DNA of 43,326 nt. Source: Halanaerobium saccharolyticum. Its GTDB lineage: Bacteria; Bacillota; Halanaerobiia; Halanaerobiales; Halanaerobiaceae. The DNA lies in NCBI RefSeq assembly GCF_003053565.1, contig NZ_QAXS01000027.1, positions 1 through 43,326 of the forward strand. Reading direction: 5' to 3'. Positions 1 to 43,326 of the stretch are shown here, one piece after another; within the stretch, counting starts at the first letter, position 1; every line of letters starts with the position of its first letter. A program made the translations under genes and the position numbers. The notes below the pieces were generated by a model. That model had not been told where the DNA came from. It did no database searches and was given only the letters and a program-made list of their open reading frames with translations.

Positions 1-170
1 ATAGGGGTGTTTTTGTATTTTTTATGACTACTTTTTTGAGCTTCTTCCTATGTTTATCAAGGTTTTATTACTAAAACCTAACGCCGAAAGTTGAGTTATT
101 AATTAAATTAAGTCAATCATTACTGATAAATTTTTGCAAAATAATATAATAAATGTAAGATAAACTACAA
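1..170. other. Left-edge noncoding DNA with a small stem-loop
   Basis: No convincing gene is visible here. A perfect 8-bp stem with a 4-nt loop lies at 60-79 (AGGTTTTA, TTAC, TAAAACCT). It has no T-run on either side, so it does not look like an ordinary terminator. In related genomes priA often follows coaBC; the 170 bases seen here carry no such start. The DNA could be the end of a mobile element or plain intergenic sequence, and the window edge prevents a decision. Confidence 0.3.
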
Positions 171-1355
171 TTATTTTCTTTCTGCATCAGTTATATAATC
201 AAATATTTTATGAGCCAGCTTTTCTTTTTCAAGCAGTGGCAATTTTGTACTTCCTTCTTCACTTAAAATTGTAACCTGATTTTTATCACTGCCAAAAGCT
301 ATATTTTTATTACTGATGTCATTTGCAATAATATAATCTGCCCGCTTTTTTCGTAATTTAGCCTGAGCATTTTCCAGTAAATTTTCACTTTCAGCAGCAA
401 AACCAATTAATAACTGGCTTTTATTTTTCTTTTCCCCCAGTTCTGCAAGGATATCTGTTGTTCTTTCCAGCTCCAGTTTTAAATTACCATTTCCTTTTTT
501 AAGTTTCTGTGCACTGTATTCCTGTGGGCAATAATCTGCTACAGCTGCTGCCATAATTATAATATCTGCTGTTTCGGCTTCCTGAAAAACCGCTTTTTTC
601 ATTTCAGCAGCAGTTTCTACCCGGCTGAGTTCGACCCCCAGAGGAGCCGCAAGTTCTGTCGGACCAGAAATCAATTTCACTTCAGCACCTCTATAGGCTG
701 CAGCCTGAGCTAAAGCATAACCCATTTTACCGCTTGAATGATTTGTTAAAAAGCGGACCGGGTCTATAGATTCTCGGGTAGGCCCAGCTGTAATAAGAAT
801 TTTTTTATTTTTAAGATCCTTTTTGAAAAGTTCTTTTCTCACTTCTTCAACCAGTCTCTCCGGAGCAGGTAAGCGCCCCTTACCTGTATAACCACAGGCC
901 AAATAACCTGCCTCAGGTGTAATAATTTTATAACCTAAGTCCTCTAAAGTCTTCATATTTCTCTGAACTACAGGATTCTCAAACATATGCACATTCATAG
1001 AAGGGGCAATCATAATTGGTGCTTCTGTAGCCAGAATCACTGTAGTCAGCAAATCATCTGCAATCCCGGCTGCTGCTTTGGCAATAAAGTTTGCTGTTGC
1101 AGGTGCAATTAAAAATAGATCAGCTTTATCAGCAAGTCCAATATGTTTTACCTCACTGGTAGTTGTACTGAAGAGCTCACTTTCTACCGGTAGATGTGTT
1201 AAAGAATGAAAAGTAATTGGATTAATAAATTCAGCTGCAGACTCAGTCATGATTGTGTAGACATTGTGATTTAATTTTGTTAAACTGCTTGCAACCTGCA
1301 GTGATTTATAGGCTGCTATTCCTCCGGTCACACCTAAAACAATATTTGCAGACAT
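171..1355 (-). CDS. coaBC: Bifunctional phosphopantothenoylcysteine synthetase/decarboxylase
   Basis: CoaBC carries out two cytosolic steps of coenzyme A synthesis: it joins 4'-phosphopantothenate to cysteine, then decarboxylates the product. The flavoprotein CoaC half (about residues 1-180) shows GVTGGIAAYKS at 8-18, the HIGLA histidine at 71, PATANF at 85-90, APSMN with Asn121, and the flap cysteine in GYLACGYTGKG (Cys154). The CoaB half follows with AGPTRE, TNHSSGKMG and the lysines of the KLKK stretch. At 394 aa it is the normal full length. The ATG has an AGGGG-type ribosome binding site. It is the last gene of remA-gmk-rpoZ-coaBC, 75 bases after rpoZ. No terminator is visible after it. 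Confidence 0.96.
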   Translation of the reverse strand: MSANIVLGVTGGIAAYKSLQVASSLTKLNHNVYTIMTESAAEFINPITFHSLTHLPVESELFSTTTSEVKHIGLADKADLFLIAPATANFIAKAAAGIADDLLTTVILATEAPIMIAPSMNVHMFENPVVQRNMKTLEDLGYKIITPEAGYLACGYTGKGRLPAPERLVEEVRKELFKKDLKNKKILITAGPTRESIDPVRFLTNHSSGKMGYALAQAAAYRGAEVKLISGPTELAAPLGVELSRVETAAEMKKAVFQEAETADIIIMAAAVADYCPQEYSAQKLKKGNGNLKLELERTTDILAELGEKKNKSQLLIGFAAESENLLENAQAKLRKKRADYIIANDISNKNIAFGSDKNQVTILSEEGSTKLPLLEKEKLAHKIFDYITDAERK

Positions 1356-1430
1356 TTTCCTACCCCTTTATATATTAATATTTTCTCGAATTATTCTCAG
1401 CTGTAAACTACCTGCTTATAAACTGCCGAT

Positions 1431-1637
1431 TTAATTCTGATGTCTCTTTTCATAAGTTATTTTATCTTTTTCAATTTCTTCTAAACTTCTAGAAACCAAC
1501 TTATGGCTGCGGTATTCTTCTAATATTTCCTGACCGCTTTCATTAAGATGTCTTGCCCTTTTTGCTGCTAAAATAATAACTGTATATAAACTATCAGCCT
1601 TATCTACCAGCTGTTCTGCAGAGGGTTCAGTAATCAT
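1431..1637 (-). CDS. rpoZ: RNA polymerase omega subunit
   Basis: Omega is the small subunit that helps fold the beta' subunit and keep it in RNA polymerase. The 68-aa product has the usual length and the family core: the N-terminal Ser-x-x-x-Leu-Val-Asp-Lys-x-Asp-Ser-x-Tyr region, then AAKRAR and a charged tail. Its ATG overlaps the gmk stop by 4 bases (ATGA type), which suggests translational coupling. A GGAGAG ribosome binding site lies inside the end of gmk. The gmk-rpoZ-coaBC order is common in Bacillota and supports the call. Confidence 0.93.
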   Translation of the reverse strand: MITEPSAEQLVDKADSLYTVIILAAKRARHLNESGQEILEEYRSHKLVSRSLEEIEKDKITYEKRHQN

Positions 1638-2209
1638 TTTGAATCTCTCCTTTTTTGTTCTTTAATAATAATTTTTTTAATTTCTCTAACCGCATCTGAT
1701 AAACTATCATTAATAACTTCGTAATCATATTTATGTACTTCTTTTAATTCCTGTCTAGCATTTTTCAAGCGTAAATTTTTACTTTTGTCACTCTCTGATC
1801 CTCTTTTATCCAGTCTGTTTTCCAATTCTTCCAGAGAAGGTGGGACCAGAAAAATATAAATAGCTTCCGGATATTTTTCCCGAACCTGCTTTGCACCCTG
1901 AGTATCAATTTCCAGAATTATGTCTTCTCCCTCATCTAATTTCTGATCAACAAACTTTTTTGGAGTCCCATAATAATGACCGTGAACTACTGCACTTTCA
2001 ATAAAACCATCTTCTGCCTCAATTTCCTTAAATTCTGCTTCTGAAATAAAGAAATAATCCTCTCCCTCAACTTCACCTTCGCGCCTTTCTCTGGTGGTTG
2101 CAGAAACAGAATAGGAAACTCCTTCAAAATTTTTAAATAGCTTATCCAGTACAGTATTTTTCCCCACACCTGATGGCCCGGATAATACAAATAATATACC
2201 CTTTGACAT
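1634..2209 (-). CDS. gmk: Guanylate kinase
   Basis: Gmk phosphorylates GMP (and dGMP) with ATP to give GDP, feeding GTP pools in the cytosol. The 191-aa protein starts with the P-loop GPSGVGKNT at about 9-17; Bacillus-type enzymes usually read GKGT here, so the Asn is a mild variation. The GMP-binding region follows, with SATTRERREGEVEGEDYFF and the later EIDTQGA motif. RDSK-type basic residues close the chain. The ATG is preceded by GGAGGT at good spacing. It lies 17 bases after remA and overlaps rpoZ, so the genes are very likely one transcript from the promoter at 2531-2559. Confidence 0.96.
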   Translation of the reverse strand: MSKGILFVLSGPSGVGKNTVLDKLFKNFEGVSYSVSATTRERREGEVEGEDYFFISEAEFKEIEAEDGFIESAVVHGHYYGTPKKFVDQKLDEGEDIILEIDTQGAKQVREKYPEAIYIFLVPPSLEELENRLDKRGSESDKSKNLRLKNARQELKEVHKYDYEVINDSLSDAVREIKKIIIKEQKRRDSK

Positions 2210-2226
2210 GAAATTATACCTCCACT

Positions 2227-2472
2227 TTATTTTTCGTCTTCTAAACGGTGTGAGACGGTTTCTGGCTGAATTGCAGACAGTACAACATGATCACTATCTG
2301 TAATAATAACCGCTCTTGTACGACGTCCATAGGTAGCATCAATTAGCATTCCTCTTTCGCGTGCTTCCTGAATAATTCTTTTTATAGGTGCTGATTCTGG
2401 ACTGACTACTGCAATCACCCTGTTTGCTGCAATAATATTACCAAAACCAATATTAATCAAATTAACATCCAT
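2227..2472 (-). CDS. remA: RemA-family regulator (DUF370)
   Basis: RemA is a small DNA-binding protein that, in Bacillus, activates biofilm matrix and osmoprotectant genes; in other Bacillota its targets are mostly unknown. The 81-aa product matches the family from end to end: the NIGFGN start, the SPESAPIKR stretch, and the [16 protein letters not shown] core. The ATG follows a strong GGGAGGT ribosome binding site. It is the first gene of remA-gmk-rpoZ-coaBC and sits 59 bases from a well-formed promoter. The family call is firm; the role in this organism is inferred, and a link to salt stress would be speculation. Confidence 0.92.
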
Positions 2473-2530
2473 TATTTCTACCTCCCAAAATCTTATTTAT
2501 CTAAAATAACTTCGCTCCTTATCTTTATTA

Positions 2531-2559
2531 ATGATACCACAGCATTACTTTTTTGACAA
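2531..2559 (-). promoter_or_regulatory. Sigma-A-type promoter for remA-gmk-rpoZ-coaBC
   Basis: On the minus strand, TTGTCA (2554-2559) and TATCAT (2531-2536) are separated by exactly 17 bases. Each hexamer differs from consensus at one position. It points at remA and is back to back with the rqcH promoter. Confidence 0.7.
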
Positions 2560-2600
2560 GGGTTGAGCTCAGTCTCGTTAACAAACAGATGTTTATTTGA

Positions 2601-2629
2601 TTGACTCTAAGCTTAGTTTCTTTTATACT
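2601..2629 (+). promoter_or_regulatory. Sigma-A-type promoter for rqcH
   Basis: TTGACT (2601-2606) and TATACT (2624-2629) are 17 bases apart and end 33 bases before the rqcH ATG. The site is divergent from the remA promoter, with 41 bases between the two -35 boxes. Confidence 0.75.
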
Positions 2630-2662
2630 TAAAGAAATATATTAAAGAATGGAGTGATCTGA

Positions 2663-4414
2663 ATGGCCTTTGATGGTATTATGTTATCTGCACTTAAAGA
2701 TAATCTAAAAGAAAAAATTATCGGTGCTCGAATTGAAAAGGCTTATCAAATAGATAAAAAATACTTAATTATTCGCTTAAGAAACAATAATCAGAACCTG
2801 GAACTGTTAATTTCTACCGATCCCCAGGGAGCCAGAATTAATTTAACTGAATTAGATTTTGATTTCCCCTCCTATCCGCCTGATTTCTGCATGATGCTCC
2901 GAAAATATTTAAAAAATTCCTATATTCAGGATATAGTCCAGCCTGAATTTGAAAGAATGGTTAGAATAGACATTGAAAAAAGAGGAAAAAAGTTTTCGCT
3001 AATTGCTGAATTAATGGGTAAATACAGCAATGTAATTCTCTTAGATGATAATGAGATGGTTTTAGATGCTATGAAGAGAATTACCGAAAAACAGAATTCA
3101 GAGCGTCAGCTCTATCCGGGAATTAATTATCAAAAGCCACCGGCACAGGATAAATTAAACCCGCTTAAGCTTGAAAACAGAGAAGAATTTAGACAGGTAA
3201 TTGAAGAGGACTTTTCTCAGGCTGCTTTCCGAGCAGTAATGTATAATTTTAGAGGGATCGGCCCCTATTCGGCCCGCGAAATTGTCTTTAGAGCCGGCAT
3301 AGACCCAGCCGAAAATTATAATAATTTAACTGATTCTGAAAAAAATAAAATTGCTGAGTCAATGATAAAACTTTTTTCTCAATTTAAAAAAGGGAAGTAT
3401 AAACCGATAATTGCAACCGAAGCGGGAGAAGTTGATTATATTTCTGCTTTTATTCTACAGCACAGAAATCCCGAAAAAATAGAAGAATTTGATGACCTTG
3501 ACCGGATGATGGATTATTATTTTAAAGAATTTTTAAAAGACAGGGAACTAAATCGAAACATTAGAGAATTAAACAAAGTAGTTAATACCTATTTAAATAA
3601 AAATCTAAAAAAACAAAAAAAATTAAGAAAACAGCTTGAAGAAAGTAAAGACGCCGAAAAATATAAAAAAATGGGAGAACTTATTACGGCAAATATTTAT
3701 CAGATAGAGCGTGGTGATAAAAAAGCTGTAGTTAAAGACTATTACAGTGAAAAGCAGGAGGAAATTGAAATCAAGCTCGACCCTTCTAAATCTCCTTCTG
3801 ATAATGCCCAAAAATATTTTAAAAAATATAATAAATTGAAAAAAAGTGTAAAACATTTAAAAAGAGAAATTGCAAAACTCAGACATGAGGAAAAATATTT
3901 AAAACAGGTCAGTATGAATATTGAGCAGGCTGAAACTTTAGATGATTTAGAAGAAATCAAGGAAGAATTAAAAGAAGAAAATTATATAAAAAAACAGCAG
4001 CATAACAGAAAAAATAAAGGCAGCAAAAAACTGCCGCCCCGCAAATTCATCTCCAGTGACGGCTATCAGATCCTGGTGGGGAGAAATAACAAACAGAATG
4101 ACAGGTTAACCAAAAAAATTGCCAATGATGGTGATATCTGGCTGCACACCAAAGTTATTGCAGGTTCGCATGTAATAATCAAGAGAGATACCGAAAAAGA
4201 TATTCCTGATAATACTCTTAGTGAAGCAGCAGCAATTGCAGCTTATTTCAGTAAGGCAAGAGAATCAACAAATGTTCCTATAGATTATACACCCGTAGAA
4301 AATGTTAACAAACCAAAAGGAGCAAAACCGGGACTTGTCTATTATGAAAAATACCAGACTATCTATATCGATCCAGCTGACAGAGAATTATTAAAAAAAT
4401 TAGCAGCAGATTAA
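2663..4414 (+). CDS. rqcH: RqcH/NFACT-family ribosome quality control factor
   Basis: RqcH homologues bind stalled 50S subunits carrying peptidyl-tRNA and recruit tRNA-Ala to add alanine tails that mark the chain for degradation. Older annotations call them fibronectin-binding proteins. The 583-aa product has NFACT-N at the start (MAFDGIMLSAL), a helix-hairpin-helix region near YNFRGIGPYSAREI, a long charged coiled coil (about 300-445) and the NFACT-R domain. That domain shows SSDGYQILVGRNNKQND, DIWLHTK and GSHV. The family's Asp-Arg pair (D97/R98 in Bacillus) appears here as Glu97-Arg98. The ATG has a GGAG site. The gene is divergent from remA and overlaps the end of the Lnt-like gene by 4 bases, tail to tail. 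Confidence 0.93.
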   Translation: MAFDGIMLSALKDNLKEKIIGARIEKAYQIDKKYLIIRLRNNNQNLELLISTDPQGARINLTELDFDFPSYPPDFCMMLRKYLKNSYIQDIVQPEFERMVRIDIEKRGKKFSLIAELMGKYSNVILLDDNEMVLDAMKRITEKQNSERQLYPGINYQKPPAQDKLNPLKLENREEFRQVIEEDFSQAAFRAVMYNFRGIGPYSAREIVFRAGIDPAENYNNLTDSEKNKIAESMIKLFSQFKKGKYKPIIATEAGEVDYISAFILQHRNPEKIEEFDDLDRMMDYYFKEFLKDRELNRNIRELNKVVNTYLNKNLKKQKKLRKQLEESKDAEKYKKMGELITANIYQIERGDKKAVVKDYYSEKQEEIEIKLDPSKSPSDNAQKYFKKYNKLKKSVKHLKREIAKLRHEEKYLKQVSMNIEQAETLDDLEEIKEELKEENYIKKQQHNRKNKGSKKLPPRKFISSDGYQILVGRNNKQNDRLTKKIANDGDIWLHTKVIAGSHVIIKRDTEKDIPDNTLSEAAAIAAYFSKARESTNVPIDYTPVENVNKPKGAKPGLVYYEKYQTIYIDPADRELLKKLAAD

Positions 4415-5916
4415 TTTCTGCTGCTCCATTTATTCTTAATTAAAATAATCAGCTTAATGATAACAACTAAGCTAAAGATGGCTGTCAATATTATAATTAT
4501 CCGCAGTGGATATTTTTGATAATAAGCCTGTCCTTTATTTAAAGTTAAATTTACTGTCTGACTTGAATTAACCAGCCTGCTTTTAAAAGCTGTTTTTCCT
4601 TTTTCGGTTATATAACCACTAAAGCCACCTCTGACCACTCTAATTAAGTCAGTGCTGCTTTCTGAAGCTCTAAAAACTGCAGCAGCAAAGCTCAGATTAT
4701 TATAAACCCTGGATTTAAAGTCTCCCTCTGCAGCTGAATGGACAATCAAATTTCTATCCTCAGCCCTATTCTGCTTTCTGTCTACCAGCGGTATAAAAAT
4801 TTCTTCTGCAAAAAGATTAAGATAGGCCAGATCATTTATATTTACTTCAGCAGTTGAAGCTGTTTTTTTGGCTGAGCCTGGATTAAAGTTTAAGTAATCA
4901 GACATCAATCCAGTTACTTCTTCCAAAAAAGGAAAGTTCATTTCTGTCATGATATTACCCTGTTTATTACTCCTTTGAATAACTTCCATTTCTTTTGATA
5001 AGAGAAACAGAGAATTATATACCTCGGATTTATAATTTTTATTTTCAGCAGCTGCTGCACCAAGCTGCAGATATGAAGCTGCTAAATTATTCTCTAATTT
5101 TGCAAAGAGCTGATCTCTGTAATAATTGTTTCTGATCAAATCAAAGCTGAGGCTCTTCTCCGGTGTAAAAATTATTTCATTTTCATTATTTTTAATCAGA
5201 TTCGTTAAATTGGCAATTTCCTTTTCGATTTTTTCGAAATTATTATCAGCTGCAGCGGGCTCAGCTACCAGTAGATCAACTGACTCACTAACCACTTCTT
5301 CCTTAAAATTTATCTTTGCAAAAAAAGGAATTAATGCTAACAAAAGAAATATAAAGAGCAGCGGTATCAGCTTTTTCCAGTCCGGATCCAGATAAATTTT
5401 AACCAGATAAGAAGCGATTAAAACTGCAATAAATGAAACAAGGAAAATTCCGCCATAACCTGCGTACTGAACAATTAAAGAAAAATCACTCTGAGTATAG
5501 GCGAAATAATTAAAGGGATTAAAATTAAAAAATTCAAAACGCAGATACTCTAAAACACTCCAGCTTAAAGCAGCAATGATTGGGCTGTAAGAATATTTGG
5601 GCTGCAAAAATTTATTAATAATAACCCAAAAAACAAGCGGAAGTGCTGATATTAAAAAATAAATAAATAAAATAAATAAGTTAAAAGAAAATGGCATTTT
5701 TAAAGCAAAATTTAGCGGCTGATAAAGCCAGTGAAGTGTAAACACAGAATTCAAAAAACCAACGAGCAGGGCAATTATCAAAGAATGACTGTAATCATGT
5801 TCTCTGACAAGATAAATCAGGGGAATAAAAGCAAACCAGCTTAAAAAAAACAAAGCCGGAAAATAATAGGGTGCTGTAAATAATAAAGATGATAAAATAA
5901 TTAAAATAAATTCCAT
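4411..5916 (-). CDS. lnt: Apolipoprotein N-acyltransferase-like membrane protein lacking the catalytic Cys
   Basis: Lnt adds the third acyl chain to bacterial lipoproteins, using a membrane-embedded nitrilase-type domain with a Glu-Lys-Cys triad. This 501-aa protein has the right layout: several membrane helices in residues 1-200, a nitrilase-like domain (about 210-450) and a final helix (about 472-494). Glu253 (FTPEKSL) and Lys318 (RSNKQG) fit two triad positions. Where the family has ICYE before IF, this protein has LFAEE, so Phe369 replaces the cysteine and Ala370 the tyrosine. The whole protein has no cysteine at all. The reading frame is intact, so it is not a recent wreck. It may be inactive, regulatory, or use other chemistry. 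The ATG has a GGAGG site. It follows the EF-G-like gene's terminator. Confidence 0.75.
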   Translation of the reverse strand: MEFILIILSSLLFTAPYYFPALFFLSWFAFIPLIYLVREHDYSHSLIIALLVGFLNSVFTLHWLYQPLNFALKMPFSFNLFILFIYFLISALPLVFWVIINKFLQPKYSYSPIIAALSWSVLEYLRFEFFNFNPFNYFAYTQSDFSLIVQYAGYGGIFLVSFIAVLIASYLVKIYLDPDWKKLIPLLFIFLLLALIPFFAKINFKEEVVSESVDLLVAEPAAADNNFEKIEKEIANLTNLIKNNENEIIFTPEKSLSFDLIRNNYYRDQLFAKLENNLAASYLQLGAAAAENKNYKSEVYNSLFLLSKEMEVIQRSNKQGNIMTEMNFPFLEEVTGLMSDYLNFNPGSAKKTASTAEVNINDLAYLNLFAEEIFIPLVDRKQNRAEDRNLIVHSAAEGDFKSRVYNNLSFAAAVFRASESSTDLIRVVRGGFSGYITEKGKTAFKSRLVNSSQTVNLTLNKGQAYYQKYPLRIIIILTAIFSLVVIIKLIILIKNKWSSRN

Positions 5917-5954
5917 ATTTCTGCCTCCAGAAATTATTATATACTATAAACTAG

Positions 5955-5980
5955 AAAAAGGCCAGCTGTAATAGCTGGCC
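5955..5980 (-). terminator. Rho-independent terminator after the EF-G-like gene
   Basis: A perfect 8-bp stem (GGCCAGCT with AGCTGGCC, arms 5960-5967 and 5973-5980) with a 5-nt loop is followed on the minus strand by TTTTT. It lies 20 bases after the stop of the EF-G-like gene and before the lnt-like gene, so it separates the two. Confidence 0.85.
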
Positions 5981-5999
5981 TCATTAATTTCTTAAAAAT

Positions 6000-8072
6000 T
6001 TAGGACTTTTCTCTATTAACCTGCTCAATTATTTTATCACTGATATCTCCAGGAACTTTATCATAATGGGAGAATTCCATATCAAAAGAACCATAACCAC
6101 CAGTAATTGACTTTAACTCTACAGCATAGTTAAACATTTCTGCCTGAGGTACCTTTGCTTTAATAATCTGAACTCCATCCTGAGGATCCATTCCTTCAAT
6201 TCTACCTCGCCTTGAATTAAAATCTCCCATGATGTCTCCCATAAAATCCTGAGGCACTGTAACTTTTACAGTCATTATTGGCTCCAAAAGAACAGATCTC
6301 GCCTGAGCTAAAGCCTTTCGAAAGGCTTTAGAAGCTGCAATTTTAAAAGCCATTTCTGAAGAGTCAACATCATGATAGGAGCCATCATATAAAACAACTT
6401 TAAAATCAACTACTGGATAACCTGCGAGAGCTCCATCGTCTTTAGCTTCTACAATTCCTTTTTCAACGGCAGGTATATACTGTCCAGGAATTGCTCCACC
6501 AAAGATTTCTTCTTCAAATTCAAAACCTCTGCCTCGAGGTAGTGGCTCAACCCGCATTAGAACATGTCCGTACTGGCCGCGGCCACCGGACTGCTTTTTG
6601 TATTTTTCTTCAACATCAGCTTTTTTCTGAATGGTTTCCTGATAAGCCACCTTAGGCTCCTGAGTTGTAAAATCAACATCATATTTGCGCTGGCACTCTT
6701 CCTTGATCATAATAAAGTGAATGGTACCCATTCCATCACAAATTAATTCTTTTGTTACTTTATTATAATTAACTTTAAAAGTAGGATCTGAATCACTGTA
6801 GCGCTGTAAAGCAGAAGCCATTTTTTCTTCATCAATACCATCTACTGGATAAGCGGCCCGGCTGTACATTGGTTTTGGAAACTCCAGCTCATGATAATAA
6901 ACATCTGTTTCAGGATCTCGCATAGTGTAAGAGGTTACCAGTTCATCTAATTTGGCAACAGCTCCAATCTCACCTGCAGTCAGATCATCTACATTATCCT
7001 GATCTTTACCATCAAGCTTATAAAGTTTGGTTACTTTAATTTCCTGATCAATATTTGGAATATAAATCATATCGTCACGTTCTAATTTACCGGAAAAAAT
7101 TCTAAAGATCGATAATTTACCGATATAGGGATCAACCATTGTTTTACAGACCTGAGCACTAAATTTGCTCTCTGGCTCAGGAGCTAGAGCCTCTCCTGAT
7201 TTAACCAGATGATCAGAATGAACCTCTGCTGCTGAAGGAAAGATTTTTGTTAAATCATCCAGGAATTTTGCCACCCCACAGTTTTCTATGGCTGAACCTG
7301 CAAACACCGGAACTAACTCCTCACTGGCAACTTCTTCTTCAAATGCTTTTGTTAATTCCTTGATAGTAATTTTTTCCCCATCGAGATATTTAATCATCAG
7401 ATCTTCTTTTAATTCAACTATCTCTTCAGTGAGCTTTAGTTCATAGTCTTCAACTCTTTCCCGTTCTGACTCGGGAACTGGAAAAGCTTTTGGCTTCCCA
7501 TCAACATTTTTATAAAGTTTTTCATCTAATAAATCAATTATCCCTTCAAACTTACCATCTTCATAATAAGGAATAGTAACAATCGCAAAACTATCATCAT
7601 ATGTAGAGCGAAGTTCTTCTACAACTCGATCAAATTCAGCATCTTCCTTATCTACTTTATTAATAAATACAGCCTTTGCCAGGTCGTTTTTTTCAGCTAG
7701 TTCCCAGACATAACCTGTATTAACCTCAATACCGGCCGCAGCATCTACCAAAAGAACTGCACTTTCTACCATTCTCAGGGCACTGATAACCTCACTGCGG
7801 AAGTCTGCATATCCGGGTGTATCAATAAAATGAAATAATTTATTATGCCATTCAAAATTAAAATAACTGTTGTGAACCGAATGTTTGTGTTCTTTTTCAA
7901 CTGCACTAAAGTCGGAATGAGAATTTCCTTTATCAACACTGCCGGGTTCATCAATTACACCTGCATTGTAGAGCAGCATTTCAGACAGTGTTGATTTACC
8001 CGCACCTCCATGTGATATAAAGCAAAAGTTTCTAATGTCTTTACTAGTAATTTTACTCAACTTTTCCACCAA
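6000..8072 (-). CDS. EF-G-like translational GTPase (FusA2 type)
   Basis: This belongs to the second EF-G family, paralogues of translocase EF-G whose precise role is poorly known. The 690-aa protein has all EF-G domains. G1 is HGGAGKST (about 21-28), G3 is DTPGYADF (about 84-91), G4 is NKVD (about 138-141) and G5 is near GSAIENCG. Domain IV follows, with SGGRGQYGHV and GSYHDVDSSEMAF. G1 and the switch region (EKEHKHSVHNS) differ from classical EF-G, and no rpsL, rpsG or tuf lies nearby, so it is not the main translocase. The frame opens with TTG at 8070-8072. GTG at 8067-8069 and TTG at 8058-8060 (after GGTGG) are alternatives, and the last fits family length best. A terminator follows it. 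Confidence 0.88.
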   Translation of the reverse strand: MVEKLSKITSKDIRNFCFISHGGAGKSTLSEMLLYNAGVIDEPGSVDKGNSHSDFSAVEKEHKHSVHNSYFNFEWHNKLFHFIDTPGYADFRSEVISALRMVESAVLLVDAAAGIEVNTGYVWELAEKNDLAKAVFINKVDKEDAEFDRVVEELRSTYDDSFAIVTIPYYEDGKFEGIIDLLDEKLYKNVDGKPKAFPVPESERERVEDYELKLTEEIVELKEDLMIKYLDGEKITIKELTKAFEEEVASEELVPVFAGSAIENCGVAKFLDDLTKIFPSAAEVHSDHLVKSGEALAPEPESKFSAQVCKTMVDPYIGKLSIFRIFSGKLERDDMIYIPNIDQEIKVTKLYKLDGKDQDNVDDLTAGEIGAVAKLDELVTSYTMRDPETDVYYHELEFPKPMYSRAAYPVDGIDEEKMASALQRYSDSDPTFKVNYNKVTKELICDGMGTIHFIMIKEECQRKYDVDFTTQEPKVAYQETIQKKADVEEKYKKQSGGRGQYGHVLMRVEPLPRGRGFEFEEEIFGGAIPGQYIPAVEKGIVEAKDDGALAGYPVVDFKVVLYDGSYHDVDSSEMAFKIAASKAFRKALAQARSVLLEPIMTVKVTVPQDFMGDIMGDFNSRRGRIEGMDPQDGVQIIKAKVPQAEMFNYAVELKSITGGYGSFDMEFSHYDKVPGDISDKIIEQVNREKS

Positions 8073-8212
8073 CCTTTCATTTTATTAATGTTTATTGAAT
8101 TTGATGTCAGGATAATTGGTTTAAATATTCTGACATTATACTTTAAAATTTTTTCTGTATTTTATTACTTCTACAATAGTTATTTAAATTCCTTTAATTT
8201 TTTGAATATTAT

Positions 8213-8300
8213 TTTAAAAAAATTAATCTACTCTTGCTTAATCGAACTTAATCGAATCTGCAGGCAAAATCATACAGAAATTAAGAGTAGATTAATTTTT
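8213..8300 (-). terminator. Long inverted repeat, possible terminator of the flavodiiron gene
   Basis: An 18-bp perfect inverted repeat has arms at 8218-8235 and 8283-8300, separated by 47 bases. On the minus strand the distal arm ends in a run of T, so it could end the flavodiiron transcript 24 bases past its stop. The loop contains the 10-mer CTTAATCGAA twice in tandem (8237-8256). The loop is large for a simple terminator, so a small degenerate mobile element is the alternative. Confidence 0.5.
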
Positions 8301-8323
8301 AATTTAACAATTCAAATCGATAA

Positions 8324-9526
8324 TTAACATTTATCTTTAACTGTCTCCGCTACATTTTTACCTAAGAGATAACATTTTTCTAAAATATCTCCACCTGGTG
8401 CAAATTGTGATTCAATCACCGGTTCTACCAGATCACAGTGAACTGTTTCTTTAAATTCTTCCAGACGATCTAGGGCACCACCACTCCAGCTGTAGGAACC
8501 AAAAATCCCAAGCACACGATCCCTTAAATTCCTGCTTTCTAAGCTTTTCAGCAGATATTCCATCGGTGGAAAAATTTCTGTGTTATAAGTACAGCTGCCC
8601 AAAACAATCCCTTTATATTTCCAGATATCATTAATTATAAATGATATATCCTTGCGTGAAACATCAAATAATTTAATCTGTTCTATTCCATTTTCAGATA
8701 AAGAACGGGCTACTGCTTCAGCCATAATTTTTGTGTTGCCGTACATTGAACCATAAACGACAACTACCCCTTCTTCTGTCTGCTGCTGGCTCCACTTATC
8801 ATACTCTTCGATAATATGAGCAGGATCCTCTCTCCAGACAAGTCCATGTGTAGAAGCAACCATTCCAATTTCCTCGATTTCATTTCTCAGTCTGGAAATA
8901 GTTTTATGCACCACCGGGCCATATTTCCCAATAATATTGGAAAAATATCTTCTAATCTCATCTTTAAAGTGCTCAACATTAACCTCATCATCAAATAAGT
9001 AGCCGTTTAAAGAACCAAAACCACCAAAAGCATCTCCTGCAAATAAGATTTTATCTTTCTGATCAAAAGTCATCATTGTCTCCGGCCAGTGAACCATTGG
9101 AGTTAAATAAAATTTAAGTGTTCTGGAACCCAAATCAAGTTCATCTCCATCTTCAATGACCATTGTACCATCAGTAATACCATAAAAGCCCTCTAAAAAA
9201 TTCATCGTTTTAGCATTACCTACAATTTTCATTTCCGGATAAGCCTCACGCATTGACTTAATAGAACCTGAATGGTCAGGCTCCATATGATTAATAATTA
9301 AATAATCAACTTTTTTATCACCAATTACATCCTTTACCTTTTCTAAATATGTATCTGTATAATTGATTTTTACTGTATCTATTAAAGCCACCTTATCATC
9401 ATTGATCACATAAGAGTTATAAGATATCCCTTCTGGCAGAGGCCATAAAGACTCAAATAAATCAGTTTCTTTATCATTTACTCCGACCCAGTGCACCTTT
9501 TCGCTAAGTTTAATTGAATTATACAT
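8324..9526 (-). CDS. fprA: Flavodiiron protein (oxygen/nitric oxide reductase)
   Basis: Flavodiiron proteins reduce O2 to water (or NO to N2O) in the cytosol of anaerobes, using electrons from rubredoxin or similar carriers. The 400-aa protein has the metallo-beta-lactamase-like half with diiron ligands His80, Glu82, Asp84 and His85 (NHMEPDHSG), His146 (PMVHWPE), Asp165 (FAGDAFGG) and His227 (STHGLVW). A flavodoxin half from about 253 carries the FMN loop YGSMYGNTK. No C-terminal rubredoxin domain is present. The ATG has a strong AGGAGG site. The gene lies 55 bases after rluD and ends at the inverted repeat 8218-8300. Its presence suggests an anaerobe that meets occasional oxygen. Confidence 0.93.
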   Translation of the reverse strand: MYNSIKLSEKVHWVGVNDKETDLFESLWPLPEGISYNSYVINDDKVALIDTVKINYTDTYLEKVKDVIGDKKVDYLIINHMEPDHSGSIKSMREAYPEMKIVGNAKTMNFLEGFYGITDGTMVIEDGDELDLGSRTLKFYLTPMVHWPETMMTFDQKDKILFAGDAFGGFGSLNGYLFDDEVNVEHFKDEIRRYFSNIIGKYGPVVHKTISRLRNEIEEIGMVASTHGLVWREDPAHIIEEYDKWSQQQTEEGVVVVYGSMYGNTKIMAEAVARSLSENGIEQIKLFDVSRKDISFIINDIWKYKGIVLGSCTYNTEIFPPMEYLLKSLESRNLRDRVLGIFGSYSWSGGALDRLEEFKETVHCDLVEPVIESQFAPGGDILEKCYLLGKNVAETVKDKC

Positions 9527-9581
9527 AATAATCGCCTCCTAATTTATTTTTCTCTTAAAATTATAATTTTCCTGCAGTAAT

Positions 9582-10493
9582 CTACTTTTCTTTTCTTAAT
9601 TGACTAAGAACTGATTTGAAATCCGATTTTAATTCAGCCTCAAACTTCATTTTTTTCCCAGTAATTGGGTGAGTAATAATTAATCTTTTAGCATGTAAAA
9701 GCTGTCTTTCCGCTCCCAGTTTATTCTGAGAACCGTATTTTTTATCCCCAACAACCGGGTGGCCTAAATAAGAAAAATGAACTCTAATCTGATGAGTTCG
9801 TCCTGTTTCAATTTTAACTTCCACCAGAGTAAAATTTTTAAATTCTTCAATGATTTTAAAGCGGCTGACAGCATTTTTGCTGTGGCGCTTACGAACTGCC
9901 ATTTTTTTGCGGTTATTTGGATCTCTGCCGATGGGGGCATCAATCTTCCCCTTTTTATAAGCAAGATTTCCTTCAATCAAGGCGTAATAATATTTTTCGA
10001 CACTTCGATTTTTAAACTGCTGGGCCAGTCCTTTATGGCTTTTATCATTTTTAGCTACTATTAAAAGACCTGAAGTATCTTTATCAAGTCTGTGGACAAT
10101 TCCCGGCCTCTTAACTCCATTGATTGCCGATAAATTATCAACATGAGCCAGCATTGCATTCACAACTGTGTCATTGTAGTGGCCTGGAGCCGGATGGACA
10201 ACTCGATCAGCATTTTTGTTAATTACAATTATATCCTGATCTTCATAAACAATATCAAGCTCCATCTCAACTGCTTTAATCTCACTCTCTTTAGCCTCAA
10301 CCTGAATTTTTAAAAAATCACCACTACTAATTTTATAACTTTTATCAATTTCACTATTATTTACTTTAATTTTAGTTTCTCTGATCAGTTTTTGAATAAA
10401 TGAGCGAGATAAATCCTCAAATTTTTCTGCCAGATATTTGTCAATTCTCTTACCCTGATCCTCTTTTTCTACTGTAATACTGTATTCGTCCAT
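9582..10493 (-). CDS. rluD: RluD/YlyB-type pseudouridine synthase
   Basis: Enzymes of this family convert specific uridines of 23S rRNA to pseudouridine. The 303-aa protein has an N-terminal S4 RNA-binding domain (about 13-70) and the RluA-family catalytic domain with HRLDKDTSG, giving catalytic Asp137. Later GRTHQIRVHF and HPVVGDKKYG are further family signatures. The ATG directly abuts the lspA stop (TAA then ATG), with the AGAGGTG site inside the end of lspA, so translation is probably coupled. The lspA-rluD pair is conserved in Bacillota. The exact target uridines cannot be read from sequence. Confidence 0.93.
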   Translation of the reverse strand: MDEYSITVEKEDQGKRIDKYLAEKFEDLSRSFIQKLIRETKIKVNNSEIDKSYKISSGDFLKIQVEAKESEIKAVEMELDIVYEDQDIIVINKNADRVVHPAPGHYNDTVVNAMLAHVDNLSAINGVKRPGIVHRLDKDTSGLLIVAKNDKSHKGLAQQFKNRSVEKYYYALIEGNLAYKKGKIDAPIGRDPNNRKKMAVRKRHSKNAVSRFKIIEEFKNFTLVEVKIETGRTHQIRVHFSYLGHPVVGDKKYGSQNKLGAERQLLHAKRLIITHPITGKKMKFEAELKSDFKSVLSQLRKEK

Positions 10494-10952
10494 TTAAACA
10501 CCTCTATCTGCGGAAAAAATTAATTGATAAATTAAGATTAAAACTCCAAAAAATATAAATATATCTGCGATATTGATAACCGGAAGCTGGTAAAAATCAA
10601 ATAAATCAAAAGCAATAAAATCAGTAACATAGTGCAGCATTATCCGGTCAATCAAATTTGCTGTACTCCCTCCCAGCAAAAAAATAAGGGCAATTCTGGC
10701 AGAAAGAGTATCTGATAATTCTTTTCTGTAAAGATAAACTATAAATATCAAAAATAATATTGTAACCAAAATAAAAAAGCTCCGCTGACCGCTTAAAATT
10801 CCGAAGGCAGCTCCCCTATTTTTAACAAAAGTTAAATATAAATAATCTTTGATAATAAATACTTTTTTAAATTGCACAAAATTACTCCGAATTAGAAATT
10901 TACTCAGCTGGTCAATCAAAATTATTAATGCAGAAAAAATAACAATATACAT
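10494..10952 (-). CDS. lspA: Lipoprotein signal peptidase (signal peptidase II)
   Basis: LspA cleaves the signal peptide from diacylglyceryl-modified prolipoproteins in the inner membrane. I chose the ATG at 10950-10952 (152 aa) because GGAG lies 8 bases before it and the protein then starts like the family, in the first membrane helix (MYIVIFSALIILIDQLSK). A longer frame to 11000 would overlap the promoter. Four membrane helices are visible. The conserved blocks are VKNRGAAFGI, NLIDRI and the PVINIADIFIF region; the aspartates of NLIDR and NIAD are the catalytic pair. It is translated into rluD. With the Lnt-like protein it puts two lipoprotein-processing family members in this window. Confidence 0.93.
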   Translation of the reverse strand: MYIVIFSALIILIDQLSKFLIRSNFVQFKKVFIIKDYLYLTFVKNRGAAFGILSGQRSFFILVTILFLIFIVYLYRKELSDTLSARIALIFLLGGSTANLIDRIMLHYVTDFIAFDLFDFYQLPVINIADIFIFFGVLILIYQLIFSADRGV

Positions 10953-10971
10953 AGGCTCAACTCCAAATATA

Positions 10972-11000
10972 ATTTTAACATATAGAAATAATTTAGACAA
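10972..11000 (-). promoter_or_regulatory. Probable promoter for lspA-rluD
   Basis: On the minus strand TTGTCT (10995-11000) and TAAAAT (10972-10977) are 17 bases apart. The -10 box lies 20 bases before the chosen lspA start. Confidence 0.5.
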
Positions 11001-11114
11001 TTAATAATTACTCTTTTATATTTTTAAATTATATGCTAAGATAAGAGATGGATGGTAACTTTATGTCCTCTCACATCCAAAAAATATATAAATATAAATA
11101 AAGGATGAAAGATT

Positions 11115-12506
11115 ATGAAACTAGAATTAACTAAAAACAGCAGTAGACGAGCGAAAACGATTTTTATGCTTGCTTTACCGGCCATGCTTGAGATGTCTTT
11201 AAATACTCTTGTTGGAATGGCTGATACTATTATGATCAGCCGCTTTGTAGGTAAAGAGGCTCTAGCAGCAGTTGGCTTTGCCAACCAGATTATTTTTACT
11301 TTAATTTTTGTTTTCTCTGCTTTTAATGCAGGTGCAACAGCAATGGTTTCCCGCAGTTATGGAGAAGGCAATAAAAAAAGAATGAATAAGATTATGAATG
11401 AAAACCTGACTCTGAATCTTATTTTGGGAATCATTGTAACTTTATTTACTTTCTTTTTTGCGGATTTAATACTGAATGTTTATGATATCACAGCAGTAGT
11501 TAAAGCATTTGGAACAACTTATTTAAAATATATTGCAGTCGGGCAGGTATTTATGTTCATTTCTTTTGCTTCAGCTGCTTCCTTACGCGGTGCTGGAGAT
11601 ACCAAAACTCCTATGTATATTACAGGAATTGCCAACATCTTAAATATTATCGGAAATTATGTTCTAATTACAGGATTCTGGATCTTTCCTGAACTGGGTA
11701 TTGCAGGTGCAGCTATTTCTACAGCTTTTGCCCGCTTCATTGCAGCAGCTCTCTATTTAGGCTTATTTGCCAGCAACCGAGGTATTTTGAAACTCCATCC
11801 CAGCTGGATGAGAATCAGCAGTAAGATCTTTAAACCGCTTATTAATTTAAGTTATGCTGCCGGGATTGAGCAGCTATTTATGCAGGTAGCATTTTTTGTT
11901 AACGGTATTTTTATTTCAAAACTGGATACTACAGCAGAGGCTTCATTTAGAATACTCTTAAATATTGAGTCTCTATCATTTATGCCGGCCATCGGAATTG
12001 CCATAGCTGCCACAACAATAGTTGGAAAACATCTGGGAGAAGATAAGGCAGAAGAATCCCTGAAAAGTGGTTTAACAGCTGCAGTTATGGGAGCATTACT
12101 GGGAAGTGGCCTTGCTTTAATATATCTTATCTTTCCTGTCTTTGCCCTCAAAATTTTTACAACAGATGCCCAGGTTATTAATTATTCGGCCCCGGTTTTA
12201 AGAATTGTTGCCTTAAACCAGGCATTTCTGGCTTTTGTAATTATTATGGTAGGAGCATTAAGAGGAGCAGGTGATACAAAAGGAGCTATGTATATCACAA
12301 TAATCAGGCTCTGGCTGATCTTTATTCCACTTTCCTATTACTTAATTGTTGTTTCAGATTATGGAGTTGCAGGAGTCTGGATTGCCGAAATAATTTCATT
12401 CTTAATTATAGCCTTAATTGTACTGAGAAGATTCCTTAAGATGGAATGGGCAGAAATTGAGTTTTTTGAAGAAAATGAATTAAGTGATACAGCAGAAGAA
12501 TATTAA
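11115..12506 (+). CDS. MATE-family multidrug/sodium antiporter
   Basis: MATE exporters of the NorM/DinF type expel drugs or metabolites in exchange for Na+ or H+. The 463-aa protein has about twelve hydrophobic segments in two halves. The halves are related: LRGAGDTKTPMY in the first and LRGAGDTKGAMY in the second mark the family's internal duplication. The ATG follows an AAAGGATG site. It is a single-gene plus-strand unit between lspA and ileS and converges on ileS at a shared terminator. No regulator lies next to it, so the substrate cannot be guessed. Confidence 0.9.
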   Translation: MKLELTKNSSRRAKTIFMLALPAMLEMSLNTLVGMADTIMISRFVGKEALAAVGFANQIIFTLIFVFSAFNAGATAMVSRSYGEGNKKRMNKIMNENLTLNLILGIIVTLFTFFFADLILNVYDITAVVKAFGTTYLKYIAVGQVFMFISFASAASLRGAGDTKTPMYITGIANILNIIGNYVLITGFWIFPELGIAGAAISTAFARFIAAALYLGLFASNRGILKLHPSWMRISSKIFKPLINLSYAAGIEQLFMQVAFFVNGIFISKLDTTAEASFRILLNIESLSFMPAIGIAIAATTIVGKHLGEDKAEESLKSGLTAAVMGALLGSGLALIYLIFPVFALKIFTTDAQVINYSAPVLRIVALNQAFLAFVIIMVGALRGAGDTKGAMYITIIRLWLIFIPLSYYLIVVSDYGVAGVWIAEIISFLIIALIVLRRFLKMEWAEIEFFEENELSDTAEEY

Positions 12507-12543
12507 GCAAAAAAAGCAGCCTCTTTAAAGGCTGCTTTTTTGC
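12507..12543. terminator. Bidirectional terminator between the MATE gene and ileS
   Basis: The stem AGCAGCCT / AGGCTGCT (12515-12522 with 12529-12536) is flanked by A7 on the left and T6 on the right. Both strands therefore have a hairpin followed by a T-run. It starts right after the MATE stop and lies 14 bases from the ileS stop. Confidence 0.9.
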
Positions 12544-12557
12544 TAATAATATATTTT

Positions 12558-15350
12558 TTATTCAGATTCTATAACATCAGCACAGCGCTGACAGATGTCC
12601 TGATGTTCTTCAATTTCGCCAACTGTCTCATCATACTTCCAGCAGCGGTCACACTTTTCTCCTCTTGCTTCACTTACTTTTACTAGAACTGAACTCTCTT
12701 CACCCTGATGTGCATTTTCTGCAGTCAGCTGCTCGTTTAGTTCAGCCTGAGAAACTATAAATAAATCAGCAAGCTGATCTATTTCAGCCTCTAATAACTG
12801 CTGCTGTTCCTCATTTACTCCTTTTAATTCAACCATTGCTTCTAAAGAATTCCCTATTTTCTTTTCAGATCTGGCAATTTCAAGAGCTTTAGAAACATCT
12901 TTTCTTAAAGCCAGCAGTTTATCCCATTTATCAATTAATTCCTGGTCATAATAACTTTCCTTTACTTCCGGCCAGTCAGTTAAAAATACACTTTCCTCAG
13001 ATCTCATCTTTTCTGGTAAGAACTGCCAGACTTCTTCTGAGGTATGAGGAAGTACCGGTGCTAAAATAACAACCAGACCCATCATTATATCATAAAGGGT
13101 GCTCTGAGCAGAGCGTCTGCTTAAGGAATCAGTGCCATCTGTGTAAAGACGATCTTTAGTAATATCCATATAAAGAGAACTCATCTCAACAGTACAGAAA
13201 TTATGAACATCGTGATAAACACGGTGATATTCGTATTTTTCAAAAGCAGATGTCACTTTTTCGATTAAATCCTGCAGGCGGATCATAATCCAGCGGTCTA
13301 ATTCTCTGCGATCTTCATATTCTACATAATTCTGATCACTATCAAAATCACTGATATTACCCAGAATAAAGCGGTAGGTATTTCTAATTCTTCTGTAAGC
13401 TTCAGAATTCTGCTTTAAGATATTATCTGATACTTTAATATCATTTTTAAAGTCAGAAGAAGCAACCCACAGTCTTAAAATATCAGCACCATACTGATCT
13501 ATAACTTTATGAGGGGAAACTACATTTCCCTGAGATTTAGACATCTTATTTCCTTTTTTATCTACTGTAAAACCATTGGTAATCACTTCATTATATGGAG
13601 CTCTACCTTCGGTTGCCACAGCAGTAAGTAAGGAAGAGTTAAACCAGCCGCGATACTGATCTGTACCCTCAAGATATACCTGAGCCGGCCAGGATAAATT
13701 ATCTCTTGTTTCTAAAACAGCTTTATGACTGGAACCTGAATCAAACCAGACATCCATGATATCTTCTTCTTTGGAAAAGTTCTGGCTGTCACAGTGAGGA
13801 CAGCTGTATCCTTCTGGTAATAATTCTTTAGCCTCACGCTCATACCAGGCTGCAGAACCTTCTTCTGCAAAAATTGCTTTAACAGAATCTAAAGTGTCAT
13901 CATTAATTACAGATTCTCCACAGTCATCACAGTAGAAAATGGGAATAGGCACACCCCATTTTTTCTGACGGGAAATACACCAGTCAGAGCGTTCAGAAAT
14001 CATATTACTCATTCTTTCTTCACCCCAGGCCGGATACCAATCTACATCGGCAATAGCCTGCAGAGCTTCCTCTTTAATTGCATCAATAGATGCAAACCAC
14101 TGATCAGTTGCTCTAAAGATTAGATTACCCTTACAGCGCCAGCAGTGAGGATACTGGTGATCTATAAAATCAAGATTCATCAGTAAATTCTTTTCTTTTA
14201 ATTTATCAGTTACCATAATATTTGCTTCATCATAATGCTTGCCGGCAAAATCACCAGCTTCTTCTGTAAAGTAACCTTTGTTATCCATTGGTGCATAAAC
14301 ATCAAGGTCATATTCCTGGCCCACTACAAAGTCATCATGACCGTGACCGGGTGCGGTATGCACACAGCCTGAACCCTGTTCTAAAGTAACATGGTCTCCC
14401 AGAATCAACAGTGATTCACGATCAACTATTGGATGTTGAGCTCTTTTATTTTCCAGCTCTTTACCGCTGAATTCCTCACTAATAATTTGATATTCATCAA
14501 TTCCAGATTGAGACATTACTGAATCTACAAGCTCTTTAGCCATTACCAGCTTTTCTCCCTCAGCTTCCACAACAACATACGGATAATCTGGATGGAAGGC
14601 AATAGCCATATTAGATGGAATAGTCCAGGGAGTAGTAGTCCAGATAACTATATAGCTGTCTTCACTACTCAGCTTAACACCACCAACTTTTACTTCATCA
14701 ATCATTGGAAATTTAACAAAAATAGAAGGTGCTCTATCTTCACCATATTCAACCTCAGCTTCAGCCAGAGCTGTCTCACAGTGTGGACACCAGTGAACTG
14801 GTTTTTTACCGCGGTAGAAAAGATCTTTTTTTGCCATTTCACCAAAGACTTCTATCTGTTTTACCTCATAGTCTTTATTCAGGGTTAGATATGGATTATC
14901 CCATTCCCCCCAGACACCAAGACGCTTAAACTGTTCCCGCTGGCGGTCAACATATTTTAGTGCATAATTGGTGCATTTTTCTCTTAACTCTGAAATAGAA
15001 AGTTCTGCCCGCTCGTCATCACTCATCTCACTTGTAACCTGATGCTCAATCGGCAGACCATGGGTATCCCAACCGGGTACATAGGGAGAATAATAACCTC
15101 TTAAAGTTGCAAATCTGGTTACAAAATCCTTTAAAATTTTATTTAAGGCATGACCAATATGGATATCTCCATTTGCATATGGAGGGCCATCATGCAGAAT
15201 AAAAGATTCGTTACCCTCTCTGTTTTCTACTGCTTTCTCGTAAACTTTATTTTCACGCCACAATTCCTGAAAATCAACTTCTCTTTCACTCAGATTAGCC
15301 CGCATTGGGAAATCTGTATTTGGTAAATTAATAGTTTCTTTATAACCCAT
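12558..15350 (-). CDS. ileS: Isoleucyl-tRNA synthetase
   Basis: IleRS charges tRNA-Ile and edits misactivated valine. The 930-aa class I enzyme shows [12 protein letters not shown] at 56-67 (the HIGH signature at 64-67), the editing domain with [10 protein letters not shown] and HTAPGHG, and KMSKSQGN near 595. A C-terminal zinc site of bacterial type uses Cys900, Cys903, Cys920 and Cys923. Length and domain order are normal. The ATG has an AGGAGGT site about 11 bases upstream. A T-box leader and its own promoter precede it, so expression should rise when tRNA-Ile is uncharged. The gene follows divIVA, as in many Bacillota. Confidence 0.97.
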
Positions 15351-15389
15351 CTACTTATATAACCTCCTGTAAAAATATATTAAAAATAA

Positions 15390-15640
15390 AAAAAGCCTCC
15401 TGTCCTGTAAGGGACGAGAGACCGCGGTACCACCCTAATTAAAATTAGTAAGCCACTTAATTAAAACAGCTTTAAATAACTAATTTTATCTCAGCAATCC
15501 TTAACGCAGAAATACGGGTATACTACTCCATTCATATACCGATTCCAGGGTGATTTTCTCAATTTTTTTGTTTCCCGGCTTCCACCATTTCCGGTTCGCT
15601 GTAAACTATTAAAAATTGATACTGTCCCTTTCACAATCAT
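15390..15640 (-). promoter_or_regulatory. T-box riboswitch leader of ileS
   Basis: On the minus strand the T-box core GGTGGTACCGCGG (15422-15434) is followed by a hairpin (GTCC / GGAC with flanking pairs) and a T7 run at 15390-15396. This is the terminator that competes with the antiterminator. Upstream, the stem I elements include GGTGGAAGCC-like sequence at about 15578-15587. Two ATC triplets (minus strand, at 15541-15543 and 15552-15554) are candidates for the isoleucine specifier. Uncharged tRNA-Ile is expected to pair with the specifier and the T-box bulge and allow readthrough into ileS. Confidence 0.92.
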
Positions 15641-15664
15641 TTTATTCATATGACATTTTTCTCA

Positions 15665-15693
15665 ATTATAAACTATCAATTATAATAAGTCAA
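15665..15693 (-). promoter_or_regulatory. Sigma-A-type promoter for the T-box/ileS transcript
   Basis: On the minus strand TTGACT (15688-15693) and a perfect TATAAT (15665-15670) are separated by 17 bases. It lies just upstream of the T-box leader and downstream of divIVA. It is the best promoter in the window. Confidence 0.85.
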
Positions 15694-15744
15694 GTTCAAA
15701 TTGGGTGCTTCTTAAGTTAAAATTAAACTCAATTTAGTAAAAAT

Positions 15745-16275
15745 CTAACGATTTTCTTCAAAATCAGTATTATTTTCTTCCAGTCCTTCTACTTCAAAAT
15801 CAGAATCATCAAAATCTCCTCTTAAAGATTCTTCAGCTTCCTCATTCAGCATCTCCAGATGACTTTCAAGTAGGGTTTGGAAGCGAATTTTAAAGAAATT
15901 CCGCTGTTCTCTGAGCTGTTCAAGCTTTCTTTTTTCAGAAGCTACCTGATCACGCGCATTTTCTTTAATCTTTTCTGCCTTCATTCGCGCTTCTTTAATA
16001 ATCATTCGAGCTTCATTATCAGCCTGCTCAACTCTTTCAGAAATTGTTCCCTGCATTGAATCAAGTGTATTCTGAAGTTTATCTTCCATATCTTCATAAT
16101 TCTCTATTTTTTCTCTGAGATCCCTATTTTCTTCCTGAAGATTATTCAGATCTTTAAGCAGCCTTTCATAGGCAACCCCCACGTCATCCAAAAATTCATC
16201 GACTTGAGTAGTGTTGTAACCAAAAGTCGACTTTTTAAATTCTTTATTATATATATCGAGTGGATTTAATTTCAA
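15745..16275 (-). CDS. divIVA: DivIVA-family polar/septal protein
   Basis: DivIVA proteins bind curved membranes at poles and septa and recruit division or wall-growth partners. The 176-aa product begins with the membrane-binding domain (LNPLDIYNKEFKKSTFGYN, then VDEFLDDV). A long coiled coil (about 30-145) and a short acidic tail follow. The start is TTG (16273-16275), with GGAGGG five to six bases upstream; no better in-frame start is present. It is the last gene of the ylm part of the division cluster, just before the ileS promoter, which is the usual place in Bacillota. Confidence 0.93.
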   Translation of the reverse strand: MKLNPLDIYNKEFKKSTFGYNTTQVDEFLDDVGVAYERLLKDLNNLQEENRDLREKIENYEDMEDKLQNTLDSMQGTISERVEQADNEARMIIKEARMKAEKIKENARDQVASEKRKLEQLREQRNFFKIRFQTLLESHLEMLNEEAEESLRGDFDDSDFEVEGLEENNTDFEENR

Positions 16276-16295
16276 AATATCCCTCCTTATTTAAA

Positions 16296-17084
16296 TCAAG
16301 TTAATCTTTTTAAAGTTAATTTAATTCTTCCTTTATTTGAAATACCTCTATTTTCCTCAACTTTTACTCTACCCCTGCCCCGAACAGAAATTAAATCTCC
16401 AATCTCAACTTCTGCTGCCGGATCTGTTTCTAATTTCCAGTTCAATTTAACTTTTTGGCTTTCTATATCCCTTGACATTTTACTGCGAGAATCTCCAAAA
16501 CCAGAACTGGCTACTGAATCCAGCCGCATCGAAGCAACCGTAGTTAAAATTTCCTTTTCATGCTGTACAGGTTGAACAATTTCTGATTCATCAATTTCTT
16601 TAACTTCTACAGGTACCTGGTGCACCTTATCAAGCTTCAGCTCAATAATATCTTCAATTTCAGCTGCAGTGATAATCTGGGCAAAATCTGAATGAACTAG
16701 AATATCACCGATCATTTTTCGTTTGAGACCTAAACCCATTAAAGCTCCCAGAAAATCTCTGTGAGTCAATTTTTGAAAAGCAAAATTACCATCAAGCTGA
16801 TAGATTTTTATCTGCTTTTCTACTAAATCTGGAAAAAGATACTCGGGAAAAATAACCAGCCTTTTTCTTTCAGCTCCAGGATAGCCTCCCTCTTTTTTAA
16901 AATTAATTTCAGCAATTTGTTCAATCAAAGGTACTGCAATTTCAATCTGATAGGGATTGAGAAAATCTGTTGCCTGAGTTTTATGATATTTTAAAACCTG
17001 TTCACACTTATCTAAAATATGTGATCCCAGCATTCTATCTTCTTCTCTATATAAATGATTTAATAACTTTTCTTCGTCAAACAT
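16296..17084 (-). CDS. ylmH: YlmH-type S4-domain RNA-binding protein
   Basis: YlmH proteins bind RNA through a C-terminal S4 domain. In Bacillus YlmH has been linked to ribosome-associated quality control, where it acts on the stalled 50S particle alongside RqcH. The 262-aa product has the YlmH N-terminal and central regions (ADFLNPYQ-like sequence here as ATDFLNPYQIEIA, and FLGALMGLGLKR). The S4 segment is at about 180-245, with SRSKMSRDI, KVKLNWK, GDLISVRGRGR. The ATG follows a GGTGGGG site. It lies between yggT and divIVA, the standard order. Because rqcH is also in this window, the two may act in the same process. Confidence 0.9.
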   Translation of the reverse strand: MFDEEKLLNHLYREEDRMLGSHILDKCEQVLKYHKTQATDFLNPYQIEIAVPLIEQIAEINFKKEGGYPGAERKRLVIFPEYLFPDLVEKQIKIYQLDGNFAFQKLTHRDFLGALMGLGLKRKMIGDILVHSDFAQIITAAEIEDIIELKLDKVHQVPVEVKEIDESEIVQPVQHEKEILTTVASMRLDSVASSGFGDSRSKMSRDIESQKVKLNWKLETDPAAEVEIGDLISVRGRGRVKVEENRGISNKGRIKLTLKRLT

Positions 17085-17095
17085 AAGCCCCCACC

Positions 17096-17368
17096 TTAAA
17101 TTACAATATTAATTAAAAAGTTTCTAATTATTGAAAGCGCAAACAGAGCAATTAACGGCGAAATATCGATACCTAAAATTCCACCTCTGGGCAGAAGTTC
17201 TCTAATTGGTCCCAAAATTGGTTCAGTCACATCATAAATAAACTTAATTATTTTTCTCCAGCGCATATCACTGGGATTTGGCCTGACCCAGGAAATAATA
17301 ACCCGGCCTATGATCAATAAATTTAAAATTTCAAAAATAGCACTAATTGTTCTTGCTAAAATAAACAT
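17096..17368 (-). CDS. yggT: YggT/YlmG-family membrane protein
   Basis: This 90-aa protein has two hydrophobic segments (about 1-24 and 63-90) around a short loop with SWVRPNPSD and EPILGPIRELLPRGG, the family signature. YggT proteins are linked to division and membrane organisation by position, but their biochemical role is unknown. The ATG has a GGAGGA site. In Bacillus sepF lies between yggS and this gene; here only 17 bases separate yggS and yggT, so sepF is absent from this position. Confidence 0.9.
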   Translation of the reverse strand: MFILARTISAIFEILNLLIIGRVIISWVRPNPSDMRWRKIIKFIYDVTEPILGPIRELLPRGGILGIDISPLIALFALSIIRNFLINIVI

Positions 17369-17385
17369 TATTCTTCCTCCAGATT

Positions 17386-18090
17386 CTAATATTCTCTTTC
17401 TCCAAAAATTGCTGTTCCGACACGAACAATAGTTGCTCCCTCTTCCACAGCAATCTGATAATCATTAGTCATCCCCATTGATAGTTCACTTAAAGGAATT
17501 ACTTCTTTTGAAAGTTGATCAAATAATTTCTTCATTCCCTTAAAATATGAACGCAGTTCTTCTGAATCATCTAAATAAGGCAGAACAGTCATTAATCCTT
17601 CAACCTTAAGATAATCAAAATTATTTATTTCCTGCAAAAATTCCTTAGCTTTATCAGGGGTTATTCCAAATTTGTTTTCATCACCTGCAATATTAATTTC
17701 AATTAAAACAGGAATTTTTCTTCCATTTTTTTTAGCCCTTTTGTTAACTTCTTTGGCGAGCCGGAAACTATCAATAGATTCAATCATCCGGCAATTTTCC
17801 ATTCTCATTAGATATTTTACTTTATTTCTCTGTAAATGTCCAATGAAATGCCAGTCCAGCTCAATATTTTCTGCTAATAACTTCTCATTTTTTTCTTCAA
17901 GCTCCTGAACCCGATTCTCACCAAAAAATTTTACACCGGCTTCAGCTAAAATTTTAATAGCATCAATATCCTGATTTTTACTTACAGCAAGCAGCTTTAT
18001 TTCTCTAAAATCTCTCCCAGCTTTAGCTGCTGCTTTTTTTATATTTTTTTTGACCTGGTTTAAATTATTAGTTAATTTTTCTTTCTGCAT
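17386..18090 (-). CDS. yggS: YggS/PLPBP pyridoxal phosphate homeostasis protein
   Basis: This family binds PLP on a lysine and keeps vitamin B6 and amino acid pools in balance; it has no known catalytic reaction. The 234-aa product shows the family's LLAVSKNQ with PLP lysine at about 38, GENRVQE, WHFIGHLQRNK and the C-terminal LSMGMTNDYQIAVEEG. I chose the ATG at 18088-18090, with GGGAGG nine bases before it. A longer frame to 18150 would overlap the end of the HlyD-like gene by more than 50 bases and has no better site. It lies 4 bases after the HlyD-like gene in the ylm cluster. Confidence 0.93.
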   Translation of the reverse strand: MQKEKLTNNLNQVKKNIKKAAAKAGRDFREIKLLAVSKNQDIDAIKILAEAGVKFFGENRVQELEEKNEKLLAENIELDWHFIGHLQRNKVKYLMRMENCRMIESIDSFRLAKEVNKRAKKNGRKIPVLIEINIAGDENKFGITPDKAKEFLQEINNFDYLKVEGLMTVLPYLDDSEELRSYFKGMKKLFDQLSKEVIPLSELSMGMTNDYQIAVEEGATIVRVGTAIFGEREY

Positions 18091-18094
18091 TAAT

Positions 18095-18997
18095 CTAAGC
18101 CTCCCTGCCGTAATCGAAGTCTTCAGGATTTGTAATAACTTCTTCTCCAATTTCTAAACCGCTGACAATCACATATTCGTCATTTCCATTAATAATTACT
18201 ACTTCCTGAAACTCATATTTATTATAGCCGCTCACTTTGAGTACACCTCTTCCAGAAGGTTGATTAAAAACAGCCCTGCGGGGTATCTTTATTCCACGAT
18301 AAATATTTTTTATAATATTTAAATCAATTCTTCTCCTATTTATCCAGCGGGGAATAAATTGTTCCACTTCTATAAAAAAGAAGGTACTGTCAAGGTTTTG
18401 ACGAATATCAACAATTTCAGCTTCAATAAGTTTATCCGAATTTTTCTGCTCTAAAAATATTAATTCATTAATTCTAAATCTATCAGTCTGTGATTCTGGA
18501 ATCTCTGCTATTAAATAAAGTTTAAAATTATTAATAATTCTGTATAAATTTTCATCTTTTTTGACCCGATCTCCTGATAAAAGATGTTTATAATTTCCAT
18601 TTAAATCCTCAAAATTTGACAGATCAATTTGATTTAACTTATCAAGATTCACTTCATTTTCCAGTCCGTCAACAGCAAAACTAACCAGACCTGCTTTTTT
18701 ATTAAATATCTTCTGCTGCTGATTAGATGCTTTGATTTCTGCCAGTTTTATTCCTGAGGCGAGTCGGTCACCCTCTCCAGCGAACAGTTCAACTTTACCT
18801 GCTACCGGTGCTTTAACGACTTCCTCATCTCTTACTATTAACACATCTGACCAGAAACCATCAATAACTTCTCCCTGAGCAGCCAGTATTGTTTCAAATC
18901 TTGCTGCACCAAAGAGTTGGACCCCAATAATTAACGCAATTATTAAAATAAATAGTATTACAAAGGGTTTAAAATTAGTAGAATTGTTTTTTGTCAT
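18095..18997 (-). CDS. HlyD-like single-pass membrane protein in the division cluster
   Basis: I recognise this only as HlyD/membrane-fusion-like. The 300-aa form has one membrane helix near the start (about 10-32) and an extracytoplasmic body. A lipoyl-like half motif (KAPVAGKVELFAGEGDRLASG) lies in the first third, and beta-rich sequence follows. No partner ABC transporter or outer membrane channel lies nearby. The frame opens with GTG at 19004-19006, but that codon is part of the AAGGTGAT binding site. The ATG at 18995-18997, 8 bases after AAGG, is the better start. It sits between ftsZ and yggS, where spore-forming relatives carry spoIIGA-sigE-sigG. A role in division or envelope assembly is suggested only by position. 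Confidence 0.7.
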   Translation of the reverse strand: MTKNNSTNFKPFVILFILIIALIIGVQLFGAARFETILAAQGEVIDGFWSDVLIVRDEEVVKAPVAGKVELFAGEGDRLASGIKLAEIKASNQQQKIFNKKAGLVSFAVDGLENEVNLDKLNQIDLSNFEDLNGNYKHLLSGDRVKKDENLYRIINNFKLYLIAEIPESQTDRFRINELIFLEQKNSDKLIEAEIVDIRQNLDSTFFFIEVEQFIPRWINRRRIDLNIIKNIYRGIKIPRRAVFNQPSGRGVLKVSGYNKYEFQEVVIINGNDEYVIVSGLEIGEEVITNPEDFDYGREA

Positions 18998-19025
18998 CAG
19001 CATCACCTTAAAAGAAAAAGATAAT

Positions 19026-19057
19026 TTAAATCCTGATGCTTTTACATCAGGATTTAA
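19026..19057 (-). terminator. Stem-loop after ftsZ, possible attenuating terminator
   Basis: A perfect 13-bp stem (19026-19038 with 19045-19057) with a 6-nt loop begins 7 bases past the ftsZ stop. On the minus strand the T-run is imperfect (ATTATC then TTTTT). It may partly end the ftsAZ transcript, process it, or protect its 3' end. Confidence 0.6.
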
Positions 19058-19063
19058 TTATTA

Positions 19064-20149
19064 TTATCCTTTTTTATTTCTTAAAAAAGCCGGGATATCA
19101 AGATCATCGCCAGAAAAACTCTCCATCTCAAATTCCTCTTCCGGCATTTCTTCTCCAGTAGAACTGGAACTATTCTCAATTCGTTTTTTAGGAGAACCAG
19201 AATCAAAACCAGTTGCTATAACTGTAACTTTGACTTCACTATCTAATTCTTCGTCAATTACAGCTCCCAGAATAATATTTGCATCTGGATCTGCCACTTC
19301 CTGAATTACTCTAGCTGCTTCATTAGCTTCATGAATACCTAAATCCATTCCACCGGTAATATTCAGTAATACACCACGAGCTCCATCAATAGAAGCTTCA
19401 AGTAATGGAGAAGCAATAGCAAGTTTTGCAGCTTCAGTAGCCCGATTATCTCCATCAGCCTTACCAATTCCCATTAAAGCAGAACCAGCATCAGTCATTA
19501 TAGTTTTTACATCTGCAAAGTCAAGATTAATAATACCTGTAATAGTAATTAAGTCAGAAATACCCTGCACACCCTGTCTTAAGACATTGTCAGCAATTTT
19601 AAAGGCATCCATTAAACTAGTCTGCTTTTCAGCAACTTCCAGCAAACGATCATTTGGAATTACAATTAAGGTATCAACCTTATTTTTTAATTCTTCAATA
19701 CCTGAAATAGCATTGTTCATTCTTTTTTTACCTTCAACAGTCAGTGGCTTAGTTACAACTCCAACTGTAAGGGCACCCTGTTTTTTTGCTGCTTCTGCAA
19801 CTACAGGAGCTGCTCCAGTACCGGTTCCACCACCCATACCAGCAGTTATAAATACCATATCAGCACCATCAATAGCCTGAGCAATTTCTTCCACATTTTC
19901 TTCTGCAGCTTCAAAACCTATCTGAGGATCAGAACCTGCTCCCAGACCTCTAGTTATCTTTTCGCCAATTCTAATTGTGACACCAGCATTAGAAGCCATC
20001 AAAGCCTGAGCATCAGTATTGACTGCTACAAACTCGACACCATCTAATCCTTCTTCAATCATTCTATTAACGGCATTATTGCCGCCACCACCTACACCAA
20101 CTACTTTTATATTTGCAAACTGTTCAATTTCTGTTCCAATATCAAACAC
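19064..20149 (-). CDS. ftsZ: Cell division GTPase FtsZ
   Basis: FtsZ polymerises with GTP into the ring that organises division. The 361-aa protein has the nucleotide-binding start ([14 protein letters not shown]), the tubulin signature [12 protein letters not shown] at 104-115 and the synergy aspartate region later (NLDFADV). A short linker leads to the C-terminal peptide DIPAFLR (351-357), which binds FtsA and other partners. The start is GTG (20147-20149) with GGGAGGG eight bases upstream; no ATG fits. It is 59 bases after ftsA. The stem-loop 19026-19057 follows. Confidence 0.97.
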
Positions 20150-20208
20150 TAATTTTCCCTCCCCGTTAAGGATAATATGTAAGCTTTAATTTTTTGGCTG
20201 ACCTGCTT

Positions 20209-21495
20209 TTAGAAAAATTCACTAAACCAGCTCTTTAATTTACTGAAAAATCCACTTACAATTTCTTTACTATTATTACTACTATTACTTCTAAGGTTAT
20301 TATTCTTTGCATCACCATTTTCTAGAGCAAATTCTATCAAACCAACAGCTGTAGAGAATATTGCTCGTGGTATGGTATCACCCTTTTTTATATATACGGG
20401 ATTATCAATAACATTTGAAAGTCCACTAACATAATCCGGTTCTCCAATCCTTACCGGTAGTTCAGTAATATCAGAGGCCAATTTTTCAGAACCCTCCAAT
20501 AGTGATGCTCCACCAGTTAGAATCATTCCTGCTGGCGTAAGATCAGCAGAACCTGCACTATTCAATTCTTTTTTGATCATTGAAAAGACTTCGGTCATTC
20601 TTGGCTCAATCACCTGGCATAACATTTTACGTGATAATTTTTTTCTTTCTTTACCACTGGCTGCCAGAACCTCAATTTTCTCCTGCTCATCAATTTCTCT
20701 TGGTAAGACTGAACCGTGCATAATCTTAATTTTTTCAGCTTCTGAAACAGGAGTCCTTAAACCTACGGCAATATCATTACTTACATGATTACCACCAACA
20801 GGTAAAACTGAAGTATGAGCTATACTGCCTTCATGAAAGACTATAACATCAGTTGTTCCACCACCAATATCAACTAAAACTGCTCCAAGGTCTTTTTCAT
20901 CATCAGATAATACTGCCTGACTTGAAGCTAGAGGTTCTAAAACCACTTCATCTACACTTAATCCAGCTCTTAAAACACTTTTAACCAGATTTTGAATTGA
21001 AGTGGAAGCACCTTTAATAATATGAGTTTCCACTTCCAAACGCACCCCAGACATACCAAGGGGATCCTGAATACCTGGACTTCCATCCACTATAAATTCT
21101 CTGGGAAGAACATGTAAAATATCTTCCTCAGCTGATACAGGAACTATCCTAGCTGCATCAATAACTCTTTTTATATCACTTTCTTTTATTTCTTTTTCAT
21201 CTCCAGTTACTGCAACTACTCCATGACTGTTGATAGACTTGATATGTGAACCAGCAATACCAACATAAGCGGAATCAACCTTCTGACCGGCCATTCTTTC
21301 AGCTTTCTGAACAGCACTTTTTATTGCATGGCTGGTTTTATCTATATCTACTACAATTCCCTTGCGGAGGCCGTTAGATGGAGCTAAACCAATCCCGATA
21401 ATCTCTATATTATTTTCTCCACTTACTTCTGCTATTAGTGCACAAATCTTGGTAGTACCGATATCAAGTCCGGTAACTATTTTTCTTCTCTTCAC
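20209..21495 (-). CDS. ftsA: Cell division protein FtsA
   Basis: FtsA is an actin-like ATPase that tethers FtsZ to the membrane and recruits later division proteins. The 428-aa product shows the phosphate-1 loop GLDIGTTKICALIAE, VDIGGGTTDVIVF and ILTGGASLLEG. It ends in an amphipathic membrane helix (about 415-428, FFSKLKSWFSEFF). The start is GTG (21493-21495) behind AGGAGGT. A promoter at 21528-21555 should drive ftsA and ftsZ separately from the long mur transcript. As sepF is not in the ylm cluster, FtsA may be the main anchor for FtsZ. Confidence 0.96.
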   Translation of the reverse strand: MKRRKIVTGLDIGTTKICALIAEVSGENNIEIIGIGLAPSNGLRKGIVVDIDKTSHAIKSAVQKAERMAGQKVDSAYVGIAGSHIKSINSHGVVAVTGDEKEIKESDIKRVIDAARIVPVSAEEDILHVLPREFIVDGSPGIQDPLGMSGVRLEVETHIIKGASTSIQNLVKSVLRAGLSVDEVVLEPLASSQAVLSDDEKDLGAVLVDIGGGTTDVIVFHEGSIAHTSVLPVGGNHVSNDIAVGLRTPVSEAEKIKIMHGSVLPREIDEQEKIEVLAASGKERKKLSRKMLCQVIEPRMTEVFSMIKKELNSAGSADLTPAGMILTGGASLLEGSEKLASDITELPVRIGEPDYVSGLSNVIDNPVYIKKGDTIPRAIFSTAVGLIEFALENGDAKNNNLRSNSSNNSKEIVSGFFSKLKSWFSEFF

Positions 21496-21527
21496 AACAG
21501 TCTACCTCCTTTCTTGTCCAAACATAT

Positions 21528-21555
21528 ATTATAGTTATTTATTAATTAGGCTCAA
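21528..21555 (-). promoter_or_regulatory. Promoter for ftsA-ftsZ
   Basis: On the minus strand TTGAGC (21550-21555) and a perfect TATAAT (21528-21533) are 16 bases apart, 33 bases before the ftsA start. The 114-base gap between ftsQ and ftsA is the largest inside the cluster, which fits an internal promoter. Confidence 0.6.
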
Positions 21556-21609
21556 TTTAAATAATTCAATATAAATTATATTATTCCTTTATTCTAAGCA
21601 AAATAATCT

Positions 21610-22305
21610 TTATTTTAATTTAATAACCGGGTGTTTAGTAACCTGTAAATTAATATAATCAATTTCATTGTCCTGATTATTCTTCAAAATTGAATTTAAA
21701 ATAGCGAACTTTTCTTCAAGTTCATTATTTCTACCCAGATTAACTCCTCCACCCCGCTTCAGATAAAGTTTATAGATATCATCTTGATAATTAACTTTTT
21801 TTATCTTTGCTAAAAAATCAAAACCAAGGTCATTTAAAACTTTTATTATGTCATCTGTATAATGAGGGAACTCCAGTTTGTTATTGCTGAAATAATAAGG
21901 AGAATTTTCAAATTGAGGCACAGCCAGTTCTTCATTTAAATCTACTTCTCCTAAAATAATCCCATCAGCGGAAAAGATTAATTTCTGGTCATTATTTTTC
22001 AGCCAGGCTACAGCCTTTCTTTCCTCAATTACAACATGGATGGTTGATGGAAATGATTTTTCTACCTGAACTGAAGAAATCAAGTCATGTTTTAATAAGC
22101 TGTTTTTTAATTCATCTTCATTTAAAAATAATAAATTCTTACCATAAAATTTATTGATGCTGCTTCTTAACTCATTTTTATTAAATTCAGTTCTTGAATG
22201 AAAAACAAAATCCCTGACATCAAAAAAAGGAGAAAAAAGAAAGGAAATAAAAGTTAAAAGTATAAAAAGCAGAATTAATAACACTACCTGATATTTTTTC
22301 TCCAT
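21610..22305 (-). CDS. ftsQ: Cell division protein FtsQ/DivIB
   Basis: FtsQ/DivIB is a bitopic membrane protein that scaffolds the FtsL-DivIC complex at the septum. The 231-aa protein has a short cytoplasmic start, one membrane helix (about 6-28), a POTRA-like segment (VRDFVFHSRTEFNKNEL, then FPSTIHVVIEERKAVAWL), and a beta domain to the end. Family members diverge strongly, so the call relies on this layout and on its place between murC and ftsA. The ATG follows GGTGAGGGAT. It starts 33 bases after murC. Confidence 0.9.
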   Translation of the reverse strand: MEKKYQVVLLILLFILLTFISFLFSPFFDVRDFVFHSRTEFNKNELRSSINKFYGKNLLFLNEDELKNSLLKHDLISSVQVEKSFPSTIHVVIEERKAVAWLKNNDQKLIFSADGIILGEVDLNEELAVPQFENSPYYFSNNKLEFPHYTDDIIKVLNDLGFDFLAKIKKVNYQDDIYKLYLKRGGGVNLGRNNELEEKFAILNSILKNNQDNEIDYINLQVTKHPVIKLK

Positions 22306-22338
22306 TAGTATCCCTCACCTAATTAAAATCAAAATAAA

Positions 22339-23703
22339 CTAATCTTTTTTTAAAAGCAGATCTGAAAGCTCAGTAATATCTCCTGCTCCAACACAAAGAA
22401 TAATATCTCCCGCTTCAGATTCAGCTAATAATTTATCTGCTATTTCATCAAAATCAGCAAGGTGCTGACATTCAACATTAGAGTTTTCAGCAATCTCGGC
22501 TGCAAAGTCAGTTAGAGATATTTGATGGTTATTTTTTTCAGATGCAGAAAAAATGTCTGTTAAATATACCTGATCAGCATCACTAAAGGAAGCAGAAAAC
22601 TCATCCATGAATTTCCAGGTTCTGCTGTACCTGTGCGGCTGAAAAACCACTCTAATTTTTTTATAATCCATATTTTTTACTGTTTTTAAAAGTTCTTTAA
22701 TTTCAGTAGGATGATGAGCATAATCATCTACCAGATCAACCTGAGAGTTCTTAATTCTTCCCTTTAATTCAAATCTGCGGCCTACACCACTAAAATCTTT
22801 TAGAGCGGATTTGATTGCTTCAATTTCTATATTTAAGCTGTAAGCAGCTGCAGCTGCTCCAAGTGCATTATAGAGATTATATTCGCCTGGAACTGAAAGT
22901 TCCATTTGAGCCAGCAAACTATTTTGATGATAAAAAGCAAAACTGCTTTTAAAGTTATCATATTCAATATCTCTAGCAGTAAATTCTCCTTTTTGTAGAG
23001 AAAAACTAAGACTCTTTTTGCGGTTTTCAAAGAGAGAATTCAAATTTTTGTCGTCTCTATTATATAATAGAATTGACTGCTTGTCATTCTTATCAGCAAA
23101 TCTTTTAAAAATATTCATAAATTGATCCAGATCCTGATAAAAATCAGGGTGATCAAGTTCCAGATTATTTAATAAAAGTAAATAGGGATCAAAATAAAGA
23201 AAAGAACCATCACTTTCATCGGCTTCAGTGATAAAATAATCTCCTTTACCGTCAGCAATATTACCGTTAAGTTCCTTTAGAAAACCTCCCACCATCACTG
23301 CAGGATCTTTTTTTGCTTTCTTAAAAATTGCAGCCAGCATAGCAGTGACTGTAGTTTTTCCATGAGTACCAGCAACAGCAATAGTTTTTTTATCTTTCAT
23401 TAAGTAAGCAAGCATCTCTGCTCTTTTAACTATTTTGAGCCCCTTTATTTTTGCTGCTTTAATTTCGGGATTATCAGCAGGAATTGCACTTGTTTTTACT
23501 ATTAGGTCTGCTCCTTCAATATTAGGTGCAGCATGACCTATAAAAAGATCAACATCATATTTCTCCAATAGTTCAAGATATTTGCTCTCTTTTAAATCAG
23601 ATCCACTTACTTTATATCCCCTCTCAGCAAGGATCTCTGCAATACCGCTCATCGAAACCCCACCAACACCAATTAAATGAACATGTGAATTTTTATTTAA
23701 CAA
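22339..23703 (-). CDS. murC: UDP-N-acetylmuramate--L-alanine ligase
   Basis: MurC adds L-alanine to UDP-MurNAc, the first peptide step of the wall precursor. The protein has the Rossmann start (HLIGVGGVSMSGIAEIL), the ATP loop AGTHGKTTVTAM near residue 112, the central ligase blocks (ITEADESDGSFL) and DDYAHHPTEI in the last third. The frame opens with GTG at 23710-23712, but that codon lies in AGGGTGAT, which looks like the binding site. TTG at 23701-23703 is nine bases after AGG and gives 454 aa, so I prefer it. It lies between murG and ftsQ. A murB gene, often found in this place in relatives, is missing. Confidence 0.95.
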   Translation of the reverse strand: MLNKNSHVHLIGVGGVSMSGIAEILAERGYKVSGSDLKESKYLELLEKYDVDLFIGHAAPNIEGADLIVKTSAIPADNPEIKAAKIKGLKIVKRAEMLAYLMKDKKTIAVAGTHGKTTVTAMLAAIFKKAKKDPAVMVGGFLKELNGNIADGKGDYFITEADESDGSFLYFDPYLLLLNNLELDHPDFYQDLDQFMNIFKRFADKNDKQSILLYNRDDKNLNSLFENRKKSLSFSLQKGEFTARDIEYDNFKSSFAFYHQNSLLAQMELSVPGEYNLYNALGAAAAAYSLNIEIEAIKSALKDFSGVGRRFELKGRIKNSQVDLVDDYAHHPTEIKELLKTVKNMDYKKIRVVFQPHRYSRTWKFMDEFSASFSDADQVYLTDIFSASEKNNHQISLTDFAAEIAENSNVECQHLADFDEIADKLLAESEAGDIILCVGAGDITELSDLLLKKD

Positions 23704-23742
23704 AATAATCACCCTAAATCATGTTTTATAAGCCAAATTACT

Positions 23743-24846
23743 TTACTCTCTACTTAACTCTTCAATTACTTCAATCAATTTCCCGAGAGAATCTTTTTGT
23801 GAAAACTCAGCAGCTGCTTTTGACATTGACTGCAGCAGATTGTCATTTTCAATAATTTCTTTAACTTTCTCTAGTAACAGCTCCTCATTAAGTTCAGATT
23901 CCCTAATCATCACTGCTGCTCCACCCTTCTCCAGCGCCTGTGCATTAATCAGTTGATGGTTTTCGGCAGCTTTGGCAAAGGGAATTAAAATTGATGCTTT
24001 GGCGGAACTTGTAATCTCAGCCAGACCTGTTGCCCCTGCTCTAGAAATAATTAAGTCAGCAGTCTTGAGTGCATATTCCATTTCATCCAAATAATCAATA
24101 ATCCTGAGCAGAGAATTTTCTGGGGCAATATTATTTTTTCTAAGCTGATTTGTAAGCAGATTGTAATTTTTTTTGCCAGTTAAATGAACTATCTGGATTC
24201 TATTTTGAATTGCATATTTATAAACTTCTACTACATTCTGATTTATAACTTCAGCACCAAGGCTGCCGCCGGTAATTAAAATTGTTTTTAAGTCAGGATT
24301 TAAATCTAATTCATGATAAGCCAGATTGCGGTCTACATTCAATATTTTTGGTCGAACTGGATTACCTGTAATTTTTATTTTTTTTCGACTAACTTTTAAA
24401 TACTCTGCTGCTTCCGAAAAATTTAAGCAAACTCGGTCAACTACTCTGGCCAGTAATTTATTTGTGATTCCAGGATAAGCATTTTGCTCGTGAATAATTG
24501 TTTTTTTGCCGAGCAGAGCTCCAGCCAGAACAACAGGTCCTGCTACAAAACCTCCAGTCCCAATAATCAAATCAGCTTTAAATTTATTTATTATAATAAG
24601 AGCTTTAATAAATGCCTGAAAATTAAAGAATATCGAGCTGGCAATTTTAGTTGAAACTTTTCGAGGTAGTGGTCTTACACTAAGACCTCTAAAATCAAAA
24701 CCTGCAGCTGCTACAATATCTGCTTCCATCCTATAATCAGACCCGATATATAGAATGTCCCAGCCCTTTTCTTTTAATTTTTCAGCAACAGCAAGAGCCG
24801 GGTAAATATGTCCACCTGTGCCTCCACCTGTAATAACTGCTTTCAT
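23743..24846 (-). CDS. murG: UDP-GlcNAc:lipid I GlcNAc transferase
   Basis: MurG adds GlcNAc to lipid I on the inner face of the membrane to make lipid II. The 367-aa GT-B fold protein has the N-terminal GGGTGGHIYPALAVAE motif, GTGGFVAGPV and HEQNAYPGITNK. The C-terminal donor site has ITGGSLGAEVINQ, ISRAGATGLAEI and IPFAKAAENHQLINA. The ATG has a GAGGGATGA site. It is 7 bases after ftsW, as expected for one transcript. Confidence 0.97.
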   Translation of the reverse strand: MKAVITGGGTGGHIYPALAVAEKLKEKGWDILYIGSDYRMEADIVAAAGFDFRGLSVRPLPRKVSTKIASSIFFNFQAFIKALIIINKFKADLIIGTGGFVAGPVVLAGALLGKKTIIHEQNAYPGITNKLLARVVDRVCLNFSEAAEYLKVSRKKIKITGNPVRPKILNVDRNLAYHELDLNPDLKTILITGGSLGAEVINQNVVEVYKYAIQNRIQIVHLTGKKNYNLLTNQLRKNNIAPENSLLRIIDYLDEMEYALKTADLIISRAGATGLAEITSSAKASILIPFAKAAENHQLINAQALEKGGAAVMIRESELNEELLLEKVKEIIENDNLLQSMSKAAAEFSQKDSLGKLIEVIEELSRE

Positions 24847-24853
24847 AATTTAT

Positions 24854-25948
24854 TCATCCCTCAACATAACGTGATATATTTAATAATAAACTAAGTGCCA
24901 CCAGATTTATAACAAGTGATGAACCACCATAACTAATTAGAGGCAGAGTAATACCGGTAACCGGCATTAATGAAGTTACAACTGCCATATTAATCAGAGC
25001 CTGAATAACTATCATTGAAGTTATCCCAACCGCAAGCATTGAAGCAAAAGCATCATCCACTTTTGCTGCAATCTTTAACCCCCTCCAGGCAAGCAAGAAA
25101 TATAAACTTATAATAAATAAAGTACCCAAAAGGCCAAATTCTTCTCCCAGAACTGCAAAAATAAAATCAGTTCCCGGCTCAGGTAAATATAAAAACTTTT
25201 GGTGGCTGTTGCCTGCACCTACACCGAAAAGCCCCCCGGATCCCAGGGCAAGCAGTGACTGAATAATATGGTAGCCGCTATCTAAGGGATCACTCCAGGG
25301 ATCTAAAAATGTAAGCAATCTTTCCCGCCGATAAGGTTCAATTAATATTGCTCCCAGAGCCAGCAGAACGGAGATTATCCCCAGTGCGATAAATGTTAAA
25401 ATTTTAATTCCACCAACTAAAATCATAACTGCAGCAACCATCGCCAGGGTAACAGCTGTACCCAGATCAGGCTCCATTAAAATTAGAAAAGAAATTGAAG
25501 CAATTACTAAAAGCGGTGGCAGAATTCCCTTTTTAAAATTTTTCATTTTGCCCTTGTTTTTATCTATATAAGCAGCCAGATAAAGAATAATAGTCAATTT
25601 TGCCAGCTCAGAAGGCTGAAAACTAATCGGACCCAAAGGAAGCCAGCGTCTGGATCCACCAGCCATTCTTCCCACTCCTGGAATTAAAACCAGAATTAAT
25701 GTCCCCAGTGAGATTAAAAGCAGATAAGGAGCAAGTTCCTTTAATTTTTTATACTTCAATTTATAAATAACTGCTGATAAAACCAGAGCAACAGCCAGAT
25801 ATTTTAACTGATTTATAAAAAAATAATAACTATTAGAAAAAAGTTGCTCTGCTTTAACAGAGCTGGCCGAAAGGATCATTATCAGACCGCTCAGCACCAG
25901 AGCTAAAATTGTAAATGATAAAATTAAATCAGGCAGCTTTTTTCTCAT
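24854..25948 (-). CDS. ftsW: FtsW-type SEDS peptidoglycan glycosyltransferase
   Basis: FtsW polymerises lipid II at the septum together with its cognate PBP. The 364-aa protein has about ten membrane helices and SEDS motifs: RWLPLGPISFQPSELAK, MEPDLGTA, the loop DPWSDPLDSGYHIIQSL, and VTGITLPLISYGGSS near the end. SpoVE and FtsW cannot be told apart safely by sequence alone. Its position between murD and murG and the lack of a second copy in the window favour the vegetative role. The ATG follows AAGGAG. Confidence 0.94.
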   Translation of the reverse strand: MRKKLPDLILSFTILALVLSGLIMILSASSVKAEQLFSNSYYFFINQLKYLAVALVLSAVIYKLKYKKLKELAPYLLLISLGTLILVLIPGVGRMAGGSRRWLPLGPISFQPSELAKLTIILYLAAYIDKNKGKMKNFKKGILPPLLVIASISFLILMEPDLGTAVTLAMVAAVMILVGGIKILTFIALGIISVLLALGAILIEPYRRERLLTFLDPWSDPLDSGYHIIQSLLALGSGGLFGVGAGNSHQKFLYLPEPGTDFIFAVLGEEFGLLGTLFIISLYFLLAWRGLKIAAKVDDAFASMLAVGITSMIVIQALINMAVVTSLMPVTGITLPLISYGGSSLVINLVALSLLLNISRYVEG

Positions 25949-25957
25949 ATTTTCTCC

Positions 25958-27313
25958 TTAATCAACATTTTTTAAAACAGTCTCCTTGAAAATTTTACCG
26001 CGCTCTTTATAACTTGCAAACATATCCCAGCTTGGACAGGCAGGAGATAAAAGTAGAGTATTATTCTGATTTAATCTTTCAACTCCAAATTCTGCCGCTT
26101 CTATCATATTTTCTGCCCTAATTAACTCCAGCTCATCATTTTTAAATAACAGGGCCAGTTTTTCAGCAGTTTCTCCAACCAGAATTAATGTTTTAACCTT
26201 CTTTCTGATTAGCGAAGCCAGATCACTGAAATCAGCATTTCTATCCTGACCCCCGGCAATTAAAATTATATCCTGATCCAAACTCTTTAAAGCCTTAACA
26301 GCAGCATCAGGATTAGTGGCCTTAGAATCATCAATAATTTTGTATCCCCTCTTATTGTTAATATATTCCATCCGATGTGACTGCAGTTTATATTCTGCAG
26401 CTGCCATTTGAATTTTTTCCAGGCTCTGACCGGCCAGATAAGCAGCCAGAGCTGCAAAAGCAGCATTTTTACGGTTATGCTCTCCAGGTAAATCAATTTT
26501 TCTGAAATCAAGTAAATTAACATTATCTTTTTGATAATATGCTCTTTTATGATCGATTATTAAATCTGCATCCTGCATTTTAGAGCTCAATCCGATAACA
26601 TCTGCCTCTAATTCCTCTTTGAGCTGATAGAGATAGGGGTCATCAAGATCAATAATTGCATAATCATTTTCTTTTTGATTTAAAAAGATATTTTTCTTTG
26701 CCTTTTTATAATTGAATTCATTATGATGTCGATCCAGGTGGTCTGGACTGTAATTTAAATAAAGAGCAGTCCGAGCCCTAAATTTCTTAACTGCCTCCAG
26801 CTGAAAAGAACTCAATTCTAAAATAACCTTTTCTCCAGCCTGAAGTTGATCGATAATTGAAATAAAAGGGATTCCAATATTCCCGGCAATTTCAACTTTT
26901 TTGCCATCCAAATCACTCATCATAGCACCCAGCATTTCTGTGGTAGTAGTTTTACCGTTTGTCCCAGTAATCCCAATAATTTCGGCATCAGACTGTCTGA
27001 AGGCAAATTCGACCTCACTGATCGTTTCAATTCCCTTTTCCCTTGCAGCTTTTAAAACAGCAAGATCATATGGAACACCGGGGCTTAGAATTATTAGATC
27101 ACTTTTTAAAATTTTATCTCCACTACCCCCAAGATCGAAGGTGATATTTTTACTGTCAACCTGAGCTATCAAAGTTTCCAGTTCTTCTCTAGCTTTTGAA
27201 TCCACAACAATAATTTCCAGATTAAATTTTGAAAGATATTTGACAAGTGCCAGTCCAGTTCTTCTGCTAAAACCAAAAACTGCTACTTTTTGATAATCTA
27301 AACTCAATAACAT
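25958..27313 (-). CDS. murD: UDP-N-acetylmuramoylalanine--D-glutamate ligase
   Basis: MurD adds D-glutamate to UDP-MurNAc-L-Ala. The 451-aa protein has an N-terminal Rossmann-like domain (KVAVFGFSRRTG), the ATP loop GITGTNGKTTTTE near 117, ELSSFQLE, LNYSPDHLDRH and IIDDSKATNPDA, all family hallmarks. The ATG follows AAGGAG. It lies between mraY and ftsW in the usual order. Confidence 0.97.
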   Translation of the reverse strand: MLLSLDYQKVAVFGFSRRTGLALVKYLSKFNLEIIVVDSKAREELETLIAQVDSKNITFDLGGSGDKILKSDLIILSPGVPYDLAVLKAAREKGIETISEVEFAFRQSDAEIIGITGTNGKTTTTEMLGAMMSDLDGKKVEIAGNIGIPFISIIDQLQAGEKVILELSSFQLEAVKKFRARTALYLNYSPDHLDRHHNEFNYKKAKKNIFLNQKENDYAIIDLDDPYLYQLKEELEADVIGLSSKMQDADLIIDHKRAYYQKDNVNLLDFRKIDLPGEHNRKNAAFAALAAYLAGQSLEKIQMAAAEYKLQSHRMEYINNKRGYKIIDDSKATNPDAAVKALKSLDQDIILIAGGQDRNADFSDLASLIRKKVKTLILVGETAEKLALLFKNDELELIRAENMIEAAEFGVERLNQNNTLLLSPACPSWDMFASYKERGKIFKETVLKNVD

Positions 27314-27338
27314 CTAGCTCCTTTAAAATTTATAGTAA

Positions 27339-28289
27339 TTAAAACAGAGAACTCACAGCAAACAGTGATAATAATATCGTAATAATTACAAAGCGAAATA
27401 CAATTTTATTTTCTGCCAGTCCACTTAATTCAAAATGATGATGAATTGGTGTCATCTTAAATACTCTTTTTCCTCCAGTAATTTTAAAATACGGTACCTG
27501 AATCATCACTGAAAGAGTTTCTATCACATAAATACCACCGATAATCAGTAAATATATTTCGGAAGCTGTTAAAACGGCTGTCGCCCCTAAAAAACCTCCA
27601 ATTGCCAGAGAACCAACATCTCCCATAAAGACTGAGGCAGGATTAGCATTAAACCAGAGAAAGGCAGTTGTAGAGCCAGCCATTATTAACATTAAAAGAC
27701 TGTAATTATTAAGTCCCTGCAAATAGAAGATAGCCGCAAAAGCAGCTGAAACAACGGCAGTCACACCTGCTGCCAGACCGTCCAGTCCATCTGTTAAATT
27801 AACAGCATTGGAACTTCCTATAACAACGATAAAAGCCAGGATGAATTTAAAAATTTCTCCTGTTTGGAGATCACCCCAAAAAGGGATTATTAAACTGTGC
27901 TGTTTAACAACAAAAACTGCAGTTACTGCAGTTACTAAAGCTGCAGCTGTCTGTAAAATAATTTTCTGCCAGGCCTTCAACCCTAAAGAGCGCTCAAACT
28001 TAATTTTTAAAAAATCATCTAAAAACCCTGTTAAGGCCATGATAAAAGTTGTCAGCAGCAGGGCAGTATATTCGATATTGAGCGGTACAAAAAATAATGA
28101 GAAAATCAAAAAAACTGAGATAATTAAAAGCCCACCCATAGTTGGTATTCCAGCCTTTTTAAGATGGCTTTCCGGTCCATAATCTCGTACCTGCTGACCA
28201 AAATTTATTTTTTTTATATAATTGATAAAATAATTTCCACTAAATACAATTATTAATAGTGGCAAAATATATGCTAAAATATATTGCAT
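27339..28289 (-). CDS. mraY: Phospho-MurNAc-pentapeptide translocase
   Basis: MraY moves phospho-MurNAc-pentapeptide to undecaprenyl phosphate to make lipid I. The 316-aa protein has about ten membrane helices. The active-site loops are visible: PTMGGLL, the DDFLK motif, TDGLDGLAAG, NPASVFMGDVGSLAIGG and the histidine motif PIHHHFEL. The ATG has a GGAG site that overlaps the end of murF; one base separates the two genes. All the catalytic acidic residues expected are present. Confidence 0.96.
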   Translation of the reverse strand: MQYILAYILPLLIIVFSGNYFINYIKKINFGQQVRDYGPESHLKKAGIPTMGGLLIISVFLIFSLFFVPLNIEYTALLLTTFIMALTGFLDDFLKIKFERSLGLKAWQKIILQTAAALVTAVTAVFVVKQHSLIIPFWGDLQTGEIFKFILAFIVVIGSSNAVNLTDGLDGLAAGVTAVVSAAFAAIFYLQGLNNYSLLMLIMAGSTTAFLWFNANPASVFMGDVGSLAIGGFLGATAVLTASEIYLLIIGGIYVIETLSVMIQVPYFKITGGKRVFKMTPIHHHFELSGLAENKIVFRFVIITILLSLFAVSSLF

Positions 28290-28290
28290 T

Positions 28291-29688
28291 TTAAAGCTCC
28301 TCAGTTTTCAATGCAGCAGCTATTTCTTCTAAATGATTGGCGCGTGAGCCTTTTATTAAAATTAAATCTCCCTCATTAATTTTAGCTGCAAGTAATTCAA
28401 TACATTCCTGATTATTTTTTAAAGTAATAATTCTATCTGACGGCATCTTCCCAGCTGCACCAGCTGCAATTTCTCTAGCTTCTGAACCTATTGTTACCAG
28501 CAGATCAACACCTTTTTCAGCTGCATAAAGCCCAACCTCACGATGTTTAGCCTGACTCTGCTCTCCCAACTCCAGCATTGAAGCTAAAACAGCTATTGTT
28601 CTCTGAGACTGATGTTCTATTAAAACATCAAGAGCTGCCTTAACTGCCAGGGGATTGGCATTATAGCTATCATTAATTATTCTGACCCCTGATTTTAATT
28701 CAATAAAATCCATTCGGTTTGAAGAAAATTCAGCCTGATCCAATCCCTGCTGAACTTCAGCAGAACTCAGTCCATACTCTAAACCAGTTATAATAGCAAC
28801 CACTGCATTATAAATATTGTGTTTTCCAGCTTTATAAAATTTGAAAGAATAATTTTCATTTTTATACCTGATCTTAAAATTTAAAATCTCATTTTTGGTG
28901 TCAAAATTATACTCTAGAGTCTGCAGATCAGCACCCTTTTCAAAACCAAAATATATCACTTCTGCAGTAGTTTCTTTTCCCATTTTTCTGGTATAAAAAT
29001 TATCATAATTTAAAATCGCTTTATTTGAAGGTTTCAACTGGTCGATCAGCTCTTTTTTTGCGCGGGCAATATTTTCTAAACTTCCCAGCTGCTTTAAATG
29101 TGCTTCTGCGACATTTGTAACAATACCGATATCTGGTTCTGCAATTTCTGCCAGCAGTTTAATTTCTCCCAGAGCACTCATCCCCATTTCAAGAACAGCA
29201 AAATCTTCTGCAGCTGTTAATCTCAATAGAGTTAGAGGTAGTCCGATATGATTATTATAATTACCTTCTGTTTTTAAACAGCTATATTTTTGCTTCAAGA
29301 CTGAATAAATTAAGTCTTTAGTAGTTGTTTTACCGGCACTACCTGTAACAGCAATCACTTTTAAGTCAACAAAAGACTTTCTATAATTATGAGCAATATC
29401 CTGCAGAGCTCTAGTAGTATCATCAACTTTTAAAATGGCTGTATCAGAAGCTTTAATAAAATTGTCCTCTATTTCCCGATCAACAATCACTGCTCCAGCT
29501 CCATTTTTTACTGCCTCAGATAGATAAAGATGTCCATCCTGATTTTCACCAATAATTGCTATAAACAAATAATTATCTTTAACTTCTCTGCTGTCAATAA
29601 CAATTTCTTCAATTACCTTATCTGCATCTCCCTGCAGCAATTCTGCGCCAGAAAAATCAATTATCTCAGCTAAATTTAAATTCTGCAT
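28291..29688 (-). CDS. murF: UDP-MurNAc-tripeptide--D-Ala-D-Ala ligase
   Basis: MurF adds D-Ala-D-Ala to the UDP-MurNAc tripeptide. The 465-aa protein has the N-terminal Mur domain (FIAIIGENQDGHLYL), the ATP loop TGSAGKTTTKDL near 115, ILNYDNFYT, and RIINDSYNANPLAVKAAL. The ATG directly follows the murE stop (TAA then ATG), with AAAGGG inside the end of murE, so translation is probably coupled. Its substrate D-Ala-D-Ala would come from the ddl product encoded at 36481-37533. Confidence 0.96.
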   Translation of the reverse strand: MQNLNLAEIIDFSGAELLQGDADKVIEEIVIDSREVKDNYLFIAIIGENQDGHLYLSEAVKNGAGAVIVDREIEDNFIKASDTAILKVDDTTRALQDIAHNYRKSFVDLKVIAVTGSAGKTTTKDLIYSVLKQKYSCLKTEGNYNNHIGLPLTLLRLTAAEDFAVLEMGMSALGEIKLLAEIAEPDIGIVTNVAEAHLKQLGSLENIARAKKELIDQLKPSNKAILNYDNFYTRKMGKETTAEVIYFGFEKGADLQTLEYNFDTKNEILNFKIRYKNENYSFKFYKAGKHNIYNAVVAIITGLEYGLSSAEVQQGLDQAEFSSNRMDFIELKSGVRIINDSYNANPLAVKAALDVLIEHQSQRTIAVLASMLELGEQSQAKHREVGLYAAEKGVDLLVTIGSEAREIAAGAAGKMPSDRIITLKNNQECIELLAAKINEGDLILIKGSRANHLEEIAAALKTEEL

Positions 29689-31155
29689 TTAAATCCCTTT
29701 CAATGCTGAAGCCGCCTGATAAGCTACCTGACGGTCATCCAACTCTATTTTTTTATTATTTAAAATTTGATACTGCTCATGACCTCTACCCAGCAGCATG
29801 ACAAGATCATCTTCTTCAGCAATTTCAACTGCTCTTTGTATTGCCAGTTTTCGATCAGCAATAATTTCGTAATCAGCAAAACTTTCACTAAAACCTGATT
29901 TGATTTCAGTAAATATTTTTTCCGGATCCTCACTGCGGGGATTATCATTGCTTACAATTGTATAGTCTGCATATTTTTCTGCCAGTTTAGCCATAGCAGG
30001 TCTTTTACTCCGGTCTCTATCACCACCACAACCAAATAGCACAATTAATCTATTTTTATCCATTGCTGCAGCAGTTTCTAAAACATTCTTCATTCCATCC
30101 GGGGTGTGGGCATAATCAACAACAATTTGAAAGTTTTGGCCGGCATTGATAATTTCAAAACGACCCGGAACAGAATCAACCTCAGCCAGAGCCTTTTCTA
30201 TACTCTCCGCTTCAACCCCCAGCAGATTAGCTGTCAGTATTGAAGCAAGAGAATTATAAATATTAAATATCCCGCCCAGTCTTAACTTGAAAAGAGATTC
30301 TATTCTGCCACCACTTTTATATTCCATACCTCTTTGATGGAGTTTGAAATTTTTTGTATATAAATCAGCAGCTTCAGAATCCAAACTATAAAAATACTTC
30401 TTGCCGCCAGATTTTTCTTTAATATAATCAGCATTTGGATCATCAAGATTGATTACCGCAAATTTATCCTGAGCAAGCTGAGAAAATAACCTTGACTTAA
30501 CTTCACGATAATTTTCCAGTGTTTTATGATAATCTAAATGTTCAGGACTTATATTGGTAAAAACTGCAGCCTCAAATTTCATTCCTGCAACCCGATATAA
30601 ATCTAGAGCATGAGAAGAAACCTCCATAACTCCATATTTTACCTCTTCTTCTCTCATTTGAGCAAAATATCTGTATAAATCAATTGATTCTGGAGTTGTT
30701 CTACTTGAAGCGAGTTCCTGATTTCCAATTATATTTTTAATTGTTCCAAATAAAGCAGCTTTTCCAGCCGCCTCTTTTAAAATATTATATAATAAATAAG
30801 CAGTAGTTGTTTTACCATTGGTTCCAGTAATTCCAATCAGTTTTATTTCGCTAAGTGGATCTTCAAAAAAATTCTTCCCCAGTTCAGCCATGGTCTTTCT
30901 GCTGTTATTCACTTTAATATAAGTAATACCACTCTCATATTGAGGAATATCTTTTTCAATTATAATAGCTGTGGCCCCATTTTTAATGGCCTGAGAAATA
31001 AATTGATGACCATCCACTTCAAAACCACTGACGGCGATAAACATATTATCTTTTTCTACTTCTCTTGAATCATATTTTAGTTCAGTAATCGTTTTGTTTA
31101 AACTGCCTTTTTTTAATTCAAAATCTATATTTTTTAATAATTTTTTTAACTCCAT
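29689..31155 (-). CDS. murE: UDP-MurNAc-L-Ala-D-Glu--meso-DAP ligase
   Basis: MurE adds the third amino acid of the stem peptide. I chose the ATG at 31153-31155 (488 aa), eight bases after GGAGG. A frame reaching 31185 has no such site. The protein has DSREVEKDNMFIAVSGF at the start, the ATP loop GITGTNGKTTTAYL near 110 and HTPDGMKN. DNPRSEDP at about 404-411 is the motif associated with meso-diaminopimelate rather than lysine, so the wall is predicted to be mDAP type. It lies 37 bases after the PASTA PBP gene. Confidence 0.96.
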   Translation of the reverse strand: MELKKLLKNIDFELKKGSLNKTITELKYDSREVEKDNMFIAVSGFEVDGHQFISQAIKNGATAIIIEKDIPQYESGITYIKVNNSRKTMAELGKNFFEDPLSEIKLIGITGTNGKTTTAYLLYNILKEAAGKAALFGTIKNIIGNQELASSRTTPESIDLYRYFAQMREEEVKYGVMEVSSHALDLYRVAGMKFEAAVFTNISPEHLDYHKTLENYREVKSRLFSQLAQDKFAVINLDDPNADYIKEKSGGKKYFYSLDSEAADLYTKNFKLHQRGMEYKSGGRIESLFKLRLGGIFNIYNSLASILTANLLGVEAESIEKALAEVDSVPGRFEIINAGQNFQIVVDYAHTPDGMKNVLETAAAMDKNRLIVLFGCGGDRDRSKRPAMAKLAEKYADYTIVSNDNPRSEDPEKIFTEIKSGFSESFADYEIIADRKLAIQRAVEIAEEDDLVMLLGRGHEQYQILNNKKIELDDRQVAYQAASALKGI

Positions 31156-31192
31156 ATTTATTAACCTCCAAAATCCAGATCTCAATTTTAAA

Positions 31193-33262
31193 CTAACGGA
31201 GTTTTAAATTTATTTGATTTGTACTTTTAATTCTCCTGCCCGGATAAACTGATTGTCCAATCACTTTACCTGAACCAGACAGTGTAACTTTTAAACCTTT
31301 TTGTTCTGCCAGTTTTACTGCAGCATTTCCCTGCAGACCCCTAAAATCTGGTACTGCAATTAAGATTTCCTCTTTAGCTTCTTTTTCACTAAATAGCCAG
31401 ACAGTAGAATTATAATTACTTTCTATACCGGCAGCTGGAAGTTGATCTTTTACTATCTTTCCATCTCCAATTAGTTTAACATTAAATCCTTTTTCTCTCA
31501 AACTAGTTTCAGCACTCAAAAAACTTTCGCCTATTAAATTAGGTATCTCAATTTCCTGTTCATTGTTTTGATAAGAAAATTCATCTTTAGTATCCGGTTT
31601 AATATTTAAGTAATTTAAAATATTAGCTGTTAAATTTTTAAAAACAGGGGCAGCTGTCTGACTGCCGTAGTATGTTTCACCTTTGATGTCATATAAAATC
31701 GTTAGGACAACCAAATCCCTATCACCTGCAGGTACTATCCCAATAAAAGAAGAATCATAAATGTCCTCATTATAGTGTTTGGCTGTACCGGTCTTTCCGC
31801 CAATTTCGTAACCCTCAATTGCTGCTTGAGTCCCGGTGCCGCTCTCTACCACCTGTTTTAATAATTCCTTTGTTTTATCTGCAGTACTCTTTGAAATAAC
31901 CTGTCTCACTATCTGAGGTTCGTTGATTATATTTTCAGACCTGCTTCCTGTATCTACTTCTTTAACAAGTCGGGGCTGCATTAGTTTTCCTCCGTTAGCA
32001 ACTGAAGAAATAGCTGCTGCAAGCTGAATCGGTGTTACAGAAATCCCATGACCAAAAGAAAATGTTGCCAGCTCCACCGGACCAATTCTGTCATATTCTG
32101 GAATAATCCCCCTGGCTTCAGCCGGAAGTCGAATTCCACTCTGTTCTCCAAAACCAAAGGCTTTGATGTAGGAATAAAAAGTTTCTTTATCCATTTTCAG
32201 TCCAACTTCTACAAAACCGGGATTACAGGAGTTTTTAACAACTTCAGCAAAGGTCTGACTTCTATGACCTCTATTGCTCCAGCAGTTAATCTCCTCATTT
32301 TCTACATAGATATGCCCGGGATCTGTTAAAATATCATTTTCAGTTATTACGCCTTCTTCTAAAGCAGCTGCTGCTGTTATGATCTTAAAAGTCGAGCCCG
32401 GTTCAAAAACATCATTGATCGCTCGATTGCGCCAACTTTCTTCTGAATAATCCCCAAATTGGTTGGGGTTATAAAGAGGTGTGTTGGCCATAGCAAGCAG
32501 ATCACCATTGGATGAGTCCATGACGATTACTGAGCCACCAGAAAAATCAAACTTCTCAGCAGCATTTTTTAGTTCTTTTTCTGCCATATATTGAATTACT
32601 TCGTCTATTGTTAGATGAACATTATATCCGTCTCTCCCAGGTACAGCTTCTCGAATCCCATTAGGAATAGTTTTACCCTGGGCATCTCTTTCAATAATCA
32701 TTTTCCCTGCTTTACCGCTTAAATAATTATTATAAGATAGCTCCAGACCACTTAAACCATTATTATCTACACCTGTAAAACCAATTATATGAGAAGCAAG
32801 TTCTCCCTCTGGATAATATCGTTTGCTTTCTTCAGTAAATGTAATGCCCTTTAAGTTTTTTGCTTCAATCTGCTCATACAACTCATTACTAACTTTTCTC
32901 TGCAAAAAAATTGCAGCAGCATCTGAAGTGATTCTTCTATAAATTGTATTATAACTAATATCAAGCAGCTCAGTCAGTTCTGCAGCCGTTTTTTCGGGAT
33001 TAATAATATTATCCGGCAGAGCAACTACAGTCTTAGCTGGTAGGCTGACTGCAAGTTTCCTGCCGGTATTATCATAGATTATTCCTCTTTCTGAGTTAAC
33101 CACAAACTCCTTTATTCTCTGATTTAAGGCTTTATGCTCATATTCAGCACTATTAATTACCTGAATCCAGACAAGCCTAAGTGCCAGAATAATAAAAAGT
33201 ATAAATATTATTGCGAAATAGAATATTATTCTATTTTTTTTACTTTCTTCAAATTGCTGCAA
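31193..33262 (-). CDS. Class B penicillin-binding protein with two PASTA domains (PBP2B/SpoVD type)
   Basis: This is the septal transpeptidase that crosslinks new peptidoglycan with FtsW. The 689-aa protein has a membrane anchor (about 11-34), a dimerisation domain, and a transpeptidase domain with Ser290 (GSTFK), SCN at 345-347 and KTG at 490-492. Two PASTA domains follow (about 571-628 and 633-689). The start is TTG (33260-33262) behind GGAGG. SpoVD and PBP2B share this layout. It is the only copy in the window and no sporulation gene is near, so a division role is more likely. It follows ftsL by 11 bases. Confidence 0.93.
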   Translation of the reverse strand: MQQFEESKKNRIIFYFAIIFILFIILALRLVWIQVINSAEYEHKALNQRIKEFVVNSERGIIYDNTGRKLAVSLPAKTVVALPDNIINPEKTAAELTELLDISYNTIYRRITSDAAAIFLQRKVSNELYEQIEAKNLKGITFTEESKRYYPEGELASHIIGFTGVDNNGLSGLELSYNNYLSGKAGKMIIERDAQGKTIPNGIREAVPGRDGYNVHLTIDEVIQYMAEKELKNAAEKFDFSGGSVIVMDSSNGDLLAMANTPLYNPNQFGDYSEESWRNRAINDVFEPGSTFKIITAAAALEEGVITENDILTDPGHIYVENEEINCWSNRGHRSQTFAEVVKNSCNPGFVEVGLKMDKETFYSYIKAFGFGEQSGIRLPAEARGIIPEYDRIGPVELATFSFGHGISVTPIQLAAAISSVANGGKLMQPRLVKEVDTGSRSENIINEPQIVRQVISKSTADKTKELLKQVVESGTGTQAAIEGYEIGGKTGTAKHYNEDIYDSSFIGIVPAGDRDLVVLTILYDIKGETYYGSQTAAPVFKNLTANILNYLNIKPDTKDEFSYQNNEQEIEIPNLIGESFLSAETSLREKGFNVKLIGDGKIVKDQLPAAGIESNYNSTVWLFSEKEAKEEILIAVPDFRGLQGNAAVKLAEQKGLKVTLSGSGKVIGQSVYPGRRIKSTNQINLKLR

Positions 33263-33273
33263 ATTTAATCCTC

Positions 33274-33744
33274 CTACTCAAGTGATTCAGCCTGAACAGT
33301 AGTAACTTCTTTTACTATTTTATCATAAATTTGCGCTAAGAAAAACTTTTCTTTTGGAATATCTGCCATAAATTTTTCTTCTCTTTTAATTTGATTATTA
33401 TAGACAAGTGTTTCTTTTTCACTGGCATCTACCATATTCAATTCATTCTTTGCAATTCTTTCCACCTGCGCCAGAGAAGTTTTACTGGCAAGTTTAACTT
33501 CCAACCTTTCATTTTTTGATCTAACTGCTTCCAATCTGTCTTCCAGTTCAAGCAGTTTAGAACTACTCTGATTGATATTTAATACTTGAGAAACATATAA
33601 CAAAATTGAAATACTTACAAAAACCAGCATGAATATGTATAATATTGTGAAGGCCTGTTTTTTAACATTAGTAAAATTATAGGATGATTCATTTAGATAA
33701 TTGCTTTCTGAAGCCAAATTTATATAATCCTGACCCTGATACAT
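33274..33744 (-). CDS. ftsL: FtsL-like division protein
   Basis: FtsL is a small bitopic protein that joins DivIC and FtsQ and activates FtsW with its PBP. The 156-aa product has a cytoplasmic start (about 1-30), one membrane helix (about 31-54), a coiled coil (about 58-95) and a periplasmic end. FtsL sequences are poorly conserved. The call rests on this layout and on its place between rsmH and the PBP gene. The ATG has an AAGGGGG site. Confidence 0.87.
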   Translation of the reverse strand: MYQGQDYINLASESNYLNESSYNFTNVKKQAFTILYIFMLVFVSISILLYVSQVLNINQSSSKLLELEDRLEAVRSKNERLEVKLASKTSLAQVERIAKNELNMVDASEKETLVYNNQIKREEKFMADIPKEKFFLAQIYDKIVKEVTTVQAESLE

Positions 33745-33765
33745 TTTACTACCCCCTTTTATTAG

Positions 33766-34698
33766 TTAAATCTTCTCAGCTACTCTCATTTTTGCACTAC
33801 GTGAACGTGGATTTGCTTCTTTTTCGGTTTTAGAAGCCTGAACCGGACTTCTGGTTATAACTTTTACTTCCGCTTCTTTGTCACAAACACAGATTGGAAA
33901 ATCTGGTGGACAGGTACAGTCATTTGCCAGATCTCTAAATTTGTGTTTTACTATTCGGTCTTCCAGTGAATGAAAAGTAATTATTACCAGTCTTCCACCT
34001 GGATTTAAATAAGAAACTGCCTTATCAATTAAATTTTTTAACTGTTCTAACTCATTATTAGTTTCAATTCTTAAAGCCTGAAAAGTTCTGCGAGCAGGGT
34101 GTCCACCACTTCTCCTAACAGCCTTTGGAATAGCAGCTTTAATAACTTCTACCAGATCAGCGGTAGTATTAATTTCATTTTCTTTCCTCATTTTTACAAT
34201 AAATTCTGCTATTCTGGCAGCCCAGTTTTCCTCTCCGTATTCTGTAATTATTTTTTCTAACTGCTCCTGAGAATAATTGTTTACTATATCTTTTGCCGTT
34301 AATTTCTGCTCCGGGTTCATTCTCATATCAAGTGGACCATCCTTTTGATAGCTAAACCCGCGCTCCGGATTATCCAACTGAGGAGAAGAAACTCCTAAAT
34401 CAAATAGCATCCCGTCAACAGCTTCAATCCCCAGTTTGCCAAAAACCCGATCAAAATCCTGAAAATTAGAATGTTCTAAAACAAGTCTCTTTTCATTTGG
34501 AAATTTTTCTCTGACCGCTTTAATAGCAGCGGTATCTCGATCAACTGCTATTAATTTTCCCTGTTCAGAAAGATTTTTCAAAATTTCTGAACTGTGGCCG
34601 GCTCTACCCAGAGTCCCATCCAGGTAAATCCCGTCTTCTTTTATATTTAAATATTCAACTGCTTCGTTTAACAATACTGCCTGATGTTCAAAATCCAT
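33766..34698 (-). CDS. rsmH: 16S rRNA (cytosine-1402-N4)-methyltransferase
   Basis: RsmH (MraW) methylates N4 of C1402 in the decoding centre of 16S rRNA, using SAM. The 310-aa protein has DGTLGRAGHSSEIL as the SAM loop, FDLGVSSPQLD, the GFSYQKDGPLDMRM motif, RRTFQALRI and ITFHSLEDRIVKHKF. It ends with SRSAKMRVAEK, the family tail. The ATG has an AAAGGA site, 11 bases after mraZ. Confidence 0.97.
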   Translation of the reverse strand: MDFEHQAVLLNEAVEYLNIKEDGIYLDGTLGRAGHSSEILKNLSEQGKLIAVDRDTAAIKAVREKFPNEKRLVLEHSNFQDFDRVFGKLGIEAVDGMLFDLGVSSPQLDNPERGFSYQKDGPLDMRMNPEQKLTAKDIVNNYSQEQLEKIITEYGEENWAARIAEFIVKMRKENEINTTADLVEVIKAAIPKAVRRSGGHPARRTFQALRIETNNELEQLKNLIDKAVSYLNPGGRLVIITFHSLEDRIVKHKFRDLANDCTCPPDFPICVCDKEAEVKVITRSPVQASKTEKEANPRSRSAKMRVAEKI

Positions 34699-34709
34699 AT
34701 TTATCCTTT

Positions 34710-35141
34710 CTAGATTCCAAGTTCTTCCATTGCATCTGCAATGTCTTCATAAGAATCTTCTACATCATCCATGTAGCTGTCCCATTTTTCTTTGGCCCAG
34801 AGTTCGATTCGATTTGCCAGACCAATTATCACAATTTCATGTTCAAAATCTGCATAGTCTCTTAAATTTATTGGAAGGGAAACTCTTCCCTGTTTATCTA
34901 ATTCACATTCGTTGGCTCCTGAAAAGAAAAAGCGGACAAAATTACGGGCGTTTTTACTGGTCATCGGTAAGGAAGTTAACTTTTTTTCTAATTCTTTCCA
35001 CTCATCCATTGGATATAAAAATAAACAGTTGTCCAGTCCTCTGGTAATGACAAACTGCTCACTCAAGTCATCTCTGAGCTTAGAAGGAATAATTAAACGT
35101 CCTTTTTTATCCATATTATGAGTGTATTCTCCCATAAACAT
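34710..35141 (-). CDS. mraZ: Transcriptional regulator MraZ
   Basis: MraZ is an AbrB-fold ring protein that binds direct repeats before its own gene and represses the dcw operon. I chose the ATG at 35139-35141, which gives the family start [15 protein letters not shown] and 143 aa. A frame reaching 35186 runs back through the operator repeats. Two SpoVT/AbrB halves are visible: [13 protein letters not shown], and later [13 protein letters not shown]. It is the first gene of the cluster, just inside four 10-bp boxes at 35150-35189. Confidence 0.95.
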
Positions 35142-35149
35142 AATATCAC

Positions 35150-35189
35150 TTCCCACTTTCCACCCTTTTGCTCCACTTTCCACCACTTA
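35150..35189 (-). promoter_or_regulatory. MraZ operator: four 10-bp direct repeats
   Basis: Read on the minus strand, four consecutive 10-mers lie at 35180-35189 (TAAGTGGTGG), 35170-35179 (AAAGTGGAGC), 35160-35169 (AAAAGGGTGG) and 35150-35159 (AAAGTGGGAA). The AAAGTGG-N3 pattern with a 10-base step matches MraZ boxes known from other bacteria. The last box ends 9 bases before the mraZ ATG and probably includes its ribosome binding site. Confidence 0.8.
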
Positions 35190-35282
35190 ATAATTTTATT
35201 CTACATCGAAGAGAAAAGTCCTTTATATTTTCCAAAAAAATTATAAATTTTTACCATTTGAAAATAATTACTGATAAAATAG

Positions 35283-35304
35283 AAAAAACCCACCAAATGG
35301 TGGG
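35283..35304 (-). terminator. Rho-independent terminator after dinB
   Basis: A 6-bp GC-rich stem (CCCACC with GGTGGG, arms 35289-35294 and 35299-35304) with a 4-nt loop is followed on the minus strand by T6. It begins 4 bases past the dinB stop and separates dinB from the mraZ promoter region. Confidence 0.88.
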
Positions 35305-35307
35305 TGA

Positions 35308-36480
35308 TTAATCATCATTATTTAAATAAAGTTTTCGAGCTCGCGAAATTTTATCAAACCCATATTTTCTCTTTAGCTGATCAATAGTTTGGTCAAGCTG
35401 ATCCTCATTTTCACCTGCAAATAAATTTAACTGCTCCTGTCCCTCCTGGCATAAATTTGAAACTCCCAAACCGAGTAAGCGAAGAGGCTTAGTTAATAAA
35501 TTATTTTGAATTAATAATTCTTTTGCTCGCTGATAAATTTCTTCACTGCTGTTTACAGCAACTTTAAGAGATTTCTGCCTGCTGTAGGTGCTGAAGTCTG
35601 AATATCTTACCTTGATAAAAACGGTTGAACCCTTAAGAGAATTACTGTGGAGGCGAAAAGATACTTTTTCGCTCATTTTAAATAAATATGCAAAAAGCTT
35701 ATCCTGATCACTTATATTATCAGCAAAAGTTTCTTCGTGACTGACTGATTTAATTTCACTCCTGCTTTTTACATCTCTGTTGTCTATACCCCGTGATAGA
35801 AAAAACAGCTTTACACCTGCTTTGCCATAGTTCTTTTTTAATTCTTCTAGAGAATATGGCCAGATATCACCTGCTTTGTAAATGTTTTTCTCGGCAAGTT
35901 TAGCAGCAAAAACATCACCCACTCCCCAGATTTTATCAATATCCAGGTGGCGCATAAAACTTTTAATATCTTTTTTTCTAATAACAGTCAGTCCATCAGG
36001 CTTATCAAAGTCAGAAGCTAGCTTAGCTAAAAACTTATTAACAGATACACCAACAGAAATTGTTAGGTCAGTTTTCTTTTTTACTTCTATTTTAATTTTT
36101 TTAGCTATTTCTACAGGATTACCATATAATCTTTCACAGCCTCTAACATCCAGAAAAGCCTCATCAATAGAAAGTTTTTCAACTAGCGGAGTATATCTCT
36201 TTAAAATTGAAAAAACTTCTCTTGAAGCAGCTTTATAAAGCCCGTGTCTGGCTGGCAGATAAATTCCATCCGGACAGAGTTTTTTTGCCTGAGCAATTGG
36301 CATTGCCGAATGCACTCCAAATTTCCTGGCTTCATAGGAAGCAGTAGACACAACTCCGCGGTTACTTAAGTTTACACCACCAACGATTACAGCCTTACCC
36401 TGAAGTTCAGGGTTTTCTCGCTGTTCAACAGCTGAAAAGAAAGCATCCATATCTGCATGTAATATCTGAAGTTTATCCAT
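35308..36480 (-). CDS. dinB: Y-family DNA polymerase IV
   Basis: DinB copies past DNA lesions with low fidelity. The 390-aa protein has catalytic acids Asp10 (HADMDAFF) and Asp106-Glu107 (LSIDEAFLDV), the palm and thumb blocks (TASYEARKFGVHSAMP, SVGVSVNKFLAKLASD, IWGVG) and a little-finger domain. A QLNLF sequence near residue 354 matches the clamp-binding motif. The ATG directly follows the ddl stop, so translation is probably coupled. No SOS box was recognised before ddl. Confidence 0.95.
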   Translation of the reverse strand: MDKLQILHADMDAFFSAVEQRENPELQGKAVIVGGVNLSNRGVVSTASYEARKFGVHSAMPIAQAKKLCPDGIYLPARHGLYKAASREVFSILKRYTPLVEKLSIDEAFLDVRGCERLYGNPVEIAKKIKIEVKKKTDLTISVGVSVNKFLAKLASDFDKPDGLTVIRKKDIKSFMRHLDIDKIWGVGDVFAAKLAEKNIYKAGDIWPYSLEELKKNYGKAGVKLFFLSRGIDNRDVKSRSEIKSVSHEETFADNISDQDKLFAYLFKMSEKVSFRLHSNSLKGSTVFIKVRYSDFSTYSRQKSLKVAVNSSEEIYQRAKELLIQNNLLTKPLRLLGLGVSNLCQEGQEQLNLFAGENEDQLDQTIDQLKRKYGFDKISRARKLYLNNDD

Positions 36481-37533
36481 TTAGTTATCCTTTTTTAAAG
36501 CAAGCTCTACCAGTTTATCTAAAAGTTCAGAATAACTAATTCCACTTTCTTTAAACAGCAGTGGGTACATGCTGAACTTTGTGAATCCAGGCATTGTATT
36601 GATTTCATTAACCAAAATTTCTTCATTTTTCTCATTAACAAAAAAATCAAGCCGTGAAATCCCTTCTGCATCAACAGCACGAAAAGCCCGGGCTGATAAA
36701 TCTTTAATTTTTTCTCTGCTGGCTGCTGAAATATCAGCTGGAATAATCAGCTCTGTACTCTGATCTTCATATTTAGCCTGATAATCATAAAAATCATGGG
36801 TAGAGATAATTTCACCAGCAGCTGATACTTTAAGCTCAGCACCAGTCCCCAGTACAGCAGATTCGATTTCCCTGCCCTCAACACTGCTTTCTAAAATCAA
36901 TTTTTTATCATATTTAAAAGCTTCAGCAATCCCCTTTTTAAAAGAAGCTAAATCATTAACTCTGCTGATTCCTATACTTGATCCCATATTAGCCGGTTTA
37001 ATAAAAAACGGCAGCCCCAAATTTTCAGCCAGATTCCCAAAAAATTGAGACTCATCTTTAATTATATATTCAGCTTTTTTCAAAATTTCAAATTTACTCT
37101 GAGGAATATTATTATAAGCAAAAATTTGTTTCATAACTGCTTTATCCATTCCTACTGCCGAAGCTTTTAAATCACAACCAATATATTTTATATTTAAAAC
37201 ATCTAAAAAACCCTGAATTTTACCATCTTCACCAAAAGGTCCATGCAGTACTGGAAAAGCCAGATCAATTTCTTTTTCTAAAAGTTTTAATATTTCTTGA
37301 GGTAAAATGTTTTTTCTATTTACTTCGGGAACTGATTTTAAATCACTAAATAAAATCTTTTTTGAAATATCTAGTGATCTAAAAAATCCATTTTTGCTAA
37401 TGGCAACCGGAAAAATATTATATTTCTCCTGGTCAAAGGCCTGAAAAATAGAGCGGGCAGAAAGCAGTGAAACTTCATGCTCCGCTGATCTCCCGCCAAA
37501 AAACAGGGCAATATTTATCTTTGATTCCAACAA
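36481..37533 (-). CDS. ddl: D-alanine--D-alanine ligase
   Basis: Ddl joins two D-alanines for the end of the wall peptide. The 350-aa ATP-grasp protein shows the start motif LFFGGRSAEHEVSLLSA, the HGPFGEDGKIQG loop, the ATP-grasp core (FIKPANMGSSIGIS) and the metal site near LVNEINTMPGFT. The start is TTG (37531-37533), six bases after GGAGGGG. It lies between trpS and dinB. It supplies the MurF substrate although it is outside the dcw cluster. Confidence 0.96.
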   Translation of the reverse strand: MLESKINIALFFGGRSAEHEVSLLSARSIFQAFDQEKYNIFPVAISKNGFFRSLDISKKILFSDLKSVPEVNRKNILPQEILKLLEKEIDLAFPVLHGPFGEDGKIQGFLDVLNIKYIGCDLKASAVGMDKAVMKQIFAYNNIPQSKFEILKKAEYIIKDESQFFGNLAENLGLPFFIKPANMGSSIGISRVNDLASFKKGIAEAFKYDKKLILESSVEGREIESAVLGTGAELKVSAAGEIISTHDFYDYQAKYEDQSTELIIPADISAASREKIKDLSARAFRAVDAEGISRLDFFVNEKNEEILVNEINTMPGFTKFSMYPLLFKESGISYSELLDKLVELALKKDN

Positions 37534-37551
37534 TAAAATCCCCCTCCAAAT

Positions 37552-38556
37552 TTACTTTTTAAAGTAATCGATTTTCATAACTTCTCTAACTTTTTCCATT
37601 GTTTTTTGAGCTTCTTCTCTTGCTTTTTCAGTACCTTCCATTAATATCTTGTCAACAAGTTCTGGGTTTTCAAGATACTTCTTTCTTCTTTCCCGCATTG
37701 GATCCAGAAAAGCATTTAATTTTTCAGCCAGGCGTTTTTTACAGGCCACACAGCCAATTGTTCCTGCTCTGCATTTTTCCGCAATCTCGTCAGATTCCTC
37801 ACTGTTAAAAGCTTCATGATAATGGTAAACAGTACAAACTTCTGGATGACCGGGATCATCTTTATGAATTCTGGCAGGGTCAGTTTTCGCCTGCATTATT
37901 TTTTGCTGTACTTCATCCTTGCTGTCACTTAAATAAATTGCGTTATTTAAACTTTTACTCATTTTATTTTTGCCGTCAAGTCCCATTAATCTTGGGAAAT
38001 CACTGATTAAAGCCTCCGGTTCTGGGAAAACTTCTCCATACATATTGTTAAATTTACGCACAATTTTTCTAGTCTGTTCGATATGAGGAATTTGATCCTC
38101 ACCAACTGGAACCAGATTAGCCTGACAGAAAGTAATGTCTGCAGCCTGGCTGACCGGGTAACCTAAAAATCCATATGACATTTCCTTATAACCATACTGT
38201 TCAGCCTCAGATTTAATTGTTGGATTATGACGCAGCTGATTTACTGTAACTATCATTGAATAAAAAACAGTTAGTTCGGCAATCTCTGGCACGAGTGACT
38301 GCACAAAAATAGTTGTTTTTTCTGGATCAATACCAGCAGCTAAATAATCCCTTGCAACCTGTCTTACATCCTCACTCAACTTTTCAGGTTTATCAAAATT
38401 TGTAGTTAAAGCCTGAACATCAGCAATTATCAAAAATGTGTCATATTTATCCTGCAGTTCAACTCGATTCTGCAAACTACCAACATAGTGGCCCAAATGT
38501 AATTTACCAGTAGGCCTGTCTCCTGTTAATATCCTTTTATCTTTTTTCTTTGTCAA
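37552..38556 (-). CDS. trpS: Tryptophanyl-tRNA synthetase
   Basis: TrpRS charges tRNA-Trp. The class I enzyme has the HIGH-type motif LHLGHYVG, VGEDQIPHIEQTR, and the KMSKS signature in NKMSKSLNNAIYL. The frame opens with GTG at 38563-38565, but that GTG is part of the AGGGTGAT binding site. TTG at 38554-38556, nine bases after AGG, gives 334 aa and is preferred. A pair of cysteines (GCVACKKR) lies in the last quarter, as in several relatives. No T-box was seen; the short leader holds only a promoter. Confidence 0.95.
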   Translation of the reverse strand: MTKKKDKRILTGDRPTGKLHLGHYVGSLQNRVELQDKYDTFLIIADVQALTTNFDKPEKLSEDVRQVARDYLAAGIDPEKTTIFVQSLVPEIAELTVFYSMIVTVNQLRHNPTIKSEAEQYGYKEMSYGFLGYPVSQAADITFCQANLVPVGEDQIPHIEQTRKIVRKFNNMYGEVFPEPEALISDFPRLMGLDGKNKMSKSLNNAIYLSDSKDEVQQKIMQAKTDPARIHKDDPGHPEVCTVYHYHEAFNSEESDEIAEKCRAGTIGCVACKKRLAEKLNAFLDPMRERRKKYLENPELVDKILMEGTEKAREEAQKTMEKVREVMKIDYFKK

Positions 38557-38573
38557 TATTATCACCCTTTTTA

Positions 38574-38602
38574 TATATAATAAATTTTACTTGAATATCC
38601 AA
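38574..38602 (-). promoter_or_regulatory. Promoter for trpS
   Basis: On the minus strand TTGGAT (38597-38602) and TATATA (38574-38579) are 17 bases apart, 18 bases before the preferred trpS start. Its -35 box falls inside the perR-like promoter spacer, so the two promoters overlap. Confidence 0.55.
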
Positions 38603-38619
38603 ATAATATCTGCTAAAAT
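38591..38619 (+). promoter_or_regulatory. Promoter for the PerR-like gene
   Basis: TTGAAT (38591-38596) and TAAAAT (38614-38619) are 17 bases apart, with TGC just before the -10 (an extended -10). The expected start of transcription is just before the operator at 38631-38645. Confidence 0.7.
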
Positions 38620-38630
38620 TAAACTATAGA

Positions 38631-38645
38631 TAATAATGATTATTA
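38631..38645. promoter_or_regulatory. PerR/Fur-type operator (7-1-7 inverted repeat)
   Basis: TAATAATGATTATTA is a perfect 7-1-7 palindrome, close to the PerR box (TTATAATNATTATAA) and Fur box patterns. It lies just after the expected transcription start, which fits self-repression. It may also affect trpS, whose promoter overlaps that of this gene. Confidence 0.8.
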
Positions 38646-38666
38646 ATTAAGTTTAGGAGGAATAAG

Positions 38667-39059
38667 ATGAGCAAGAAAACTAGAATGACTAAACAGCGTA
38701 AGGCAATATTGAGAGTTTTAAAAAGTACGAAATCTCATCCTACTGCTGATTGGATATATGAAAAAGTAAGAGAGGAAATACCCAATATCAGTCTGGGAAC
38801 TGTTTATCGAAATTTAAATGTTTTAGCAGAACACGGTAAAATCAATGTTTTAGATTACGGAAGCAACCACAGCCGCTATGATGGTAATCCTGATCATCAT
38901 TATCATTTCCGCTGTCAAAAATGTGGTGGAGTCTATGATTTAGATCTTGATTTAAGTTCAGATTTAAATAATAAAATAAATACGGAAACAGAATTTATCG
39001 CTCATTCTCATCGTTTAGAGTTCAGCGGTATCTGTCCAAAATGTCAGCAGAAAAATTAA
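38667..39059 (+). CDS. perR: Fur-family regulator, PerR-like
   Basis: PerR is a metal-dependent repressor of peroxide defence genes that is inactivated by iron-catalysed oxidation. The 130-aa protein has the Fur-family winged helix (TVYRNLNVL). Its metal residues line up with those of Bacillus PerR: His24, Asp72, His78, His80 and Asp91, where Fur proteins usually have Glu at the last position. Two CxxC pairs (83/86 and 123/126) form the structural zinc site. The ATG has AGGAGG six bases upstream. An operator overlaps the expected transcription start. It overlaps the end of the CMD-RNase HI gene by 4 bases, tail to tail. Confidence 0.82.
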   Translation: MSKKTRMTKQRKAILRVLKSTKSHPTADWIYEKVREEIPNISLGTVYRNLNVLAEHGKINVLDYGSNHSRYDGNPDHHYHFRCQKCGGVYDLDLDLSSDLNNKINTETEFIAHSHRLEFSGICPKCQQKN

Positions 39060-39913
39060 ATTTTTTCTGCTTCTTTTTTTGCCAGACTATCAACTTCCTC
39101 ATTATATTGATCACCACTGTGGCCTTTAACTTTCTGATAACTCAATTCAAATTTTGAACTAAGTTCATCCAGTTCCTGCCATAAATCTTGATTGGCAACT
39201 GCATTTTTGCTTGAGGTTTTCCAGCCATTTTTCTTCCAGGCTTCAACCCAGCTTGATAAACCATTTAAAACATAACTGGAATCACTGTGAAGCTCAATTT
39301 TTTTATTTTCCGGAATAATTTTTAAAGCTTCTATTACTGCTTTTAATTCCATCCGATTATTTGTAGAATCTTTTTCTGCTCCGGAGATAGTTTTTAATTT
39401 TTTTAAATCTGAATTTAAAATAACTGCTGCATATCCCCCTGGGCCTGGGTTACCAAGACAGGCTCCATCTGTATAGATTTTAAGTACTTGATAATTATCT
39501 AAACTTATCTCTTCCCCACTCTCAGAAATATCATCATCTTTTTGAGGCTGGTTATTTTTTTCTTGACTGGCTTCAGTTTTCAGCTCTTCTAAAAGTTCAG
39601 CTGCCCTTCTCATATGGGGAATTACAATTGAACCACCAACTATAAGGGCAACATTCATTGCTTCATAAATTTCTGCCTTTGTCCAGCCAGCCTGATAGGA
39701 TTCTATAATATGGTATGTTATACAGTCATCACACCTTAATACCATTGAAGAAACAAGTCCAAGTAATTCTTTAGTTTTAGCAGGTAGTTTTCCATCCTGA
39801 TATACTTTATGGTCGAGATTAAAAAATCTTTTTGTATCTAAATTACCTTCATCCAAAATTATATCATTCATTTTTTGACGAAATTGATTAAATTCTTCTG
39901 TTTTTTTGCTCAT
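39056..39913 (-). CDS. AhpD/CMD-like domain fused to RNase HI
   Basis: The 285-aa protein joins two unrelated domains in one frame. Residues about 10-112 resemble the carboxymuconolactone decarboxylase/AhpD fold, with Cys62-x-x-Cys65 and His69 (counting from the TTG/ATG pair), the pair used by AhpD for peroxide-linked thiol chemistry. A charged linker (about 113-142) leads to RNase HI with Asp150 (YTDGAC), Glu190 (NRMEL), Asp212 (SDSSYV) and Asp276 (VDSLAK), plus the HSGD loop. RNase HI cuts RNA in RNA-DNA hybrids. The ATG at 39911-39913 lies five bases after AGGTG. It converges on the PerR-like gene. The fused domain's role is not known to me. Confidence 0.88.
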   Translation of the reverse strand: MSKKTEEFNQFRQKMNDIILDEGNLDTKRFFNLDHKVYQDGKLPAKTKELLGLVSSMVLRCDDCITYHIIESYQAGWTKAEIYEAMNVALIVGGSIVIPHMRRAAELLEELKTEASQEKNNQPQKDDDISESGEEISLDNYQVLKIYTDGACLGNPGPGGYAAVILNSDLKKLKTISGAEKDSTNNRMELKAVIEALKIIPENKKIELHSDSSYVLNGLSSWVEAWKKNGWKTSSKNAVANQDLWQELDELSSKFELSYQKVKGHSGDQYNEEVDSLAKKEAEKI

Positions 39914-39954
39914 CAAAACACCTCTAACTATATCATTTAAAATCAGTAAAAGTT

Positions 39955-39986
39955 TAAAAGAAACCGGACAGCAAGAGCCGTCCGGG
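39955..39986 (-). terminator. Rho-independent terminator after ptsI
   Basis: The stem CCGGAC / GTCCGG (39964-39969 with 39980-39985) with a 10-nt loop is followed on the minus strand by TTTCTTTT. It lies 38 bases past the ptsI stop and closes the dha-pts operon. Confidence 0.8.
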
Positions 39987-40023
39987 TTATTTAAATATTA
40001 ATATTCAATTTACCAGCATTTGA

Positions 40024-41742
40024 TTATTTTTTTATCTTATTTAAATAATCTTTTACTTCAGAAACTGTTCCCAGATTAAGTACTTCTCTGCTTACTTCCT
40101 CTGCCTCTGCAAGAGTCCACTTAGTTAGGATCTCTTTTATTTTCAGAATTGAAACAGCACTCATACTGAACTCATCAAGTCCAGCTCCAAGTAAAAACGG
40201 AAGTAATAATTCTTCTCCAGCTGCTTCTCCACACATACCAACCCAGATATCTTCTGCATGAGCTGCTTCAATAGTCTTTTTAATCAACCTCAGCACTGCA
40301 GGGTGATATGGGGTATGCATTTCAGCAATCTGCTCATTCATCCTATCTACAGCAACAGTATACTGAATTAAATCATTAGTTCCGATACTGAAGAAATCAA
40401 CCTCACTGGCTAATTTATCAGCAATCATAACAGCTGCTGGAATCTCAATCATCATTCCCAGATCAATGTCTGCATTATATTCTAATCCCTCTGCTTCAAG
40501 TTCTGCTTTCGCTTCTTCAACTTTTTCCTTAGCAAGCATTAGTTCATTTAAAGAAGAGATCATAGGGAACATAATTTTTAAATTACCATAAACACCAGCT
40601 CTTAATAGAGCTCTCAGCTGGGGTTTGAAAATGTCATCTCTTTCCAGACAGACCCTGATGGCTCTATATCCTAAAAATGGATTCATTTCTTCGGGAAAGT
40701 CTAAATAAGGCAGCTCTTTATCTCCACCTACATCAAGAGTTCTAATAACTACCGGTCTATCTCCCATTTTTTCTGCAACATCTTTATATACCTTAAACTG
40801 TTCTTCTTCAGTTGGGAGTTCATCGCGATCCATATATAAGAATTCACTGCGGAAAAGACCAACACCTTCTCCACCGTTGGCAAGAATAGGATCTACGTCT
40901 TTTAGATTACCCATGTTACCGACAACTTCTACCCGGTGACCGTCCTCTGTTTCAGCTTTTTTATCTTTAAAAGCCTTAAGTCTTTCCTGCTCAGCTTCAT
41001 ATTCTTCTAATTTAACTTCATATTCGTCCAGTGTAGATTGATCAGGGTTAAAGTAAATATTACCGCTGTTTCCATCTACAATAATTTCCATTCCATTCTC
41101 AGCCTTTTCAATTAACTCACTGCCAACTCCTACAACTGAAGGGATCCCCAGCGAGCGGGCCATAATAGCTGAGTGAGATGTTCTAGATCCTTCCTTAGTT
41201 ACAAAAGCTAAAACCTTATCTGTATCCAGCTGAGCTGTATCAGAAGGTGTCAGATCCTCAGCAATTATAATAACTTCTTCGTCCATTTTATCAGCTATAT
41301 CTTCAATACCAAGTAAATTTTTAATAACTCTCATACCAACATCTTTGATATCAGAACCACGTTCTCTCAAATATTCGTCATCCATTGCCGCAAACATTGC
41401 CGCAAATTCGTCAATAACTTCTTTTACCGCTGCAGCCGCATTCAGCTTATTATCTTTGATCTTATTTTCGAATGCAGGAATTACCTCGGGGTCATCTAAA
41501 ATCATCAGATGAGCAGCAAAGATTTCTGCCTTTTCCTCACCGAGTTTTTCAGCAGTTTCTTCTTTCAGCTGTTCTAATTGTTTTTTTGATTCAGTTAGAG
41601 CATTATGTAACTTCTCAATTTCCTGCTCTACCTGATCATCAGCAATATTCTCTTTATCAATTTCAATTTCTTTCTCTAGTTTGAGTAATGATTTTCCAAT
41701 AGCAATACCAGGGGAAGCAGCAATTCCTTCCAATAAAATCAC
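40024..41742 (-). CDS. ptsI: PTS enzyme I
   Basis: Enzyme I takes phosphate from PEP and passes it to HPr. The 572-aa protein has the HPr-binding N-terminal domain with active His190 (GSRTSHSAIMARSLG) and the PEP-binding barrel with DVGGDKELPYLDFPEEMNPFLGYR. The GMCGEAAGE cysteine region is near 503. The GTG start (41740-41742) overlaps the ptsH stop by one base, with GGAGG seven bases upstream. The order dhaL-dhaM-ptsH-ptsI is unusual, as EI and HPr are more often in their own operon. It suggests these proteins mainly serve the DHA kinase, or are the general pair placed behind it. Confidence 0.96.
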   Translation of the reverse strand: MILLEGIAASPGIAIGKSLLKLEKEIEIDKENIADDQVEQEIEKLHNALTESKKQLEQLKEETAEKLGEEKAEIFAAHLMILDDPEVIPAFENKIKDNKLNAAAAVKEVIDEFAAMFAAMDDEYLRERGSDIKDVGMRVIKNLLGIEDIADKMDEEVIIIAEDLTPSDTAQLDTDKVLAFVTKEGSRTSHSAIMARSLGIPSVVGVGSELIEKAENGMEIIVDGNSGNIYFNPDQSTLDEYEVKLEEYEAEQERLKAFKDKKAETEDGHRVEVVGNMGNLKDVDPILANGGEGVGLFRSEFLYMDRDELPTEEEQFKVYKDVAEKMGDRPVVIRTLDVGGDKELPYLDFPEEMNPFLGYRAIRVCLERDDIFKPQLRALLRAGVYGNLKIMFPMISSLNELMLAKEKVEEAKAELEAEGLEYNADIDLGMMIEIPAAVMIADKLASEVDFFSIGTNDLIQYTVAVDRMNEQIAEMHTPYHPAVLRLIKKTIEAAHAEDIWVGMCGEAAGEELLLPFLLGAGLDEFSMSAVSILKIKEILTKWTLAEAEEVSREVLNLGTVSEVKDYLNKIKK

Positions 41743-42017
41743 TATTCGTCCTCCTTTGCCATTTCAACCTCAATGAAATCAACAAGTTCTTTTACTGCCT
41801 GATCGGCATCAGCACCATCTGCTCTAACAGTAATTTCGTTTCCTTTTCCTACTCCCAGGCTCATTACACCCATAATACTCTTTGCATTAACCTCTTTTTC
41901 TTCAAAAACTATTTCAATTTTTGAATCAAATTTACCTGCTTTCTGCACAAATTGAGCTGCAGGCCGGGCGTGCAGACCGGTCTTATTAGTGATTATAACC
42001 TTCTTTTCTTCTACCAA
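41742..42017 (-). CDS. ptsH: PTS phosphocarrier HPr
   Basis: HPr moves phosphate from EI to EIIA-type partners, here perhaps DhaM. The 91-aa form has active His16 (TGLHARPAA) and the regulatory serine of AKSIMGVMSLG (Ser47). The serine and its context suggest control by HPr kinase, as in other Bacillota. The frame opens with ATG at 42024-42026, but that ATG directly abuts AAAGG. TTG at 42015-42017 is nine bases after it and is the better start. It overlaps ptsI by one base and lies 82 bases after dhaM. Confidence 0.93.
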   Translation of the reverse strand: MVEEKKVIITNKTGLHARPAAQFVQKAGKFDSKIEIVFEEKEVNAKSIMGVMSLGVGKGNEITVRADGADADQAVKELVDFIEVEMAKEDE

Positions 42018-42099
42018 TCTGATCATCCTTTCAAAATTTTTTATTAATACTACTCATTTATATATTTTAACACAAATCTTACCTAAATTTCATCCTTTT

Positions 42100-42498
42100 T
42101 TAGAAATTATTTTTATTTATGATCGATTTTTTTTCGATTGCCGCCAGTACTTCATCCAGTGTTTTGCCCAAACTTGCTTCAACAGCACCTAAAACTGCAC
42201 CTTCTACAAGCGGAGCATCAGCCAATTTGATCTTCTTTTGTTTTGCTTCTGGCAGCCATTCTTTTACCATATTAAAACTCATTACCGCACTTCCAAGGTC
42301 AGCCAGAACTACAATACCATCCTCTGAATCCATATTTTCTAATTTTTGCCGGATCAAATCAGCATCAGTTCCAAGCTTTCCACCACTTGTTCCTCCAGCT
42401 ATCTGAATATCAATATCAGCCTGTTTCATCTCTTCAGCCAGTTCTTTAGTACCTTCAGCTATTTTAAAGCTGTGGGATATTATTAGAATATTAACCAT
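42100..42498 (-). CDS. dhaM: DHA kinase phosphotransfer subunit DhaM (EIIA-like)
   Basis: DhaM carries phosphate from HPr to the ADP bound on DhaL in PTS-dependent dihydroxyacetone kinase. The 132-aa protein is the single EIIA-Man-like domain, with active His9 (ISHSFKIAEG), AGGTSGGKLGTD and VLADLGSAVMS. It lacks the extra HPr-like and EI-like domains of the Escherichia coli DhaM, so it needs separate HPr and EI, which follow in the operon. The ATG has a GAGGTG site. It lies 17 bases after dhaL. Confidence 0.93.
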   Translation of the reverse strand: MVNILIISHSFKIAEGTKELAEEMKQADIDIQIAGGTSGGKLGTDADLIRQKLENMDSEDGIVVLADLGSAVMSFNMVKEWLPEAKQKKIKLADAPLVEGAVLGAVEASLGKTLDEVLAAIEKKSIINKNNF

Positions 42499-42515
42499 CT
42501 CTACACCTCAAATTA

Positions 42516-43139
42516 TTATTTTAAAGAATTTTCTATAAAAGTTTTAATCATTAAATAAGCGGAAGTAGCTCCAGGATCCTGGTGACCAATACTTCTTTCT
42601 CCAAGATAACTTGCTCTACCCTTTGTAGCCTGCATTTCAATCGTATTTTCCATTCCTTCTGCTGCTGCCTGCAGACAATTATTTAAAGCTGTATTTAAAT
42701 CAAGATTATTTGCACGACTATTTTTTAGAGATTCTGCTGCGGGAATAATGGTATCCAACATCGTTTTTTCTCCTGCTTCTGCCTTGCCTCTTTTTTGAAT
42801 CCCGGCAATAGCCTCTTCAGAAATATCTATTAAGTCATCCAGGCTGAGTTCATTTTCTGAAATAACCTTAGAAATATTTAAGAAAGCTGTGCCATAAAGT
42901 GGACCTGAAGCCCCACCTACATTAGATATGAGAGTCATTGCAGTTAATTTAAATAATTCACTTCTACTTTCGAAACTCTCAGCTTTAAGTTTTTCTTTCA
43001 GTTTATTAAATCCTCTAGCAAGATTAACTCCGTGGTCGCCATCACCAATAGCTGCATCCAGTTCTGTTAAGTAATTTTTGTTTTCGATTATTATATCTGC
43101 TGTTTTTATAAATAATTCCGGTTGTATAATTAATGTTGT
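42516..43139 (-). pseudogene. dhaL: DHA kinase ADP-binding subunit DhaL, 5' end lost to an IS element
   Basis: DhaL holds the ADP/ATP that phosphorylates dihydroxyacetone bound to DhaK. The frame covers nearly the whole family: LTELDAAIGDGDHGVNLARG near its start (the metal-binding aspartates) and GERSIGHQDPGATSAYL near its end. It runs back to a stop at 43158-43160, but no ATG, GTG or TTG lies in frame before an internal ATG at 42936-42938. That internal start would lose the GDGDH site. Family length predicts the native start near 43135-43140, where element-like DNA begins. dhaK, expected upstream, is not seen. Most likely the insertion removed the start codon. Use of a rare start codon cannot be excluded. 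Confidence 0.75.
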
Positions 43140-43180
43140 GAAGAAAAAACTGTAAATCTAAAAAAATCTAAATAAAAAAG

Positions 43181-43249
43181 GCATTTGCCTGGCTCCGTTG
43201 AATTAATTAGTTACAGACCAAAAATTCAATAAAGGAGTCAAGCAAATGC
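43181..43249 (+). repeat. Inverted repeat covering the transposase start site
   Basis: Arms 43181-43196 and 43234-43249 pair over 16 positions with one mismatch and one G-U. A further 7-bp pairing (43198-43204 with 43223-43229) continues inward. The right arm holds the GGAG binding site and the ATG, so a transcript entering from outside would hide both. Such start-masking hairpins are known from several insertion sequences. Confidence 0.75.
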
Positions 43250-43326
43250 ATAATAAGTTTATCACAGATTTAATGAATTTACCAGACCTGGTTGCAACAG
43301 ATTTAATTCAAACTGAAGAATATTTA
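43246..43326 (+). CDS. ISL3-like transposase, N-terminal fragment
   Basis: The first 27 codons are visible before the window ends (MHNKFITDLMNLPDLVATD and on to TEEYL). The pattern of a short start, FITDLLNLPDL-like sequence and a glutamate-rich strand resembles ISL3-family transposases, which normally continue with a zinc-finger motif and a DDE domain outside this window. AAAGGAG lies 8 bases before the ATG. It is oriented away from dhaL. The family call is based on the N-terminus alone. Confidence 0.65.
   Translation, partial: MHNKFITDLMNLPDLVATDLIQTEEYL

Follow-up and report, generated by a model that had tools for sequence, protein, structure and literature searches.

A cysteine-less Lnt homologue conserved across Halanaerobium as a probable pseudoenzyme

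Lnt is the membrane enzyme from which bacterial lipoproteins normally receive their third fatty acid. The window, i.e., the whole stretch of 43,326 nucleotides of Halanaerobium saccharolyticum that was analysed (contig NZ_QAXS01000027.1, positions 1 to 43,326), encodes an Lnt homologue on the minus strand whose translation contains no cysteine at all and whose frame of 501 codons is intact (Table 1). Both features had been read from the sequence in an original prediction, and both were confirmed on the open reading frame. The original prediction offered three readings, namely a non-catalytic lipoprotein-binding protein, a changed mechanism of acyl transfer, or the disappearance of lipoprotein N-acylation from this lineage. 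The comparison of the gene with its homologues in Halanaerobium and in related genomes makes it highly probable that the protein is a conserved pseudoenzyme throughout the genus, in which almost all genomes have retained the gene.

Table 1. Features of the cysteine-less lnt-like locus and its surroundings, in window coordinates
Feature	Position	Strand	Remarks
Cys-less Lnt homologue (pseudo-Lnt)	4411..5916	-	ATG start, TAA stop, 501 codons / 501 aa
Membrane domain, aa 1-205	5302..5916	-	unusually conserved; holds 59/92 invariant residues of the Cys-less clade
Degenerate nitrilase-like domain, aa 206-445, active site erased	4582..5301	-	not recognised by PF00795
Codons of Ala370 (Cys387 position) and Glu371 (next residue, Tyr388 in E. 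coli)	4804..4809	-	counted from ORF start 5916
Leader conserved among orthologues, with a TATATAAT-like -10 and, close to the ATG, a TGGAGG ribosome-binding site	5917..5957	-	
Likely EF-G terminator: hairpin plus T-run	5958..5982	-	just upstream of the lnt-like gene; hairpin also in orthologues
EF-G-like GTPase	6000..8072	-	fixed upstream neighbour
fbpA/NFACT-like gene	2663..4414	+	fixed downstream neighbour, convergent, 4 bp overlap with the end of the lnt-like gene; named by resemblance
lspA (prolipoprotein signal peptidase)	10494..11000	-	same gene cluster; PF01252 at 10515-10931

Identity of the protein and state of its active site

Homology of the protein to Lnt, expected from its fold and membrane layout, was borne out by two family models and by alignment to proteins of known structure. 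The PF20154 model (LNT_N) matches the window protein with 71.3 bits (E=1.4e-19), against a Pfam cut-off of 27.1 bits, which was also passed by the three orthologues that were scanned and by all orthologues in the genome search. TIGR00546 (lnt) covers nearly its whole profile on the window protein with 117.1 bits, under the curated equivalog cut-off of 132.9 bits. When 59 genomes of the class were searched with this model, full-length Cys-less copies scored 69-116 bits and complete normal Lnts 195-298 bits, with two normal Lnts being reported in pieces (181 and 203 bits combined). The sequences of Lnt crystal structures align with the window protein nearly end to end (phmmer 1.5e-9; clade profile 1.4e-6), including a C-terminal helix at about aa 473-491. 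An AlphaFold2 model of the protein, made with three sequences, had a mean pLDDT of 36.9, too low for interpretation.

The catalytic half gives a different picture. PF00795 found no match in the window protein or in the three scanned orthologues (cut-off 23.2 bits), and the only signal, 14.6 bits in G006, stayed below the threshold, versus 36-68 bits for the Lnts that carry the cysteine (Cys-Lnts). Despite this miss, profile alignment still shows homology of the window protein in the nitrilase region.

Three alignment methods (phmmer, MAFFT and hhalign) placed the Cys387 column at Ala370 of the window protein ('NLFAEEIF' versus 'AICYEII' or 'TVICSEIL'), which corrects the predicted position, Phe369, by one residue. 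Ten full-length orthologues were available, from ten genomes and with the window copy included, while an eleventh genome holds a fragment located at the end of a contig; in the ten, this column has five Ala, four Ser and one Thr. The prediction that Glu253 and Lys318 fit Lnt held for the window copy, where they align with E267 and K335. However, position 253 is Glu in 7 of the 10 orthologues (Q or A in the other three) and position 318 is Lys in 6 (Q in four), so these residues are not strictly kept by selection. As the equivalent of Glu389 (E372) is also retained in 9/10, some species still have part of the pocket. In contrast, the equivalents of E343 and W237 and the Trp of the NEAW motif are gone in all ten, and the N-E-A-W-F block, described as degenerate in the original prediction, indeed reads A-E-G-D-F in the window protein. 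On the membrane side, Arg126 corresponds to the essential Arg139 of E. coli. Considering the columns that are invariant in normal Lnts, the Cys-less clade has kept 14/17 in the membrane domain, but no more than 11/37 in the nitrilase domain, a significant difference (Fisher p=0.0004).

A sequencing or assembly error that removed the Cys, or the existence of close orthologues with the Cys, had been named as findings that would dispose of the case, and neither was encountered. Nine independent orthologous genes, each from another genome, also have no Cys, and the change spans dozens of positions, so that an error at this codon is rejected as an explanation, with a negligible chance of being correct.

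Descent of the gene and a second Lnt

The ten orthologues and the eleventh fragment, found in H. kushneri and H. saccharolyticum among others, share one slot with the order lspA - rluD-like - flavodiiron-like - EF-G - lnt-like - (convergent) fbpA-like - gmk-like - coaBC-like, in which some of the neighbours are named by resemblance of sequence. The Cys-less orthologues form a single clade (support 100/100), and its sister sequences in the tree are the normal Cys-Lnts of G013 and G012, two further genera in this family, which occupy the same EF-G/lnt/fbpA slot. Tree and gene order identify the Cys-less gene as the family's original lnt, inherited vertically. It has remained in the vicinity of lspA and lgt (lspA ... 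lnt ... lgt), where unrelated genes are present as well. Its leader (hairpin, TATATAAT-like -10 and GGAGG) is recognisable in 10/10 Cys-less orthologues. The conserved -10 and GGAGG that follow the likely EF-G terminator (window 5917-5982) suggest that the lnt-like gene may have a promoter of its own.

The search for a second, Cys-containing Lnt, proposed together with the original prediction, was positive in the window's own genome, where such a gene with a full site is found (G000:C1:45090-46475; VICSEIL, NQTNEAWF). Of the 12 Halanaerobium genomes, 11 encode a Cys-Lnt whose Cys-Glu-Lys site is intact, and in no genome seen is it adjacent to the Cys-less gene. A loss of lipoprotein N-acylation is not supported for the window's genome, which has a canonical Cys-Lnt, but is possible for the twelfth genome (see below). 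The Halanaerobium Cys-Lnts group (100/97) with an Lnt from G018, which belongs to a different family of the order, and a duplication within the genus was rejected, since the AU test excluded trees that unite all Halanaerobium Lnts in one clade (p=0.00013). Tree and AU test together imply that it was the resident gene that lost the active site and that the site-bearing second Lnt is not a within-genus duplicate; the second copy would have originated either by transfer or by retention from an older duplication. In G018, the gene run is LptFG - LptA-like - lspA - lgt - lnt (L060:2-6460), and several Halanaerobium Cys-Lnts sit in the order LptFG-LptA-lnt. As a separate observation, this places all three lipoprotein-maturation genes of G018 directly behind LPS-export genes.

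One genome (G008), complete as a single contig of 2,309,262 bases, holds only the Cys-less copy, and searches at the family, protein and CN-hydrolase level found no Cys-Lnt in it. In the relatives, the Cys-Lnt site has the order PFOR - mgtC - lnt - neighbours, and at the same site in G008 (L080:13198-13561) PFOR is followed by a gap of 0.36 kb and then by the same neighbours, with mgtC and the Cys-Lnt missing. Both lgt and lspA are present, each less than 10 kb from the Cys-less gene, and the triad positions of the Cys-less protein read Glu-Lys-Ser. Lit was considered as a replacement acyltransferase and discarded, as PF07314 had no match in any of the 12 Halanaerobium genomes. Since G008 has no catalytic Lnt that could be assisted, the role of the Cys-less protein cannot depend on Lnt alone.

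Constraint on the membrane domain and possible roles

Within the Cys-less clade, pairwise dN/dS spans 0.10-0.27 in the membrane domain and 0.13-0.54 in the nitrilase domain, and a maximum-likelihood codon fit gave omega values of 0.106 and 0.122, respectively. Given that synonymous sites are partly saturated, the contrast between the domains rests on the protein comparison. There, the usual balance between the domains is reversed, with the Cys-less clade averaging 65/44% identity (membrane/nitrilase) versus 50/57% in the Halanaerobium Cys-Lnts and 50/56% in 30 other Lnts. The difference between the two domains (membrane minus nitrilase) is +11 to +31 points in the Cys-less proteins against a baseline of -17 to +7, with no overlap, and the per-site entropy shift between the domains is significant (p=8e-11). 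The nitrilase domain of the Cys-less clade is still full-length and under some constraint.

That selection keeps the frame, as had been supposed, is borne out by the low dN/dS, by ten intact orthologues and by the conserved leader and synteny. These data also bear on the reading that the gene was recently orphaned, is functionless and is heading toward loss, which would fit with the existence of a substitute Lnt and with a nitrilase domain that evolves faster than in normal Lnts. However, the gene is intact in ten genomes at a mean pairwise identity of about 52%, with 92 invariant residues and dN/dS values mostly of 0.1-0.3, and the -10, the ribosome-binding site and the gene order are conserved. 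The old copy is not decaying, and we consider this reading extremely unlikely.

The loss of catalytic residues throughout the genus, combined with a constraint that has moved to the membrane domain, supports the non-catalytic part of the first of the three original options. A changed mechanism of acyl transfer is disfavoured, because the clade shares no candidate nucleophile, base or lysine, but would be conceivable for single species that carry Ser in place of the Cys. An acyltransferase that is still active and uses another nucleophile, e.g., this Ser in four species, or different chemistry would be in line with Ser or Thr in 5/10 orthologues and with the Glu-Lys-Ser triad of G008, where no other Lnt exists, and the E. 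coli C387S variant forms an acyl-enzyme, though without detectable Lnt activity (PMC3850990). On the other hand, the remaining five orthologues, that of the window included, have Ala at this position, the residues lost in all ten are accompanied by losses of the K335 and E267 equivalents in some, and the constraint has shifted off the catalytic domain. Therefore, activity by such a route appears very unlikely.

The explanation that we favour, and which we regard as probable when taken as a whole, is that the resident lnt is now a pseudoenzyme, that the second Lnt is the catalytic one and that the membrane domain has been retained for a role with lipids or lipoproteins. Under this explanation, the Cys-less protein would have lost acyl transfer, while its eight-helix membrane domain and lateral cleft would bind phospholipid or diacylated lipoprotein, and bound lipoproteins might be held, presented or handed over at the stage of Lgt, LspA, Lnt or sorting. 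We infer the link to lipoproteins from homology and gene neighbourhood, and such a binding or hand-over role is a tentative proposal, somewhat less probable than its opposite. Alternatively, the protein could support another membrane protein.

A more specific proposal is that the Cys-less protein is an accessory subunit in a heteromer with the Cys-Lnt, the former serving membrane and substrate-handling functions and the latter catalysis. The C-terminal transmembrane helix H8 is missing in 7 of the 10 intact Halanaerobium Cys-Lnts (L053:5091-6476 and those in L033, L038, L040, L042, L047 and L051), which end right after the nitrilase domain, whereas it is present in 10/10 Cys-less proteins and in 30/30 other Lnts. 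Behind some of the H8-less genes, the next gene begins too near to leave room for a lost piece, and behind the others no H8-like sequence was found. A two-homologue arrangement also has a parallel in Streptomyces scabies, where Lnt2 is needed for full N-acylation and cannot replace Lnt1 (PMC3850990). Yet, the Cys-less protein persists in G008 without any catalytic Lnt, the Cys-Lnts of G002, G007 and G010 keep H8, and the two genes are neighbours in none of the genomes seen. Moreover, a complementary rate shift in the Cys-Lnt was looked for and not supported, as its balance between membrane and nitrilase domains is like that of ordinary Lnts. A heteromer thus seems unlikely. In its fullest form, Lnt would be split over two unlinked proteins of different origin, a catalytic subunit that lacks H8 in most species and a dead, membrane-conserved partner for binding or delivery of lipoproteins, of which the G008 lineage would have kept the handling subunit only. 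The absence of H8 in most Cys-Lnts is the main reason for retaining this two-protein reading, which we hold to be distinctly doubtful.

Comparison with known Lnt homologues and significance

Compared with Lnt itself (TIGR00546; PDB 5N6L, 5XHQ, 5VRH), the window protein shares near-full-length homology, with an N-terminal membrane domain, a periplasmic nitrilase-like domain and the C-terminal helix, as well as the E267 and K335 equivalents, the essential Arg and the ancestral gene slot. It differs in having no equivalent of Cys387, E343, W237 or the NEAW Trp, in its sub-equivalog score and in having its strongest selection in the membrane domain. A precedent is BCG_2279c of M. bovis BCG, a second homologue with a C387S change beside a working Lnt, whose loss it does not compensate (PMC3850990). 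Unlike the window protein, BCG_2279c is actinobacterial, keeps 5/7 essential residues and corresponds to two ORFs in M. tuberculosis, and a site erased throughout a clade is not shown there (PMC3850990). Lnt2 of S. scabies, another precedent, is likewise a second homologue with a subsidiary role, but it keeps the essential residue that BCG_2279c has lost (PMC3850990). The glycine N-acyltransferase AatD is an Lnt homologue whose function has changed (PMC7943197), although it retains E217, K278, E286 and C325, in contrast to the lost catalytic residues of the window protein.

The literature found to link Halanaerobium with Lnt is a single survey of outer-membraned Firmicutes by Antunes et al. 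(PMC5007114), the relevant passages of which report LolA homologues in all Halanaerobiales analysed, correlate LolA with Lnt homologues in this order and do not mention the missing active site. In our search, PF03548 (LolA) had no match over the cut-off in 12/12 Halanaerobium genomes and, given the presence reported in those passages, the Halanaerobium LolA homologue may be very divergent. Elsewhere in the class, two near-complete genomes (G039 and G055) gave no LNT_N match although close relatives have Lnt, which may reflect a complete loss of Lnt. A low-scoring candidate for a second degenerate Lnt in G035 (L084:4139-5674) was dismissed, since it carries a Cys (ISICRDMDF) and belongs to another type of membrane protein with a nitrilase-type domain, an extra and distant one beside the normal Lnt of that genome.

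The presence of an Lnt homologue is commonly taken as a sign of triacylated lipoproteins. As the only homologue in at least one complete genome, G008, has no active site, the presence of a homologue does not equal the presence of the activity. Halanaerobium also constitutes a natural experiment, in which selection has kept a non-catalytic Lnt membrane domain, alongside a catalytic copy in most species but on its own in one, and which makes a standalone function of the Lnt membrane domain directly testable.
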